In this document: one piece after another, positions 1-64,000 of the stretch
Layout: each line of letters begins with the position of its first letter
How positions within the stretch are numbered: the first letter of the stretch is position 1
Assembly: GCF_900177345.1 (NCBI RefSeq)
Contig: NZ_FWZT01000023.1
Coordinates: 62,001-126,000 of the forward strand
Direction of reading: 5' to 3'
Source of the DNA: Pseudobacteriovorax antillogorgiicola
GTDB taxonomy: Bacteria; Bdellovibrionota_B; Oligoflexia; Oligoflexales; Oligoflexaceae
DNA length: 64,000 nucleotides
Position numbers and translations under genes: made by a program
Notes under the pieces: model-generated
The model's input: only the letters and a program-made list of their open reading frames with translations
What the model was told of the DNA's origin: nothing
Databases searched by the model: none

Positions 1-64
1 TTGGGTCATAAATCAACCTGATTATCTGAAACAAATGGGGCGTAGGAGTCAAAAGTATTCACTC

Positions 65-1192
65 ATGACATACATCTGGCAAAAAAAGAATTGGACGCAG
101 TTCAACTGGGACTCAAACGAACTGATAACACCCCTTGCAAAAGCAAGAAAGTGCCAAGGCTATCTATTAGGCAAAGCCGATTTCTTAAAACTAGAGTCCG
201 AAGCTGATCTCTTTGTTGAGGAAGCTTATCAAACCAGCTCCATTGAAGGGGAAGCACTCTCCAAAAAGAGCATCAGGTCCTCCGTCGCAAAACGCCTTGG
301 ACTAACTGCAGCCGGATTGCCTGAAGCAGAGAGAAAAGCAGATGGCTTGGTTCAAATCCTTGTGGATGCAACCAAGAATTATCATACTCCCCTCACAAAT
401 GAGAGACTATGGGGCTGGCAGGCCGGACTATTTCCGACAGGGTACTCAGGTATCCGCAAATTAGATGTCGGCAAGTACAGAAGTAGTACTATGCCTATGC
501 AAGTTATTTCTGGGCCGATGGGTAAGGAAAAGGTGCACTTCGAAGCACCCCCATCAATCTCTGTTGGACCCGAAATGAAAAGATTCCTCAGTTGGTTCAA
601 CTCCTTACCAAATCAAGAAACAGACGGAATTATCAAGGCTGCTTTAACGCATTTTTGGTTCATCACGATCCATCCATTTGAAGACGGAAATGGAAGAATT
701 GCGAGGGCCATTACTGATATGGCCCTAGCTCAGGATGAAAAATCAAGTAGAAGACTCTACAGCCTGTCGTCCGCAATCAACAAGCATCGAACATCCTACT
801 ACAAGATCCTAGAGAGCTGTCAAAAATCTCAAGGCGATCTCACCCCATGGCTGACTTGGTTCCTAGAAATCTTCTGTGATTGCCTAGAATCATCAAAGAG
901 TATGATTCTAACAGCAGAAAAAGTTTCTTACTTCTATCAGAACATCAGTCAGAGCACATTAAATGCTAGACAACAGAAAGTTATCGATAAGATTATCAGG
1001 AAACTACCAGAAGAATTCGAGGGAGGGCTAAGCAACAAGAAATATGTAAGTATCACTAAAACATCCCCAGAATCAGCTAAGAGAGACCTTAGAGACTTGT
1101 TAGACAAAGGAATTTTATTAAAGAACGAAGGAAAGGGACGTGCATTTAGCTATCGCTTGAACGAAAAACTTCTTGCTCCCCCCAACAATTGA
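65..1192 (+). CDS. Fic family protein (class II, with N-terminal DUF4172-type domain)
   Basis: Fic enzymes transfer AMP or another nucleotide moiety to hydroxyls of target proteins. Counting from an in-frame ATG at 35, the Fic motif HPFEDGNGRIAR lies at residues 213-224, with the catalytic His and the phosphate-binding GNGR. The inhibitory-helix motif TSSIEGE at 68-74 lies upstream of it, which marks a class II, self-restrained Fic. I chose the ATG at 65 because the residues after it (MTYIWQKKNWTQFNW) look like the start of the DUF4172/Fic_N domain found in this family. The C-terminal part looks like a winged-helix domain. No separate antitoxin gene is visible, as expected when the inhibitory helix is internal. 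The target is unknown. Confidence 0.9.
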   Translation: MTYIWQKKNWTQFNWDSNELITPLAKARKCQGYLLGKADFLKLESEADLFVEEAYQTSSIEGEALSKKSIRSSVAKRLGLTAAGLPEAERKADGLVQILVDATKNYHTPLTNERLWGWQAGLFPTGYSGIRKLDVGKYRSSTMPMQVISGPMGKEKVHFEAPPSISVGPEMKRFLSWFNSLPNQETDGIIKAALTHFWFITIHPFEDGNGRIARAITDMALAQDEKSSRRLYSLSSAINKHRTSYYKILESCQKSQGDLTPWLTWFLEIFCDCLESSKSMILTAEKVSYFYQNISQSTLNARQQKVIDKIIRKLPEEFEGGLSNKKYVSITKTSPESAKRDLRDLLDKGILLKNEGKGRAFSYRLNEKLLAPPNN

Positions 1193-1193
1193 C

Positions 1194-2099
1194 TCATATC
1201 CGAATTCCAGCCCCGCCCATGATAGACAGCAAGTTATCAAACCCCTGCGAAGTTCCCAAGAGAAGCTGATTGCGAATAAAAATCTTTAGGTGAAACGAAC
1301 CACCAAAGTGAAACTTCTGGCCAATCCCTAGATTGAACATGATATGGTTCTGAGAAAGAGGGTCAGGTCGACCGTTGCTGCCATAAGAGTCTGTTTCAGA
1401 AATAGTCGCACCGATCTGATTGTTAGCTATGGTAGCCTGCTCATTTTGCTCTTGGTTTTCGGTATTATCCGGGGTGAATAAGCCCCTAGGCACCTTGCCA
1501 TTAGCTAAAACATCGCGTTTTTCATAAAAGGTGGAACTAGCAATCCCCGCCCCTAGCTCTACAAAAAGATCGAAGTAACTGGTGTTATTCAAGAACACCA
1601 ACTGCTTGCCATAAACTGGAGTCCATACAAGGTTCGCCATGATGAGGTTGTTAATCTCACGAATAGGAACATAGGCGGGGCCAAATCGGGGGAAATTGTT
1701 GCCATCTTCATCGGCATTCTGAATCAGACCAGCATCCCCATCAACAAGAGCACAGGCGGGCCCCACTTCATCTTGGGGATCGTAGAAAAAATTCTCGATA
1801 CAGGTTCTTTCAGATCGATCTTCATTGATACCGAGGGTTAAATCCAGCCCCACGCCCCAAGTTTCTGACATAAAATATGTCACCCCCCCACCGACAAGAA
1901 CGGTATTGAGGTAGGATTGGTTCATGATGATTCCTAAACTAGGAACGCTTATCTCGATCTTCTTCCGCTTTGGATAGATCTTTTTCTTAACCACGTCCCG
2001 ACCCTCGGTCGCCTTACGATAGGTCGCGCTCCAAGCCATCGGACTTAAAGCTAAGGATACACAGAGTCCTAAAGCTCCTAACCAGCAATATTTTTGCAT
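1194..2099 (-). CDS. outer-membrane beta-barrel protein
   Basis: The first 25 residues are a typical Sec signal peptide ending in AWSA. The rest alternates short hydrophobic/aromatic stretches with polar loops, as in 8-10-stranded barrels, and ends in strand-like segments with a terminal GAGIRI. It resembles the outer-membrane beta-barrel proteins annotated in myxobacteria and relatives, but I cannot name a function. The ATG is preceded by AAGGGG at a good distance. It lies downstream of pgm on the same strand, but a terminator separates the two, so it is probably transcribed mostly on its own. Confidence 0.7.
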   Translation of the reverse strand: MQKYCWLGALGLCVSLALSPMAWSATYRKATEGRDVVKKKIYPKRKKIEISVPSLGIIMNQSYLNTVLVGGGVTYFMSETWGVGLDLTLGINEDRSERTCIENFFYDPQDEVGPACALVDGDAGLIQNADEDGNNFPRFGPAYVPIREINNLIMANLVWTPVYGKQLVFLNNTSYFDLFVELGAGIASSTFYEKRDVLANGKVPRGLFTPDNTENQEQNEQATIANNQIGATISETDSYGSNGRPDPLSQNHIMFNLGIGQKFHFGGSFHLKIFIRNQLLLGTSQGFDNLLSIMGGAGIRI

Positions 2100-2133
2100 G
2101 GTTGTTGGCCCCTTATCAAAAAATTTTGCCTAA

Positions 2134-2164
2134 GAGATAAGAAGGCCTTGAGCCTTCTTATCTT
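2134..2164 (-). terminator. Rho-independent terminator after phosphoglucomutase
   Basis: A perfect 12-bp inverted repeat (arms 2135-2146 and 2152-2163, five-base loop) overlaps the stop codon of the phosphoglucomutase gene. About 10 bases further along the minus strand comes a run of six T. The stem is long and GC-containing at its top. It should end transcripts of the mutase gene before the barrel-protein gene. Confidence 0.8.
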
Positions 2165-3938
2165 ACTGGGTCATAGAAGCGAAGGTCGACTCGAGCAGTT
2201 GCAAGCGGTTGGTGCAATCGTCTTTGGCAGCGTTTAGGGTTTGATCATCAGCGTCAGCATCGATATCCTTAGGTACAGAAAAATAAAACTTTATTTTTGG
2301 TTCAGTACCTGACGGGCGCGCGCTGATTTTCGAGCCGTCTTCCAATGTAAATTGTAGCACGTTGGAACTTGGGAGTGGGACTTGATCTGTGGGCTGAAAC
2401 TTCCCATCGATCTGTTCGTACTCTTGGCTCGTTTGCAAATCTCTCATCTTAAGCACAGAGATTCCGGTAATTTCTCGTGGTGGTGTGGAGCGCAGGCGAT
2501 CCATCATCGCGCTGATTTTTGCGGCCCCTTCCATACCAGGTAGAGTCACCGTCTTAAGTGATTCCATATAAACACCATGACGGCGATACATCTGATCGAG
2601 AACATCACTACAAGTAAGGCCCTTAGCCTTATAATGGGAGATCATTTCCGCCGCGATGCAGCAGGCTGAAACTGCATCCTTATCCCGAACGAAGCTACCA
2701 GCAAGAAAGCCAAAGCTCTCTTCGCCACCACAAACATACTTGCGATAGGGCTTCACCCGACCAGCCTCGATATCCTCTACAAGTTGGCAAATCCACTTGA
2801 ACCCCGTAAGAGTCTCTTCGCAGCTCGCCCCGTAGTGAGTCGCAATTTTTTCCTGCAAGTCGGTAGTAACAATCGTCTTAATCACCAAGGGGTTGTCAGG
2901 CAGCTTGCCGAGGGCCTTTTGCGAGGAAAGGACATAATCCACGAGCAGACACCCAATTTGATTACCATTGAGAATGGTGTAATCATCCCCTTCTTTGACT
3001 ACAATACCAATCCGATCAGTGTCAGGATCAGTACCCATTATCAAGTCGGCATCAAGCGAGCGGCCGAGGTCGATAGCCATCTTTAATGCTTCTGGGTCTT
3101 CAGGATTAGGAAACTTTACTGTTGGAAAGTCACCGTTAGGATCTCTCTGTTCGGGAACAGAAATCACATCCTGGAAGCCGAACATGTTCAAGGCTTTTTC
3201 TACAGGAAAAGCTCCCGTACCATGGAGCGGAGTGTAGACGATTTTAATGGGTGCTCCATCTGTAAAGCCCCGAAGTTCCGCAACTCGCTCGAAGTAGGAG
3301 TCATCTAGCTCACGCCCCACCTCTTCGATCAAGCCCTTTTCCAGGCCCTTTGAAAAAGACATCACTTTGATATCCTCATAGGCCTTGAGCTTTGAGTAGC
3401 GATCAATCACAGCTTGATCGTGAGGCGGTACAATCTGCCCACCAGTCTCCCAGTATACCTTATAGCCATTATAGTTCGGAGGGTTATGGCTGGCTGTTAC
3501 ACAAACACCACCGACACACTTAAAATACCGAACCATGAACGACAGCATGGGAGTCGGTCGCAGCTCCTTGGTGATATATGCCTTGATCCCATTAGCCGCC
3601 ATCACTTCAGCAGTTGCTTCTGCAAAATCCCTGGAAAAACGACGGGAGTCGTATGAGATAGCAATGCTTTTATCACTTCGCTCGGGAAAGAATTCGTTGA
3701 TATGGTCAGCAAAGGCTTGGGTAGCCTTTCGAACGTTATAAATATTCATGCGACTGGTGCCAGCACCTAGAATGCCGCGCATTCCACCAGTTCCAAACTC
3801 AAGATCTTTATAGAATCTTTCTTTTAGCTCTTGGCTATTACCCTCGTCGAGAAGACCTTGAATCTCTCGGCGGGTATCTACGTCAAAAACTGCGGATGTT
3901 GCCCAATAATTTGCTTGAGCCTTCAATTCGCCTTCCAA
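2163..3938 (-). CDS. pgm: phosphoglucomutase/phosphomannomutase (alpha-D-phosphohexomutase family)
   Basis: It interconverts hexose 1- and 6-phosphates in the cytoplasm through a phosphoserine, feeding sugar nucleotides and LPS or storage sugars. The phosphoserine loop TASHNPPNYNGYK has its Ser at residue 150. The metal-binding loop GTDPDTDR, the sugar-binding GGEESFG and the C-terminal phosphate-binding RPSGTEPK are all intact. The length, 591 residues, fits the longer PgcA-type mutases. The start is TTG with AGGAGG six bases upstream, a strong site that decides the start. The exact substrate (glucose, mannose or both) cannot be told from sequence alone. Confidence 0.93.
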   Translation of the reverse strand: MEGELKAQANYWATSAVFDVDTRREIQGLLDEGNSQELKERFYKDLEFGTGGMRGILGAGTSRMNIYNVRKATQAFADHINEFFPERSDKSIAISYDSRRFSRDFAEATAEVMAANGIKAYITKELRPTPMLSFMVRYFKCVGGVCVTASHNPPNYNGYKVYWETGGQIVPPHDQAVIDRYSKLKAYEDIKVMSFSKGLEKGLIEEVGRELDDSYFERVAELRGFTDGAPIKIVYTPLHGTGAFPVEKALNMFGFQDVISVPEQRDPNGDFPTVKFPNPEDPEALKMAIDLGRSLDADLIMGTDPDTDRIGIVVKEGDDYTILNGNQIGCLLVDYVLSSQKALGKLPDNPLVIKTIVTTDLQEKIATHYGASCEETLTGFKWICQLVEDIEAGRVKPYRKYVCGGEESFGFLAGSFVRDKDAVSACCIAAEMISHYKAKGLTCSDVLDQMYRRHGVYMESLKTVTLPGMEGAAKISAMMDRLRSTPPREITGISVLKMRDLQTSQEYEQIDGKFQPTDQVPLPSSNVLQFTLEDGSKISARPSGTEPKIKFYFSVPKDIDADADDQTLNAAKDDCTNRLQLLESTFASMTQ

Positions 3939-4022
3939 CCTGGCCTCCTGGGACGCAAATTTACGGTCTATAAGAGTCGAGCATAGGACAGGAGACGCTA
4001 GAAGAAAAGAGGAAAGGAGCGT

Positions 4023-5555
4023 CTAAGGCTCCCAGGGCCATTCAGCGACGATCGCTTCCAGCTCTGCATTGCTCTGACTTGCCTGAGGATAGGTCATAAG
4101 TGCAACTAAGCCAAAGCCATTGTAGCGATGGCCACCACATAGCTCTCGGCCGGTCATGAGCGGCTGAACGTTTGCCCCCACAGTCGGCAGGTTAATCATA
4201 ACATTTGGGGCTTTCACCAACGGTAGATAAGCTTCCAATTGATTTTTATCACCGACGAGCGAGGTCACATGGGACGCATTGGTAGTATTTGCCCAAGAAA
4301 TTGCCTCTTCCATCTCTTCATAGGGATATATCACAACGTCTGGGCACATGAAGACATTACTCTGATAGGAACTGCTATCATCAAATTCATTAAAAACGTG
4401 AACTCCTGGGGACACAAAAAATCCTTGGGAGCTTGGATCGTAGGCCTTACCCCACACCAAGGTTTCTTCAGCCTCGCGCTTGGCCATTGTTTGAAAGCGC
4501 AAAAACTTGTCCACAGCTTTTTGGGAGTAAAGCGGCCCCATGAGGGGTTTGTCCTCGCTGTCGGTCGGGCCGATACGAAGATTGTGAATCACCGGAACCA
4601 CCTTCTCACCAAAGGCTTCCAGCTGATCTTTGTGAACAAAAATCCGGCTCGTGGATGTGTTCAATTGCCCAGCGCTCTTCACGACACCCAGCAAAGACAA
4701 GCGAATGGCATCATCCATACTAGCTGAGGAATGAATGATGACAGAGTTCTTGCCTCCAGATTGGAGCATCAACTCTCGATCGAGAACGTGGGAGTAGTCA
4801 CCCCGAATTGTATCGCAGTGCTCTCGGGAGCCAGAGTAGATCACGCCTTTGATCCGTCTGTCCTGGAGCGCCTTTGAGAAGTACTGATAGTTGCCGAAAA
4901 CCACATTCACAGCACCATTAGGCAACTCTAAGTTTGACAAGAGATGAGATAAAATAAGGCCGTTCAAGGCTGCATGGCTCGATGGCATGATTACCAAAGG
5001 ACAACCAGCGACCAAGCCTGCAATCAAAGACTGAACGACTGTATTCAGAGGCGTTGAAAACGTCTGAAAAACCGCGCAGACCCCGAGGGGCTGTAGAGCG
5101 AACTTCGCATCGCCACCCTGAAGCCGGTAGGGCGTCACGATCGATTCAATTAATTGATCTCGCTTTTCCAACACTTGGTTGAGCTGACGTATGGCTGAAT
5201 TAAAATCTTGTTCAGCTTCCCACAAGGGCTTGCCCGCCTCGTGCCGCAGGGCGAGTACCAAAAGATCTCGATAATCTACTGTAACCTGTCTAAATTTTTC
5301 GAGAAATTCTAGCCTTTGGTCCAGGCTTAAGGAGCTAAGTTCTGAAAATGATTGATGAGCTGCATCGATCGCTTGTTCCACAAGGAACTTGCTGGTGTTA
5401 ACATGCACCAAACGCTGGCCGTTGCTGGGATTCAGGGAACCACTTAGGTCCTGGCCGCGACGATCGTTGACCCACTCACCACCAATCCAATGACCTTTGA
5501 AGTCTGCGGGATATTGTTTCGATTCTAGAACCTGTTGGATCGTATCCAGAGTCAT
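4023..5555 (-). CDS. aldehyde dehydrogenase-fold protein, predicted catalytically inactive
   Basis: The fold is clear along its whole length of 510 residues and is closest in feel to AstD-like aldehyde dehydrogenases: IGGEWV near the N-terminus, a YSGS turn at 240-243, and a SGGKN segment. The working residues are replaced. The Cys of the GQxC motif is Asn299 (GQLNTSTSR), the general-base Glu of LELGGK is Gln265 (LQSGGK), the oxyanion Asn of the YNFP-type motif is Ser167 (FSTP), and the cofactor-binding Lys of KPS is Met190 (MPS). The frame is intact, so this looks like a maintained pseudoenzyme, not decay. It has GGGGAGG before its ATG and an upstream TATAAT. Its role is unknown; NAD binding may be lost too. 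Confidence 0.85.
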   Translation of the reverse strand: MTLDTIQQVLESKQYPADFKGHWIGGEWVNDRRGQDLSGSLNPSNGQRLVHVNTSKFLVEQAIDAAHQSFSELSSLSLDQRLEFLEKFRQVTVDYRDLLVLALRHEAGKPLWEAEQDFNSAIRQLNQVLEKRDQLIESIVTPYRLQGGDAKFALQPLGVCAVFQTFSTPLNTVVQSLIAGLVAGCPLVIMPSSHAALNGLILSHLLSNLELPNGAVNVVFGNYQYFSKALQDRRIKGVIYSGSREHCDTIRGDYSHVLDRELMLQSGGKNSVIIHSSASMDDAIRLSLLGVVKSAGQLNTSTSRIFVHKDQLEAFGEKVVPVIHNLRIGPTDSEDKPLMGPLYSQKAVDKFLRFQTMAKREAEETLVWGKAYDPSSQGFFVSPGVHVFNEFDDSSSYQSNVFMCPDVVIYPYEEMEEAISWANTTNASHVTSLVGDKNQLEAYLPLVKAPNVMINLPTVGANVQPLMTGRELCGGHRYNGFGLVALMTYPQASQSNAELEAIVAEWPWEP

Positions 5556-5590
5556 CTCGGCCTCCCCATCGTCCGATTTTGGCTTCTTTT

Positions 5591-5596
5591 ATTATA
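5591..5596 (-). promoter_or_regulatory. candidate -10 box for the aldehyde dehydrogenase-like gene
   Basis: A perfect TATAAT lies on the minus strand about 36 bases before the start codon. No good -35 box is seen at 16-18 bases, so this is a partial promoter call. Confidence 0.45.
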
Positions 5597-5707
5597 ACTC
5601 CTCAAGCTCGCTTTTTAGAACCTAATCCAACAAATATCAGATGCTGTGTCATGCGGTGCTACCGTTCGGTATTTCGGCAGATTTTGAAAAAAACTTAAGT
5701 ATTTTTA

Positions 5708-7135
5708 CTATTTTCCCACACAAAATTCCGAAAAAATACGGTCCAGAAGATCATCATGCTCCACATCTCCAATAATCGAGCTCAAAGCGCGGATGGCGTG
5801 TTGCAGCTCAAAGGCTAGCATCTCTTCGTAAAGACCATCTTCGATTCCTGAAAAGAACCTTAGTAAGAAAGACTTACAGTCTTCAAGTGCTGTTGCGTGG
5901 CGGGCAGAAGTGATGAAAGGCTCTTCCTTTAGATTACCAACAAACCCATCCACTCGTGCAGCAATATCGCTACGAAGCAACTCTATCCCATCACCAGTCT
6001 TGCAAGAGATTTTGAGAGCCTTATCTTCGAAATCAAAGTCATTGGAGACTTGATCGATTTTATTAATCACCGGAATGCATTTTTCAGTCGGTACGGCAGC
6101 AATAGCCTCTTGAAAGTAAGTAAGCTCATCCTGGCTTGCATTAGCCGCCGTCAAAATAATCACCAAATCAGCCTCGTGGGCAAGCTTTACCGCCGCCCCT
6201 ACGCCAATTTTCTCTACAACTTCTTCTGTACTTCTAATACCAGCTGTATCAACTAGCCGAATCAAGCGGCCTTTCACGAGGCAGCGCTCTTCCAGGTAAT
6301 CACGGGTTGTCCCGGCAATATCAGTGACAATTGCCCTTTCCTTGTCGAGAAGTGCATTCATTAAAGACGACTTCCCCATGTTCGGAGCGCCTATGATAGT
6401 CACCATCAGGCCCGAGCTTGCAACTCGCCCGCTGTCATAGCTATTTTGCAAGGCCTCAACTCTGGTCAAGACCTGCTTCACTCGATCGCTAACGTGGTCC
6501 AACGCCACCCCTTGGGTGTCGCCTTCATCAGGAAAATCAATTCTCGCTTCCAGATAGGCCATTGCACCAATGATCTCGATGCGCAACTGCTCGATCACTT
6601 GACCCAGGCGCCCGGTAGCCAGCTGCCGAGCGGCCAGCCACTGCTGATGAGATCCGGCTTCAACCAACTCCCGAATACCCTCGGCAGCCGTCAAATCCAC
6701 CTTGCCATTGAGAAAGGCTCGTTTGGTGAATTCCCCAGGCTCTGCTGGTCGACAGCCATGTTGAAAAAGACTCTTAAGGATTCGATTCACAATGTAAGGC
6801 CCGCCATGGCAGAAAAGTTCCGCCGAATCTTCTCCAGTAAACGACCGAGGCCCAGCAAAAAGCGCTAACATCAACTCATCCACCACATCACCCGTTTCGG
6901 GGTCAACAAACGATGAGAGAGTCATTTCTCGCTCAGGAAACTCATCTCGTTTTGGAAAGAAAGGAGCTAGCATCGAAAAGGTGCAAGCACCTGAGATCCT
7001 AATAATCGAAACCGCTGCTGCCCCTTGCCCAGAGGCTAGTGCGGCGATTGGTCTATCAGTATGCGAAAGCCCAGCATCTGCCGGGCTTGTCTTCGCATCC
7101 AATTTTTTAAGCTTAATCAGTTTAGACTTGCTCAT
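5708..7135 (-). CDS. mnmE: tRNA uridine-5-carboxymethylaminomethyl modification GTPase MnmE
   Basis: Works with MnmG to modify U34 in the wobble position of certain tRNAs. The N-terminal tetrahydrofolate-binding domain includes ALASGQGAAAVSIIRISG. The inserted G domain carries GAPNMGKSS (G1), AGTTRDY (G2), DTAG (G3) and NKID (G4). The protein ends in the family's CxGK (CVGK), whose Cys is needed for modification. I placed the start at the ATG at 7135, with GAGG 12 bases upstream. An upstream ATG at 7153 after AAGAAG would add six residues and is equally possible. Either way it overlaps the end of jag, so the two are translationally close. It is last in the rpmH-to-mnmE block. Confidence 0.95.
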   Translation of the reverse strand: MSKSKLIKLKKLDAKTSPADAGLSHTDRPIAALASGQGAAAVSIIRISGACTFSMLAPFFPKRDEFPEREMTLSSFVDPETGDVVDELMLALFAGPRSFTGEDSAELFCHGGPYIVNRILKSLFQHGCRPAEPGEFTKRAFLNGKVDLTAAEGIRELVEAGSHQQWLAARQLATGRLGQVIEQLRIEIIGAMAYLEARIDFPDEGDTQGVALDHVSDRVKQVLTRVEALQNSYDSGRVASSGLMVTIIGAPNMGKSSLMNALLDKERAIVTDIAGTTRDYLEERCLVKGRLIRLVDTAGIRSTEEVVEKIGVGAAVKLAHEADLVIILTAANASQDELTYFQEAIAAVPTEKCIPVINKIDQVSNDFDFEDKALKISCKTGDGIELLRSDIAARVDGFVGNLKEEPFITSARHATALEDCKSFLLRFFSGIEDGLYEEMLAFELQHAIRALSSIIGDVEHDDLLDRIFSEFCVGK

Positions 7136-7874
7136 ACTGGCCGTCGGCCTCATCTTTCTTCTTAATCGGCAGAATCATCAGCTTACGATTGGGTCCAGTG
7201 CCTATTGATTTAGTATACACGCGATCGTCTTTGTCGAGGGCCATGTGGATGATCTTGCGATCGTATGAGCTTTTGTAATTCAGAACGATCGGTCGCTTGT
7301 TTTCATGAACTTTTTCAGAAAGGTCTCGTGCCAGTTCCACTAGATCAGTTTCTCGCTTTCGACGAACACCCTTCACATCGACGAAAATACGAAACGGCAA
7401 TTCTCGCTTAAGGTGACGAGGCTTTTTGCGAAGGATGTGCTCTAGAGACTCGGCCAGTTTAGAGTTTTTAGCGATCTGTGCTGACATGTATTCGTCGTCT
7501 ATATCAAGAATCAACCTTTGATCAGCAAGCTCTGCTGTGACCTTCACGTCCTGACCACTCACGTACTGACAAATGCCGGCGCAAAACTCTCGCAAATCAT
7601 CTTTAAGTTCTTCGATTTCTCGATCACTCATATCTGCTTGCTCGTTAGTGCTTGCCGAAGCTGGCACTCTTTTTTTGCTGGAACCGTTGACTTTGCTCCA
7701 GGCTGCGATCTCTACTTTTTTCGCTAGAAATGAAAAGAATCCGCCATTGGTTTGAGAAACCACTCGATAATCAACATCACCTTGTTCGACATTGAGAAGG
7801 GACGCTGCTTCTTTTAGGGCTACATCTACTGTTTTTGCGGTTACTCTTACTTCTTCTGACGATCTATTCTGCAT
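7122..7874 (-). CDS. jag: Jag/KhpB-type RNA-binding protein (Jag_N, KH-like, R3H)
   Basis: Cytoplasmic RNA-binding protein almost always encoded beside yidC. The N-terminal Jag domain (about residues 8-58) includes a GFFSFLAKK segment. A KH-like region follows after a basic Ser/Ala linker. The C-terminal R3H domain has the motif Arg-x3-His in YDRKIIHMAL. The ATG has AGGAGAG upstream. In other bacteria this protein binds many transcripts and affects cell elongation and division; the same role here is inference. It overlaps mnmE by 14 bases. Confidence 0.9.
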   Translation of the reverse strand: MQNRSSEEVRVTAKTVDVALKEAASLLNVEQGDVDYRVVSQTNGGFFSFLAKKVEIAAWSKVNGSSKKRVPASASTNEQADMSDREIEELKDDLREFCAGICQYVSGQDVKVTAELADQRLILDIDDEYMSAQIAKNSKLAESLEHILRKKPRHLKRELPFRIFVDVKGVRRKRETDLVELARDLSEKVHENKRPIVLNYKSSYDRKIIHMALDKDDRVYTKSIGTGPNRKLMILPIKKKDEADGQYEQV

Positions 7875-7969
7875 TTAACTCTCCTAATTAACTGTCAGTT
7901 TCTCTCAGCATCGGTTTGTCACAATTCTAAGTTGTTAGTTTCATGTATTGAAACCAGAATAAGACAGCT

Positions 7970-9673
7970 TTAACCAAACTGCTTGTCTAAGCGGCGATTG
8001 AGCCACTGCTGCTGTGCGATCGAAACTGCTGTGTTGGCTATCATATATAATACCATACCAGCGGGTAAGGACAGCATCATCACCGTAAATATGAGCGGCA
8101 TCATGAGCATGATCTTCTCTTGATTCTTGTCCATACTGGGGTTTGGAGTCAGCTTCTGTTGGACAAACATACCAACCCCAAGCAATATTGGCGTTATGTA
8201 GTATGGATCAGCTGACGCAAGGTCATGAATCCAACCAAAAAATGGCGCATGCCGCAGTTCAATCGCTTGGGAAAGAACGTTATAAAAGGCGATAAACACG
8301 GGAATCTGAGGCAAAATGGGCAAACAGCCTTTAGCTGGGTTCACCTTATGTTTCGCCATAAATGCCATCAACTCTTTCTGCTGACGCTGCGGGTCATCTT
8401 TGTACTTCTCTCGCAGCTTTGTCATCTCTGGATTAAGCTTCTGCATCTTCTTCATCGAAACAGCAGCCGCCTTAGTCAAAGGGAAAAACAAAATTTTGAG
8501 AATGACTGTCACGATAATAATCGCAATGCCATAGTTATGTACCAGTGAGTAAAACCACTTTACTGCCAGAAGCAACGGCTTTGCTAGGATCGAGAACCAG
8601 CCAAAGCGCACCGTATTCGTAAACTTAGGATCTTCTTTTTCCAGAAGCTCAACATCTTTCGGCCCAAAATAGCCTTTAAAGTTGAGAGTTATCGATTGAT
8701 TTGGCTCAACTAAACCCTGTTTTTGGTAAGCAACCAAACTAATCGGACAAATCGCGGCCTCAGAGGGAGGGCTCATGCGGTTCATAACAAAATTCATCTT
8801 GGTGTCGGGGCTTAAAACCGCAAGGAAGTAATGCAAATCAAAGCCGATAAAATCGAGACGCTCTTGATTCAAGGCCTCTCCAAAAACCATCCCATCAGAG
8901 TCTTCGCAATAGTCCTTGGCAATTTCTTCTTCTCGACTGCCATCAAGCCCATAGATGAATGCTTTGTTTTGGGCCATAAATGCTGCGGGGCCAAAGCCAC
9001 CAGATTCCTGGGGGAGATAGACGTTTTGAAGTACAAGCAGGGAACTCGTCAGATCTGCCCGACTATCTGAAGTATTCGTGAAGGTCACAGCTAGATCAAG
9101 GCCATAGCCACTTTCTGGGACAACAAACTTTTGCTCTACCAGAAATTTATCCTGTTGCTTGCTGAAGCTGATTGTTTGACCATCACGGACCGCCGAGTAA
9201 CCTTTTTGGGGTCTGCGACCCACAGGATCGAGGCTTCCCTGAACCATCATCGGGTTATCCAGAAGCTCGACGAGGGCATCCGATTTTTGTTCTTGGCGAT
9301 AGTTCTTTAGCTTCACACTGAGCAAGGTCGAGTCCTGATCGAAAATAAAGACCCGGTTTTCAGTTTCGATGCGCAAGTCCTCTGGAGACAAGCGCTCCAC
9401 TTGAGGCTCGCCGATGGCTGCTGGTTCGCTACTCGTTGCGACGCCTTCCTGGGGGCTCGTTTCGCCAGCTTTCTCTGCCGACTTAGCCTCTCGTAACTGC
9501 TCATTCAGAGCATCTAACTCAGCGCGCTCTTCAGGACTCATATCCTCTTTGATATTTTCCGCCATACGTCCGGAAAAATAATCTGGATACTTTTGTTGCA
9601 TATAGTAGTTGTAGGCTACAAAACTGAACATGGTTGCGATAATGACGATGATCGTTCTTCTATCCATATTCAT
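7970..9673 (-). CDS. yidC: membrane protein insertase YidC
   Basis: Inserts and folds inner-membrane proteins, alone or with SecYEG. The length of 567 residues and layout fit the Gram-negative form: an N-terminal membrane anchor (TIIVIIATMFSFVAYNYYM), a long periplasmic beta-sandwich domain (about 60-350), then the conserved membrane core with WFYSLVHNYGIAIIIVT, a cytoplasmic Lys/Glu-rich helical hairpin and KGCLPILPQIPVFIAFY. Its ATG overlaps the yidD stop as ATGA and has AGGAGG about 12 bases upstream. The arrangement with rnpA, yidD and jag is the usual one. Confidence 0.96.
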   Translation of the reverse strand: MNMDRRTIIVIIATMFSFVAYNYYMQQKYPDYFSGRMAENIKEDMSPEERAELDALNEQLREAKSAEKAGETSPQEGVATSSEPAAIGEPQVERLSPEDLRIETENRVFIFDQDSTLLSVKLKNYRQEQKSDALVELLDNPMMVQGSLDPVGRRPQKGYSAVRDGQTISFSKQQDKFLVEQKFVVPESGYGLDLAVTFTNTSDSRADLTSSLLVLQNVYLPQESGGFGPAAFMAQNKAFIYGLDGSREEEIAKDYCEDSDGMVFGEALNQERLDFIGFDLHYFLAVLSPDTKMNFVMNRMSPPSEAAICPISLVAYQKQGLVEPNQSITLNFKGYFGPKDVELLEKEDPKFTNTVRFGWFSILAKPLLLAVKWFYSLVHNYGIAIIIVTVILKILFFPLTKAAAVSMKKMQKLNPEMTKLREKYKDDPQRQQKELMAFMAKHKVNPAKGCLPILPQIPVFIAFYNVLSQAIELRHAPFFGWIHDLASADPYYITPILLGVGMFVQQKLTPNPSMDKNQEKIMLMMPLIFTVMMLSLPAGMVLYMIANTAVSIAQQQWLNRRLDKQFG

Positions 9674-9879
9674 GGCAGGTCAATTCCTCCTGGATGCCAT
9701 GGATGACACTTCCCTAAACGGGCCCCAATTTTGATGAAAGATTTTGGAACTGAGTATTTGTCGAAGCATTCCACCGCATACTGAGAACAAGACGGGTAGA
9801 ACCGACAATTTTGTCCTAAGAGTGGCGATAAGAATCGTTGATAGGCCTTGATCAAAAGAATGAATAAGTGCCCCAGCAT
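9670..9879 (-). CDS. yidD: YidD membrane protein insertion efficiency factor
   Basis: Small protein that aids membrane protein insertion beside YidC. The hallmark motif CRFYPSCSQYA and the C-terminal CHPWHPGG are intact. I placed the start at the ATG at 9879, which follows AAGGG and opens with the family's MLGHLFILLIKAYQRFLSPLLG amphipathic helix; the frame extends upstream but those residues do not look like YidD. The product is 69 residues. It is coupled to yidC by a four-base overlap. Confidence 0.92.
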   Translation of the reverse strand: MLGHLFILLIKAYQRFLSPLLGQNCRFYPSCSQYAVECFDKYSVPKSFIKIGARLGKCHPWHPGGIDLP

Positions 9880-9966
9880 GGCTTCATAACCCTTTTTCCA
9901 AACTCTCGTAAGAACATACCTTGGTTGAGGATACAAAGCACGCGGCGTCTGCGGATCTCTTCAATT

Positions 9967-10323
9967 TTAGGAAACACGAGCCTGAATCTTCCGCGCCAAC
10001 CTTACAAGCGAAGACTGTAAAGATTCTTTTAGCGTATGAACATCTGCATTAGCCGCCGGCTTGCGCGCGATGACTACAATGTCCATAGGAAGGCGATGAT
10101 CCGAAATCGAACGGAAAGATTCTCTCAAGAGCCGTTTGACCTTGTTTCTGACAACAGCAATGCCCACTTTACGAGAAACAATCAACCCCATCCGTGTCTT
10201 GTCGAACTGTGCAGGTACACCTAAAACGACCAGATGCGGAGTCACCACTTTGATATTTTCATCTAAAGTGATCTTAAACTCCGCTCGCTTTAAGAGCCGA
10301 TGTTCTTTTGGAAAACTAAACAT
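9967..10323 (-). CDS. rnpA: ribonuclease P protein component
   Basis: Protein subunit of RNase P, which trims the 5' leader from precursor tRNAs. The RNR-type motif is present as RNKVKRLLRESFR, and the start FPKEHRLLKRAEF matches the family. The length of 118 residues is normal. No strong Shine-Dalgarno is seen before the ATG, so translation may depend on the rpmH gene 33 bases upstream. Confidence 0.94.
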   Translation of the reverse strand: MFSFPKEHRLLKRAEFKITLDENIKVVTPHLVVLGVPAQFDKTRMGLIVSRKVGIAVVRNKVKRLLRESFRSISDHRLPMDIVVIARKPAANADVHTLKESLQSSLVRLARKIQARVS

Positions 10324-10356
10324 GGCGAGGCTGTGGCCGGGATAAGCGGCTCACCC

Positions 10357-10509
10357 TTATTTTTGGTAGACAGAAACCGAAAGTCTCTTACGACCTTTAG
10401 CTCGTCTTCTTTTTAAAACGTTGCGACCACCAGGAGTTGCCATTCTGTAACGAAAGCCGTGAGATCGGATACGTTTTTTTCTACTTGGTTGATATGTTTT
10501 CTTTGACAT
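10357..10509 (-). CDS. rpmH: 50S ribosomal protein L34
   Basis: I translated this by hand from the minus strand. It gives a 50-residue, very basic protein that starts [19 protein letters not shown] and contains [19 protein letters not shown], the L34 signature. The ATG is preceded by AAGGGAG. It is the first gene of the rpmH-rnpA-yidD-yidC-jag-mnmE block. A TTGACA on the minus strand at 10580-10585 could be its -35 box, but the matching -10 is poor. Confidence 0.96.
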
Positions 10510-10725
10510 AATTTACTCCCTTGATCTAGCCACTTAACTCGGTTTAAATAACGCACTTCATGAAATTCAATCTGCAAAATGTCAAGCAGCCGCAGGACTA
10601 TATCAGAAGGTTTTTGCTATTTCAAGAGTACAAAGCTAGAAACTTCTCTCAAAAGCCATATTGACTTATTCACCAGACTAAGCTAATTTGCCTCATCCAA
10701 AAACTATCTCAAGAGTAGGTACCCT

Positions 10726-11820
10726 ATGCCTGGACTCCAAAAAACACTATTTATATTAGTCATTTGGCTGTTGTCAGGCAGCTCTATCAGCGCGGCACCA
10801 TCTCCTTACATCCGGATACAACCTGTTAAAATCATTAACGAGACAAAACGCGAGCGACTCGTCTACTGGCAACCCTGCGGCTCCGAATTTCAGGGTATTA
10901 TCCTGGGGGGAAGTCAAAAACAACCTAAAATAGGCGCCGTTCTCAGCTTTCCTCAAAGCCAGTGCCTCAGCGCTTCCGAGAAGCGTGTGATCCCTTTGAG
11001 AGGACTACTCAGCCAAAAGCTAATAAGGAAAGCAATGAGCTTTAACCCTCTGCACGAATCGCAACGTCTCATGTGGCTTCCCACAGAGAATACGTATATC
11101 CACCGGCAGCAGCTTTACTCAAATTACCGAACTTATTGTAGCAAGCCTCTTGGCCAAGTCGTGAAGAAGGTAGGCTCTGGGCTTTCCGTAGCAGTGCTTG
11201 GCACAAAAAGTCCCAGCACTTGCCCCCTAATGACCAAGACCACAAAGTTTCGCGGATTATCAAAGTACATTCAGAACGTGCATATTAGCCGCGACTCGCA
11301 CAAGCCTTACCGGACACTCTTACGCCCTATTCGCCAAGGTTCTATCACAAGGCACCAAAGCTACACAGAGCTACGCTATCTACGCTATTGTCATGAGGCT
11401 CCCATTGGCCTGGTAAAAAAGTCGGGCAAATTTGCTGTACTCGTGGCCCAATATAGCCGCGATATCTGCGCACCCGGCGTCGTGCCAAGGTCTTGGGCTG
11501 CTTTTCAAACTAAGCTATTCCAATCCCAGCTCGCAGACGACAACCTGATCTCATTTCAATCCTTACCCAACACACCCCTAAGCCTTGTCAGCCCAAACTC
11601 TATTGCGATGAAAGCCAACAAACTTCAAATCACCACGCCTAGGGCGTGCCCCGGCTACCAAGGACTGGTTTACCGTGAAACCAGCGATACCATTCTTGTA
11701 TCCACCCTCAGACCACTCACACAGAGTCCGTGCAAAAACAAGCCAACAAGGGTATCGTTAAAGCTCAGCGGCTTCGCCGAGGAATCTCGCCAAGTCGCAC
11801 CTCTTAGAATCGTTTACTAA
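10726..11820 (+). CDS. exported protein with four cysteine-pair repeats, function unknown
   Basis: I do not recognise the family. A signal peptide (about residues 1-24, ending ISAA) is followed by four repeats of about 85 residues. Each holds two cysteines 26-29 apart: 51/80, 138/166, 222/248 and 308/336. Around the first cysteine the pattern is roughly Y-x-x-C-x4-G-x-V/I, followed by a hydrophobic strand before the second. Each pair would suit a disulphide within one small beta domain in the periplasm or outside the cell. There is AGTAGG before the ATG. alr follows 12 bases later, but no functional link is evident. Confidence 0.8.
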   Translation: MPGLQKTLFILVIWLLSGSSISAAPSPYIRIQPVKIINETKRERLVYWQPCGSEFQGIILGGSQKQPKIGAVLSFPQSQCLSASEKRVIPLRGLLSQKLIRKAMSFNPLHESQRLMWLPTENTYIHRQQLYSNYRTYCSKPLGQVVKKVGSGLSVAVLGTKSPSTCPLMTKTTKFRGLSKYIQNVHISRDSHKPYRTLLRPIRQGSITRHQSYTELRYLRYCHEAPIGLVKKSGKFAVLVAQYSRDICAPGVVPRSWAAFQTKLFQSQLADDNLISFQSLPNTPLSLVSPNSIAMKANKLQITTPRACPGYQGLVYRETSDTILVSTLRPLTQSPCKNKPTRVSLKLSGFAEESRQVAPLRIVY

Positions 11821-11832
11821 CTTGGATCATGA

Positions 11833-12957
11833 ATGCGTTGTTGGATAGAACTATCGCGTAAGGCGCTGATTGAAAACTATAGGATTTTCGAACGCGTATC
11901 GTCACCGTCCGAACTCATGCCGGTGATCAAATCCAATGCTTATGGTCACGGCCTGAAAGAAGTCTACGCCGCCCTTTGTAGTGTGGTAGCTCCGACCTGG
12001 CTCGGGGTAAACTATGTGGAAGAGGCCGAAGAGCTAAGAAGCTTTGGCTATCAAGGCTCTATATTAGTCGTTGGCCCGGTGCCCCAAAGCCTTTACGAGC
12101 AGGCAGCCAGGGCGCGAGCGGATATATTCATCGGTGATCTTTTCAGCTTAGAGACCTGGCTGCAATTGCCTTTAAAACCAAAGATTCACATCAAAATCGA
12201 TACGGGTATGTCTCGCCAAGGCTTCGAGCCTGAGATGCTACCTAAGATCTTAGAAACTCTTAAACCATTCAAGAGCGATATCGTTGGCCTAGCTAGCCAT
12301 TTCGCCAACGTGGAAGATGTTGTCGAATTATCCTATGCACACAAGCAGCTAGAACGCTTCGAACAAGGTCGCAAGGCTCTAGATACCGCTGGGCTCCACA
12401 TCAAAACTCACATTGCATCAAGCGCCTCAACACTGCTTTTAGAGCAAGCTCACTTTAATATTACTCGGGTTGGGATCTCTATGTTTGGCCTATGGCCGTC
12501 TCAAGCCACAAGGCTTTCCTACCTTCAAACCCACGATAAGTTGGAGAATCTGAAGCCAGTTCTGTCTTGGCTCACAGAAGTTGCCCTAACCAAGACCGTT
12601 CGGGAGGGCGACTGTATTGGCTATGGCTGCACGTACAAGGCCATGAAAGATATGACCATTGCTGTGTTACCCGTGGGTTACTACGAAGGTTATCCTCGGA
12701 TTGCTAGCGGCCGCGGGAGCTATGTCTTAATCAAAGGGAAACGGTGCCCCATAGTAGGCCGTATATGCATGAATATGATGATGGTCGACATCAGCCACCT
12801 CAGCAAAGTGCAAACTGGCGATCGGGTAACTCTCATCGGGAGCGATGGCTCAGAAACCATAGACGCCGAAACACTGGGGGCTTGGGCAGAAACCATCCAC
12901 TATGAGGTACTCACCTGCCTTAACCCTAGAATTCCGAGGAAGGTACTGGATGATTGA
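11833..12957 (+). CDS. alr: alanine racemase
   Basis: PLP enzyme that makes D-alanine for peptidoglycan. The PLP lysine is Lys33 in VIKSNAYGHG, and the opposing catalytic Tyr is in CIGYGCTY (Tyr264). KIDTGMSRQGF and the C-terminal CMNMMMVDIS segment are also typical. The length of 374 residues is normal. The Shine-Dalgarno is weak. The stop codon overlaps the next gene by eight bases, so the VOC gene is likely coupled to it. Confidence 0.95.
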   Translation: MRCWIELSRKALIENYRIFERVSSPSELMPVIKSNAYGHGLKEVYAALCSVVAPTWLGVNYVEEAEELRSFGYQGSILVVGPVPQSLYEQAARARADIFIGDLFSLETWLQLPLKPKIHIKIDTGMSRQGFEPEMLPKILETLKPFKSDIVGLASHFANVEDVVELSYAHKQLERFEQGRKALDTAGLHIKTHIASSASTLLLEQAHFNITRVGISMFGLWPSQATRLSYLQTHDKLENLKPVLSWLTEVALTKTVREGDCIGYGCTYKAMKDMTIAVLPVGYYEGYPRIASGRGSYVLIKGKRCPIVGRICMNMMMVDISHLSKVQTGDRVTLIGSDGSETIDAETLGAWAETIHYEVLTCLNPRIPRKVLDD

Positions 12958-13312
12958 TCCTCGAAAACTTTGCCAGATTGAGTTTCCAACAGAAGATTTA
13001 GATGCTGCCATCACATTTTACGAAGTGGTCTTAGGCTGGCCCACCGTGCCTATCGAGATTCATCGCTATGTCGTGCTACAAACCCCAAAAGACTGCCCCT
13101 ACGGTATCAGCCTCGTGCCGAGCCACGAGGAAATTGGTCAGGGCCCCGTACTTTACTTCAAGTCAGAAGGGTCTCTAGCTCTGGATCAAGTTGAAGCCCT
13201 GGGAGGGCGGCTGGTATTTCGCGATCAGCGGCTCCCGGGGTATGGGGTCATCACTATGATCGAAGACCCATCCGGCAACCGCATTGGTTTCTTTAATAAG
13301 AGCTTAGATTAA
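12950..13312 (+). CDS. VOC-superfamily (glyoxalase/bleomycin-resistance fold) protein
   Basis: A 120-residue single-module protein of the vicinal oxygen chelate fold. It opens with QIEFPTEDLDAAITFYEVVLGW, typical for this fold, and closes with TMIEDPSGNRIGFF. The start is the ATG at 12950, with GAGGAAGG before it; the frame runs further upstream inside alr but that is not used. The substrate cannot be inferred. Coupling to alr suggests co-expression only. Confidence 0.85.
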   Translation: MIDPRKLCQIEFPTEDLDAAITFYEVVLGWPTVPIEIHRYVVLQTPKDCPYGISLVPSHEEIGQGPVLYFKSEGSLALDQVEALGGRLVFRDQRLPGYGVITMIEDPSGNRIGFFNKSLD

Positions 13313-14052
13313 ACTCGCTCCACTAAACCTTGCTGGCTAAGACGGGCGTTATCACTAATATAACCATCTGTGAAAGCCGCACCATCTTTTACAGGCCACT
13401 TTCGCTCAATGAACGCCCGTGTCACCGCTTCCTTAATCCGACGATTTTCTGAAGTGGTATCAGATAAGAAAGGTTCCAGGTACTGAGCAACCTCATTGGA
13501 TTCCTGCTCAATTAAGGACTCCGCAGCAGCAAAGCGCACTCGCTCGTCAGAATCTTTCAGAAAGTGACTGATACTTTCTTCAAAGCCACTTAGCTGGAAG
13601 TCTCTCATATAGCAGAGAATATCGTAGTTCTTGTCGACCTTTGCCTGATCGAATCGAACGTCTTCTAAAACCAAAGCCGCCTTGAGAGATTCGACAACTT
13701 GCTTCTCATCCGTCACAGCTTTGAGAGCTTTGATCGGCCAAGCGATGCGATCCGTTTTCTTGATCCACTCTTCGATCACAGGAACACCTTCTTCCCCAAA
13801 ACGAATCACTCCTTTTAGGGCCAGATCTTTTTCACGACTATCTAAGATACCGTGCTCTAGACTATATTCGAAGCGCGAAAGCAGGGCATTAATCACTCGT
13901 TCCGCACCTTCTGCATCGTCTGCCAAAAACTTCAGAGCCGACCAGCGATCTTCCTTGATAGCTTTTGGATTCTTCACAAGCTTCGCTGCCTTTTCGAGCC
14001 GCTTTTCTGAGCGTGTGGCTTGATAGTCTTTAAATTTCCCAAAGAGTCCCAT
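13309..14052 (-). CDS. HEAT-repeat-like protein
   Basis: A cytoplasmic, all-helical protein of 247 residues with no signal peptide. It has helical pairs resembling HEAT repeats, clearest near the C-terminus (HFLKDSDERVRFAAAESLIEQ), a repeat type used for protein docking. The start is the ATG at 14052 after GGAAGG; an upstream TTG at 14100 is in frame but has no good site. It sits 51 bases behind the NifU-domain gene on the same strand, which suggests one transcript. The partner is unknown. Confidence 0.75.
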   Translation of the reverse strand: MGLFGKFKDYQATRSEKRLEKAAKLVKNPKAIKEDRWSALKFLADDAEGAERVINALLSRFEYSLEHGILDSREKDLALKGVIRFGEEGVPVIEEWIKKTDRIAWPIKALKAVTDEKQVVESLKAALVLEDVRFDQAKVDKNYDILCYMRDFQLSGFEESISHFLKDSDERVRFAAAESLIEQESNEVAQYLEPFLSDTTSENRRIKEAVTRAFIERKWPVKDGAAFTDGYISDNARLSQQGLVERV

Positions 14053-14103
14053 GTTTATCCTTCCAAGTGGACCTGTGACCACGAATACATCCTTCGACAA
14101 ACT

Positions 14104-14541
14104 CTAGTCTAGAACGGGCTGAACATCCGTGACAACATCCTCACCAAATTTTTCTTGCAATTCCTTAAAAACGCCATTCATCAGTGTGATACGTGATGAA
14201 GGACAACCTTGACAACCGCCACCCAAGCGAATCGTTGCTACACCCTCACCATATGCTTCCAAGCGAGCGAAACCGGAGTGCAACTCCAACATCTTTGAAA
14301 CCGGACCTTCTAAGTATAGAGCAATTTCGTTAGCTACCCCTTCAAAGAGATCACTAGTCAAAGGCTCAACAAAGCTGCCATCATCATCCATTCCCAACAT
14401 AGCTCGCATGGCATCCATAGCCTCAGTTTCATTGAGCCCATGAGCAACCTTGCCCGACGGTCCGTGGGTCGCCTGCCAGCTCCCATCAACTTTTTGACTT
14501 AGTTCAACGGCATTAAGGGATTGTTCGATAGTTTCTTCCAA
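14104..14541 (-). CDS. NifU C-terminal domain protein (Fe-S cluster scaffold/carrier)
   Basis: The C-terminal 70 residues are a NifU/Nfu domain with the cluster-binding CxxC in GGGCQGCPSS, followed by LMNGVFKELQEKFG. The N-terminal 70 residues are not recognised and are not the A-type domain of NfuA. The start is TTG with AAAGGA upstream. Such proteins carry 4Fe-4S clusters to target enzymes. The HEAT-like gene follows on the same strand. Confidence 0.88.
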   Translation of the reverse strand: MEETIEQSLNAVELSQKVDGSWQATHGPSGKVAHGLNETEAMDAMRAMLGMDDDGSFVEPLTSDLFEGVANEIALYLEGPVSKMLELHSGFARLEAYGEGVATIRLGGGCQGCPSSRITLMNGVFKELQEKFGEDVVTDVQPVLD

Positions 14542-14648
14542 GGCTCGATCCTTTCTCTGCGCTCAAGTGAGCCGAATTTTCACCCTACTTTCCACGAGTC
14601 CCTAGCCCATGTCAAGGGACCAAGCCGCATTAAGCGGAAAAGTGTCCT

Positions 14649-16772
14649 CTAATACGGAGCGGCATTTCCAACACCGCGAGATAGCACCAGTGCAAATCCT
14701 GCATCCAACTCAGGAGTTCCTAGGTAGGTATCCTGGTTTACCTCAGATGCCAACACTTCCACCGTCCAAACCCCTTCTTCTGCCTGATCAATAATGACAC
14801 GCTCAACCGTGTCGATCTCGTCAGGAGCACCATCTGGCTGGGACTGGGTCGAATCCTTAAGTCCAGCATTACCCCAGAACACCTGACCCGACGGAGACGT
14901 CAAACGAAGATCCAGATCGTTTACCCGAGCCAAACCGCTGCCAATAACCCCAGGAGGGTCACGATAAACCAATGTCGCCAGAACAGAATCGCCTGGGCCG
15001 ATTACAAACTCTTGTTGAAAGCGGTCATTCATCTGCAAAGGCACCGACTCGTTAATAATGGTCAGGTCCTGACGCTGCCGATATATCTGGCGAAGATCTG
15101 GAAATCCCCACCCTTGATGAAACCGATTCATGTCGCCATCACGTCCGGCGAAGGCGTATTGTGCAGCACCATGAATGAGAAGAGCCTTAGCGGTCGCACT
15201 ATGAAGCCTATCTTGACGATCGATACCATTCAAATCGCCGCGCATCGCCATTTCCAAGAGAAGTCCAACATGCCCGGCAACCATCGGGGTCGCTCCCGAC
15301 GTACCTCCGAACTCAATATAGCCGCCGCCAAGATTGGTCGTGTAGGTAGTATCCATATATCCAACTAAATCTGGCTTAATCCTACCGTCCTCGGCGGGTC
15401 CGATGCTGCCACGACTAAACTTACCTGCATCCCATTGATCATCGCTGGGATCAGCAGTCTCAAAGTGGTAAACGCCACCAACGGATATAACGTTCTTTGC
15501 CCAAGCTTGAGGTCTTGACCAGCGCGTGCCAGCATTGCTTTGCGACTGCATGATAGGAATATCCAAATCAAAAACGATCTGATCCATTTCAGCCGAGCGA
15601 AGGGTATAATCCAATGTTGTGCTATATCCCCAAGATGCTGTTTGGAACATGACTCCATGATCTTCGATCAATCGCTCAGTAAGCTCATAACGGCCCCCTT
15701 GGGCCCGACTGCCCGGTTCCTCCAAATACAGCTGCGTGTAGTGGGTATAGTAGCCCTGGCCATTGGGCAGTAAACCACGAGACTTCTCATTGCCCAAACC
15801 ACTGCCAAATAAGATCCCAAATGTCTTATGGCCATGGCTTGATACGGTGAGGTTATCAACGCCAATTGGCTTTTCACGAAATTCACTGGCAGCAAAATCC
15901 GGATGACTGGGGTCAATACCTTCTAATACATGCCCTTTAATACCTACCCCTGTATAGGCGGGAACTGCCGAATCCTGAGCAAAGTTAGTTTCTAGGTAGT
16001 TAGCCCCTCCTTGAATCCTGGCATTGTCCATATCCAATTCAATGTTTTGGGAGTCAGGCTCAGCCCAAATCACCAAGGGACTTTCAAGTAGTTCGTCCAA
16101 CTGAGAACGGCTTTCAACAAGCCCATGAAAAAAGCCCGCTTTCGAATACGAAAGAACTTTGATGCCGCGATTGACTAACTCAGCCCGAAGCAGTTCCATT
16201 TGGCTCCGCTCTGCGGCCTGAATCAACCAAACCTTTTCTTCGGAGGCATACCCCCCAACTGGCACTTTCCAGCTGGAATGAAAGTTTTTAACCCAAGAAA
16301 CAAAGGAGAGACCCACAAGCTGATCAACGAGCTTTTGTTCCCCAGCCAGCACAAGCCGATGGCCTCCCATCACCCGCAGGACTCGCGCCCCGTGACCCTG
16401 CAACCAGTCTCTTATGCTCGGTACAAGCGGCGTCTGTAACTGGACCAGATAGAGACCGGTGGGGGAACTCTCAAGACTTAAGTCAAAACGCAGTGGCAAG
16501 CTGGTTGATTTTGGCCGGGGCACGGACCAAACCTGATTGCCGTAATTTGCTGTATAGCTTTGTCCTTGTTCTCGCCACTCAAGAGACACAAGCTCCCCAT
16601 CCAAGCCGAAGCTTCGCACAGAATCGATGCTGGCGTTGGTTTGATGAACTGTTTGACCTTGAACAACGATTTTCTCAGATGAACCTGTTTTTATAATTTG
16701 ATATGGAAGCTCTCTGGCTCCACAAGAGCCGAGAAAGAAAACTGCTACGCATCCGATTATTGAAGTTTTCAT
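14649..16772 (-). CDS. S8-family (subtilisin-like) serine protease, lipoprotein
   Basis: The start is the ATG at 16772, giving 707 residues with a lipobox (FLGSC, Cys17). A region of about 90-240 is propeptide-like. The catalytic domain has His313 (SSHGHKTFG), oxyanion Asn413 (QSQSNAG) and nucleophile Ser492 (GGTSGATPMVAG). The first triad motif is odd: the usual D-[ST]-G reads LEG (283-285) in HVLEGIDPSHPDF, so Glu284 or Asp287 may serve, or the enzyme may be altered. The C-terminal 130 residues, with VNDLDLRLTSPSG, are the beta-sandwich domain seen after KP-43-type subtilases. It is probably anchored in the outer membrane or periplasm. The fold is sure; activity less so. Confidence 0.88.
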   Translation of the reverse strand: MKTSIIGCVAVFFLGSCGARELPYQIIKTGSSEKIVVQGQTVHQTNASIDSVRSFGLDGELVSLEWREQGQSYTANYGNQVWSVPRPKSTSLPLRFDLSLESSPTGLYLVQLQTPLVPSIRDWLQGHGARVLRVMGGHRLVLAGEQKLVDQLVGLSFVSWVKNFHSSWKVPVGGYASEEKVWLIQAAERSQMELLRAELVNRGIKVLSYSKAGFFHGLVESRSQLDELLESPLVIWAEPDSQNIELDMDNARIQGGANYLETNFAQDSAVPAYTGVGIKGHVLEGIDPSHPDFAASEFREKPIGVDNLTVSSHGHKTFGILFGSGLGNEKSRGLLPNGQGYYTHYTQLYLEEPGSRAQGGRYELTERLIEDHGVMFQTASWGYSTTLDYTLRSAEMDQIVFDLDIPIMQSQSNAGTRWSRPQAWAKNVISVGGVYHFETADPSDDQWDAGKFSRGSIGPAEDGRIKPDLVGYMDTTYTTNLGGGYIEFGGTSGATPMVAGHVGLLLEMAMRGDLNGIDRQDRLHSATAKALLIHGAAQYAFAGRDGDMNRFHQGWGFPDLRQIYRQRQDLTIINESVPLQMNDRFQQEFVIGPGDSVLATLVYRDPPGVIGSGLARVNDLDLRLTSPSGQVFWGNAGLKDSTQSQPDGAPDEIDTVERVIIDQAEEGVWTVEVLASEVNQDTYLGTPELDAGFALVLSRGVGNAAPY

Positions 16773-16867
16773 AGCATCACCATGTCCTTGGATGGGGGCT
16801 GCGATTTTTTGACACATTATCTCCGATCGAGTTGTCAATTCAAATCAAATTTTGTGAAAGCTGTATC

Positions 16868-16876
16868 TGGTATGAT
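16868..16876 (+). promoter_or_regulatory. candidate extended -10 promoter for the GlmU-like gene
   Basis: TGgTATGAT lies 38 bases before the start codon: a TG dinucleotide one base ahead of a near-consensus TATGAT. No clear -35 is seen, as is usual with extended -10 promoters. Confidence 0.45.
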
Positions 16877-16914
16877 AAAAAATCCAATGATCTTAAAGAA
16901 CTTCAGGAGAAAAC

Positions 16915-17937
16915 ATGACTCATCCGAATCCTCACATTTGCGCCATCTTGCTTGCGGCAGGGAAAGGCACGCGAATGAAAAGCAAGCTTCCCAAAGTCCT
17001 CCATGAAGTCGCTGGAACACCCATACTCTCTAGAATTCTACATACACTCCGTAGCTCAGGAGTCCAACAGCACTGTCTTGTCCTAGGAGGAGACTTACAG
17101 AATTTTGATGGCATCTTAAAGGAAAATTCAGATATCACCTGTGTGATCCAGAAAAACAGGCGTGGCACGGGGGACGCCGTGGCTTCCGCCCTATGTGCCT
17201 TCGAGGGCTACAATGTGCCATCTTATGCTTCAGGCGAAGTCTACGCAGGCTCTGTCGTCAATGCCAGTCATGTTTTGATAAGTGCGGGTGATACTCCTGC
17301 CTTGTCAGCAAAGGTCCTGTCAGACTTTGTCGAACGCTCACTAGCTGAGGATGCCAAGCTATCTGTTATAGGCATGCGCCACCCGAAACCCTTTGGCTAT
17401 GGCAGACTAGTTGTAAACGATGGCACCCTTGACAAGATTGTCGAGGAGAAAGACGCGGACGCAGAAACTCGGAAAATCAACCTATGCAACACCGGAGTCA
17501 TATTCGCTGAAACCAAGTTTCTTTTCGATTTGGTCCATCAGCTCAACAATAATAATGCCCAGGGGGAGTATTATTTGACGGATTGCTTTGAGCTTGCTCG
17601 TGAACAAGGCTCCCCTGCGATGGTTTTTGAAACCGAAGAGTTCCGATCATTCGACGGGGTCAATAACCGTAGCCAACTTTGTCAGATCGAAGATTGGATC
17701 ATTGCTCAAAAACGATTAGAACTCATGCAGGAGGGCGTTACCTTTAAACTGCAAGACACCTGCTATGTGGAAGACCAGGTTAGTATTGGCCCTGACTCAA
17801 CGATTGGCCCCCACTGCAGCTTGATTGGTCATACCAAAATTGGAGCCAACTGCGTGATCGGTGCCCAGTGCATCATAGAGAACCAGATTTTACCCGATGG
17901 CACAGTCATTGAGCCAGGCTCAGTATTGCGAACTTAG
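16915..17937 (+). CDS. UDP-N-acetylglucosamine pyrophosphorylase-type protein, GlmU lacking the acetyltransferase half
   Basis: The N-terminal nucleotidyltransferase domain (about 1-235) is intact: LLAAGKGTRMKSKLPKVLHEVAG binds UTP, and DTPAL, GYGRLV and NNAQGEYYLTD match GlmU. It would make UDP-GlcNAc from GlcNAc-1-phosphate. After the linker only about five hexapeptide coils of the left-handed helix are present, and the protein stops at 340 residues against about 450 in bifunctional GlmU. The acetyltransferase active site is therefore missing. The ending is not a visible frameshift. AGGAG precedes the ATG. glmS follows, so the pair serves amino-sugar supply; the acetylation step must come from elsewhere. 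Confidence 0.88.
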   Translation: MTHPNPHICAILLAAGKGTRMKSKLPKVLHEVAGTPILSRILHTLRSSGVQQHCLVLGGDLQNFDGILKENSDITCVIQKNRRGTGDAVASALCAFEGYNVPSYASGEVYAGSVVNASHVLISAGDTPALSAKVLSDFVERSLAEDAKLSVIGMRHPKPFGYGRLVVNDGTLDKIVEEKDADAETRKINLCNTGVIFAETKFLFDLVHQLNNNNAQGEYYLTDCFELAREQGSPAMVFETEEFRSFDGVNNRSQLCQIEDWIIAQKRLELMQEGVTFKLQDTCYVEDQVSIGPDSTIGPHCSLIGHTKIGANCVIGAQCIIENQILPDGTVIEPGSVLRT

Positions 17938-17963
17938 AAACTTGTTACGAATTTGCGCCAAGT

Positions 17964-18013
17964 AGCCTAGCTTATTCTGAGGAGCGCTAGGCTCGATTGG
18001 TTAGATTCTTTTT
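17964..18013 (+). terminator. possible terminator or attenuator between the GlmU-like gene and glmS
   Basis: An 8-bp perfect inverted repeat (17964-17971 with 17986-17993, 14-base loop) is followed about 12 bases later by a T-rich stretch. The distance to the T run is longer than usual, so the call is weak. It has no resemblance to the glmS ribozyme. Confidence 0.3.
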
Positions 18014-18030
18014 CATAAGGAATTGAAGAT

Positions 18031-19863
18031 ATGTGTGGAATTGTTGGCTATGTCGGCCCGCGCAACGCGGTTCAACTTGTGTTTGATGGCTTAAAAAAAC
18101 TTGAATATCGAGGCTATGACTCAGCCGGAATCGCAGCGATCAAAAATGGTCAAGTTTACCTAGAAAAAGAAAAAGGGAAGCTTGTTAACTTAGGGGCAAA
18201 ACTCGACCAACTGCCTAGCGAATCTCAACTAGCTGTAGGCCATACTCGTTGGGCCACCCACGGCGGACCAAGCCAGGTCAACGCCCACCCCCACCAAAGT
18301 GAAGGGGTAACAATTGTACACAATGGCATTATTGAAAACTACGACACCCTAAAGTCCGAGCTAAAAGCTCAGGGTGTCGAGTTCAACTCGGATACCGATA
18401 CGGAAGTGATCGCGCACGTCCTCAGCCAAGAGTATGCAAAAGACAGTTCTCCTCAAAAAGCTCTGCTCCGGGGAATTGCAAGACTCAATGGCGCTTATGC
18501 CCTAGGGGTTCTTTTTTCTGGTCAAGCCGACACTATTTTTCTAGCTAAGGAGGGCTCTCCCTTAGTCATCGGCGTGGGTCAAGACGAGAACTATTTTGGT
18601 AGCGACATCACAACCTTCGCAGAAGTAGCAAAGCAAGCCATCTTCCTTAATGATGGGGAATGCGCCTCGATTAGCGCCAAGGAAGTCAGGCTCTGGGATT
18701 TTTCAGGAGCCGAACTTAAACATCACTACACCAGCATCAACTGGACTCCTGGCAGTGCCGAGAAGCATGGCTATCGACATTACATGCTGAAAGAGATCCA
18801 CGAACAGCCTTCAGTGATTTCCCACTCTATCGAACACTTTTTAAAAGACGGCAAGCTCAATGAAGAAGCTTTGGGTATTACCAAGCTTGACTTAGATAAG
18901 ATCCAAGACATTAACATTGTCGCCTGTGGTACAGCGTTTATTGCTGGCTTACTAGGGAAGTATTTTATAGAGCCCCTCACAGGCCTGCCAGTAAACGTGG
19001 ATCTTGCCAGTGAGTTTCGCTACCGCAATCCCCACATGCTGGACGAAGGCCGAACCCTGGTCATCGCCGTATCGCAGTCAGGGGAAACTGCTGATACCCT
19101 TGCATCGCTCAAGCATGCAAAGGAAGCTGGTTGCCAAATTTTCAGTGTCTGCAATGTCGAGTACTCGTCTATCGATCGTATCAGCGATAGCACCTTACTG
19201 ATGAACGCCGGTCCGGAAATTGGGGTAGCCTCCACCAAAGCCTTTACCTCGCAGATCTTGTGCCTCTATCTTTGGGCTAACGCCTTTGCCAAGCAAATTG
19301 GCAAACTTTCTCCGGAGCAAGAAAACCAAATGACTCAGGAGCTGCACAGCCTTCCGGTTCACATCGATCTTGCCATGAATTCCGAAGACAAGGTAAAAAC
19401 CATCATCAATGACTACTATGAGTCACCGAACTTTTTATATATAGGTCGCGGCCCTAGCTATCCTATTGCACTGGAAGGGGCTCTCAAGCTTAAAGAAATC
19501 TCCTATATCCACGCAGAAGGTTACGCCTCTGGCGAATTGAAGCATGGCCCCATAGCCCTTGTGGATCGCCACATGCCCATTGTTGCCATCGCGCCTCAGG
19601 ATGAGTATCACGACAAGAGCATCAGCAATATTGAAGAGGTTCGCGCCCGTGAAGGCATGGTGATTGGAATTGGCCACGACAAGGATGACAAGCTACAAGC
19701 CGTTTGCAACGATGTGATCCCTTGTCCGCAGGTCAACAACCCGGCGTTCCAGGCAATATTGTCATCGATTCCCATTCAATTCTTGGCCTATCACATTGCT
19801 GTCAAGCGCGGCACCGATGTGGATCAACCGCGAAACTTAGCCAAATCAGTTACTGTCGAATAA
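18031..19863 (+). CDS. glmS: glutamine-fructose-6-phosphate aminotransferase (isomerizing)
   Basis: Makes glucosamine-6-phosphate from fructose-6-phosphate and glutamine, the first step to UDP-GlcNAc. The mature N-terminal nucleophile Cys2 is in MCGIVGYVG. The glutaminase domain includes HTRWATHG and HNGIIENY. Two SIS domains follow, with SQSGETADT, and the protein ends in the usual LAKSVTVE. The length of 610 residues is normal. AAGGA precedes the ATG. Confidence 0.97.
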   Translation: MCGIVGYVGPRNAVQLVFDGLKKLEYRGYDSAGIAAIKNGQVYLEKEKGKLVNLGAKLDQLPSESQLAVGHTRWATHGGPSQVNAHPHQSEGVTIVHNGIIENYDTLKSELKAQGVEFNSDTDTEVIAHVLSQEYAKDSSPQKALLRGIARLNGAYALGVLFSGQADTIFLAKEGSPLVIGVGQDENYFGSDITTFAEVAKQAIFLNDGECASISAKEVRLWDFSGAELKHHYTSINWTPGSAEKHGYRHYMLKEIHEQPSVISHSIEHFLKDGKLNEEALGITKLDLDKIQDINIVACGTAFIAGLLGKYFIEPLTGLPVNVDLASEFRYRNPHMLDEGRTLVIAVSQSGETADTLASLKHAKEAGCQIFSVCNVEYSSIDRISDSTLLMNAGPEIGVASTKAFTSQILCLYLWANAFAKQIGKLSPEQENQMTQELHSLPVHIDLAMNSEDKVKTIINDYYESPNFLYIGRGPSYPIALEGALKLKEISYIHAEGYASGELKHGPIALVDRHMPIVAIAPQDEYHDKSISNIEEVRAREGMVIGIGHDKDDKLQAVCNDVIPCPQVNNPAFQAILSSIPIQFLAYHIAVKRGTDVDQPRNLAKSVTVE

Positions 19864-19900
19864 AAAGACCGGGCTGCATAGCCCGTCTCAAGAGGATCAT

Positions 19901-22093
19901 GTGAGCCACCTACTCGAAAAATTAAACCAAGCCCAAAAACAAGCTGCCTCCCACATGGATGGCCCCTTTGTTGTCTTTGCCGGAGCCGGCAGTGGCAAAA
20001 CTAGGATCATCACCACACGCATCGCCTACCTCATTGAGCACGGCGTGAGACCCTGGGAGATCTTAGCTGTCACTTTCACTAATAAAGCAGCGGGAGAGAT
20101 GAAGGAACGGGTCGAAGCCATATGCCCCGAAGCCAAGCGCGCTACGATTACCACGTTTCATTCTGCCTGCGCTCGCTGGCTAAGAGAGTTTGCATCAGAG
20201 CTTGGCTTTCAAACTAATTTTTCGATTTATGACGATAGTGACTCCAATAAGCTCCTAAAAAAACTACTAAAGGAGGCAAACCCTAAAGGGGATATTCCCA
20301 ACCTCCTGGCCGACATGAAGTCGTTCCTTCACATTGTGAAAACCAACGGCTACTTTCCCTCCGATGTGGAGCGCCTTCACCAAGAGATGAGCCACCTGAT
20401 CCCCATCGGAGGGGTCGCCCTGTACCGCCGCTATCAGGAGGAACTAGCCAACTGCAACGCTATGGATTTTGGTGACTTGCTACTTAACGTTTTGTTACTA
20501 CTGAGACGCAACAAGACTGTTTCGGATATTTTAAGCCAAAGATTCCGCCATGTGCTAGTGGATGAGTTTCAGGATACCAATCGGACCCAGTTCGAAATTA
20601 TCCGGCGCCTGAGCGAGCGTCACGGCAATCTTTTTGTGGTTGGGGACGACGATCAGTCTATCTATAGCTGGCGTGGCGCGACTCCTGCCAATATCATTGA
20701 CTTTCAACGAACCTTTCCAGGTGCGAAGAAAATCGCCCTTGAGCAAAACTACCGGTGCTCCGGGAATATTGTAAAAGCGGCTAGCACGATGATCGCCAAG
20801 AACGTTAATCGAGCCGAGAAAACTCTTTTTACAGAAGCTCACGAAGGCGATTCCATCGACCTTCACATCGAGTCTGATGGTGAAATGGAAGCCTGGTGGG
20901 TGATCAATAGCATCAAACAGGAACGCCCTAACTTTCCTTATGATGATGTTGCTATTTTCTACCGAACCAATAGCCAGTCTCGCTCCTTAGAAGAGGCACT
21001 CCGACGCGAAAATATTCCCTATACGATATTTGGTTCTGTTGAATTCTACGATCGTATGGAGATCAAGGATATCCTCGCCTATCTAAAAGTACTCGTGAAT
21101 CCCAATGATGCGATATCAATCACAAGGATTATCAATACTCCCACTCGCGGCATCGGTGCGAAGGCTGTTGAAACTATAGAGCGAGAGACCAAGTCACGGA
21201 AACTTCCGATGATGGACGTCATCCGCCAGCTAGCAGACGAGAAAATCCCACGAGTCAGCCCTAAGTTCCGTTTCTTCGTTGATTTAATGGATGCTCTCAA
21301 AAAAGATCTTTTGGGGCGCCCACTTCCTGAAGTCATCGAAACATTGCTCGAAGCCATCGAGTACCCGGAGTATCTTAAGAAAAAATTTCCCGATCAGTAC
21401 ATCGACAAAACTGATAATATCCACGAACTTGGATCTGCAATTGCCGATTTCGCCAAGCGGGAGCCAGAAGCGACATTGGACGATTGGATTCAATCCATCA
21501 CCCTCGTCCGTGATCGCCAGGATCTCGATACTGTGTCTGGCGTATCGCTAATGACCTTGCACATGGCCAAAGGGCTTGAGTTCCGACGGGTCTATCTTAC
21601 AGGCATAGAAGATGGGCTGCTTCCTCACCGCAATAGCGTTGAAGATAATCAGCAACTCGAAGAAGAACGACGCCTCCTATACGTAGGCATCACCCGAGCT
21701 AAGGAAAAGCTCAGCCTCACAGGAGCAAGCAGAAGGCGGACATTTAACAACTACGTCGTCAATAGCCCGTCTCGGTTCATTGCCGAGCTTCCTCAGGAAA
21801 CCCTGAACGTAAGCTTCGCCGCGAAACAGGTGCTTGATGCCTATCGAGCTGACGACGAGCAACCCGACGAAGAATATTTTGAGCATACCCAAGAGGAATA
21901 CTCATACGAACCGGAACCAGAAGCCCTAGAAAAAGGCAGCAGCGTGTCTCATCCCACCTATGGCCGTGGCGTGGTGGAGGGCTTCGAAACGAAGTTTGGC
22001 CAAACCAAAGTGATTGTTAAGTTTTATGACTTTGGTTTTCGCAAAATCAAAGCATCGCAATTGAATGCAGCAAGTTCGTCTTTAGATTACTAG
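19901..22093 (+). CDS. UvrD/PcrA-type DNA helicase (superfamily 1A)
   Basis: ATP-driven 3'-5' helicase for repair and replication-fork clearance. Motif I is GAGSGKTR, motif Ia is TFTNKAAGEM, motif II is VDEFQDTN, motif III includes GDDDQSIYSWRGA, motif IV is EQNYRCSGNI, and motif VI is YVGITRAKEKL. The last 45 residues (HPTYGRGVVEGFETKFG) are the Tudor-like domain of PcrA/UvrD that contacts RNA polymerase. The start is GTG with AGAGGAT upstream. It is probably read with glmS, 37 bases before. Confidence 0.94.
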   Translation: MSHLLEKLNQAQKQAASHMDGPFVVFAGAGSGKTRIITTRIAYLIEHGVRPWEILAVTFTNKAAGEMKERVEAICPEAKRATITTFHSACARWLREFASELGFQTNFSIYDDSDSNKLLKKLLKEANPKGDIPNLLADMKSFLHIVKTNGYFPSDVERLHQEMSHLIPIGGVALYRRYQEELANCNAMDFGDLLLNVLLLLRRNKTVSDILSQRFRHVLVDEFQDTNRTQFEIIRRLSERHGNLFVVGDDDQSIYSWRGATPANIIDFQRTFPGAKKIALEQNYRCSGNIVKAASTMIAKNVNRAEKTLFTEAHEGDSIDLHIESDGEMEAWWVINSIKQERPNFPYDDVAIFYRTNSQSRSLEEALRRENIPYTIFGSVEFYDRMEIKDILAYLKVLVNPNDAISITRIINTPTRGIGAKAVETIERETKSRKLPMMDVIRQLADEKIPRVSPKFRFFVDLMDALKKDLLGRPLPEVIETLLEAIEYPEYLKKKFPDQYIDKTDNIHELGSAIADFAKREPEATLDDWIQSITLVRDRQDLDTVSGVSLMTLHMAKGLEFRRVYLTGIEDGLLPHRNSVEDNQQLEEERRLLYVGITRAKEKLSLTGASRRRTFNNYVVNSPSRFIAELPQETLNVSFAAKQVLDAYRADDEQPDEEYFEHTQEEYSYEPEPEALEKGSSVSHPTYGRGVVEGFETKFGQTKVIVKFYDFGFRKIKASQLNAASSSLDY

Positions 22094-22173
22094 GCTAGCT
22101 CCTGGCTGCGCTTCTTCTTATCTTGAACGCACGGAAGAGGCTCCGACACACCTACTCTTCGTCTCAAGTGGTA

Positions 22174-22182
22174 TGCTATAAT
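22174..22182 (+). promoter_or_regulatory. extended -10 promoter for the FtsB-like gene
   Basis: TGcTATAAT, a full extended -10 box, lies 32 bases before the ATG of the FtsB-like gene. No strong -35 is seen at the expected distance. Confidence 0.6.
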
Positions 22183-22214
22183 AAGAATCATTTAAGCTCT
22201 GATTTGGAATAGTC

Positions 22215-22484
22215 ATGCCACCATACCGCATTATCATACTGATGGGAGCCCTGGTATTAACCGTGGGGATGATCCGCGGCGAGAACCCCATAAGCACCTA
22301 TTGGGAGCTAAAGGACAGCCAGCAAATCCTTGAGGAAACCGTTAGTGGCTTGCAGCATGATGTCCGATCTCTCGAAGACGAAATTTACAAGATTGAAAAA
22401 AGCCCCCATTATGCCCACAAAGTCTTGCGAGACAAATATCATGTCACGGAAGCGGGTGAGTCTATTGTATTCTTTGCCGACTAA
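22215..22484 (+). CDS. FtsB/DivIC-like septum formation protein
   Basis: An 89-residue bitopic membrane protein: a hydrophobic segment at about 5-20, then a coiled coil (about 30-65, LQHDVRSLEDEIYKIEKSP), then a short domain ending in YHVTEAGESIVFF. The tail matches the DivIC/FtsB pattern, in which a tight turn follows the coil. Such proteins join FtsL and FtsQ at the division site. The sequence is short and divergent, so the assignment rests on layout plus the C-terminal pattern. Confidence 0.75.
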   Translation: MPPYRIIILMGALVLTVGMIRGENPISTYWELKDSQQILEETVSGLQHDVRSLEDEIYKIEKSPHYAHKVLRDKYHVTEAGESIVFFAD

Positions 22485-22493
22485 GGAGTTCGT

Positions 22494-23639
22494 ATGAACA
22501 GGTTATTGACCCTAGCAAGCTGCAGTTTTCTCATTAGCGCTTGCGACACGAATTTTACCCAGTATTTAGCAACCACAGACCAACAGGAATCCATCGAACA
22601 GCAGCTTATTGAAGCCCAGTATGAGTATGATAAAGGTAACTATGATGATGCATTGTCAGCGGCCTTAGACGCTCTCGCTGTAAATCCAAACGATGAAGAA
22701 AGCTCAGTGACGGTTGGCTATATCTACTTGAGTAAAGCTGGTTTGGACGCCTTTTCACTAGCGAGTCGTTTGATCGACAACGGTGAATCCAACCAAAATA
22801 CTGATAATAAGACTGCCAGCCTTTTCAGTACCATTGCTGATGTGATTGGTGTGACTAACACAGAGCTTCAAACCTTAACAACTGAGACTCAAGAAGTAGC
22901 AGGAGTTTCTATATACATCCCGGACACGGCGGGAAACGTTCGAGAAACAGAAGAAAGCCAGATTGTTGCAAACTTCAATAACGCTATTGAATACATTTGC
23001 CCGTTTGTTGACGAGAGCGCAAAGCTATTAGATGGTGACGATGCTAACGACGAAAGACACAACGAAACCAACTGCCCACCAACTGCTTATGAACGAAACT
23101 TTAAAGGCAAGGCGAACTTTGCACTGGCCTTAGCCCACCTTGGTGAAGCCATTACCTTTTATTCCGTCCTCTTCTACACCGACGCAGATCAAACCAACCC
23201 CAATATAGAGCGAGCTGTTGAAGGGATTGGCGATTCTACAAACAATGCTTCAGCATACCTGACCCAGATTGATGCGCTTTCAACGGCCATCGATGGTATA
23301 TTTCCAACTGGAACGGATGATTCGATGATTAATGCGGTCTTTAATAATCTAGAGGTAACGAGTCGTGCCTTTGGAGCCATTGCAGGCTTACCTGATGATG
23401 TCACTAAGTCCATCACGGATGCCATCACGGATGTGAAAGAGAAGGCGAGCACAATTTCGGGAGCAAACGCTAACGCGACAGCTATGAAACAGAAGCTAAC
23501 CAACGACTTAAGTAAGAAGTTGGCGAGACAAATCGAAAGCCTTCCCGCAGGCTCTGCAGAAATAGATGACATCTGCACCCAGTTTGAAGAGATCACTGAC
23601 GGCGACTCTAGTGTAAGGACGCCAGACGAGTGCCAGTAG
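22494..23639 (+). CDS. lipoprotein with TPR-like N-terminal region, function unknown
   Basis: The signal peptide ends in a lipobox (ISAC, Cys17). Residues 35-85 look like a tetratricopeptide pair (QYEYDKGNYDDALSAALDALAVNPND). The rest is largely helical, rich in Ala, Asn and Asp, and I do not recognise it. AAGGAG stands before the ATG, nine bases after the FtsB-like gene, so both share one transcript. Some TPR lipoproteins organise outer-membrane assembly or motility, but there is no specific evidence for that here. Confidence 0.75.
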   Translation: MNRLLTLASCSFLISACDTNFTQYLATTDQQESIEQQLIEAQYEYDKGNYDDALSAALDALAVNPNDEESSVTVGYIYLSKAGLDAFSLASRLIDNGESNQNTDNKTASLFSTIADVIGVTNTELQTLTTETQEVAGVSIYIPDTAGNVRETEESQIVANFNNAIEYICPFVDESAKLLDGDDANDERHNETNCPPTAYERNFKGKANFALALAHLGEAITFYSVLFYTDADQTNPNIERAVEGIGDSTNNASAYLTQIDALSTAIDGIFPTGTDDSMINAVFNNLEVTSRAFGAIAGLPDDVTKSITDAITDVKEKASTISGANANATAMKQKLTNDLSKKLARQIESLPAGSAEIDDICTQFEEITDGDSSVRTPDECQ

Positions 23640-23643
23640 AGGC

Positions 23644-23664
23644 TAGAGGGACAGCCTCCCTCTA
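23644..23664. repeat. inverted repeat between convergent genes
   Basis: A perfect 7-bp stem (23644-23650 with 23658-23664, seven-base loop) lies between the stop codons of the lipoprotein gene and dksA. It may serve as a two-way terminator, but there is no T run on either side. Confidence 0.35.
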
Positions 23665-24090
23665 AAACTCATCCTCGTCACCAACACCCCGACCAGATTT
23701 TTTCATCCGCTCAAGCTGCTCTTTATACTTCACACTATGACGACACCAAGGCCGAACTTCCAAGCGACGCTTGGGAATCGGTTCACCAGTTCCTTCACAG
23801 TAGCCGTAGTCTCCGGTATCGATCTTGCCAAGAGCATGCTCGATCTCGCCGAGAAGCTTGCGATCGCGATCCAGAAGTTTGAAGGTTAGGTTTTGCTCAG
23901 TTGTCATTGAAGCGAGGTCCACTTCATCGAACATCTCATTCTTGTCGAGTTCGATGTTTCCGCTTTTGACCATGTTCTCAGATTTTTTGAGAATCTTTTC
24001 TTTTTCTTCTTTTAACAACGCCCGGAACTTCTCCAGCTCTTCTCTGGTGAGGAATTCATGGGTGTCTAACTGGTTTTCTGTCTGTGCCAT
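23662..24090 (-). CDS. dksA: DksA/TraR-family RNA polymerase regulator, reduced-cysteine variant
   Basis: DksA enters the RNA polymerase secondary channel and acts with ppGpp. The coiled coil (about 15-95) has an acidic tip region (FDEVDLAS). Of the four zinc cysteines of E. coli DksA only two remain: YGYCEGTGEPI gives Cys-x2-Thr, and PWCRHS gives Cys-x2-Ser, 14 residues apart instead of 17. The pattern recalls the Cys-poor DksA forms known from Pseudomonas (DksA2) and alphaproteobacteria, which work without a full zinc site. The ATG at 24090 follows GAAGGGAT; a TTG directly before it is in frame. Confidence 0.88.
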   Translation of the reverse strand: MAQTENQLDTHEFLTREELEKFRALLKEEKEKILKKSENMVKSGNIELDKNEMFDEVDLASMTTEQNLTFKLLDRDRKLLGEIEHALGKIDTGDYGYCEGTGEPIPKRRLEVRPWCRHSVKYKEQLERMKKSGRGVGDEDEF

Positions 24091-24199
24091 CAAAATATCC
24101 CTTCATGGCAGATTCAGTTTGTAAACGGTTCTATCTAATGGACTTCACTCGTAATAACAAATAGTAAATTTTTTATTTTTGAATTTCAATAGATTACGA

Positions 24200-26908
24200 C
24201 TAATGCGCAAAGTCTTCAAAGATATCTTGTTGTTTACACTCCTCTATCTGCGTTTGTAGTTGATCCAATAAACTCAAAGCCTGCAGCGGCGTCATCCGGT
24301 TAATATTTAGCCCTCGAAGCTTGGCAATCACACGGTCGACCACCTCGTGATCGTTTGTCATTTCGCCAGTTTGCGCATCGAAGCCCTGAACCTCAAGAGG
24401 CGGAATCGGAGCCGCGGCCTTATCGTCTTTTTTTGCCTTTGTTTTGACTAAAGACGCTAACTGATTTTGGCCCTCGGATAAATACCTTTTTGCACGGCCG
24501 ATCACTTTATCGGGCACTCCTGCTAGCTTCGCCACTTCAATTCCAAACGAGCTACTGCTCGCTCCCGGGATCAAACGATGGGTAAACTGAACGGATTCAC
24601 CTCTTTCCGAAACCTCCACCTGCACATTACGCACGGCTTCCAAAGAATCTGCTAAGGGAACCAACTCGTGATAATGAGTGGCAAAAAGTGAATAGCAACC
24701 AATGTCCTTGGCAAGACTTTCTAGAATTGCCGAAGCGATTGCCATCCCATCTTGTGTCGAGGTTCCTCTGCCGACCTCATCTAGTATCACAAGGCTTTGA
24801 GGGCTAGCCTGCCTCAAAATCGACGCTGCTTCAGACATTTCAACCATGAAGGTGGACTGGCCACGGGATAAGTCATCAGCAGCCCCAACTCGCGTGAATA
24901 AGCGATCGAATATGGGCAATCGAGCCCGTGAGGCGGCCACGTAACAGCCGATTTGATGCATGATGGCAGCAATGGCCGTTTGACGCATAACTGTAGACTT
25001 ACCAGCCATGTTCGGACCAGTAATAAGCAGATGACGATCGGGTTTACTCATGACCACATCATTAGGCACAAACTCATGGCGGCCGACAAATCCCTCAACG
25101 ACCGGGTGCCGACAAGCCACTAGCTCAATCTCACCTGACTTGGAGTGGTCAGGACAAACATATGAATTTTCGAGGGCCAACCAAGCAAAACCCTGGATCA
25201 AATCGACAAAGGCAATGGCTCCAGCAATGCGCTTGAAACTCTCACGAAAGCCACCAACCTGATCAAGAAGCTGGGTGTAAAGCTCATACTCCAACTGCAA
25301 GGCATCGTCTGTCGCGGTCGCGAGATCATCTCCGAGAGCGACCAGCTCATCTGTCACAAACCGCTCGTTATTCACCATGGTTTGGCGGCGAATAAAACTT
25401 TCCGGCACCTTGTTCAAGTTGGCTTTCGTAACTTCGATAAGGAGACCGAAAGTTTTATGATTTTTAATTTTGAGGCTGGCAATTCCAGTCTCGTCCCTCA
25501 ACTTTTGCTCGTACTGGCTAATTTTATCGCGACCGTTGGCTGAAAGTTCCCGCTTTTGATCGAATGTTAGATCATGCCCTTCTGCAAAAACCCCCAGCGA
25601 CCCTAGGGGACTTGGCGTTTCCGCCAGAGCTTGCCCTAGCAATTCAAGGGGTTCTCTTGCCTCGGAAAACACAGAGCAAGCCTGAGTCATCGCAGATCGC
25701 ACTTGTTCTTTGGACTGAAGGATGTCTTTGAGTTCTAATGTAATAGCCAAGGTATCGCGTATTTGCGCTAACTCTAGCGGATGTGCCTTGCCACTCAGAA
25801 CCCTAGTACTTAGGCGCTCTAAGTCTGGTGTTCCCTTAATCCGCTCCCGCAGATCTTTAAGATAGCTACCTCCAGCATCGAGACAAGCACGCACATGATC
25901 CTGCCTTTCCCGAATACAATTCAAATCTACAAAAGGTGCAGCTAATGATGAACGTAAAAGCCTAGCTCCCATCGGGGTGCGTGTTCGGTTAATCTCCCTG
26001 AATAGGCTACCGCGACTCTGACGACGACGGACCGTTTCGAAAATCTCTAAGTCACGTACTGCCGTTTCATCGAGAATCATTGTCTGACTCTCTTGAAGAG
26101 GACGAATGGAGAGAAACTGCTCGGTGGTAGCATGTAAGGCCACCAAATAATCAATGACTGCGGAGACTAGCTCCCGCCCCGCAGCGATTGCTCCACAAGG
26201 TAAATCAGCCAAGGACGATACCGAGAATTTTTCCTCAATGAGAGCCTGCTGTCGCTCAGGATCTCGCAAGATGCCTTCAGGTAGGCTAGCTAAGGATAGG
26301 CTGGAATCCGCCATGTAGGGTTCCAGTTGTTTCTTGACGTCGTCATGGATAAAGCGTCGCGCCAGCAGCTCTCTAGGGCGAAACCGTTGGACGTAGGAAG
26401 ACAAGTCAGCAAAAGACTCAATCGAACCGGCCCTAAAATCACCGGTGGAAATATCGACCAAGGCCAAAGCCCAAGCTCGTTCATTCGGGCTTTCATAGAC
26501 AGCCATCAGATAGTTTGGCGTATCTGCTTCAAGTCCTTCCAAATCTTCGATACACCCCGGTGTGAAGACTTGGACAATTTCCCGCCGAACCAAACCCTTG
26601 GCATCTTCGGGATTTTCAACTTGATCGGCAATTGCCACCCTATAACCCAGTTTCAGCAGCTTTAGCCAATAATTGCGGGCACTATGATGCGGTACTCCAC
26701 AGAAAGGGATCTTTTTCTTGTCTCCCCGCTCCCGTGCCGTGAGAACCAGTTCAAGCTGTGGAGCCACCTCTTCGGCATCGTCACCAAAAATTTCATAGAA
26801 GTCGCCCATCCGGAAAAACAGAATGCTATCCTCAACCTGGGCCTTAAGTGAGAAAAACTGCCGCATCATAGGCGTCAGTTTTGAAGTATCGATCAAGTCC
26901 TTGCTCAT
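24200..26908 (-). CDS. mutS: DNA mismatch repair protein MutS
   Basis: Recognises mismatches and starts repair with MutL. The mismatch-binding Phe-x-Glu is in MGDFYEIFGDDA. The connector, lever and clamp regions follow. The ATPase domain has GPNMAGKSTVMRQ (Walker A), VILDEVGRGTSTQDG (Walker B and beyond) and FATHYHEL. The C-terminal helix pair ends the protein. The length of 902 residues is within the MutS1 range. It begins seven bases after comF, so the two probably share a transcript. Confidence 0.97.
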   Translation of the reverse strand: MSKDLIDTSKLTPMMRQFFSLKAQVEDSILFFRMGDFYEIFGDDAEEVAPQLELVLTARERGDKKKIPFCGVPHHSARNYWLKLLKLGYRVAIADQVENPEDAKGLVRREIVQVFTPGCIEDLEGLEADTPNYLMAVYESPNERAWALALVDISTGDFRAGSIESFADLSSYVQRFRPRELLARRFIHDDVKKQLEPYMADSSLSLASLPEGILRDPERQQALIEEKFSVSSLADLPCGAIAAGRELVSAVIDYLVALHATTEQFLSIRPLQESQTMILDETAVRDLEIFETVRRRQSRGSLFREINRTRTPMGARLLRSSLAAPFVDLNCIRERQDHVRACLDAGGSYLKDLRERIKGTPDLERLSTRVLSGKAHPLELAQIRDTLAITLELKDILQSKEQVRSAMTQACSVFSEAREPLELLGQALAETPSPLGSLGVFAEGHDLTFDQKRELSANGRDKISQYEQKLRDETGIASLKIKNHKTFGLLIEVTKANLNKVPESFIRRQTMVNNERFVTDELVALGDDLATATDDALQLEYELYTQLLDQVGGFRESFKRIAGAIAFVDLIQGFAWLALENSYVCPDHSKSGEIELVACRHPVVEGFVGRHEFVPNDVVMSKPDRHLLITGPNMAGKSTVMRQTAIAAIMHQIGCYVAASRARLPIFDRLFTRVGAADDLSRGQSTFMVEMSEAASILRQASPQSLVILDEVGRGTSTQDGMAIASAILESLAKDIGCYSLFATHYHELVPLADSLEAVRNVQVEVSERGESVQFTHRLIPGASSSSFGIEVAKLAGVPDKVIGRAKRYLSEGQNQLASLVKTKAKKDDKAAAPIPPLEVQGFDAQTGEMTNDHEVVDRVIAKLRGLNINRMTPLQALSLLDQLQTQIEECKQQDIFEDFAH

Positions 26909-26915
26909 TCTTGCC

Positions 26916-27557
26916 TCAATGAAATGCTGAAGCCAACGTTATAACCTTTGGATATTCTAGCCGCCCCTGGCGAATCATGGATTCGATGGTAGAACCAGTC
27001 GTAATCACATCGTCTACTAAAAGGGTCTTGGCAGGCACTTCAATTTGCCTTAACCGTTCTGGCCTATCAAAGCTGATGATCATATCACGTTTTCGCCGCA
27101 ATTCACTTGGGATTTTGGACCGTTTTTTAATTCTTAAGTAGCTCCTGGTGGGCATCCTTTTCAGCATAGCTCCCGACTCTTTCGCCAGAACCCACGCCAA
27201 CTCATACGCTAAATCATATCGACCTTGCCAGCGACTCCAGAGACTCGACGGCGCTGGAACGATAGACTCGACTCCCTCTAAACAAGCTGGCAGCTCCTTC
27301 CAAGAAAGCATGCTATCGATCAAGCCTGAGATAGCACCCCACTCTTCTTTAACCTTGCTGTTGAGTATCAAGCGCCGTACCAAGTCTTGGTAGCGAAAGC
27401 GTGACCATACAGCAGCAGCCTCATTGCCATAGGTCAAATACTGCTGGCCCCCAGACCACTCACACTCCTCAAGCTCGATGTAACATCTAGAACAAAAGCG
27501 CGTATTCATTTTGGATGGAGTTCCGAGGCGCCGGCAATGGCAACAAATGTAGATCAT
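26916..27557 (-). CDS. ComF-family phosphoribosyltransferase-like protein
   Basis: The N-terminus has a small zinc ribbon with pairs Cys-x2-Cys (CCHCRR and FCSRCY). The C-terminal type I phosphoribosyltransferase domain has the PRPP loop TLLVDDVITTGST. ComF proteins act in natural transformation in several bacteria; the biochemical role is not settled. I chose the ATG at 27557 because AAGGAAG sits six bases before it, while the upstream in-frame ATG at 27578 has no ribosome-binding site. Confidence 0.87.
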   Translation of the reverse strand: MIYICCHCRRLGTPSKMNTRFCSRCYIELEECEWSGGQQYLTYGNEAAAVWSRFRYQDLVRRLILNSKVKEEWGAISGLIDSMLSWKELPACLEGVESIVPAPSSLWSRWQGRYDLAYELAWVLAKESGAMLKRMPTRSYLRIKKRSKIPSELRRKRDMIISFDRPERLRQIEVPAKTLLVDDVITTGSTIESMIRQGRLEYPKVITLASAFH

Positions 27558-27622
27558 CGCATTCTTCCTTAGGTTCATCAGGAAGGACGTTTAGCATCGA
27601 TACCTAAGCATCGCCAGGGACC

Positions 27623-27904
27623 TCAAGTCAAACGATCGATGACCTGAGCGAGGTCAAGATCCTTTTGGGTAATTCCACCCTGGTCATGCGTCCATAGCCG
27701 GATGGTCACGGTACGATACACAACATTGATGTCAGGATGGTGGTTAGCGTCCTCCGCAGGTGACACCATAGCTTCAATAAAACGGACAGCGTCGGGAAAT
27801 CCCTTGAAGCTAAACACCTTCTTTAAAGCATGTCCATCGAGCATCCAGCCAGGATGCTTACGAGCAAAGGTAGCAACGGTATGTAAATCAAGAACTTGAC
27901 TCAT
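27623..27904 (-). CDS. 4a-hydroxytetrahydrobiopterin dehydratase (pterin carbinolamine dehydratase)
   Basis: Dehydrates the 4a-carbinolamine form of a pterin cofactor, usually after aromatic amino acid hydroxylation. The active-site signature EDANHHPDINVVY followed by LWTHDQGGIT and a later Asp is intact. The start is the ATG at 27904 with GGAG upstream, giving 93 residues, the usual size. No hydroxylase gene is near. Confidence 0.92.
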   Translation of the reverse strand: MSQVLDLHTVATFARKHPGWMLDGHALKKVFSFKGFPDAVRFIEAMVSPAEDANHHPDINVVYRTVTIRLWTHDQGGITQKDLDLAQVIDRLT

Positions 27905-27978
27905 AAAGGACTCCGGTTTCCCATTGTTCATATGAAAACTTTTTAATATTATCTCGGCACAATATAAGGAGAACCTTC

Positions 27979-28785
27979 ATGCGACTATTCACCTTAATCA
28001 ACTGCTTGTGGCTAGTATCTTGCTTTCCAAGCGCTAAGTCTAGCCAGTCATTAAATGTTACCGGCTCTAGCACTGTGGCCCCTTTAGTGGCTGAGATTGC
28101 CAAGCGCTTTGAAGAGAGATACCCAGATTATAAAATCAATGTGCAGACAGGTGGCTCCAGCCGCGGTATCTCTGATGCTATGAAAGGCACTGCAGATATA
28201 GGCATGGTATCCCGAGCTCTTCACCAACAAGAACAAGCTTTGAAGCACTATACGATCGCCAGCGACGGCATCGGCCTCATTGCCCATCGGGACATCAACA
28301 TAGAGGATCTTAGCCACAACCAAGTTTTAGCTATTTTTCAAGGCAAGGTTAAAAACTGGCTACCGATCACCGGCCAGAACCAAGCCATCACAGTGGTTCA
28401 TAAAGCCCAAGGGCGTTCGACATCCGAACTGTTTATCAAACACTTCAAACTCAAATATCAAGATGTGGATGCTCAGATTATTATTGGAGACAATGAACAA
28501 GGCATCAAAAATGTTTCGTCAATTCCGGGAGCCATTGGCTATGTATCTATCGGAGCTGCGGAACATGCCGCCAAGCAAGGGCGAGCTATTAGGCTTGTAA
28601 AGTTGGAAGGCTTGCAGCCTAGCACTAAGGCCGTTGCCTCAGGAAATTACCCTATCCTACGTCCACTAAACCTAGTAATCAAAGACCAAAGCAACCCAGA
28701 CGCTCTTAAATTTATAAAGTTCGCTCGATCCCAAGAAGTCTTCGATATTGTAAGGAAGCTCGATTTTGTCCCTCCTAAAATCTAA
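27979..28785 (+). CDS. pstS: phosphate ABC transporter substrate-binding lipoprotein PstS
   Basis: Captures phosphate for the PstCAB importer. The lipobox WLVSC has Cys15. Phosphate-binding segments VTGSSTVAPL, GGSSRGISDAM and GTADIGMVSR are typical. The length of 268 residues matches the shorter PstS type. AAGGAG precedes the ATG. It overlaps pstC. No obvious PHO box was seen in the short upstream gap. Confidence 0.93.
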   Translation: MRLFTLINCLWLVSCFPSAKSSQSLNVTGSSTVAPLVAEIAKRFEERYPDYKINVQTGGSSRGISDAMKGTADIGMVSRALHQQEQALKHYTIASDGIGLIAHRDINIEDLSHNQVLAIFQGKVKNWLPITGQNQAITVVHKAQGRSTSELFIKHFKLKYQDVDAQIIIGDNEQGIKNVSSIPGAIGYVSIGAAEHAAKQGRAIRLVKLEGLQPSTKAVASGNYPILRPLNLVIKDQSNPDALKFIKFARSQEVFDIVRKLDFVPPKI

Positions 28786-29620
28786 TGGATTTATATCTCT
28801 GCTTCTAAGGTTGACTAGCCTTACAGCAGGTGCCTTAATAATCCTCATCTTTGCCTTCTTAGTCAGAGAGTCCTGGCCAGCATTCCAGTTAGGGTTCTTC
28901 AAGTTCTTTACCGACGGAACGTGGAACCCAGGCGACGGGGACTTTAATATGGTGCCTATGATAATCGGCAGTCTTGCCGTTGCAATGGGCGCGATTGTGA
29001 TAGCCGTTCCAGCTGGGGTTGGTACAGCCATTTACATGGACTTTTACGCTTCTCCTTGGGGCAAGCGATTCATGAGAAGCACCATCGAATTACTTGCCGG
29101 AGTCCCATCGGTCATCTTTGGCTTCTGGGGACTTACTGTCATCGTTCCTTTGCTATATCAATTATCTCCTCCTGGGGCCAATCTTCTGGGAGGCGCTTTA
29201 GTTCTGGCGGTGATGGTGGTGCCAACTGTCGCTATATTTATCAGCAACGGTGTACAGAGTCTTCCAGCCTCATGGCTGATCGGCGCAGAAGCACTCGGCC
29301 TCTCGACAGCCAGCACCATCACCAAGCTTGTTCTACCAAGTATTCGAGGCTCTATAGTAAGTGGGATTTTGATTTCCTTAGGGAGAGCTCTTGGCGAAAC
29401 CATGGCTGTGCTCATGGTTTGTGGCAATATTATCAAAGTTCCAACCTCTATCTTCGACCCTATCCGCACCCTAACAGCTAATATTGCCCTGGAAATGGCT
29501 TATGCTCTAGATCAGCACCGATCAGCTCTCTTTTTAAGCGGGTTACTTCTGCTTTTGATGGTGTTCGCTTTGATGGCTGTAGCTCAACATCGAGCCCTAC
29601 GAGACTCTTATGCGCCCTAA
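28766..29620 (+). CDS. pstC: phosphate ABC transporter permease PstC
   Basis: One of two membrane subunits of the phosphate importer. There are about six hydrophobic segments, with the family's LAGVPSVIFGFWGL and the EAA-type loop SAEALGLSTAST-like AEALGLSTASTITKLVLP. The start is TTG within the end of pstS, after GGAAG; no in-frame ATG lies close. The ORF overlaps pstA by 11 bases. Confidence 0.94.
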   Translation: MSLLKSNGFISLLLRLTSLTAGALIILIFAFLVRESWPAFQLGFFKFFTDGTWNPGDGDFNMVPMIIGSLAVAMGAIVIAVPAGVGTAIYMDFYASPWGKRFMRSTIELLAGVPSVIFGFWGLTVIVPLLYQLSPPGANLLGGALVLAVMVVPTVAIFISNGVQSLPASWLIGAEALGLSTASTITKLVLPSIRGSIVSGILISLGRALGETMAVLMVCGNIIKVPTSIFDPIRTLTANIALEMAYALDQHRSALFLSGLLLLLMVFALMAVAQHRALRDSYAP

Positions 29621-30461
29621 TCCCCAGCAACTCAATAAGGCTGCAATATGGATCATCTGTGGACTATCAGGATACTTGATGATCTCTATCTTCATTTGGA
29701 TTTATTACGACATCCTTATGGAGTCTTTCAAGCACCTTGATATCGCATTTTTTATCGAAAGCCCTGAGAATGCTGGTCGAGCAGGTGGAATCAAACCAAT
29801 CCTGATGAGTACCCTGCTTATTTTAGCAATATGCCTCGCGGTGAGCTTTCCTCTCGCTTTGGGCACTGCGGTCGTCTTATCAGGACAGTTTATCCCTTTA
29901 GGTAGTTTTGGTCGTGTGATACATCAAGCAGTACTTGTTCTTGCCGGAGTGCCATCAGTAGTTTTTGGACTATTCGGCAATGTCTTGTTTTGCCAGTACT
30001 TAGGTTTCGGCTACTCGATCTTATCGGGAGGCCTCACCTTAGCTTGCATGATTCTACCTCTATCAATCAAACTCCTTGAGGACAGTCTCCGCTCCGTTCC
30101 TAGCGAAACCTTATTGTCATCGAAAGCCTTAGGCCTAAGCTACTACAGCACCATTTTTAGAATTATCTTGCCAAGTATTACACCTCAGCTGACAGCAGCG
30201 TTTATTTTGAGCATCGGCCGCGCCATGGCAGAAACCGCAGCTCTTTTATTCACCAGCGGCTATGTTATGCGAGAGCCAAGTTCTATTTTCGACTCAGGGC
30301 GCACACTATCTATCCACATTTTCGATCTTTCGATGAATGTATCCGGAGGCGATCGTAACGCCTACCTCACGGCCTTCACTTTGTTGATCGGCTTGCTACT
30401 GGTTAACCTCATCGGACATGGGATCAATCGCACCTGGAGGTACTTCCAATATGGCCATTGA
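29610..30461 (+). CDS. pstA: phosphate ABC transporter permease PstA
   Basis: Second membrane subunit of the phosphate importer. It has a hydrophobic N-terminal segment, then LAGVPSVVFGLFG and the coupling loop SSKALGLSYYSTIFRIILP. GRAMAETAALLFTSG is typical. It overlaps both neighbours, pstC and pstB, so the four genes form one translationally linked operon. Confidence 0.94.
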   Translation: MRPNPQQLNKAAIWIICGLSGYLMISIFIWIYYDILMESFKHLDIAFFIESPENAGRAGGIKPILMSTLLILAICLAVSFPLALGTAVVLSGQFIPLGSFGRVIHQAVLVLAGVPSVVFGLFGNVLFCQYLGFGYSILSGGLTLACMILPLSIKLLEDSLRSVPSETLLSSKALGLSYYSTIFRIILPSITPQLTAAFILSIGRAMAETAALLFTSGYVMREPSSIFDSGRTLSIHIFDLSMNVSGGDRNAYLTAFTLLIGLLLVNLIGHGINRTWRYFQYGH

Positions 30462-31221
30462 AATTGATGTGAAAAACCTATCCATGGCGTATGGCCAGCA
30501 ATCAGTCTTTCAAAATATTAGTGCTAGCTTCGAAAAGAACACCATCAATGCGATTATTGGCCCATCCGGTTGCGGCAAGTCTAGCTTCGTCTCCTGCCTC
30601 AATCTACTTTCAAGATCTTTTCCAGATGCAAGGGTCAGCGGAGATATATTTTGGAACCAGAAAAATCTTAATCAGGATGACGTTGAATTAAAACAAGTTC
30701 GTCGCAAGATTGGGATGCTCTTTCAGCAAGCTACACCCTTTCCTAATAGCATCCGAAAGAATTTACTTATTCCTCTACAAGAACACTTCAAACTTAGCAA
30801 AGAAGAACAGAATCAGGCGTTGGAGTCGGCACTGTCGCAAGTCGGCCTTTGGGATGAAGTTAAAGATCGCCTTAATCGCAGCGCCTTAGATCTTTCGGGT
30901 GGCCAAAAACAAAGGCTTTGCCTTGCAAGAGCCCTAATATTAGAGCCCGAAGTGATCTTAATGGATGAGCCCTGCAGTGCTCTCGATCCCTTAGCAACTC
31001 AGACAATTGAAGCACTGATAAAAAAGATCAAAAGCAGAGTCACCGTAATTATGGTCACTCACAATATGGCTCAAGCTCGCAGAATCGCCGACCATGTCAC
31101 ACTATTCTGGCACAAGGAGCAAATTGGTGGCTATATCGATGCCACAGGACCAGCGCATCAGATGTTTGAAGACCCTCCTACAGAAACAGCGCAAAAATAC
31201 GTCCAAGGGCTTATGGGTTAG
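30451..31221 (+). CDS. pstB: phosphate ABC transporter ATP-binding protein PstB
   Basis: ATPase of the phosphate importer. Walker A is GPSGCGKSS, the signature is LSGGQKQR, Walker B is VILMDEPCSALDP, and the switch His is in MVTHNMAQA. The start is the ATG at 30451 after GGAGG, inside pstA. No phoU follows: the next gene is on the other strand. Confidence 0.95.
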   Translation: MAIEIDVKNLSMAYGQQSVFQNISASFEKNTINAIIGPSGCGKSSFVSCLNLLSRSFPDARVSGDIFWNQKNLNQDDVELKQVRRKIGMLFQQATPFPNSIRKNLLIPLQEHFKLSKEEQNQALESALSQVGLWDEVKDRLNRSALDLSGGQKQRLCLARALILEPEVILMDEPCSALDPLATQTIEALIKKIKSRVTVIMVTHNMAQARRIADHVTLFWHKEQIGGYIDATGPAHQMFEDPPTETAQKYVQGLMG

Positions 31222-31637
31222 GCTCCATAAAAGGTTGCAACAACCCGGCGGCTCCCTCCGTGATTGCGATGCTCACATAGATAGATCCCCTGCCAGGTGC
31301 CTAACATTAAACGGCCTTCATGAATAGGGATCGTCAGGCTACTTCCCAGCAGGCTAGCCTTAACATGAGCCGGCATATCATCAGACCCTTCCATAGTATG
31401 AGTATAGGGCAAGCCCTCTGGTGCAACATGTGACATCGCCATTTCTAGATCTCTCTGAACATCAGGATCGGCGTTCTCATTGATAGTCAATGATGCAGAT
31501 GTATGTTGGATAAAGAGGTGGAGAAGACCCACTTTTATTTCTGAAAGCTCCCCGAGGGCACTCGATAGCTCGGATGTAATCAGATGAAAGCCACGAGCTT
31601 TGGGGCTAAGTTGAACAACAGATTGAAACCACTTCAT
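31218..31637 (-). CDS. YjbQ/UPF0047 family protein
   Basis: A 139-residue single-domain protein with the family signature HTSASLTINENADPDV and the C-terminal GTWQGIYLCEHRNHGGSR. Some members show weak thiamine-phosphate synthase activity; the physiological role is unclear. The start is the ATG at 31637 after GAGGTG. It follows rlmH closely and is the last gene of the ribosome-linked block. Confidence 0.9.
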   Translation of the reverse strand: MKWFQSVVQLSPKARGFHLITSELSSALGELSEIKVGLLHLFIQHTSASLTINENADPDVQRDLEMAMSHVAPEGLPYTHTMEGSDDMPAHVKASLLGSSLTIPIHEGRLMLGTWQGIYLCEHRNHGGSRRVVATFYGA

Positions 31638-31645
31638 ATGGCACC

Positions 31646-32122
31646 TCAGGCGTGGTGATACGATGTCCCTCGGATGATAGTACTGGCCCGATAGACTTGC
31701 TCCCACACCATAACCCATGCCATATCACTTGGAAAGACCGCGTTTGATAGGCTCCAAACATGCTGAGATGCTTTTTTCAACTCTTCGGGCACCCCATAGG
31801 GGCCACCAATCACAAAGCTAACCGTTTTCACACGGCCATCATCTATGCTAGTGCGAAGAGTTTTGGCCAAATCTGGGGAACTAAAGTTTCGCCCTCGTTC
31901 ATCTAAAGTATAAATTACATGCCCGGGGTCGGGCCGAAGCGTGGTGGGATCAATATCTAGTTTAGCGAGCAGATCGCGGGTGGATTTTTCAACTCCATCT
32001 TGGGCTTTCAAAATACGGCTATCTAGCTTACAGAAACTCTTGAGCCGAGTTTCGTATTTCTTAGCTAACTGCAGATAGGTCTTATCCGCTGGTTTCCCCA
32101 CCTTGACGATCTGGATCTTCAT
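31646..32122 (-). CDS. rlmH: 23S rRNA (pseudouridine1915-N3)-methyltransferase RlmH
   Basis: SPOUT-class methyltransferase that modifies helix 69 of 23S rRNA in assembled ribosomes. VSFVIGGPYGVPEE is the SAM-binding knot and the C-terminus YHHA carries the usual Tyr-His residues. The length of 158 residues is normal. AAGGA precedes the ATG, six bases after rsfS. Confidence 0.95.
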   Translation of the reverse strand: MKIQIVKVGKPADKTYLQLAKKYETRLKSFCKLDSRILKAQDGVEKSTRDLLAKLDIDPTTLRPDPGHVIYTLDERGRNFSSPDLAKTLRTSIDDGRVKTVSFVIGGPYGVPEELKKASQHVWSLSNAVFPSDMAWVMVWEQVYRASTIIRGTSYHHA

Positions 32123-32128
32123 AGGTCC

Positions 32129-32476
32129 TTAGTCTTCCAAATGGACAAGATCAGCATCGGACCATAGGTCTTCTAAGGCATAGTAGTCGCGAATTTCTTC
32201 TAGGAAAACATGAACAATCACCGACCCGTAGTCAATGAGAATCCAATGACCCGTTTGCTTTCCCTCAATAGCGATAGGCCGCACCTGAAGGTTTTTCTTC
32301 AAATACTCTTCGATGCTGGAGCAAATAGCCTGAGTCTGACGATCACTGCTAGCCGAGCAAACAACTTGATAGTCACAGATATCCGATCGATTGCGAAGAT
32401 CTTGGATAACCAATCGCGATGCCTTTTTATCTTGTGCTGCCTTGCCAATCGCCTTCGCGATGTCCAGATTATTCAT
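32129..32476 (-). CDS. rsfS: ribosome silencing factor RsfS
   Basis: Binds L14 and blocks subunit joining when nutrients are short. The typical CDYQVVCSASSDRQTQAI and the C-terminal WILIDYGSVIVHVFLEEIRDYYALEDLW are present. The length of 115 residues is normal. It lies between nadD and rlmH, the usual order. Confidence 0.95.
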   Translation of the reverse strand: MNNLDIAKAIGKAAQDKKASRLVIQDLRNRSDICDYQVVCSASSDRQTQAICSSIEEYLKKNLQVRPIAIEGKQTGHWILIDYGSVIVHVFLEEIRDYYALEDLWSDADLVHLED

Positions 32477-32489
32477 GGGTTTCGTCCCT

Positions 32490-33137
32490 CTATTGATAAA
32501 GTCTTTTATCTTTAATGATTTTGATCACTGCCGGATCTATATGTTCGGCGTTTCCTTCCGGTTTGGAGCGGAACGCGCGACTTGCTGCATCAGAAACCTC
32601 TGGCAAGATCACGACTTGCGTACCAGAATCCCAACGCCCTCGTTGTCCATCCCAATGAAGCTTTAACTCAAGGTTTTCAGCTATATTCACACTGAGATCT
32701 CGAAGATCTAAACCGTCTCGACCAACTATCAAAATCGACCACATCGACAAGATCTGCTTTGCCTGATACCAGCCTGCAAAAGACTGCCATTGATCAGCCC
32801 CGATGAGCAAGGCCCCACCGACTCCCCACTCTCGATCAAAATGCTGCAAGGTATTCACAGTGTAGCTGGGTTGAGGTAAATGAGACTCTATATCCGAGAC
32901 CTCAACATTAGATCCGATAACCCGACTGCCAAACATCGCGTTCGTCATCGTCAGGCGGTCTCGGTAACTAGCAGTTGGAGACTTGACCTTAGCCTCCGAG
33001 ACAGGCGGTACGTACGCGGGAACAACCACGCACCGAGCTGGCTTTACCACGTTGATCGCTTGGCGCAATACCGCTAAATGCCCCAGATGAGGGGGGTCAA
33101 AGGTGCCGCCATATAGAACCCAAGGAATCTCATCCAT
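32490..33137 (-). CDS. nadD: nicotinate-nucleotide adenylyltransferase NadD
   Basis: Adenylates nicotinate mononucleotide in NAD synthesis. The nucleotidyltransferase motif YGGTFDPPHLGHL is intact. The C-terminal ISSTxIR-like segment is divergent (SDAASRAFRSKP). Its start overlaps the obg stop by one base (TAATG). The length of 215 residues is normal. Confidence 0.93.
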   Translation of the reverse strand: MDEIPWVLYGGTFDPPHLGHLAVLRQAINVVKPARCVVVPAYVPPVSEAKVKSPTASYRDRLTMTNAMFGSRVIGSNVEVSDIESHLPQPSYTVNTLQHFDREWGVGGALLIGADQWQSFAGWYQAKQILSMWSILIVGRDGLDLRDLSVNIAENLELKLHWDGQRGRWDSGTQVVILPEVSDAASRAFRSKPEGNAEHIDPAVIKIIKDKRLYQ

Positions 33138-34267
33138 TATAACTGGCCTAGTTCCTGCTCAAGCGTTGTCGCTGTGATCATCTCATATTCTTGCTCGTTC
33201 TTGTGAGGCGGTATGACTTCAGACTTGTCATCAACCTCAACTTCGAGCTTTTCTTTTTCCTCTTGCACGATCTCCCAGAGTCGCAACTTAAAGTTCTTGA
33301 TGCCCTTTTGAGCTACGGAAGACAATCGAATAATCTCAATATCTTCGCCTTCGAATGGATCAATAAACTCATCCCACTCAAAGTTCTCCCAACAAAGATC
33401 CGTCTTAGTGAAGATTAGAATTGATCTCTTGGAACTCAGAAGATCACCAAAGTTGGCCAACTCTTTTTTCAAAAGACGATATGCTTGGATAGGCTCAAGA
33501 CCATCCCAAGCAAAAGGATCGATAACGTAAGCAATCACCTTAGTTCGTTCCAAGTGCCTTAGAAACTCGTGCCCTAAACCCTTGCCTTCATGAGCCCCTT
33601 CAATCAAACCAGGAATATCTGCAGCTACAAAAGACCGATCCCAGTAGTCGCCGCAATCTTGCAAGTCGACCACTCCAAGCTGAGGCTGCAAGGTTGTAAA
33701 AGGATAGTCAGCAACCTTAGGCCGGGCCGCACTGATAGCGCTCAGCAATGTAGACTTCCCTGCGTTGGGAAAGCCTGCGAAGCCTACGTCAGCGATCAGT
33801 TTAAGTTCAAGGCCGAGAAATAGTTCAAGGCCTTCTCCCCCTGGAGTATATTCTTCCGGTGCTTGGTGGGTCGCAGAAACGTAGCGAATGTTGCCAAGGC
33901 CTCGCTTACCGCCCTTGGCGACTAGGATTTTTTCCTCCCCCAAAACCTCACATATGGGTTCGCCTGTATCCTTATTGTAAGCAACAGTTCCCAGAGGCAC
34001 AGGTATGATCATATCCTGACCATTTTTCCCCGTACAACCATTGCTACCACCTCGCTCACCGTGACCAGCTGCATAGAGCTTTTTATAATAGAGGCCACTG
34101 AGAGTGTTCAGCTGAGGATTGCCTACCAGGTAGACACTACCACCAAAGCCACCATCACCACCATCGGCACCCAGTTTCGGGGCGTTCTTTGCGGCGCGGA
34201 AACTCACCATGCCTCGGCCACCATTACCAGACCTAATATGAATTGCTGTTTCATCTACGAATTTCAA
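33137..34267 (-). CDS. obgE: Obg/CgtA GTPase
   Basis: Ribosome-associated GTPase. The Gly-rich Obg fold (residues 1-158, GADGGDGGFGGSVYLVG) is followed by a G domain with GFPNAGKSTLL, DIPGLIEGA and TKTDL. A charged C-terminal tail (Glu/Lys-rich) ends the 376 residues. The start is TTG with AAGGA nine bases upstream. It is preceded by rplU-rpmA, the near-universal arrangement. Confidence 0.96.
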   Translation of the reverse strand: MKFVDETAIHIRSGNGGRGMVSFRAAKNAPKLGADGGDGGFGGSVYLVGNPQLNTLSGLYYKKLYAAGHGERGGSNGCTGKNGQDMIIPVPLGTVAYNKDTGEPICEVLGEEKILVAKGGKRGLGNIRYVSATHQAPEEYTPGGEGLELFLGLELKLIADVGFAGFPNAGKSTLLSAISAARPKVADYPFTTLQPQLGVVDLQDCGDYWDRSFVAADIPGLIEGAHEGKGLGHEFLRHLERTKVIAYVIDPFAWDGLEPIQAYRLLKKELANFGDLLSSKRSILIFTKTDLCWENFEWDEFIDPFEGEDIEIIRLSSVAQKGIKNFKLRLWEIVQEEKEKLEVEVDDKSEVIPPHKNEQEYEMITATTLEQELGQL

Positions 34268-34425
34268 TGAACTATTCCTTATGAATCAGTGATTCTAATC
34301 TTCTAAATAGTCGCGAGCGACTCGTCTAATTCTTTGGTCGTGACAGAGGGCAAGGAGTGCCAAATGCAGGGCAGATGTGGGGAAGGCACAGGGCTTCGTA
34401 GATCGGAAACCCTGAAACGTTCGCC

Positions 34426-34677
34426 TTAAACGGGAACGATGCTTACGCTTTTTCGCTTGGTGTTGGTGTTGTACTGAACAACGCCATCAGCTGTTGCGAA
34501 AAGAGTGTAGTCTTTGCCTGTTCCTACATTTTTTCCTGCGTGGAAAGTACTTCCCACCTGTCGAACCAAAATGCTACCTGCAGTGACTTTCTCGCCACCA
34601 TAAGCCTTGATTCCGCGATATTGAGGATTCGAATCGCGGCCGTTCTTACTACTACCACCGGCTTTCTTGTGAGCCAT
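34426..34677 (-). CDS. rpmA: 50S ribosomal protein L27
   Basis: Short basic ribosomal protein that starts [16 protein letters not shown] and has [15 protein letters not shown], all typical. It has 83 residues. No N-terminal leader of the kind cleaved in Firmicutes is present. The genes rplU, rpmA and obg lie in order. Confidence 0.97.
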
Positions 34678-34702
34678 ATCTTACCCTTTCTTACGGAGCG
34701 CC

Positions 34703-35014
34703 TTAGTGAGAGATGCTGTTGATCTCGAGGACGGTTACTGGTTGCTTGTGACCCTTAGTCTTCTTGTAGTCTTTGCGTCGCTTGAACTTAAAGACGATGA
34801 TCTTAGGGTTGTGAGCTTGCTTCTTAACTGTTGCTTCAACTTTTGCACCTTCTACGAATGGCGCACCAACAACAGTATTATCACCACCAACTAAAAGAAC
34901 CTGATCAAGAGTGATTTTATCACCCTCTTTTTTTCCTTCTAGGAAATCGACAGTGAGTTCATCACCTTGGCTGACACGGTATTGATGGCCACCAGCCTTT
35001 ACTACGGCATACAT
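34703..35014 (-). CDS. rplU: 50S ribosomal protein L21
   Basis: Starts MYAVVKAGGHQYRVSQGDEL and contains FKFKRRKDYKKTKGHKQ, the L21 signature. It has 103 residues. AGGAG precedes the ATG. It is first of the rplU-rpmA-obg-nadD-rsfS-rlmH-yjbQ series. Confidence 0.97.
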   Translation of the reverse strand: MYAVVKAGGHQYRVSQGDELTVDFLEGKKEGDKITLDQVLLVGGDNTVVGAPFVEGAKVEATVKKQAHNPKIIVFKFKRRKDYKKTKGHKQPVTVLEINSISH

Positions 35015-35122
35015 GCTGAACTTCTCCTAACAATAATTCCGGGCTCTTAACCCTTTTTCCATTTGCTTATATATTCACTTGAGCCAAAGTCGGTATAGCT
35101 AAATAGACCCAGAGAGCGTCAC

Positions 35123-35151
35123 ATATTCTAAAAATCGCCGTCTCTTGTCAA
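35123..35151 (-). promoter_or_regulatory. sigma-70-type promoter for rplU-rpmA-obg
   Basis: On the minus strand TTGACA (35146-35151) and GAATAT (35123-35128) are separated by exactly 17 bases, about 110 bases before the rplU start. This is the best promoter match in the window. Confidence 0.7.
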
Positions 35152-35233
35152 ATGAAAAATACGACTATAAGCCTCTTTAAAATATGTCTAATGAGTATAG
35201 TAGGATAGTGAATTATCCTGGTGTATCAAACCC

Positions 35234-35261
35234 TTGACGCACTTCTCTTGGGGTTTAAATT
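35234..35261 (+). promoter_or_regulatory. candidate promoter for the fliK-flgD gene series
   Basis: TTGACG (35234-35239) and TAAATT (35256-35261) are separated by 16 bases on the plus strand. It would give a leader of about 230 bases before fliK. Confidence 0.4.
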
Positions 35262-35497
35262 AAGCCAAAATAACGGATAAGAATCGAAGCTCCAGCTCCG
35301 ATAAACGGACGCATGTGTGGCCACGCCACCGAAGGCAAAGAATGCCGGGCACCAGGAAGGTATGAACCTAGCAAGTGGTTCCTTTGGAAAGTTAAGATCC
35401 TGAAATCATTTACAAGACTTATTGGCATAAGTCGTGCTTGGTTCAGGACACATCGACTCACTTTTTCTATCGAAACCACGTAGAGGAACCTTAAGCC

Positions 35498-37426
35498 GTG
35501 AACCTGGAATTTAATACCCAGCAAAATCGTTCCTTTTCCTTAGCTCCCCAACCGAAGCTACGGATGGATCATACGCCCGACTTGCGGGGCACACCGCCCT
35601 TGTTTGAGCGCACTTTGCGTTCAGAGAGCCCAGCTCCTGAACGCTTACGGAACCCTAGCCGAGAGACATCCGACCGCCTTTCCGAGAGACATCGACATAA
35701 TTCATCGAATGAAACCCAAAATGAACCTGGAGACTCTAAACTCAGCGACGATCGCGAAGAACTACGAGAAAGAAAAGAGCATAAGCCAAGCGACATAACT
35801 TTCATGGTTCCTGTTCCACTTGCTGGACTCGTACCTCCACAAGCTATGATGCCAGATCAAGCGATTGCCACTGAAGGTCAAGACGTGATGCAAACCCTGG
35901 GGACGCTTTACAGCAACCAGGACCAACTCCGTCGGGATGCCCCAATCCTATCGTTACTGACGGGCAAGTTAGAACAGCTAAACCCCCAGGTGATTCCAGG
36001 ACTTGTAACAGAGAACAACTTCATACAAAACGCCATGTCAGCTGAGGACATCTATCAGTTTTTGAGCACTCCTCAGGACCTACCTCAAATGATCGACGAC
36101 TTAGGGCTAAGTAAAATTGCAGAAGCAATGCAGGGAATGGAGATCACGGACTCGTTCCGCACACCAGCCCAAGTACTCGATACATTAGGACTCGACTCCC
36201 AACTCATCCAGAGCGAGTTGAGCGTGTTGAAAGGCTATCTCGATACAGATGGTCTGAACCCATATATGGTTCGAGCAGCAGCACTTGCTGGCCAGAGCAA
36301 AACCATGGATTCGATACCAAGCCCAGCTGCCGGCCCTTGGGAGCAAATACCGATGAATGCAGACCCAAGCCAACAGACCAAAGGAAGTGCCTTAAGTCGC
36401 GCCTTTAATCAGATCCAATCGGAGCCAAACGCCCCTCCAAGACCGGAAACTCTGGGAGCCACACATACGACAATTCAGACCTTGCCGAATGTAGTCACAA
36501 TCCCCCAAACCCCTGATGACTTCATATCGTTAGGGGAACAAGACCCCTTCAAGCAGATGGAAGGCAGTTGGCAAAACGTAGAATCTTTTGCCAACCAAAA
36601 GCCTACGGTCCCCATCGCCCCGACGGAAGAAATTCAACGAATGGCCGTCCTCAAAGATATTTCCTACTCAACTTTACAGAGGAACGCGGCCATTGCTGAA
36701 CAAGTAGAAGCCGACAACCTTGACCAAATAGACATACCGATACAAGACTTAGGGGATGGTATTGCAGGTGCCGAGGAAGGCATCATGCCGAGCTCAACGC
36801 TCAGTTCTGACGACGGAGAGCGCAACCATCAAGACTCCCATGGAGAGCGAGGCCGCCAAGAGGAACCTGGACTGGGCCCCATCCGAAATGCAGTATCAGA
36901 TACTTCAACCCCAACAAACTTCACTGTCGACGAAGCAGCGCCGCAGGACTCCGTTGACCAAGTCAAGCAAGTCCGTAAGCTTATTCTCGACAAGGCACAA
37001 ATGATGCTTAAAGAGGGTGGCGGATCGATTAAAGTCGACCTTGGTACTCCCAGCCTAGGCCAGCTAGATCTTGCTATCGACGTGAGCAACGATGCCATTA
37101 AACTGAGAATCACCGCTGAATCAGATCGCGCCAGAGAGATGATTGCTCAAGAGCTTCCTGCTTTACGACAAGCCCTACTCGACCAAAGCTTGGATTTGAA
37201 AACTGTAGAAATTGGACTTCGCTATGAAGAACAGTGGAACCAAGGTCATCCAGAGCAACGCCAGGAACAGCAGCACGACCGCGGGCACGAGAGAGATGAG
37301 ACCATTGTCTGGAATCGAGAGTCCGATGACCAAAAATCTTGGCAAAACGGAATCCAAAGACAACTTCATCGTCAGTCCATAACGAGGGCTCAACCACACT
37401 CTGGCAATATCCAGATTAGAGTATAG
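35498..37426 (+). CDS. fliK: flagellar hook-length control protein FliK-like
   Basis: FliK measures hook length and switches export specificity. The C-terminal Flg_hook domain (about 495-570) is recognisable: IKVDLGTPSLGQLDLAIDV, then RAREMIAQELPALRQALLDQSLDLKTVEIGL. The first 480 residues are low in order and rich in Pro, Gln, Asp and Glu, as in other FliK proteins, where this part acts as a ruler. The tail after 580 is Gln/His/Arg-rich. The start is GTG with GAGGA about 12 bases upstream. flgD follows after seven bases, which supports the call. Confidence 0.85.
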   Translation: MNLEFNTQQNRSFSLAPQPKLRMDHTPDLRGTPPLFERTLRSESPAPERLRNPSRETSDRLSERHRHNSSNETQNEPGDSKLSDDREELRERKEHKPSDITFMVPVPLAGLVPPQAMMPDQAIATEGQDVMQTLGTLYSNQDQLRRDAPILSLLTGKLEQLNPQVIPGLVTENNFIQNAMSAEDIYQFLSTPQDLPQMIDDLGLSKIAEAMQGMEITDSFRTPAQVLDTLGLDSQLIQSELSVLKGYLDTDGLNPYMVRAAALAGQSKTMDSIPSPAAGPWEQIPMNADPSQQTKGSALSRAFNQIQSEPNAPPRPETLGATHTTIQTLPNVVTIPQTPDDFISLGEQDPFKQMEGSWQNVESFANQKPTVPIAPTEEIQRMAVLKDISYSTLQRNAAIAEQVEADNLDQIDIPIQDLGDGIAGAEEGIMPSSTLSSDDGERNHQDSHGERGRQEEPGLGPIRNAVSDTSTPTNFTVDEAAPQDSVDQVKQVRKLILDKAQMMLKEGGGSIKVDLGTPSLGQLDLAIDVSNDAIKLRITAESDRAREMIAQELPALRQALLDQSLDLKTVEIGLRYEEQWNQGHPEQRQEQQHDRGHERDETIVWNRESDDQKSWQNGIQRQLHRQSITRAQPHSGNIQIRV

Positions 37427-37433
37427 GTGATAT

Positions 37434-38630
37434 ATGGCAGAAATGAGCGGTGCTCTGCAAAATCGAATCGCCCCTCCTGTCTCACAGTACAACTCCCAGG
37501 AGTTTAGCGATGTAAAAGTCGACAAACAGACGGAAGAAAAGCGCCCCAACCCCAACCGAACTTCTTTCAAGGACCTTATTTCCAATTCCATGGACGAGGT
37601 TTATAAGGAGCGCGACGCCAAGAAATTTGGTGATCTGAGCGCAAACACTGAAGAAGAGTTTTTCGAAAAACTTGCGGAACAAACCAAACAAACGAGAGAA
37701 GTTAAAAAAGAACTCGGCAAGGATGAGTTCCTACAGCTATTTGTTGCCCAACTCCAAAATCAAGACCCTCTAAACCCCGACGACGGCACCGAAATGGCTA
37801 GTAAGCTAGCTCAGTTCAATGGCCTTGAGCAAATGATGAACATGAATAAAACCATGGATCAGATGGTAAAGGCCCAAAATGTCGGTCGCAACCTGCAAAT
37901 GGTGAACTATGTAGGTAAAGAAATCGCTATCGATGGTGGTCGGGTCAAACTTAGAGACGGAGAACTTTCCCATTCGGACTTTGAAATCAACATGCCTGTA
38001 ACCCGAGCTAGCTTAACTGTTCGCGACTCTTCGGGAATGGTGGTCATGGAAAAGGAACTTGGCCCCATTGAGAAGGGCAAGCACAAGCTGGACTGGGATG
38101 GAAAAAACTCCGCTGGCAACACTCTCAACGATGGTCTCTACACCTACGCGATTCACGCCAAGAACATGGATGGTGAAAAAGTCCCAGTAAACATATCGAG
38201 TCGCACTATCATTAGCGGTGTCGATGTTCAAAGCGATACCGGCGCCCTATTCACAGAGCTTGGCAAAGTTAATCTAGAAGATATCAAAACTGTCGGAAAT
38301 CCTGGCTACGATCGAGATCGGCCCGCCGACAAGGCTCGCGCAGCCATGAATGACAAGCAAGCCATCGAGTCTTTTGAAAAGCGCAAGGCTGACAAAGTCG
38401 CTGCGGACGATGAGAAAAAGGCAAATGACAGCCTAAAGAATCTGGCCGCTGAAGCCATCGCCAAAACTAAAGCCCAGCAAGAAGCCAAAAAATCCCAGAC
38501 AGAAAATCCCGATGCCAAAGCCTCCCTAACCCCAGCCAATGGGGAGAAAGACCAGAAGACCGCAGCAAAGGCAGGAGATGAAGCATCTCCAGACTCAGAA
38601 CCGAAGGAATCTGCAAAGGTAACAAGCTAA
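37434..38630 (+). CDS. flgD: flagellar hook cap protein FlgD, with extended termini
   Basis: FlgD caps the growing hook. The core is at about 85-290: KDEFLQLFVAQLQNQDPLNP and MASKLAQFNGLEQM form the conserved N-terminal part, and a FlgD Ig/Tudor part follows with WDGKNSAGNTLNDGLYTYAI. It has an extra N-terminal stretch of about 85 residues and a C-terminal tail of about 105 residues rich in Lys, Ala, Asp and Glu, so it is 398 residues against about 230 in enterics. AGGTGAT precedes the ATG. No flgE follows; the next gene is a Cys-rich lipoprotein four bases on. Confidence 0.92.
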   Translation: MAEMSGALQNRIAPPVSQYNSQEFSDVKVDKQTEEKRPNPNRTSFKDLISNSMDEVYKERDAKKFGDLSANTEEEFFEKLAEQTKQTREVKKELGKDEFLQLFVAQLQNQDPLNPDDGTEMASKLAQFNGLEQMMNMNKTMDQMVKAQNVGRNLQMVNYVGKEIAIDGGRVKLRDGELSHSDFEINMPVTRASLTVRDSSGMVVMEKELGPIEKGKHKLDWDGKNSAGNTLNDGLYTYAIHAKNMDGEKVPVNISSRTIISGVDVQSDTGALFTELGKVNLEDIKTVGNPGYDRDRPADKARAAMNDKQAIESFEKRKADKVAADDEKKANDSLKNLAAEAIAKTKAQQEAKKSQTENPDAKASLTPANGEKDQKTAAKAGDEASPDSEPKESAKVTS

Positions 38631-38634
38631 GTCT

Positions 38635-39429
38635 ATGAAAGCCTTGAATCAGAAACTACAAATTTCAGTGCTGACTGCACTTTACCAATTGATGGCTTTC
38701 CTGGCTATGGTCTCTTCGTGTACTACCGCGGAGGAAAAACCTCCCCTTAAAACATTAAAAAAACAAGATGCCATTGAACTACCACCCAGCTGTGAGCAAA
38801 CAGTTTCATGTACGGATTCGGCAAAGAACCTACCCTATATGTGTCAGCTTGAATATCAAGCACAACCCCTCGCAGCATGGGGCGACTCGCGATGCCTTGC
38901 TGCCCAAAGCCTTCACCGAAAGCTTTGTATACTGAAAGCAGACATGAAAGACCTCGACGCCGTGAGCTGTGTTCCTGATCCGAGCGCTGGAGAATGTCCC
39001 ATCACGCCTGGATTCTGCACTCTTGAATTTCGACCTAGCAAATGTGTCGCCTTGCAGTACAACCAATCCAACCTAGACTGGAATCTTCGTCCAACAGCTT
39101 GGGGTTCAAATCCCTGTGTAGCCAGAAAAAATCTCAAAATCGCGGCCTGTTTCCAAGGCCTTGTGCCAAGCCTCCTAAGTGACATCCAATGTGAAAATGA
39201 CTCTACCAACGGAGCTTGTCCACCCAAGTATGATTGCTTAGGAGCTAAGTATGAAAACACCACCTGCTCCATCTCAAAGCTGGCAGACACAACACTTGAT
39301 GAAGCCTGGTCAGTAAAGGCAAAACATCGATGCGAAGCCACATTCAAGCTCAAGCTTAAGGCTTGCCGCTTCGCAAACCTGGATAACAAAATAAACCCTA
39401 GCGACATGGGAGACATCGAATGCGATTAG
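38635..39429 (+). CDS. lipoprotein with three six-cysteine repeats, function unknown
   Basis: I do not recognise the family. A hydrophobic N-terminus ends in a lipobox-like VSSC (Cys29). Eighteen further cysteines fall into three blocks of six: 53-59-70-87-98-112, 121-128-137-161-172-186 and 195-201-211-233-244-263. Spacing between the fourth and fifth cysteine is ten residues in all three, and an Ala-Trp (AWG, AWG, AWS) precedes the fourth. Each block is about 70 residues and would hold three disulphides outside the cytoplasm. It starts four bases after flgD and overlaps the metalloprotease gene by ten bases, so it is part of the same transcript. Confidence 0.82.
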   Translation: MKALNQKLQISVLTALYQLMAFLAMVSSCTTAEEKPPLKTLKKQDAIELPPSCEQTVSCTDSAKNLPYMCQLEYQAQPLAAWGDSRCLAAQSLHRKLCILKADMKDLDAVSCVPDPSAGECPITPGFCTLEFRPSKCVALQYNQSNLDWNLRPTAWGSNPCVARKNLKIAACFQGLVPSLLSDIQCENDSTNGACPPKYDCLGAKYENTTCSISKLADTTLDEAWSVKAKHRCEATFKLKLKACRFANLDNKINPSDMGDIECD

Positions 39430-41120
39430 CACCCCGATCAATCATTTGGCATTGGCCTATCTATCTAACGATCATGTTGTTCATCTCTTGTGGGAACGAC
39501 GACGACGGCGAAAATCCAACTGAGTCTAACGACCAAAGTATCTATTCTGTAGACCTATCATCCGCCAGTGAGGGAGATCAGTATATCATCACTCCCTACA
39601 TACTCGGTGATACCAGCACTATCAACGGTAAGCTTGCCACATCTGCTGGCTCCTACAGCATCAGCGTATCAGGGACAAGCTTGCAGCTTATGAAGCCCAA
39701 AACTTGGTTGACACCTAGCCAGAACCAATATGATTTTGATCATAATCTGAGGACTCTTCTAAATCGCTTTAACCCAAATGACAAAGCGTCTCGGGAAAGA
39801 ACCTATCAGGGACTTAAGACTTTAGAAGAGCAATATCTAAATCTTCGACATACCAAGCCGAATTGGTCTCACGGGTTCTTGCAGCTGGAAAAAACCATCA
39901 AGGCTACTAAAAATAGACCTCCTCGTATCCCGCTCCAATCTAGCAGCTCATGCCCCTCAACATTCTATACTCCTGCTAGTGATACAGAATACAGCATTAA
40001 TGATGTCAATGTGGTGGCTCAAAAAAATGATGAGGATGACTACTGTTTGATTTACATCGAAAGCACATCAGCTTCCGAACAAGACAGCATCAAGGTGCAG
40101 ACCAGCATCCAAACAGCGATCAGCACCTATCGCACCATCTTTGATAGCCAATTTGATCAAAGCTTCTCAGCCTATCAGTTTAAGCCCTTTATCGTTGTGG
40201 TTGATACCGATGATGAAGACTATTGGCCAGCCTCACTGGTGAATCTTTCAGGAGCCTTTTTATCTGAGCTTTCTATCACTCACCAGAGACCAACAATTTT
40301 TATCGCCGCCAATCAAAATCTTTCTGGGGACTTAACGGATGCGGCTGCAACCGCTAGCTTCCATTCCACCATCGCACACGAATTATTTCACGCTGTATTT
40401 CATTTCTATCGGGTTTGGGTCCAAGGCAATGGCTCTGGTGAGCCAGATACTGTTTCCATCGATGAAGGGTTAGCCCATCTTATGGAGGATATATTAGGAT
40501 ATGGGGAATCAAACTTTTCTACCTTCGCAGGCGCATTTCTAGCAACATTTATCGTTTCGTCATATGCTGTTTTCGATGAAACACAAGATGTCCTGGCAGA
40601 TGTCAACCGAGGTGCAGCTCACACGTTTTTCTACTACCTCGTAAGCCAAAAAGGGGGTATCACTTTCAGCAACGGCAAGCCTAGTGGTGGCGATGGTCTC
40701 ACGTTTTTAAGAAGTATCGTTACAGGTAGTACAAGCGGAGTAGCAGGAGTAGAAGCTGCCTATGGCAGCACTTGGAAAACCGCGTTTAGCAATTATCTAG
40801 AAGCACTCAACGTCAACAATACAACTTTCGAAGAAACTGTCCATGATCTTCAGACTGTAACTGCAGTGACCAATTCATTAGGTGAGACTGCAAACTATGG
40901 CATGTCTTTCACCAACTTTGGCGACCTCGTCACTCTCGAAGAGCGACTTGCCGATGAAAGCTATACAAGCTTCGACCCAAGCTCTCTAACTGATATATCA
41001 TTGGACTACTACCAAGCATTTCCTTACCTACTCACAGTAGGTTCCGGAGACTCATCTTTCATTGTCACGTATGGCGAGGCTTACACCAATTCAGGGGTAA
41101 GCGTTGTTCGTGTAAAATAG
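39420..41120 (+). CDS. lipoprotein zinc metalloprotease (HExxH)
   Basis: A signal peptide with FISC (Cys24) implies lipid anchoring. The zinc motif is His320-Glu321-x2-His324 in TIAHELFHAVFH, and DEGLAHLMED about 25 residues later supplies Glu349 or Glu356 as third ligand, a gluzincin-like layout. About 300 residues precede the catalytic motif and are not recognised. It probably cleaves proteins or peptides at the cell surface or in the periplasm. It is coupled to the preceding Cys-rich lipoprotein by a ten-base overlap, so the Cys-rich protein may be its partner or inhibitor; this is only inference. Confidence 0.82.
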   Translation: MRLAPRSIIWHWPIYLTIMLFISCGNDDDGENPTESNDQSIYSVDLSSASEGDQYIITPYILGDTSTINGKLATSAGSYSISVSGTSLQLMKPKTWLTPSQNQYDFDHNLRTLLNRFNPNDKASRERTYQGLKTLEEQYLNLRHTKPNWSHGFLQLEKTIKATKNRPPRIPLQSSSSCPSTFYTPASDTEYSINDVNVVAQKNDEDDYCLIYIESTSASEQDSIKVQTSIQTAISTYRTIFDSQFDQSFSAYQFKPFIVVVDTDDEDYWPASLVNLSGAFLSELSITHQRPTIFIAANQNLSGDLTDAAATASFHSTIAHELFHAVFHFYRVWVQGNGSGEPDTVSIDEGLAHLMEDILGYGESNFSTFAGAFLATFIVSSYAVFDETQDVLADVNRGAAHTFFYYLVSQKGGITFSNGKPSGGDGLTFLRSIVTGSTSGVAGVEAAYGSTWKTAFSNYLEALNVNNTTFEETVHDLQTVTAVTNSLGETANYGMSFTNFGDLVTLEERLADESYTSFDPSSLTDISLDYYQAFPYLLTVGSGDSSFIVTYGEAYTNSGVSVVRVK

Positions 41121-41132
41121 CAGGGTAAGACC

Positions 41133-41651
41133 ATGACTAAATTCTTAGCTTTAGCCCTTTTGGTACTCGCCTCACCAGCTCTAGCTGAAATCTACCAAGG
41201 ACGTCTGGCGATGCTTGGCTCGATGTACAATCGAAGACCATTCTTAAAAGATGATCAGGGCAAAGTTACCGCTATCTGTAAAGGCCATAACTCGAAGGTG
41301 CTCAAGAAACTTGTAAGCTTCGCGGTTCGTGTTGAGGCTATTAAAAAAAATGCTGAGACTCCTCACAAAGCCTGCCTTGATGTGAGTCGTATGGAGGTTA
41401 CGGCATCTCCTGAAGGCAAACCCGTGCTACAAGGCTACCTAGAGCGAAATGGCGACCTGTATGGTGTTAAGATCAACCATAAGGATCTTGTGATCGTACG
41501 ACCAGGAAAGAACGACTTAAGTGAACATCTAGGCAAAAAAGTCATTCTAGATACCATTCCCAAGTATCCGACTAAAGCTAAAAGACCTTACAAGGTGATC
41601 AAGAGTATTACTTTAGACACCATATTTCTCAATGAAAAGGAAACCCCATGA
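41133..41651 (+). CDS. small exported protein, function unknown
   Basis: A signal peptide of about 18 residues ends in ALA. The mature part, about 154 residues, is basic and probably beta-rich, with no recognised domain. It lies 12 bases after the metalloprotease gene and its stop overlaps the next ATG (ATGA). Confidence 0.7.
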   Translation: MTKFLALALLVLASPALAEIYQGRLAMLGSMYNRRPFLKDDQGKVTAICKGHNSKVLKKLVSFAVRVEAIKKNAETPHKACLDVSRMEVTASPEGKPVLQGYLERNGDLYGVKINHKDLVIVRPGKNDLSEHLGKKVILDTIPKYPTKAKRPYKVIKSITLDTIFLNEKETP

Positions 41652-42271
41652 TAAGAACGCTCATCTTAACCCTTAGTTTCAGCTTTCTAGCTGGAGCCGC
41701 TCAAGGTAAAACTCTATTTAAGTATAAGAAAAAAGAAATCAAGCCAGTTTTGGCAGAGTCTGTCAACAAGCTAAGCGATGGCAAGTATGAAATTAAACTC
41801 AAAGCCAATCAGCAGGTACAAGGTAAAGACCTTACACCTGAGCTGGTGAAGCAAAGCGTCGAAGGCAAGCTTAAAAAGTCTCTCAAAACTGAAGTGACCA
41901 AAGTAGACGACCGCACGGTTCACATCACCTTTGATGGTCAGGAGGAGACCTTCCTCAAGCGACTATCTAAAACTAGAATCAAAGCTCGAAAGAGCGTTTC
42001 CCTAGCACTAGATAGCAGCGTGTCCGATGGTGGTATCCGAGCAAAGACAGGCAAAGATCCAGCCAGCGATGATGAAATTAAAATCAAGGTTACCAAAGTC
42101 ACAGCAGACCAAGTAGAAGGAATTGCCCTCGATATCGGGAAAAACTACAAGAGTCAGGTAAAAATGGGGCGAAAGCTCCGTATTAAGGCCAAAAATACTG
42201 ATACTTTTGAAAAGGGCAAGCACGCCTTTATCAAGCCGAAAAAGGATGGAAAGGACTGGGTCCTGCCTTAG
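41648..42271 (+). CDS. small lysine-rich exported protein, function unknown
   Basis: A signal peptide of about 20 residues (ending AAQG) leads a 187-residue mature part very rich in Lys. I see no known domain. It is coupled to the preceding gene by a four-base overlap and is the last gene of the series that begins with fliK. RNase G lies opposite on the other strand. Confidence 0.7.
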   Translation: MIRTLILTLSFSFLAGAAQGKTLFKYKKKEIKPVLAESVNKLSDGKYEIKLKANQQVQGKDLTPELVKQSVEGKLKKSLKTEVTKVDDRTVHITFDGQEETFLKRLSKTRIKARKSVSLALDSSVSDGGIRAKTGKDPASDDEIKIKVTKVTADQVEGIALDIGKNYKSQVKMGRKLRIKAKNTDTFEKGKHAFIKPKKDGKDWVLP

Positions 42272-42294
42272 CCCAAACGGAGAATAGAGTGTTC

Positions 42295-43803
42295 TCAACG
42301 CTCCCCTGTGATGTCATAGAGAGCTTCCTGCAAGCTCTCTATTTCTGCCCGCCCGGGCTGTAAAGCGATCTCGATATCGAAGCGCTCCACCAGCAATTGG
42401 AAAAGTTGCTCTTCCTCGTTCATGAATCGATCAATAATATCTTGGCGAGTCGTAACGAAGATCTTCTTCGATTTGGTACGGAGAGCAAATCTTTCTATAT
42501 CCCGAGCCAAATCAAGCACCGCTGATTCAGTACTAAGGCAACGACCACTACCACCACAGTAATGACACTCAACAGTAAGTGCCCGTTCCAGCGACTCCCG
42601 CGTTCGTTTGCGAGTCATCTGCACAAGGCCTAATTCGTTAATGGCCAGTACATTGGTACGCGACTTATCCACTTTTAGAGCTTCTTCGAGCCGCTCATTC
42701 ACCTGCTGCTGATCTTCATAAAGTTCCATATCAATGAAATCGATAATAATGATACCGCCTAGGTTCCGTACCCTCAGCTGGTGAACGATTTCGTCGACGG
42801 ACTCCAGATTGGTCTTTAAGATCGTTTCTCGGGCGTTATGGGAGCCAACATATTTACCGGTATTCACATCGAACGATGTGAGTGCCTCGGTTTGATCGAT
42901 TACAAGATAGCCCCCTGAGGGTAGCCAAACCTTACGAGACAATGCTTTGGCAATATCAATCTCTAAGCTGTAGTGATCAAAAATTGGGGTTTCTGACTCG
43001 TGGAGCTTCAGTTTGTCATCGGCCCCTGGAATCACCCCCTGAAGGAAGTGACTCAATTGTGAATGCGCCTGGCTATCATCAACCACAATTTCAGACACAT
43101 CCTCAGAGTAGAGATCACGCGTTGTCTTCAAGATAATGTCAGGTTCTTGATATAGGAGCGCTGGTGCGCCTCGCCTTCCCATAAGATCTTTAACGTTGTT
43201 CCAGACACGAAGCAAATAGTCCAAGTCTTTTTTGAGGTTTTCAGGTTGCGCCTCTGCCGCTGCCGTTCTAACAATGAGCCCCATATTTTCTGGTCTGATG
43301 GCTTCAACATCCCGCTCAAGTCGATCTCGCAGCTCAGAATCTTCGATCCGCCGCGAAATCCCCACATTGTCAAAGTCAGGCATCAGAACCAGATACCGGC
43401 CTGGAATGGTTATCAGCATGGTGACCCGAGGACCTTTGGTCCCCAGGGGCTCCTTCGCCACCTGAACCATGATCTCATCCCCCTCCTTCAAAATTTTTTC
43501 GATGGGGGTCTTGTTTGAGTTGCTTCTTGGATCAACATCCTTGCCATTGTTGAGCTTGAGATTATTGAGGTACTCTTCATCGACAACATCGCCTCCATAT
43601 AGGAAAGCAGATCGATCTGAACCGATATTGACAAAGGCTGACTGCATACCCGGCAGCACACGACTCACCTTCGCCTTGTAGATGTTGCCCACCATTCCTA
43701 GACTTGATTGTCGCTCAACGTATAGCTCAGCGGCTCGATCCTGCTCCATTAAAGCAATTCGAGTTTCAGAGACGTTGACATTGATCACGAGCTTTTTATC
43801 CAC
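42295..43803 (-). CDS. rng: ribonuclease E/G family protein (RNase G type)
   Basis: Endoribonuclease for rRNA maturation and mRNA decay. The S1 domain is near the N-terminus (GNIYKAKVSRVLPGMQSAFVNIG). The catalytic Asp residues are in SFDVNTGKYVG and IIIDFIDM. The zinc-link Cys pair is in CHYCGGSGR. The length of 502 residues and the lack of a long C-terminal scaffold make it RNase G-like. The start is GTG after AAGGA, overlapping the end of waaA by eight bases. Confidence 0.94.
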   Translation of the reverse strand: MDKKLVINVNVSETRIALMEQDRAAELYVERQSSLGMVGNIYKAKVSRVLPGMQSAFVNIGSDRSAFLYGGDVVDEEYLNNLKLNNGKDVDPRSNSNKTPIEKILKEGDEIMVQVAKEPLGTKGPRVTMLITIPGRYLVLMPDFDNVGISRRIEDSELRDRLERDVEAIRPENMGLIVRTAAAEAQPENLKKDLDYLLRVWNNVKDLMGRRGAPALLYQEPDIILKTTRDLYSEDVSEIVVDDSQAHSQLSHFLQGVIPGADDKLKLHESETPIFDHYSLEIDIAKALSRKVWLPSGGYLVIDQTEALTSFDVNTGKYVGSHNARETILKTNLESVDEIVHQLRVRNLGGIIIIDFIDMELYEDQQQVNERLEEALKVDKSRTNVLAINELGLVQMTRKRTRESLERALTVECHYCGGSGRCLSTESAVLDLARDIERFALRTKSKKIFVTTRQDIIDRFMNEEEQLFQLLVERFDIEIALQPGRAEIESLQEALYDITGER

Positions 43804-45085
43804 TTATTTTCGTCCTTTTTTCAATTTCGTCTTTGATGCGGTCACTCGCTCCAGTCATTCTGTTTACATGTTCCACTAGCTGTTCGAAGCGATCACCGAC
43901 ATCAATCGAGAGAGACTGCCACCAGTCAGTCAGTTCCTTAGAATTTGTAACTACTTTGGCAAGTTGTTCGCTGACAAGAGCTTCAGCCTCCTTACTGGTA
44001 TGATACAGAGGTCCGAAACAAAGATACAGGCCTCGTACAGCAGGTTCGAGTACATTATGTACACGATGATGCATGGCTCCACCTACCATGGCTAGCTCGG
44101 CGCAACCATATAGCTCCGGCAGCACCCCGATCACATCGACAAGAATACCATCATGATGTGAGGCCAGTTGATCCAATTGGGTAAATTTGCAGAGCTGGAT
44201 ATCACAAGCTTTGGCCTGAGACTCAACCCACGCAAGCATGTCTGACGATATATCATGTGGGGCCACAATAAGCCGCCATTGTTGGGTTTTCCCACATTTT
44301 TTAAAGCTATCAAACCCCAGCTGCACATCCTTATGCCAAGCACTGCCTAGAATAAAGCAATTTCGTCTTGGCCAGCTCTGGTTGAGGCGTCCTTGAATGT
44401 CACTCAACTTGGCTTGTCGTTCTTCGGCTCGCTCTCGGACCCGATCGTACTTAGTATCACCTGTCACCACAATCTGCTCTCTGCTGGCGCCTAAGGTTTC
44501 TAAGAAGAAGTCCTGATCCCGAGATCCCACCACAAAAATTCTATCAATCCCTGCAATCAATCGCCGCTTAACCAGTCGAACCAAACGATTGCGACTGACT
44601 CTGGGACTTTCCACACCATTAACCAGGTATACAGGACCGTAGCTCTTGGCTTGATAGAGGAAGTTCGGCCACAATTCGTAGCGGACGACAATGGTGAACT
44701 GCGGCTCGATAGCCTTCAAGAGCAAGCGCCAGGCAAAGTAATCATCCCAAGGAGCCTTACAAAAGAGACGCGACTCTCCTTGACTCTTAGCAAATGTGAC
44801 ACCACTTTCCGAAAAAAATATCAAGACAGGCAAGAGGTCTGGATGATCCGCCTCGAAACGCTTGACTAAGGGTAGAGCCTGCTCGTATTCACCAGCAGAG
44901 CTGGCGAATACTAGGAAGGTTCGACGCCCGTGACACTGTTCCCTGAGTACCTCCCTCTCAGATTTAGATAAAAAGCGCCCCAAACACTGGGCCCGCAACG
45001 AAGCTACCCGCACTCCGAGCCAGGATATCAGCCTGCCAAGAGGTGTCATTACGCATGAGTATAGAAATATGAGAAGTGGTTCCAT
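43796..45085 (-). CDS. waaA: 3-deoxy-D-manno-octulosonic acid (Kdo) transferase
   Basis: Adds Kdo to lipid A precursor at the inner membrane. An N-terminal hydrophobic helix anchors it. SAGEYEQALPLVKRF holds the catalytic Glu region. VVRYELWPNFL, GDTKYDRV, LVDVIGVLPELYGCAELAMVGG and HNVLEPA are typical of GT30. The length of 429 residues is normal. It implies an LPS-bearing outer membrane. Confidence 0.94.
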   Translation of the reverse strand: MEPLLIFLYSCVMTPLGRLISWLGVRVASLRAQCLGRFLSKSEREVLREQCHGRRTFLVFASSAGEYEQALPLVKRFEADHPDLLPVLIFFSESGVTFAKSQGESRLFCKAPWDDYFAWRLLLKAIEPQFTIVVRYELWPNFLYQAKSYGPVYLVNGVESPRVSRNRLVRLVKRRLIAGIDRIFVVGSRDQDFFLETLGASREQIVVTGDTKYDRVRERAEERQAKLSDIQGRLNQSWPRRNCFILGSAWHKDVQLGFDSFKKCGKTQQWRLIVAPHDISSDMLAWVESQAKACDIQLCKFTQLDQLASHHDGILVDVIGVLPELYGCAELAMVGGAMHHRVHNVLEPAVRGLYLCFGPLYHTSKEAEALVSEQLAKVVTNSKELTDWWQSLSIDVGDRFEQLVEHVNRMTGASDRIKDEIEKRTKISG

Positions 45086-45106
45086 AACTTACAACCAGTG
45101 ATAGGG

Positions 45107-46261
45107 CTATTTCGGCAATTGTGAATCTTGAAGATTCGGCTGAATCACATCATAGACGTGAGACGCGATATCTGCGGCAGGGAGAAGGCTAAAGCACAAC
45201 TTATCACCAAAGCGGCAATCAGCTTTGCCATGTTTCGAGCACGGCCTGCACCCCAATGGGGCGGAAAATGCACGGCTACTAGCTTGCCAAGGAGGAAAAC
45301 CAAACGCCTCGACAGTAGGTCCAAACAAGACTGCACTAGGAACGTCCAAGGCCTCACCGATATGACACAAAGAGGAGTCATTACTCAAGATGATCGAGCA
45401 CTCCTTGATGGCAAGGGCTGACTCCCATAAGGATAGCTTACCAGCCAGGTTTAAAACAGGGGCCTTCCAACGCAGCTTATCCACAATCGTCAACGCCCGA
45501 CCGCGATCATCCTCATTGCCAACAAAGAGCAAACCTAAGGACTTCTCAGCAAGCCCATCGGACTCCAAATGATGGCGTAGGTAATTCAAGATATCGACAA
45601 ACAAGTCCTCTGGTGCCCGTTTTGCCTCGTGAGACGCTCCTGGCGCTATAGCAATCCAATGGCCAAACTTCAGTTCCTTTTGCCAGGGTCTTTGGCCATC
45701 GTCATGAGATGTGGGCAACTTGGGACGAGCTTGGTAGGACTTGATTCCATCGTACAACTCCACAGGCAGATGGGACCGCAACGCGAGTCGGAGAGCTGTA
45801 CTCATCATGTCATACTGATATTTTTCAGCCTTTTGGTAATCTGTAGGCAAGGAGTTCCGACGGCCACGGAGCCGGGCTGCCACAACCATTTGCCCGCGTT
45901 TAAGGCTCTTTTTATGGCAGTTAAATATCTGAATACCATAAGTTTTCTGGATAGATCGACAAATCGCACGAGAGCGAATACTCATCTGTAAGTCTACGAC
46001 TAAGTGAACTCCCTTGACGGCTTCTACCACCTCTTCCACATAGTTTGATTGCTCCGGGTTGACCTCCACAGTCTTCACTCCGGGATAGGCTGATGCGATC
46101 AGCTGCAAGGATGGGCTCCGGCCAATCCAAGTCAATTCTACTGGTGCGGACAGAGAGCCCAATAGGTCGATACAGGCGGTCGCTAACACCACATCACCAA
46201 TGCTTGTGCTTCGAAAAATCGCTACTTTTACTGCTGGCGGAGTTGGTGATGGATTTAACAA
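45107..46261 (-). CDS. glycosyltransferase family 9 protein (heptosyltransferase-like)
   Basis: It has the GT9 start FRSTSIGDVVLATACIDLL, and the second Rossmann fold holds IAIAPGASHEAKRAP and SNDSSLCHIGEALDVPSAVLFGPT, where LPS heptosyltransferases bind ADP-heptose. C-terminal cysteines (GCRPCSKHGKADC) are also typical. The start is TTG with GAGGAG eight bases upstream. It lies 21 bases before waaA on the same strand, consistent with LPS core assembly; the exact sugar is not certain. Confidence 0.9.
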   Translation of the reverse strand: MLNPSPTPPAVKVAIFRSTSIGDVVLATACIDLLGSLSAPVELTWIGRSPSLQLIASAYPGVKTVEVNPEQSNYVEEVVEAVKGVHLVVDLQMSIRSRAICRSIQKTYGIQIFNCHKKSLKRGQMVVAARLRGRRNSLPTDYQKAEKYQYDMMSTALRLALRSHLPVELYDGIKSYQARPKLPTSHDDGQRPWQKELKFGHWIAIAPGASHEAKRAPEDLFVDILNYLRHHLESDGLAEKSLGLLFVGNEDDRGRALTIVDKLRWKAPVLNLAGKLSLWESALAIKECSIILSNDSSLCHIGEALDVPSAVLFGPTVEAFGFPPWQASSRAFSAPLGCRPCSKHGKADCRFGDKLCFSLLPAADIASHVYDVIQPNLQDSQLPK

Positions 46262-46291
46262 CGACGTCTCCTCGCTGAAAGTTCCAGGAAT

Positions 46292-46329
46292 TAAGATCTG
46301 TCACCCTATCAAAACCCGATCAGATCTTA
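46292..46329. promoter_or_regulatory. 9-bp inverted repeat upstream of the envelope lipoprotein cluster
   Basis: A perfect 9-bp inverted repeat (46292-46300 with 46321-46329, 20-base spacer) lies between the GT9 gene and the membrane-protein gene, followed by AT-rich DNA with a TATACT. It could be an operator or a small hairpin. Confidence 0.4.
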
Positions 46330-46456
46330 TACTCATATATTAAAGGGAGTTCATTATCATAAGGCAATATTTTCCTCACCACTGTGATTGATACGCCACA
46401 AGGTCCTGGTAAGATATTAGAGAAGGTATCGCATTCTCAGCATCGGGACCGTTCTT

Positions 46457-47461
46457 TTGGCTACAAAAAATAACCAAAAACCAAATCGTCAGCGGTTTCT
46501 CAACATCATCTACTTTGTAGACTCTAACAAAACCAAGACGTTCAAGTTCAGTCTGAACAAGAGCTACATTGTCATGGGCGCATTAATCTTCACAGTACTG
46601 TGGTCATTGATCAGCACCATACTACTCATTAACAGCTATGACAGATCATCACTTCAAAGCCAGAGGGTCCGCTCGCTTCTTGCAACTATATTCAACTACC
46701 AAACGCGCTACGACAAAGTATATGAGAAAACCTATCCAAACGATGGCAGCCTTCCTCGCCCCCTTCCCCAATTGAGCGACTATGACAAGAAACAAGCCCT
46801 AGCTGATAGCGATAGTAACTCATCGGACAGTTCTGATCAGGACGTGAGCGACAACGATGCTTCCATGGCTCTCGCTGCCAAAACCACAATGCAAGATGAC
46901 GATAACGACATCGGCGATGAAGAGATCGATGAACTGGATACCGAGGAATCTGCCATGGAGGTCTCTGACAGTAGCGATGACACAGCTACTGATGGAAACG
47001 ATAAGCCTCCTGTAAAGTTAGACAAGTATCGACTTACCCAGAGAGGACAAAAACTCTCTCTCGAATTTGCAATCAAAAACTTGGTTCGTCCTCAAAAAGC
47101 CAACGGCTACGTTATTGGATTTGCCAAATTTATTGGGATTGACGGTACAACAACCACAGTTTCGTCACCAGGTAACATCAAAGAAGGACAGAAAATCAAC
47201 AAATGGAAGCTGCCCCGGAGCAATCGCTTCAGCATCCGCTACTACACGAAAAAAAATCTAGTCTTTGATCTGCCTGACAAAAGAGGCGGAACCTTTGAAT
47301 CCATCAAAATAATTGTCGGTGGAAAGAACAACGAACCCTTAGAATTCATGTATAATATTAAAGGTAGCGAAGGTGCATTCGCACCAGCCCTTGGAACTAT
47401 ACCGAACAATAGCAATGATTCTTCATCTGGAAATTCTGAAACGCCGTCTCAGGGGACTTAG
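46457..47461 (+). CDS. single-pass membrane protein, function unknown
   Basis: The basic N-terminus (about 1-37) is followed by one membrane segment (about 38-60, VMGALIFTVLWSLISTILLIN), a linker rich in Asp and Ser (about 105-185) and a C-terminal domain (about 190-310) with probable beta structure. The topology is most likely cytoplasmic N-terminus and periplasmic C-terminus. The start appears to be TTG; no ATG lies near enough. The end overlaps the SH3-protein gene by about 46 bases, so it opens a tightly packed gene series. Confidence 0.72.
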   Translation: MATKNNQKPNRQRFLNIIYFVDSNKTKTFKFSLNKSYIVMGALIFTVLWSLISTILLINSYDRSSLQSQRVRSLLATIFNYQTRYDKVYEKTYPNDGSLPRPLPQLSDYDKKQALADSDSNSSDSSDQDVSDNDASMALAAKTTMQDDDNDIGDEEIDELDTEESAMEVSDSSDDTATDGNDKPPVKLDKYRLTQRGQKLSLEFAIKNLVRPQKANGYVIGFAKFIGIDGTTTTVSSPGNIKEGQKINKWKLPRSNRFSIRYYTKKNLVFDLPDKRGGTFESIKIIVGGKNNEPLEFMYNIKGSEGAFAPALGTIPNNSNDSSSGNSETPSQGT

Positions 47462-48023
47462 CCTTGTCTTCCCGGTCTTTCTTTGCCATTGCACATCGAC
47501 TCCAAAAACAACTCCACCTGTCGCTTCCAAAACGATCCCTTTCGACAGTAGCGACTGGCTCTCAGAAAATATTCCTGAAACTATTCCTTTCGACACGAAA
47601 ATCTTACCTGTTTTCCAAGTCAGCCGCCGCTTTGCAGAACTCCGCCAAGGCCCAGGTTTAGAGTTTCCCTTGCTTGATAAACCACTCAAGCAAGGTGAGC
47701 TAGCAATCCGACTCTATCGATTTCAATATTGGTATAAAGTCGTCTCCCCGGAGTCTGGTGCCAAGGGTTGGGTTCATAGAAAAACTCTTTCCAAAGCAAA
47801 AGGTGTAAAAAAACACATCAAACTTTCGTCTCAAGCCCTTCCAAACGTTTTCGTTAGCAAGCCGGGGGCCGCACTCTATGACTACCAATCTAAGAAAAAA
47901 ATCGATGTATCTTTACCAGCTGGCTATCGGTTTAAAGCTCTTAACCATAAAGGACCGTTCGTACTTATATATTTACCCAAAACCCATTCTGTGGCTTGGA
48001 TCAAACGGGGGCATATTCGATGA
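47415..48023 (+). CDS. exported SH3-domain protein, possible lipoprotein
   Basis: Residues around 80-130 form a bacterial SH3-like domain (AELRQGPGLEFPLLDKPL, then YWYKVVSPESGAKGWVHR), usual in proteins that bind cell-wall material. The hydrophobic N-terminus ends with LCHC, a poor lipobox, so lipidation is uncertain. The start is the ATG at 47415 inside the previous gene; the frame goes further upstream but that part looks like shadow. The stop overlaps the next ATG (ATGA). Confidence 0.78.
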   Translation: MILHLEILKRRLRGLSLVFPVFLCHCTSTPKTTPPVASKTIPFDSSDWLSENIPETIPFDTKILPVFQVSRRFAELRQGPGLEFPLLDKPLKQGELAIRLYRFQYWYKVVSPESGAKGWVHRKTLSKAKGVKKHIKLSSQALPNVFVSKPGAALYDYQSKKKIDVSLPAGYRFKALNHKGPFVLIYLPKTHSVAWIKRGHIR

Positions 48024-48421
48024 AGTTTCTCATAACAATCGGTTTTACATTAATTCTCAGCTCGTGTCGCACAACGATCTCGGGTTATGTCGTAAGCCCT
48101 GAAGGCAAACCTATCAAAGCTGAACGAGGCAAGGTAAATGTGTCGCGATTGGATCAAAAAGGTTTTTCTGAAATTGTGGACTTTGGTAGCGATGGCTTTT
48201 TTGAGACTCAAGAGGAGATTCAGCCTGGCCAATATCTCATCGAGCCTCTGATTCCCGGCTACCAATCGAACTCCTTAACCGTTGATATCACCGAGGATAG
48301 GCAGGTAGAGATTCAGGCAGTCGCTCTTCCCCCTAAGCGTTCAAAGGCCATCGAGGCCTACAACGGCATCACCGTTGATCAAGGATCTGGCGGAGCCATT
48401 ATCAATCCCCCTAGGCTTTGA
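48020..48421 (+). CDS. small lipoprotein with carboxypeptidase-regulatory-like fold
   Basis: The lipobox is LSSC (Cys16). The mature part, about 118 residues, starts with ISGYVVSPEGKPIKAERGKV, which recalls CarboxypepD_reg-like beta domains used as spacers in surface proteins. The ATG overlaps the previous stop. It ends 21 bases before the large lipoprotein gene. Confidence 0.78.
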   Translation: MKFLITIGFTLILSSCRTTISGYVVSPEGKPIKAERGKVNVSRLDQKGFSEIVDFGSDGFFETQEEIQPGQYLIEPLIPGYQSNSLTVDITEDRQVEIQAVALPPKRSKAIEAYNGITVDQGSGGAIINPPRL

Positions 48422-48442
48422 ACTTGTATATGAGGACGCACC

Positions 48443-51382
48443 ATGACGTATAAATCCATTTATTCCCTGACAATACTGATCCTAATCAGTTCATGTAAGA
48501 AAACATCAGTCCCCATTAACGTCACCATTAGGGCTGTTAACGAGCGTAAAAAACCGATTACCAATGCCCAAGTATATGTAAACAAATCCTTTGAAGGCCG
48601 CAGCAATTCCCAAGGATATTTGGTCTTTCAAAAAGAATTCGAACCTGGTGAACGAGTTTTCTTCGAAGTTCGCAAAGAAAGTAAAAACCTCTATTACGCT
48701 CCTTACTACGAAAATCTGGTTCTATCGGAAGATAAAAAAGATCTCAGCATCAAAGCCATTCTTTATTCGGTACCTAAGCCAGGGATTGAGAAATCAGATG
48801 AAGACTCATCTGAACCTCTCTCTTCTGAAGACAATCCATCTACTCAAGAAGATATTTCTGACGAGAACCTAGTTGCGACCGATCCAGAAAGCTCGCTCCA
48901 AGTTACTGACAGGCCTGAAAATCAGGAGAAATCGTCAGATCTCGCTAGTGAGCAAACTATTGAAAGTCTAGAGAAACAAGACCCTAAGAGGGAATCCCCC
49001 GAATTAAGCATCGCTACCCCAGTCATAGCAAATGAAGAGGCTGGTTCTGAGAAAAAGGCTCTGCCTGACACTGAGATTCTAGCTCCAGCATCAAACTTAG
49101 CAACCACAAGCCCTCCCGTGCTTACCTTCTATGTTAGAGGCAAAGGTGAACCAGTTTCACAGGCTCATATCTTCTATGGCCTCAAAAAACGCGGCCAACT
49201 CAAGGAGGCTTGCATCACCAATAAAATGGGGCGCTGCCAGCTACGTGGCGGGTTTGAACCTGGGGTTCAATACTCGTACCTCGTTCGCAAACGAGACTAT
49301 ATTAGCTCTCTTGGTGAGACGACTTTCGACAACAACGGTAAAATTCACCGTGATTTGAAGCCAGGCCATAGTATTGATGTTTTTGCTCTCACAAACCACT
49401 ATAGTTATCGACGCGGTCTAACTAAGGTCACTATCACTATTGACAAGAAAAAAGTTGGTGAAACCGATGAGTTTGGCTTCTTTTCAACAACCTATCGTGG
49501 CAAACGAGGAGATTTAATCGAAATTGGCCTTAAGACTCGTCAGCACCTCCCTCAAGACTTTGAAACAGACTATATTGTGGGTGGCAACGTTTCCCTCGTA
49601 AAATACTTTAGCCCGATAAGCCCGGAACCAGTTCGCATAGCAACTATGCCAGCCCAGATTGCTGGACGACTGCAAGGCAAGACTCTATCAACGTTCACAG
49701 GTAATCTTGATCAACATCTCAAGTCGTCTTTAAAACGCCATTTCTTCAACTCAGCCTCATTCGCCGCGGTAAATAACGAACTGATGCTAAAAAAAACCGA
49801 TACAAGTAAAATGCTACGTAAGATTCGAGGAGGTTGGAATGACGATGAAGCAAAGTCAGAAATAGATGCAGTACTGCTACCAACTGTAGTTGTTCATAGC
49901 CCGATGACTCTCGAATTATCACTTATCGATAGCTCAGGAACTGTACTTGCCGCGGGCAAAGAAAGTTTTGACAGCTTCAGTGATCGCAAGGCAATCCAAA
50001 AATCTGTTGAAATGCTGAGTAAAAAGATTCTACGACGTTTCCCATTTGAAGGTAGTATTACCGATGAGTCCGAAGGATTATTTACTATCAACCTCGGTTT
50101 TGGCGAAGGGCACTCGGTTAAACCGGGAGACAAATTTGATGTCTATGGTCTCCAGTCCGACCTAAAAGGCCAGAAGAAGCGTCATGCCCGTATCGGTAGC
50201 CTTGAAGCGACACAAGTTCGAGAATATAGCAGTCGCGCCAAAGTCTTGCATACCGAAGCACGGTCCATCATCGATATTGGTGATCAAGTGGTTTTTCGAA
50301 GGCATCAAGGGGAATCTGGAAACAAAATGACCTTCGCCGTTACCGATCCTGATCAAAATCGCGACCTTTCTCAAGCTAATATCTATTTCCAAGGCGAGTG
50401 GATCGGAGCAACCGATGAAGACGGCCGCCTTCTCAGCAGCAATCACAAAACAGGACGAGGATTGCTAAAGGTCATCAAGCATGGTTATGAAACCTTTCAG
50501 AAAGAAACCAAACTGGGGCGCACAGGCAAAGTTGAGATCCCTTTGAAGCGGGTGAGCGCATATCTTCGCATCGACACCGAACCTCAAAACTTAAGCGTGT
50601 TTATCGATAAGAAGTTTGTTGGAAAAACTCCCTTTGAGAAACCTGTGGCCGTACCCAGCGGCTTCGTCAAGCTCGAAATACTAGGAGAAGGAGGGCTCAA
50701 AAACTTCAAACAGGTTCTTGAGCTTGAAGAAGGCACGCTCGACCTTACAGGTGATCGAAAAATCACCATGGAGAAGGACTTTAGAAGTAAGGCAACCCAG
50801 CATGTGAACAGCGGTAGATTTCAGGAGGCCGTGCAACTTCTTGAAGAGGTTCCCCCACAACACTCTGACTATCTTCATGCCCAGCATCAGGCGGGCGTGA
50901 TCTATATGACCCTACTCAATCAAGCAGCCAAAGCCGCTGCTGCCTTTCATCGCGTCACAAACCACCCAGAAGTAAAGTCTTATCGAGACAAGCGCTTCAT
51001 CGGAAGCCACATCAATGAAGGAGTATCACTCTATCTAACAGGACAAAGCCTCCTCAAGGAGGGCAACGAAGACGCTGCTGCTCCACACTTTCGCAAAGCC
51101 ATCGAGGTTCTAACCCAGGCTGAACCTCATATTCGCTTTATCAAGAAGGTCGACTACCAACAAGCATTCGACAATCTGTTCTACTATACTGCTATCAGTC
51201 ACCAAGAACTTTGGTCTCTTACCCAGGAAACTCAGCATTTACAAGGCGCAGAAACCCACTGGCGACAACTACTCGCCAACCGTCAACCTGAAGAGAGCAA
51301 AACCCCTATGATCAAGAATGCCAATGTCTATCTAAAACAGCTTGAGGTCGCTCTCAACAGAACTAAGAGACAAAACCTATGA
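48443..51382 (+). CDS. large multidomain lipoprotein (Ig-like, CsgG/FlgT-like, PEGA, TPR)
   Basis: 979 residues with a lipobox ISSC (Cys18). In order I see an Ig-like beta domain (about 22-110), a Ser/Glu/Asp-rich linker (115-215), two more Ig-like domains (about 225-400), a region that resembles CsgG/LpoB-like folds (about 400-540), a FlgT_C-like part (about 545-625, INLGFGEGHSVKPGDKFDVYG), another Ig-like domain (about 630-700), a PEGA domain (about 705-770, IDTEPQNLSVFIDKKFVGKTPF) and TPR-like helices to the end. Domain limits and the CsgG/FlgT comparison are judged by eye. It probably sits on the outer membrane as a scaffold. It overlaps the next gene by four bases. Confidence 0.8.
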   Translation: MTYKSIYSLTILILISSCKKTSVPINVTIRAVNERKKPITNAQVYVNKSFEGRSNSQGYLVFQKEFEPGERVFFEVRKESKNLYYAPYYENLVLSEDKKDLSIKAILYSVPKPGIEKSDEDSSEPLSSEDNPSTQEDISDENLVATDPESSLQVTDRPENQEKSSDLASEQTIESLEKQDPKRESPELSIATPVIANEEAGSEKKALPDTEILAPASNLATTSPPVLTFYVRGKGEPVSQAHIFYGLKKRGQLKEACITNKMGRCQLRGGFEPGVQYSYLVRKRDYISSLGETTFDNNGKIHRDLKPGHSIDVFALTNHYSYRRGLTKVTITIDKKKVGETDEFGFFSTTYRGKRGDLIEIGLKTRQHLPQDFETDYIVGGNVSLVKYFSPISPEPVRIATMPAQIAGRLQGKTLSTFTGNLDQHLKSSLKRHFFNSASFAAVNNELMLKKTDTSKMLRKIRGGWNDDEAKSEIDAVLLPTVVVHSPMTLELSLIDSSGTVLAAGKESFDSFSDRKAIQKSVEMLSKKILRRFPFEGSITDESEGLFTINLGFGEGHSVKPGDKFDVYGLQSDLKGQKKRHARIGSLEATQVREYSSRAKVLHTEARSIIDIGDQVVFRRHQGESGNKMTFAVTDPDQNRDLSQANIYFQGEWIGATDEDGRLLSSNHKTGRGLLKVIKHGYETFQKETKLGRTGKVEIPLKRVSAYLRIDTEPQNLSVFIDKKFVGKTPFEKPVAVPSGFVKLEILGEGGLKNFKQVLELEEGTLDLTGDRKITMEKDFRSKATQHVNSGRFQEAVQLLEEVPPQHSDYLHAQHQAGVIYMTLLNQAAKAAAAFHRVTNHPEVKSYRDKRFIGSHINEGVSLYLTGQSLLKEGNEDAAAPHFRKAIEVLTQAEPHIRFIKKVDYQQAFDNLFYYTAISHQELWSLTQETQHLQGAETHWRQLLANRQPEESKTPMIKNANVYLKQLEVALNRTKRQNL

Positions 51383-52704
51383 GTCGATGCTTAGCCATCT
51401 TTGTGGCAATAGCGGGATGGGGACTTTCATCTTGCTCCAGCTTGCCTGACAATTGGTTCGCAGAAAAAGCCTTCGAAGCAAAGGACGGCTCCTATTTCCC
51501 CGATTTTTTGCTCCAATTTTTCCCAAGGAGTGATTCTTTTCAAAAGCGTTTTCCAACAATATCTCAGGCAAGGCGTGGTATCCGACTAATCCAGGTAAAA
51601 CCTCTCGTTACAGAAAAAAATAGACAAAATGAGTCAAACCTGAGTTGGTCTCGCAATGGGCAATATCTTAGCTATGAAACAAGCAATGATCGGCACCGAT
51701 CGATCTATATTCGTGAACTTACTGGACGATTTCATCAGAATCTCACCGTCCAGAGAAAAAGACAGAGATCGTTTCTTGATGGAATCATTGCATCTCGCAT
51801 CCAATCCTACAACTCTGGACTTACCTGGTCACCCACCGAGCAGCAGTATGCCTTCATGTCCAATGGCGGAGTGGGAGAGTACAATATCTATGTGGGCTCT
51901 GTGGAGAATAGTCCCGAAGTTGTGGCTCAAAGCCCAAGCAAGGACGGCTATGCAACCTGGGGCCCATTTCAAGACGAAATTGCGTTTGTAAGTTCTCGTT
52001 CTGGTAATGGAGACATCTACCTCTTGCAGCTTAAAGATCAGAATGTGCAACGAATCAGCGATAGCCCAAACACCGAACTATTTCCGGAATGGCTTCCAAA
52101 GGGCAAGGGCATCGTATACACGAGCGGCCCATCAAGCTCTCATCAAATCGTAGTCAGACGCCGTGACCAAAAAGGTTGGGGACGCACCCAAATGCTGACC
52201 CAATGGCCGAACGATAACTTAAGACCCAAGGTATCACCCTCAGGAGAGTGGGTCGCGTTCTATGGTAGCCAAAACAGCCACTGGAATATCTACGTTCTAC
52301 CACTAGGTGGTGAGACTAGTCACGAAACGAGCATGAATCGCTATGTAATAGCAGAAGACGTAGTCGTAGACCTCAATACTGGGCCAGCTTGGTCCCCTGA
52401 TAGCTCTAAGATTTTCTTTGTCAAGCGAGACCCAAGCCGATTCAATCCAATTTATGCCTACGATTTAAGGGTCGGCAAGGCCTATCACATCAATACCAAA
52501 ACTAAGATGAATCGCGACATGATGATGTCATCTCTTGGGGTGTTAAGTTTTCGAGCTCAGGTAGGGGCCTGGGATCGCGTTTATGTAGCTCTCACAAATC
52601 TAGGCCATCAAATCCAAGGCCGACGCAGATTAGCTAGTATTAGGAGCAGAAGCAAACACATTGTCCATTCTCACCGCATTAGCCATGAAAGGGTGAATCT
52701 GTGA
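51379..52704 (+). CDS. TolB-like beta-propeller lipoprotein
   Basis: The lipobox is LSSC (Cys19). The protein carries six WD40-like/PD40 blades: repeats such as LTWSPTEQQYAFMSNGG, ATWGPFQDEIAFVSSRSGNGDIYL and PAWSPDSSKIFFVKRD. TolB itself has no lipobox and lies with tolQRA and pal; here none of these is near. The propeller probably binds a partner in the periplasm. It overlaps genes on both sides (ATGA before, GTGA after). Confidence 0.85.
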   Translation: MSRCLAIFVAIAGWGLSSCSSLPDNWFAEKAFEAKDGSYFPDFLLQFFPRSDSFQKRFPTISQARRGIRLIQVKPLVTEKNRQNESNLSWSRNGQYLSYETSNDRHRSIYIRELTGRFHQNLTVQRKRQRSFLDGIIASRIQSYNSGLTWSPTEQQYAFMSNGGVGEYNIYVGSVENSPEVVAQSPSKDGYATWGPFQDEIAFVSSRSGNGDIYLLQLKDQNVQRISDSPNTELFPEWLPKGKGIVYTSGPSSSHQIVVRRRDQKGWGRTQMLTQWPNDNLRPKVSPSGEWVAFYGSQNSHWNIYVLPLGGETSHETSMNRYVIAEDVVVDLNTGPAWSPDSSKIFFVKRDPSRFNPIYAYDLRVGKAYHINTKTKMNRDMMMSSLGVLSFRAQVGAWDRVYVALTNLGHQIQGRRRLASIRSRSKHIVHSHRISHERVNL

Positions 52705-54287
52705 AATCCTATATTTTGAGCCTCGGACTCATTGCGCTATCTTCAACATCTCTCGGTGTAGAATCGACTCGCATGGTCTATGGGGAGAACACCAAACTAC
52801 AAGCCTTCGATCCCTACACCAGCCACGAATCAGCTGGTCACCGGCTGGCTGACCTCTTATTCGATTCGTTAGTAACAACAGGCCCTGGAGGAACTTACGA
52901 ACCTCACCTAGCCAAGTCTTGGACCATTGAGAATGATGGAAGCGCAATTCATGTTGTTTTAAAAGAAAAGGTTTTTTGGCATAAAGAAGGCAAGGAACCT
53001 CTAAAGCCTCTTAACGCCGCAGATATTGCCACTACATTACGCTTAATCAAGAGCCCCAACAGCGAAATCCCCAACGCAGAGCGATTTCAGGTGCTCAAAA
53101 GAGTTGAGGTCCTTTCCAATCACCGGGTGAGAATTCACTTCCACCGCGCCTTAGCTCAACCCCTTAAGTTTCTTATGTTTAAGGTCCTCCCCAACCACAA
53201 GTTAGAAAGCACCAAAAGCCTCACTAGGGATCACTCTTTCAACCGCACGCCAATAGGCACAGGGCCTTTCGCCTTTGTTAAGAGCACACCTCAGGGAGAA
53301 ATCCAGCTAAAAAGAAACCCTTTCTACTTCAAAGAGCTCCCGAGCATTACAGAAGTTATTATGAAGCCCTTTGTGGACAACAGTATCATGACGCAATCCT
53401 TGCTCTACAGTTCTTTGGATCTTGTCACCTATATCAGCCCTAGAGATGTCAAGGAAGTCGGTGGCGATCGTAACCTTGATCTAGTTCCCTACGATGCGCA
53501 AAATTTCTCGTTTGTTGCGATGAACATGAACCATCCCCAGTTAAAAGATAAGCGCATCCGCCAAGCCATCAACTATAGTATCGATCGCAGAGAAATGCTC
53601 GACGCATTCTTTCAAGGCAAGGGACACCTCATTACGGGGCCCTTCGCCCCTACGTCTTGGGCATATAACTTGAACGTACCTGGATATAGATTTAACCAAG
53701 ATCGAGCCCGTGAGCTGCTCAAGCAAGCTGGTTTTGAGGATCGTGATAACAATGGTTTTGTGGAAGACACAAAAGGACAGGAAATTCAGCTGACCTTTGC
53801 TGTTCCATTGGCTGGGGAAAGCGAGATGACCAAGCGCATTGTGCTGGCCTATCAAAACTACTTGCAGGTAATCGGGATCAAAGTAGAACTCAAATTTTTG
53901 GAGTGGACAGTATGGAAAGCCAAAGTCCTAGGTGAGCATGACTTCGACCTTACCATAGCCTCCTGGGACTTTGATGATTCATCCAACATCACCAGTCTCT
54001 TTCATAGCCAAAGTGCACGAGCCTGGGGCAACAACTTCGTGTCGTTCCAAAATCCAAGAGTGGATAGCATGCTTGCGGAGGCCAGCAGCACCAATGACTT
54101 TGACAAACGCCAAGCCATCTATAAAAAGCTTCACAGCATTATATCTGAAGAATCACCTTACACCTTTCTCTGGACTTTAAAGCATCATGCTGGGCACCAA
54201 CGAAAGCTGCTTGGAGTTCGGATCGAGCCGTTTTCATTCTTTAAATATGTAGCCCAGTGGCAGGTGAGCAACCATGGACAAAAATAA
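52701..54287 (+). CDS. solute-binding protein of peptide/nickel ABC family (SBP_bac_5), orphan
   Basis: A signal peptide (about 1-20) leads a 528-residue protein with the SBP_bac_5 pattern: FDPYTSHESAGHRLADLLFDSLVTTG, RTPIGTGPFAFVKSTPQGEIQLKRNPFYF, and DKRIRQAINYSIDRREMLDAFFQGKG. Such proteins bind oligopeptides or similar ligands for import. No permease or ATPase genes are close, so it may feed a distant transporter or act as a ligand sensor within this gene series. The start is GTG overlapping the previous stop. Confidence 0.9.
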   Translation: MKSYILSLGLIALSSTSLGVESTRMVYGENTKLQAFDPYTSHESAGHRLADLLFDSLVTTGPGGTYEPHLAKSWTIENDGSAIHVVLKEKVFWHKEGKEPLKPLNAADIATTLRLIKSPNSEIPNAERFQVLKRVEVLSNHRVRIHFHRALAQPLKFLMFKVLPNHKLESTKSLTRDHSFNRTPIGTGPFAFVKSTPQGEIQLKRNPFYFKELPSITEVIMKPFVDNSIMTQSLLYSSLDLVTYISPRDVKEVGGDRNLDLVPYDAQNFSFVAMNMNHPQLKDKRIRQAINYSIDRREMLDAFFQGKGHLITGPFAPTSWAYNLNVPGYRFNQDRARELLKQAGFEDRDNNGFVEDTKGQEIQLTFAVPLAGESEMTKRIVLAYQNYLQVIGIKVELKFLEWTVWKAKVLGEHDFDLTIASWDFDDSSNITSLFHSQSARAWGNNFVSFQNPRVDSMLAEASSTNDFDKRQAIYKKLHSIISEESPYTFLWTLKHHAGHQRKLLGVRIEPFSFFKYVAQWQVSNHGQK

Positions 54288-55170
54288 GGGTAAAGAACAA
54301 AAATCGGCAAGCCCTGAGGAAAAAAAGCAAAGTAAGATCGAGGACTACCTTACCGGCCCTCGTCGCAAACGGAAAAACTATGTAATCTTTGCTCTAGGTG
54401 ACAACTTCGATATGGACTTGGCTCAAGCTATGGAGCAGTTCGTTAAGAAAACCTATAGCACCTTATCCACTTCCATGCCCCAGAGCCCCCAAGAGCTATC
54501 TCGCCAATTCGGAAGGAATATCTCCCTGCTCGTGATTGATGATGAGTTCGATGACATCCATGTGGTTCTTGGGCTGGTGAAAGCTCTCAAAGAGAAGCGT
54601 CGCAACGAGTTGATCCCCGTTCTATTCCTAACTCGAAACGCTCCCGAGTTGGTCAACCTTTATCACAAAGAACTTCTACTTTACCATGAGACGGACGAAT
54701 ACATCGTCTACACCGGCATGGCCCGAACGCGAATTTTCAACCGTATCAAAACTGGTGTTGAGGATCAGAACCGCCGCCGTAGTCGCCGCTACAATGTGTT
54801 TATTCCAGTCTCTTTTTTCCTGCTTTCAAAAGATCTTATGATCGAAGGGCACATCATCGACCTCAGTCTCCATGGGGCCGTATTGGAGTCAGATGCTGAA
54901 ATCATTTTCCGAGTCGGTGATCAGGTGAAGCTATCCATTCCAGTCAGCGACCATCTGGACCACCACCACGGCGACTTTATAAAGGTATCAGCGAAGGTAA
55001 GACGGGTATTCATATCGGGCACAAAGGTCTCCGTATCCTTTGAATACGTGACTGATAACCAGAACCACCTGCTCACACAGTTTCTCACTAGTGTGGTGGG
55101 TCGGCAGCTCAATCGCCAAGCCCTGCGGGTACGCAGCGCTCTTGCCGCCCAACACAAGCACGAGACCTGA
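54274..55170 (+). CDS. PilZ-domain protein with degenerate receiver-like N-terminus
   Basis: The C-terminal PilZ domain (about 165-285) has both c-di-GMP motifs: the Arg-rich RRRSRR at 167-172 and Asp196-x-Ser198-x2-Gly201 (DLSLHG). The N-terminal part (35-160) looks like a response-regulator fold, with LLVIDDEFDD near a beta strand and PVLFLTRN later, but phospho-acceptor spacing is unclear, so it may be a pseudo-receiver. It is cytoplasmic. It overlaps the solute-binding gene by 14 bases and stands 77 bases before a histidine kinase gene, suggesting it links c-di-GMP to this envelope gene series. Confidence 0.85.
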   Translation: MDKNKGKEQKSASPEEKKQSKIEDYLTGPRRKRKNYVIFALGDNFDMDLAQAMEQFVKKTYSTLSTSMPQSPQELSRQFGRNISLLVIDDEFDDIHVVLGLVKALKEKRRNELIPVLFLTRNAPELVNLYHKELLLYHETDEYIVYTGMARTRIFNRIKTGVEDQNRRRSRRYNVFIPVSFFLLSKDLMIEGHIIDLSLHGAVLESDAEIIFRVGDQVKLSIPVSDHLDHHHGDFIKVSAKVRRVFISGTKVSVSFEYVTDNQNHLLTQFLTSVVGRQLNRQALRVRSALAAQHKHET

Positions 55171-55247
55171 GCTTGAACATTTTTGTCGTATCAGCTAAAA
55201 GGACGACAGCCTATCGGCTTCATTAACGCCATAGTGACGAGGTCCTT

Positions 55248-56249
55248 ATGCTGGGCGGATTTAAAAAGAATGCGATTTCCATACTCAAGCGCTTGACCCA
55301 TCCCATTGTGGTCTTTGTAGCTCTTCAGGTTGTCTGGATCTCCTTTGTAGTGCTTTGGGTTGTATGGTTCTTAAATCAAAAGGAAACACTGGCCCAGCTC
55401 TCAAAGCTCATGGGAACCACTCCAATTACCGGCACCACGGGCATCATGACTTTAGTCATCGGCTGTATTCTGCTAGGGATGATTTTAGTTGGGACAGTGG
55501 TCCTGTTCATTTTCACCCAGGTGCAGGGTAGTCTCTTGCGCCAGCAAAAGTCCTTCGTCTCCAGCGTCACCCATGAACTTCGCTCTCCACTTGCCAGCTT
55601 GCAACTAAGCTTTGAGACCCTACAACGCCCGAATCTTCCTGATAGAATCCAGACTAAGGTCATGGGAATGGTAGAGCGGGACCTAGAGCGCCTGACCCAG
55701 CTCGTGGACCGGATTCTATTATCAGCACGCCTTGACCGCGGCATATTAGACTACACAACCCAATTGGAGACGTTCCACCTTAAAGAAGCCATTCTCAAGT
55801 GCGTCGATCGAGCAGCCCATATGGATCGCCACCTCAAAAACCGGCTTACGATTATCTGCCCGGAACATATGAAAGTTCGAGGCATTCGTCTCGCTTTCAC
55901 CATGATATTTGGCAACTTGCTAGAAAATGCTGTGAAGTACTCTCCCAAAGATTCCTTGATTGAAGTTTGTGCTAAACGTCAGGATCGCGAGTTGTGGCTA
56001 TCTGTAAAAGACCAGGGCTTTGGCCTCAATAAACGCGATCAGAGGAAAGTTTTCCATATGTTCCACCGCACTCCAAGAGCTACAAAAAATGCTGTTCCCG
56101 GCACGGGCTTGGGGCTCTACATCGTGCGCTCTATGGTCCGTGGCCTGGGTGGTCGCATCTGGGTCGAAAGCGAAGGCGTCGGTAAAGGCTCAACATTTTA
56201 TGTCGCTTTTCCTGCAGATGTCGTGATCTCTCGGGACCAAAGCTATTAG
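55248..56249 (+). CDS. membrane sensor histidine kinase
   Basis: Two membrane segments (about 20-42 and 66-90) flank a short loop of about 20 residues, too small for a separate sensor domain, so sensing may be in the membrane or by a partner. The HisKA domain has the phosphorylated His109 (SVTHELRSPLASLQ). The HATPase domain has FGNLLENAVKYSP (N box), VKDQGFGL (G1) and GTGLGLYIVRSMV (G2). GAGG precedes the ATG. The response regulator gene follows 147 bases later. Confidence 0.93.
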   Translation: MLGGFKKNAISILKRLTHPIVVFVALQVVWISFVVLWVVWFLNQKETLAQLSKLMGTTPITGTTGIMTLVIGCILLGMILVGTVVLFIFTQVQGSLLRQQKSFVSSVTHELRSPLASLQLSFETLQRPNLPDRIQTKVMGMVERDLERLTQLVDRILLSARLDRGILDYTTQLETFHLKEAILKCVDRAAHMDRHLKNRLTIICPEHMKVRGIRLAFTMIFGNLLENAVKYSPKDSLIEVCAKRQDRELWLSVKDQGFGLNKRDQRKVFHMFHRTPRATKNAVPGTGLGLYIVRSMVRGLGGRIWVESEGVGKGSTFYVAFPADVVISRDQSY

Positions 56250-56396
56250 CACGCAATTTAATTGCAGACCGCATTAGTCAAAAATATCAGTCCCCCTGGT
56301 AAAACGCCGTAGAAAGGGATTTTCAACCGTGCTAATGAACCAGAACGCCCCGTTTATCGGTCAAAATGTTTAAAAGGGATCAAATAGGAGACAAAG

Positions 56397-57128
56397 ATGA
56401 CCGAAGCAAAGAAAAGAATACTGCTCGTTGAGGACGAGCCCAACCTAGCCTTCAATATTGAGTTCAATCTTCAATCAGAAGGCTATGAGGTGGTGTTAGC
56501 CAGCGACGGTAAGGAAGCCCTAGAATGCTTTCGTAACGAAGGCCCGTTTACCTTAATCATCTTGGACATCATGTTGCCAGAGATTAACGGCTTTGAAGTC
56601 GCCAGCATCATTCGCCAAGAGGATAAGGTCACACAGATTCTCATGCTCACCGCCCGAGCTGCAGAAAAGGATGTGATCCAAGGCCTAGAACGAGGCGCAG
56701 ATGACTACATGACAAAACCATTCAGTTTCAAGGAGCTGCTTCTGCGCATCCGCCGCATGGCAGATCGGAGCGATCTGTTCTCTCCAGGCCAGAAGCCAGC
56801 CAACTCAAAACTATCCTGGGGAGACATCACCTGGGATATGGATAGCCTGGAACTGAATAGTAGCCAAGGGCACCACGTACTGACTGTTTTGGAGGCTAAG
56901 GTTCTCAATGAGTTTGTCCTTAATCCTGAAACCATCCTCACGCGAAAACACCTTCTGAGCAAGGTGTGGGGTGTGAATGGCAATGTTGAGACCCGTACAG
57001 TGGACAACTTTGTCATGCGCCTACGTAAATACATCGAACGCAACCCTTCCAAGCCAGAGTATTTGAAAAGCGTGAGGGGTCGGGGTTATAAATTCTGTGG
57101 AGATGTGAACCCTGAAATTGGAGTCTGA
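56397..57128 (+). CDS. OmpR-family response regulator
   Basis: The receiver domain (about 5-120) has the acidic pair EDE at 12-14, phospho-acceptor Asp57 in LIILDIMLPEINGFE, and the Lys in MTKPF. The C-terminal winged-helix domain (about 145-240) ends in TVDNFVMRLRKYIE and VRGRGYKF, typical of OmpR/PhoB. The likely partner is the kinase immediately upstream. AGGAG stands before the ATG. dapF starts four bases after its stop codon. Confidence 0.95.
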   Translation: MTEAKKRILLVEDEPNLAFNIEFNLQSEGYEVVLASDGKEALECFRNEGPFTLIILDIMLPEINGFEVASIIRQEDKVTQILMLTARAAEKDVIQGLERGADDYMTKPFSFKELLLRIRRMADRSDLFSPGQKPANSKLSWGDITWDMDSLELNSSQGHHVLTVLEAKVLNEFVLNPETILTRKHLLSKVWGVNGNVETRTVDNFVMRLRKYIERNPSKPEYLKSVRGRGYKFCGDVNPEIGV

Positions 57129-57131
57129 TGG

Positions 57132-58082
57132 ATGTTTTTAAAATTTGAAAAATGGCATGGTGCGAAAAACGACTTTGTCCTTACATGGTTGCTAGGCGAT
57201 GATGAACTGATCTTCGACAGCCTTGTACGCCAGGCCCCCGAAATCTGTAGCCGCGATGGCTCGGGTGTTTCGGCAGATGGCATCCTTGTCCTTCATATTT
57301 CCGAAAGAGAACAAATATTCCCCGATCGTTTATCAATCATAAATAGTGATGGCTCCATTGCGGAAACCTGCGGCAACGGCATTCGCTGTGCCGCACTTAG
57401 CGTTCTCAAGCGACATCGCTACTATTCCCCGCGGGATATTCCTGAGGGGTTTGCTATGGACCTTCGCTCATCGAGCGTGAGCTGTCGCTTCCTAGGTCGC
57501 GGCAAACTAGAGACTCAGGATCACTGGCCTCTGGTCAGTGTTGATATGGGCCACCCTAAGCTGAACCAGGACTGCCAGCTCTACGAAGACGCCAAGCAAG
57601 AAGTGTCTCGTATCGCTGACGAACTCAAGCTTCCACAGCTCAAACGAGACTGGGGAATCATCGACATCTCCAATCAGCATCTGGTGTTCTTTCTCGACCA
57701 AGCAGACCGCGATTTGCTGCTGCGCGTTGGCCCAGCTTTTCAAAAATCTGCCTTTTGGGACGGCATCAATGTTCACCTCGCTGTAACTCAGGACGTTGAC
57801 AATAAGCTGAAAACTGAAGCTGGAAACAAGTTGGGCCAAGCAATTGATGATCTTTATCAGGTTTTCGTCTGGGAGCGTGGCGCAGGGGAAACCATGGCCT
57901 GTGGCAGCGGTGCCTGCGCGGTTGCTGCACTTGCCCTTGACTCAGGCCTTGTAGAGCGTAGCCAGTGGCTTGGGGTCGCTATGCCTGGTGGCTTGCTTTA
58001 TTGCAAGCAAGAGTCTGCAGATGATCAAGTAAATCTTGCAGGGCCAGCCCAGTTTGTATTTGAAGGAACCATCGAGATTTAG
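57132..58082 (+). CDS. dapF: diaminopimelate epimerase
   Basis: Makes meso-diaminopimelate for peptidoglycan and lysine. The two catalytic cysteines are in ETCGNGIRCAA and MACGSGACAVAA. The N-terminus FEKWHGAKNDFVL is typical. It has 316 residues, somewhat longer than usual, mostly from inserts before and after the central part. It is directly behind the response regulator. Confidence 0.94.
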   Translation: MFLKFEKWHGAKNDFVLTWLLGDDELIFDSLVRQAPEICSRDGSGVSADGILVLHISEREQIFPDRLSIINSDGSIAETCGNGIRCAALSVLKRHRYYSPRDIPEGFAMDLRSSSVSCRFLGRGKLETQDHWPLVSVDMGHPKLNQDCQLYEDAKQEVSRIADELKLPQLKRDWGIIDISNQHLVFFLDQADRDLLLRVGPAFQKSAFWDGINVHLAVTQDVDNKLKTEAGNKLGQAIDDLYQVFVWERGAGETMACGSGACAVAALALDSGLVERSQWLGVAMPGGLLYCKQESADDQVNLAGPAQFVFEGTIEI

Positions 58083-58139
58083 TCCGACCCTCGCAAAGTC
58101 TCTGGTGGCGCTGACTTAGGGGAGGGAAAATTCACCCTC

Positions 58140-58158
58140 TTTGTTACGCTGTAACAAA
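58140..58158. promoter_or_regulatory. perfect 8-bp palindrome (TTTGTTAC gct GTAACAAA)
   Basis: Two 8-bp arms separated by three bases lie between dapF and the acyltransferase gene. The symmetry and AT content suit an operator. A GC-rich stem just before it (58122-58126 with 58135-58139) could end dapF transcripts, so the region may combine both. Confidence 0.4.
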
Positions 58159-58273
58159 TTGGTATGCTTTTTCTATACCTTTAACTCTGACTCCAGCCAG
58201 CTGCAACTTGCATTCCCTACATAACGGGAGTAAAGAGAGGGAGTAAGGCATTAAAAAAGGTCCGACACGAACG

Positions 58274-59011
58274 ATGCAAGAAGAGCTTCAACTCAAGCTA
58301 TTGCCCATCACACTAGGTTTGCGTTTATATCATCGCCATGAGGTTCATGGCCTTGAAAATATCCCAGCAAGCGGTCCGGTGATTATTGCCTGTAACCATA
58401 GCCTAGCGACCTATGACATATCTCTACTGATGAGCGCTGTTTATCAGAAGCTGCACCGCTTCCCTCGGGCACTGATCGATCGTGCATTCTACCGCATCCC
58501 TGGTTTAGGGGAACTGATGGAAAAACTGGGCTGCATCGTTGGCAGCCAGGAAAATGCTCAGTCTTTGCTATCTAATGGAGAAATACTCTACCTGGCTCCT
58601 GGGGGCATGCAGGAGTCCCTGAGACCATCCACTGATCGCTACCGAGTCCTATGGACCAAGCGTAAAGGCTTTGCAAAACTAGCCATCGACTCCGGCGCTC
58701 CTGTAATTCTTGCGGCTTGCCCTAAGGCCGATGATATTTTCACGGTTTATGAGAACGGGGTTACAGACTGGATCTATAGAAACTTTAAAATGCCATTTTT
58801 CTTAGCCCGAGGGCTTGGCCCCACTGTGATGCCAAAGCCTGTAAAGCTGGATCACTATCTCAGCCGCGCCTTTTACCCCCCAAAGAAAAACCATGACCCC
58901 GTTGCTTACAAGCGCCAGGTATACAACTTTCATCGCAAGCTGGTGCAAGAAATGAATCGTATGATCGACGAAGGTGTGATTCCTAGTGATCAGCTACCTC
59001 CTTACGAATAA
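58274..59011 (+). CDS. 1-acyl-glycerol-3-phosphate acyltransferase-like (PlsC/DAGAT superfamily)
   Basis: Lipid acyltransferase fold with the catalytic His-x4-Asp in NHSLATYD (about 47-54) and the conserved LAPGGMQESLRPS region about 65 residues later. No membrane-spanning helix is obvious, so it may bind the membrane peripherally. The DAGAT-like GGMQE suggests an acceptor other than lysophosphatidic acid is possible. The Shine-Dalgarno is weak. Confidence 0.8.
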   Translation: MQEELQLKLLPITLGLRLYHRHEVHGLENIPASGPVIIACNHSLATYDISLLMSAVYQKLHRFPRALIDRAFYRIPGLGELMEKLGCIVGSQENAQSLLSNGEILYLAPGGMQESLRPSTDRYRVLWTKRKGFAKLAIDSGAPVILAACPKADDIFTVYENGVTDWIYRNFKMPFFLARGLGPTVMPKPVKLDHYLSRAFYPPKKNHDPVAYKRQVYNFHRKLVQEMNRMIDEGVIPSDQLPPYE

Positions 59012-59085
59012 CGGGAGCCGGCCTCCTGCTTGATTCAGGCTTGAGATTCACGCATAGTGCTGAAAAACCACTCTGCGAGGAATTG

Positions 59086-59694
59086 ATGAAGAAGCTTACC
59101 ATTGCGGCCACTGCCCTTATATTCTCCCTTATTATTGGGTTTACCTATCGTATCGAAATATTGAATATGCCAATGCACCTCTTGATCCGAGATGATCAGC
59201 CCAAAAAAGGAGCAGACTATATTCTAATCATGATGGGTGGGGTGTCCGACCGCACAGAGCACGCTGCCAAGCTCTTGCAAGAAGGCTATGCTAAAAAAAT
59301 CATCTTTGCCGAAGCTGAGCAAACAAAGGCTATGAAGATGGGCTTCCGTATGCCTGATGGTCAGGCAACCCTCTCCATTCTCAAGCTCCTAGAGGTGCCA
59401 GATGACAAGATCGAGTTTTTGGCAGACTCTGCCAACACTTCAAGCCAAGAAGAAGTCCAGCTCATTTTAGAGCACATCCAAACCATCAATCCAGAGGCCG
59501 AGAGGCTGATCCTTGTGACTAGCTGGTTTCACTCAAGCAGGGCAACTTGGATCATCGAGCGACAAAATACCACACCCATCAAGATCGAGTCCCTACCTAC
59601 TCCCCCCCCTGCCACCTGGTGGGGGAAGGAGAGCGATTTTTTGCATGTCTTCACTGAATATCTCAAGTGGACCTACTATTTGCTTGTGTATTGA
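59086..59694 (+). CDS. YdcF-like (DUF218) membrane-anchored protein
   Basis: One N-terminal membrane segment (about 5-22) is followed by a DUF218 domain: DYILIMMGGVSDRTEHAAKLLQEGYAKKIIF and later FLADSANTSSQEEV and VTSWFHSSRA. DUF218 proteins include SanA and YdcF and are linked to envelope barrier function, mechanism unclear. The start is the ATG at 59086 after GAGGA; the frame extends upstream through a TTG. Confidence 0.87.
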   Translation: MKKLTIAATALIFSLIIGFTYRIEILNMPMHLLIRDDQPKKGADYILIMMGGVSDRTEHAAKLLQEGYAKKIIFAEAEQTKAMKMGFRMPDGQATLSILKLLEVPDDKIEFLADSANTSSQEEVQLILEHIQTINPEAERLILVTSWFHSSRATWIIERQNTTPIKIESLPTPPPATWWGKESDFLHVFTEYLKWTYYLLVY

Positions 59695-59761
59695 GCTGAG
59701 GTTTTGTGATTTTCTAACAACGAAATGGAGACTTCCCGATTTTTTCGCAATACGCGACTAA

Positions 59762-59790
59762 TTGACACTGTGGTGTAGGGGTGGAATATT
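59762..59790 (+). promoter_or_regulatory. candidate promoter before the methyltransferase gene
   Basis: A perfect TTGACA (59762-59767) has AATATT at 17 bases (59785-59790). About 155 bases of T-rich DNA follow before the methyltransferase gene. Confidence 0.45.
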
Positions 59791-59944
59791 TATGCGTTGA
59801 GGTAGAGAGTTGGTTAAGTAATTTATTTTTGTTGGTTTTCTTCTACTTGAGCTTCCTTGCTGTAAATTGTTCTTGAAGCCTGGGAAGGGGTCATCTAAGA
59901 CTTGAGTTGTTACATTAAACGTATCACCTGATGAGGTTAGACTC

Positions 59945-60688
59945 TTGCTTCAACACTCTGAATTCAACGGGCTGAAGGAAAAAGCAGCACCAGGAACCCA
60001 TCAGGCAGCATGGCAGCTTGTCAAAAGGCACGGCTTTTCCGCAGACACCTCCTGCCTAGACCTAGCAGCTGGAAATGGTGCATTTACGGCTCGATTCGTC
60101 GATTCTGGTTTCACTGATTTAAGTGTGAGCGAACTACATAGCAAAGACTTTAAACTTCCAGTCAGGAGTTTTTTTGATTGGGATCTTAATCAAAGCTTTT
60201 CCAGCCTCGTTGAAAAGAGATATGGCCTCGTAACTGCTATTGAGATCATCGAGCATCTGGATAGCCCACTCCACTTTCTAAGGGAGATCCATAACCTTCT
60301 CGACAAAGAAGGACACCTATTGCTCACAACTCCCAACGTTCAAAATGTCATGTCACGCCTTAAGTTCCTCCTTAAGGGAGAGCTAAAGTCTTTTAGCTAT
60401 AGCGATTTTATCGATCAGCGTCATATTCACGGAATTACTGACCATCAAATAAAGATCTTTTTTGAAATTGTTGGTTTTGAAGTTGTCCATCAAACTTCTG
60501 CGGGAAGCTTCTATAGTAGCCTTAAGAAAAAATTTCTCGCTCCGGTCCAGTTTTTGATGAGCAAAGTGCTGAAGGGCTATCTTGCTCCGGGGGATGTTAA
60601 CATTTACCTTGTCAGAAAGACTAGTGCACGCTCGCAGTTAAGCAATAGCCTTGACCACTACATGCATGTTGCCAACGAGATCTCATAG
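59945..60688 (+). CDS. SAM-dependent methyltransferase, class I
   Basis: Motif I is LDLAAGNGAFTARF, followed by LVTAIEIIEHLDSPLHFLREIH (motif II region) and LLLTTPNVQNVMSRLKFLL, a layout of UbiG/type-11 methyltransferases often seen near glycan genes. The start is TTG with GAGG upstream. The last base of its stop is the first base of the next gene. The acceptor is unknown; the adjoining glycosyltransferase suggests a glycan. Confidence 0.88.
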   Translation: MLQHSEFNGLKEKAAPGTHQAAWQLVKRHGFSADTSCLDLAAGNGAFTARFVDSGFTDLSVSELHSKDFKLPVRSFFDWDLNQSFSSLVEKRYGLVTAIEIIEHLDSPLHFLREIHNLLDKEGHLLLTTPNVQNVMSRLKFLLKGELKSFSYSDFIDQRHIHGITDHQIKIFFEIVGFEVVHQTSAGSFYSSLKKKFLAPVQFLMSKVLKGYLAPGDVNIYLVRKTSARSQLSNSLDHYMHVANEIS

Positions 60689-61827
60689 TGAAAATCCTCT
60701 ATCTCCTACCCTTCTTTGACGAAGATCGAAATAGTTTTTCTAAGCTGCTAGCTCCCATTCTCGACGAACTCATCGCGCAGAAGATTCCTTTTGAAATCTG
60801 GTCAAGTAACAGCTCTTATGAGGGCAGCTACCGTGACTACCATCATAAGATGTTTGCCATAAACTTTAAGTATGAATTTTTGACTTTTCTTCCCACTCTT
60901 TTTCTCACCAGTATTAAGGTATGGCGCTGGAAGAGGCGAAACCCTGACGGTTTAGTACATAATGTGGGTGGGGGCAATAGTTTGGTAAGTGACGTTATTA
61001 CTTCCCATGCTTGTCACGCGCAATACCTAAAGCAGAAGATTGTCTATGGAGAACTCGGACGAGCTATTCTTAACCCCATACATGCAATGGTAATATGTAC
61101 CGAATACTTTAACTTTAGACAGAAACTTAAAACGATATCCGTAAGCAATTACAATACGCACGGAATCAAAACTTACCACCCAAAAGCAGATGTGATCACC
61201 ATCGAAAACGCATCTCCGGCAGCTCGCCGATCTTGGCGCAAAGAAAGACTCAAAAACTCAGTGTTTAAGATCATCTTTATTAGCAATAACCATCGGCGAA
61301 AAGGGCTTGAGCCTCTTCTCGATGCCATGGTAATGGCGAAAAAGCGAAATCTATCGTGGCAACTTTCTATCATCGGACAAGACCCTCAGCAAGACTATTG
61401 GTCACGGAAAGTTTCTGAGCTGAATATAGATGATAAAGTCACTTTTGAAGGGCATCAAGCCGATGTCATTGACGCGATGATCAAACATGACATTCTTTGC
61501 TTCCCGAGCCGCTATGAATCTTTTGGAATGATTTTCACCGAAGCAGCATCTATCGGACTGCCAGTTTTCGGAACTGACGTTGGCATACTATCGAAGCTAT
61601 ATCCAAGCTGGCCCCACCTACCTACTCTATGTAAGCATCCGGCCAGTGGCGAGGATATTTTCCAAGGCTTGGAGACGTTCTCGAATAATGATGAATTGCT
61701 TGAGTCTCTTGGCTCAGAACTGCAACAAGGGGCTAGCTTATTTAGCCTGGAGTCTATGGTGGAGCAACACCTACAAGTTTATCAAGGTGAACGTCAGCGG
61801 ATTAAAGCGAGTCCCATCACTGCTTAA
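60688..61827 (+). CDS. glycosyltransferase family 4 protein
   Basis: GT-B fold enzyme with the C-terminal signature FPSRYESFGMIFTEAASIGLPVFGTD and the strand IIFISNNHRRKGLEPLLDAM, typical of GT4. The N-terminal part has a Rossmann-like start, ILYLLPFFDED. Its start is GTG, one base inside the preceding stop. With the methyltransferase it forms a two-gene unit for surface glycan synthesis; the sugar is not predictable. Confidence 0.9.
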   Translation: MKILYLLPFFDEDRNSFSKLLAPILDELIAQKIPFEIWSSNSSYEGSYRDYHHKMFAINFKYEFLTFLPTLFLTSIKVWRWKRRNPDGLVHNVGGGNSLVSDVITSHACHAQYLKQKIVYGELGRAILNPIHAMVICTEYFNFRQKLKTISVSNYNTHGIKTYHPKADVITIENASPAARRSWRKERLKNSVFKIIFISNNHRRKGLEPLLDAMVMAKKRNLSWQLSIIGQDPQQDYWSRKVSELNIDDKVTFEGHQADVIDAMIKHDILCFPSRYESFGMIFTEAASIGLPVFGTDVGILSKLYPSWPHLPTLCKHPASGEDIFQGLETFSNNDELLESLGSELQQGASLFSLESMVEQHLQVYQGERQRIKASPITA

Positions 61828-61888
61828 TCGCTATAGGACTCACTGGAAACTAGCCTTTAGAAGGCCTCAATAATATGCCACTCTCGAA

Positions 61889-62350
61889 TTATCTAGCCGA
61901 GCAACAGTACAGAGCCTGCGCATAAGTTGCTGCTGAGCCCCAAGTCTTATGACGAAACCCCGCCATGTACTCTCCAGCCGCACAAACACCAGATACCATT
62001 TGCCCCGTGCCACCGTTGTGACCTGATGTCCCGTAAGTTCTCCACGTGCAGCGTGATTGGTTGATATTAGCATTGTCTCCCTTAAGCCCTTGAGCGCCAG
62101 TTGCTCCGCGATCACCTTTATCACCTTTATCACCTTTATCACCTTTATCACCTTTATCGCCTTTATCGCCTTTCAAGCCACTAGGACTTCCAATCCATTC
62201 GCCATCTGTCCCGATGACTTCCGATAACTTCTTTCTTAGTTTTTCAATGGTTGCTTGCTGGACGGCGATCACCTTCTCAAGCTCAGCAGTATCGGCGCTT
62301 GCATAACTATCTGTAATCATTAGACAAATTATTATAAGAATACGATTCAT
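61889..62350 (-). CDS. exported collagen-like repeat protein
   Basis: The start is the ATG at 62350 after GGAG, giving 153 residues. A signal peptide ends at about residue 20. A coiled-coil stretch (about 21-46, ELEKVIAVQQATIEKL) precedes about 12 Gly-x-y triplets, mostly Gly-Asp-Lys, as in bacterial collagen-like proteins, where a coiled coil nucleates the triple helix. The C-terminal 50 residues have five or so cysteines and end in YCCSAR. The repeated DNA makes copy-number variation likely. The protein is probably secreted or on the surface. Confidence 0.85.
   Translation of the reverse strand: MNRILIIICLMITDSYASADTAELEKVIAVQQATIEKLRKKLSEVIGTDGEWIGSPSGLKGDKGDKGDKGDKGDKGDKGDRGATGAQGLKGDNANINQSRCTWRTYGTSGHNGGTGQMVSGVCAAGEYMAGFRHKTWGSAATYAQALYCCSAR
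62112..62174. repeat. 9-bp tandem repeat, about seven copies
   Basis: Five exact copies of tcaccttta and two variants (with tcg in place of tca, the last also ending in c) stand end to end and encode Gly-Asp-Lys on the minus strand. The unit keeps frame when copies change. Confidence 0.93.
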
Positions 62351-62479
62351 ATGGCTTCTCCATCGTAAGTTTTTAAATCTGCTCTGTCTTAGACCAAGCA
62401 CAGTAGGTTCTATTCCGACACCTGATACGATTTTTTGAGACTAACTTCAAGCTATTTTGACCCACCTAAATAGATCGAC

Positions 62480-62513
62480 GATCTTATAAAAGATGAGTCT
62501 TGTAAGATCTTAT
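62480..62513. repeat. GATCTTAT repeats in the intergenic region
   Basis: GATCTTA (62480-62486) and TAAGATC (62503-62509) form an inverted repeat, and GATCTTAT recurs as a direct copy at 62506-62513. The stretch is AT-rich and lies between two divergently read genes, so a regulatory site is possible. Confidence 0.4.
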
Positions 62514-62629
62514 TCTAACGCTTTAATATAGAATGTTTTATTGGATAATAAATTTTATATTGGCAAAAACTCACAACCATGATATGCCATTAGTGCGTAA
62601 CAAAGGTCGATTCTTGAAGGAGTTTTCGA

Positions 62630-64000
62630 TTGAAGCGAGCACTACCCCTTACTATGCCATACCTACTATTGCTAGCCGTTATCACGGCACTTTCTTGCTC
62701 TAAACAAAGTAATAGCTATGATGAGTACTTATTTCGTTGTGGAATAAGCTCTCATCACAGTAGCAACCACCTGCTCATTGAAGTAGCCCGAGATGGTGAG
62801 TGGAGCGATATTGTTGCTACCCTACACCAAAGCTTGCGAGCATCCCAAAAACTTGAGACGCGAAAAAACTGCGTTTTAGTTCCCATTGATACCCCAGTCG
62901 ATACGATGATCCAAGTTTCAGGTATTTCGCCTGACTCTACACTCGGCACCATTATCGACTATAATAGCCTCAAGAAAGAGCTGATCAATCCGGTCACCCT
63001 TCAAAAAATTGAAGGAGTTAGCACTGCTCAGTGGCAAAGGTGTGGTTTTTCATCCAGCAAGCCAGGCTATAAAACATCCTACCTGACCAACTTCGATAGC
63101 TTTCCTCTGTTGGGCAAGCATATTCAAGTAGCCTCCGCTGCTAATTTTACAATCAACGAATTAGAGATTTCACCACTTGGTTGCCTAAGATACCCAGATC
63201 TTTTATCAGACTTGAAAGTCTACTCTTCTGAGGAGAATAATGGAGACTCAGATCTGTTTCTTACACTCGATAAAAACCTATTAAGCCTTAGTGAACAAAG
63301 CTACCAACTTTGTAAAGACGGTGAGAGGTATGACCGGACTACAGGAACGTGCGTCGGTGATGAGATCTCTGTTATCATACCAAGAGCGCTAGAAACCTTT
63401 GATAGCTCTTACGATGTAACGTTTCAACAAGGAGTCTTAGTAGACCCGATCGAGGTATCACTACGCTCCCAGAACCAAAACACCGTATTCTCAATAAGCA
63501 GTGAAAAATGCAACTGGCTAGATATCGACCCGCGTACGAATACTATATCTGGAAAGACTCCCTTCGATTCACCTCTCGAGTGTAACCTCAATATCACCGC
63601 TACATTTGGAAGCGGTGGAAAAATCGACCGAAATCTTTCGATATTAATTGATCCAGACAACCCGCCTATATGGGTAAAAAAGCCTGAAAGGCTTGAATCA
63701 CGAATTTATCTAGGGCAAAGTTTATTCCCTGTTATCTTCGAAGCGGATGATAGCGACTCCGACAACATCGAGATCACTCACTCGATCAAAGGTAGCAATT
63801 GTGACTGGATCACGCCTAGCCCCTATCCTATTCGAGACTCTATAAGGTTCGAAGGAACTACTAGCACTTTGAGTGAGGCGACTCAATGCAAGATCATCGT
63901 GACTGCAAAAACTCAGCAGGGTCGGACTATCGAAAGTAGTCATATCGTAAAAGTAGACAAAGAAGAGATTTGCGAGTCATTTTCCGACGTGGTAGCATCA
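62630..64000 (+). CDS. lipoprotein with Ig-like/cadherin-like repeats, cut by the right edge
   Basis: I translated this directly. TTG at 62630 with AAGGAG seven bases before it opens a frame without stops to the last base (457 codons). The N-terminal hydrophobic stretch ends in TALSC (Cys23), a lipobox-like site. After a region with several cysteines (about 24-240) there are two repeats of about 85 residues in the style of putative Ig (He_PIG) domains, e.g. CNWLDIDPRTNTISGKTPF. These occur in surface adhesion proteins. The rest lies outside the window. Confidence 0.8.
   Translation, partial: MKRALPLTMPYLLLLAVITALSCSKQSNSYDEYLFRCGISSHHSSNHLLIEVARDGEWSDIVATLHQSLRASQKLETRKNCVLVPIDTPVDTMIQVSGISPDSTLGTIIDYNSLKKELINPVTLQKIEGVSTAQWQRCGFSSSKPGYKTSYLTNFDSFPLLGKHIQVASAANFTINELEISPLGCLRYPDLLSDLKVYSSEENNGDSDLFLTLDKNLLSLSEQSYQLCKDGERYDRTTGTCVGDEISVIIPRALETFDSSYDVTFQQGVLVDPIEVSLRSQNQNTVFSISSEKCNWLDIDPRTNTISGKTPFDSPLECNLNITATFGSGGKIDRNLSILIDPDNPPIWVKKPERLESRIYLGQSLFPVIFEADDSDSDNIEITHSIKGSNCDWITPSPYPIRDSIRFEGTTSTLSEATQCKIIVTAKTQQGRTIESSHIVKVDKEEICESFSDVVAS

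Follow-up and report, generated by a model that had tools for sequence, protein, structure and literature searches.

The seven genes at positions 46457 to 55170 of the window, the 64,000-nucleotide stretch analysed here (a section of the 7.28-Mb, 68-contig genome of Pseudobacteriovorax antillogorgiicola), probably encode a flagellar motor accessory or regulator that has so far gone unrecognised, judging from their sequences and distribution. The reading that we prefer, and to which we assign a probability of roughly 0.45, is a trans-envelope complex, specific to the Oligoflexales lineage, whose action on the flagellum is mediated by the PilZ protein encoded by the last gene of the cluster, with three of the other genes forming an optional module. 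The flagellar claim is strongest for the PilZ protein, moderate for the unit and weakest for the large lipoprotein D as a component of a ring. The genes are designated A to G in 5′ to 3′ order and are listed here with the adjacent two-component pair:

A, 46457..47461, forward strand: inner-membrane protein with a cytoplasmic beta-hairpin, one transmembrane/coil helix, a disordered linker and a periplasmic Ig-like domain
B, 47415..48023, forward strand: bacterial SH3 protein, a lipoprotein in relatives; variable member
C, 48020..48421, forward strand: small lipoprotein with a weak carboxypeptidase-regulatory-like domain; optional module C-E-F
D, 48443..51382, forward strand: 979-residue lipoprotein with Ig-like, FlgO/FlgT-like core (about 392-628), CarboxypepD_reg-like, PEGA and C-terminal TPR domains
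E, 51379..52704, forward strand: lipoprotein with a TolB-type beta-propeller, without the TolB N-terminal domain; optional module
F, 52701..54287, forward strand: periplasmic family-5 solute-binding protein without a permease; optional module
G, 54274..55170, forward strand: receiver-like domain plus PilZ domain with intact c-di-GMP motif; only in flagellated genomes of the order
Histidine kinase and OmpR-type regulator, 55248..57128, forward strand: unit with dapF-plsC, separate from the cluster

The open reading frames of the seven genes and of the two-component pair are all present as initially annotated, and five of the six junctions within the cluster overlap: A/B by 47 bases (with the start of B set at 47415), B/C and D/E by 4 bases as ATGA, E/F by 4 bases as GTGA and F/G by 14 bases, with a 21-base gap between C and D. 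The near-touching run of genes and the ATGA and GTGA coupling described in the initial annotation are thereby upheld, and the domain contents that it gave for each gene agree with our family scans; its title counted eight genes whereas its text described seven plus two, and it is the run of seven that we confirm. G is followed after 77 bases by the kinase gene, with 147 bases between kinase and regulator and 3 between regulator and dapF. Scans for promoters and terminators gave matches no commoner than chance, and no sigma-28 or sigma-54 promoter upstream of A rose above the shuffled background. The cluster sits outside any flagellar operon.

Comparison of about 33 loci from relatives, each spanning up to 20 kb, showed that the order A-(B)-(C)-D-(E-F)-G is kept in most Oligoflexales families, so that the possibility, raised with the initial annotation, of an order kept in no related genome can be set aside. 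The site is also constant, lying in most families between a divergent GT9-kdtA-rng group and plsC, and the edges of the conserved block are sharp (42295 and 59041). Within its left part (42295-46261), an RNase G/E-like gene, a KdtA-like transferase gene and a heptosyltransferase-family gene make up a conserved divergent group found in nearly every family. Since A and D share only about 20-40% identity with their relatives, and E and F 40-55%, retention of the order is more than chance. The named relatives with an E gene are MAGs of Oligoflexales or of proteobacteria, some of them labelled Pseudobacteriovorax. A, D and G recur most widely, with reduced forms consisting of A-D (families f3 and f6) or B-D-G (two genera of f11), and B varies independently of the other members. 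The earlier proposal of one conserved unit is therefore supported by the kept order, but not as an obligate seven-gene apparatus, because C, E and F are jointly absent from many genomes and B from others.

The connection with motility comes from G. Family scans identify a PilZ domain (1.1e-11); the N-terminal domain is receiver-like, with an invariant aspartate (D90), and the c-di-GMP motif of the PilZ domain is intact, with RxxxR (R168/R172) and D/NxSxxG (D196-S198-G201) conserved or invariant in 28 sequences. Control by c-di-GMP, as suggested at first, is consistent with this motif; what had been overlooked is that G is lost together with the flagellum. Flagellar status was scored by searches for flagellin and FlgI and compared with a search for G across 43 genomes of the order. 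G and flagellin occur together in 33 (two of which, G003 and G010, are incomplete and lack FlgI), eight have neither G nor flagellin nor FlgI (G008, G009, G011, G016, G017, G018, G026 and G038), and two (G006 and G029) have flagellin without G, on contigs that end inside the cluster. Of the 35 flagellated genomes, 33 thus have G, against none of the eight non-flagellated ones, and no genome has G but lacks flagellin. Treating the genomes as independent, though they are related, Fisher's test gives 1e-8 without G006 and G029 and 3e-7 with them. An RpoB tree requires at least four independent flagellar losses, with G lost each time, uncorrected for general genome reduction, and for four co-losses a sign test gives 0.125 and is unable to reach 0.05. 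In one non-flagellated genome (G018), A, D and plsC are still in place and G alone has gone.

Motor regulators of the PilZ type offer the closest parallel for G. Like YcgR and the tetrameric PilZ protein of Campylobacter, a precedent cited in PMC11870540 on complex motors, G has a PilZ domain, here with an intact c-di-GMP motif and found only with flagella. It differs in that its N-terminal domain is receiver-like rather than YcgR_N, the YcgR family being absent from G in Pfam and NCBIfam scans, and in being encoded with envelope lipoproteins.

D provides a second, structural connection. The initial description of an Ig/PEGA/TPR lipoprotein is confirmed (PEGA 1.1e-7, CarboxypepD_reg_2 and TPR), but it missed a core resembling FlgO and FlgT (FlgT_C, 0.006). 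When the AlphaFold model of D (mean pLDDT 80) was compared with the PDB using Foldseek, the top two matches were both FlgT (E-values 8e-10 and 1.6e-9; crystal structure 3w1e and LPHT ring 8z5n), with TM-scores kept low by the many flexible domains of D. A profile of residues 392-628 searched against 177,635 PDB sequences at E ≤ 10 retrieved only FlgT, matching the C part, and FlgO-domain proteins, matching the N part, both weakly (E 0.25-0.44). FlgT_C matches 12 of 21 members of the D family (best 4.7e-7); the D protein of the window scores 17.4-20 bits, under the curated cut-off of 27, and the domain was undetected in D from the flagellated family f2 and genus g10 of f8. Full-length D survives in the flagellum-less family f6 and so does not occur with flagella only; together with the flagellated families in which FlgT_C was undetected, this disfavours a purely structural flagellar role. 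FlgO is a lipoprotein, as D is. With the Vibrio H-ring (FlgO, FlgP and FlgT; H- and T-rings are described in PMC6375700), D shares the FlgT-like fold, FlgT_C in most of its close members and a weak FlgO-domain match, but it is far larger owing to its Ig, PEGA and TPR domains, scores below the Pfam cut-offs, lies distant from the flagellar genes read here and persists in some non-flagellated genomes. The operon around flgI in the same genome (L138), read by eye from N-terminal sequences, contains FlgG-, FlgH-, FlgI-, FlgK- and FlgL-type genes and no look-alike of FlgO, FlgP or FlgT. The cluster thus resembles H-ring proteins and PilZ motor regulators while falling outside FlgO/FlgT, YcgR and TolB by sequence.

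A matched no Pfam or other known family in our scans, and searches of its Ig-like domain against the PDB returned generic beta-sandwiches only. In the structural model, the cytoplasmic beta-hairpin holds the most conserved motif, LNIIYFVDSxKTxT. Two paralogs of A are encoded elsewhere in the genome. The first (L080:377-8826, contig C3) directly follows the gene of a lipoprotein of 2410 residues whose repeats are leucine-rich, of thrombospondin type 3 or propeller-like; the second (L081:6277-9061 and L082:5947-8885) is convergent to two genes, one TraF_2-like and one unknown, a neighbourhood common to the nearest genus. In the sister order f12, the A homologue adjoins, and in several cases overlaps, an L,D-transpeptidase gene (YkuD plus Cds6_C; L086:7423-10229, also L083, L085, L087 and L096) and is followed by a gene for a matrixin-like lipoprotein, an arrangement kept in five genomes. 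The G homologue of f12 is located by HSP90, and with A and G unclustered no function can be deduced from that order. Of the smaller proteins, B contains an SH3_3 domain (3.6e-6) and has an irregular lipobox here (FLCHC) that is normal in relatives, and C has a weak CarboxypepD_reg match (0.0015). Clear lipoboxes in C (LSSC), D (ISSC) and E (LSSC) bear out their assignment as lipoproteins.

A is present in four of the eight non-flagellated genomes, which, together with the full-length D of f6, indicates that A and D either serve some purpose apart from flagella or decay more slowly. This is where the best-surviving alternative enters, namely that A-D forms a complex with a general role at the envelope or surface, in adhesion, gliding or export, under c-di-GMP control, with G lost alongside flagella through a shared motile, surface-attaching lifestyle. 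Such a function would accommodate the persistence of A and D without flagella and the A paralog beside the large LRR/TSP3 lipoprotein, and it has a parallel in the Bdellovibrio gliding operon that opens with the PilZ gene Bd1482 (PMC3271064). We nevertheless consider it somewhat unlikely: GGDEF proteins are kept in eight of eight non-flagellated genomes, so that loss of the flagellum did not take all c-di-GMP signalling with it, and the closest folds to D are flagellar.

E and F raise a different possibility. E contains PD40/DPPIV_N repeats and a TolB-like match (5e-29) confined to the propeller, with 101 bits against a TolB cut-off of 343. With this score and a propeller that lacks the TolB N-terminal domain, E was rejected as TolB. 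Its propeller is of the type found in TolB of the Tol-Pal system, but E is a lipoprotein and lacks Tol partners, no Tol or Pal partner gene having been found in the window region or in the 20-kb loci. F belongs to SBP_bac_5 (4e-71), with AppA as its nearest solved relative, and is, as first annotated, a solute-binding protein without a permease; the cluster contains no Dpp-type permease or ATPase gene. In this it differs from the oligopeptide and dipeptide binding proteins AppA and DppA, as it does in always being paired with E at the cluster. The genome encodes two Dpp-type permeases, each beside another solute-binding protein, and it is possible that F shares a permease in trans. The genome has many such orphan binding proteins of the peptide type, with eleven family-5 matches against the two permeases. 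One could imagine a Tol-like system of envelope maintenance, in which D supplies a TolB-N/FlgT-like domain and E a TolB propeller while F binds murein peptides, so that the outer membrane and cell wall are braced. The resemblance of E to TolB, the SH3 domain of B and the overlap of the sister-order A homologue with an L,D-transpeptidase gene fit that scheme, which we regard as improbable because most genomes of the order lack E yet contain other, weak matches of the TolB type, the cluster is without a Pal, TolA or TolQ/R gene, and the link between G and the flagellum would be left unexplained.

The distribution of E and F points to a modular make-up of the cluster. Exactly 16 genomes contain a strong match to E, in each case at this cluster and together with F, and no genome has C without E and F. 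On either side of splits in families f1, f8, f10 and f11 the three genes are all there or all missing, and the E/F state needs four changes on the RpoB tree and five on the G tree. With D sitting between C and E, the joint gain and loss of C, E and F speaks for a shared role of the three proteins. In the tree of D, the protein of the window falls outside its family, weakly (p-AU 0.08, long branches); given this weak placement, we do not claim transfer of C-D-E-F.

The kinase (HisKA/HATPase) and regulator (Response_reg plus Trans_reg_C), which had been annotated as part of the unit, follow a different pattern. The kinase-regulator-dapF-plsC group moves as its own block, being on the same strand as A-G in f1 and on the opposite strand, convergent, in f7 and in genus g16 of f8, where the pair thus lies outside the A-G transcript. 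We therefore reject membership of the pair in the cluster and read it here as a neighbour of A-G. The kinase itself (55248-56249) has merely a short loop between its two transmembrane helices and so probably lacks a periplasmic sensor domain of its own. Least probable of all is that there is no shared machine and that separate envelope genes are held together by stable gene order near LPS genes, for although the flanks on both sides are conserved too, starts and stops overlap, C, E and F are gained and lost as a set around D on both sides of those family splits, and the kinase-regulator-dapF-plsC block changes orientation while A-G stays intact.

Returning to a complex that acts on the flagellum, the predicted topologies suggest how it might be arranged. 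D is probably an outer-membrane lipoprotein whose FlgO/FlgT-like core may build, decorate or brace an outer-membrane ring or disk, with its Ig and TPR arms reaching into the periplasm, and A would cross the inner membrane. On the cytoplasmic side, G would bind c-di-GMP and couple the A-D envelope complex to the motor, possibly acting through the conserved cytoplasmic hairpin of A. C, E and F would form an optional periplasmic and outer-membrane module that adds periplasmic input, possibly as a peptide sensor. In its fullest form, which we think unlikely, this scheme would give Oligoflexales motors an unrecognised accessory complex running from the outer membrane to the cytoplasm, with an FlgO/FlgT-like lipoprotein ring (D), a new family of inner-membrane linker (A), a c-di-GMP-binding PilZ effector (G) and an optional peptide-sensing C-E-F module that lets an external ligand tune the motor.

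The motor of Bdellovibrio carries a small disk at the outer membrane whose composition is unknown (PMC5758724), and the cluster provides named, testable candidates for such a structure in another little-studied lineage of the predatory type. It also provides a PilZ effector whose gene sits among those of envelope lipoproteins, and an inner-membrane family, A, without a Pfam entry. Should the optional module prove to be a peptide sensor, these bacteria would join sensing of the exterior to motor control in an unusual way.
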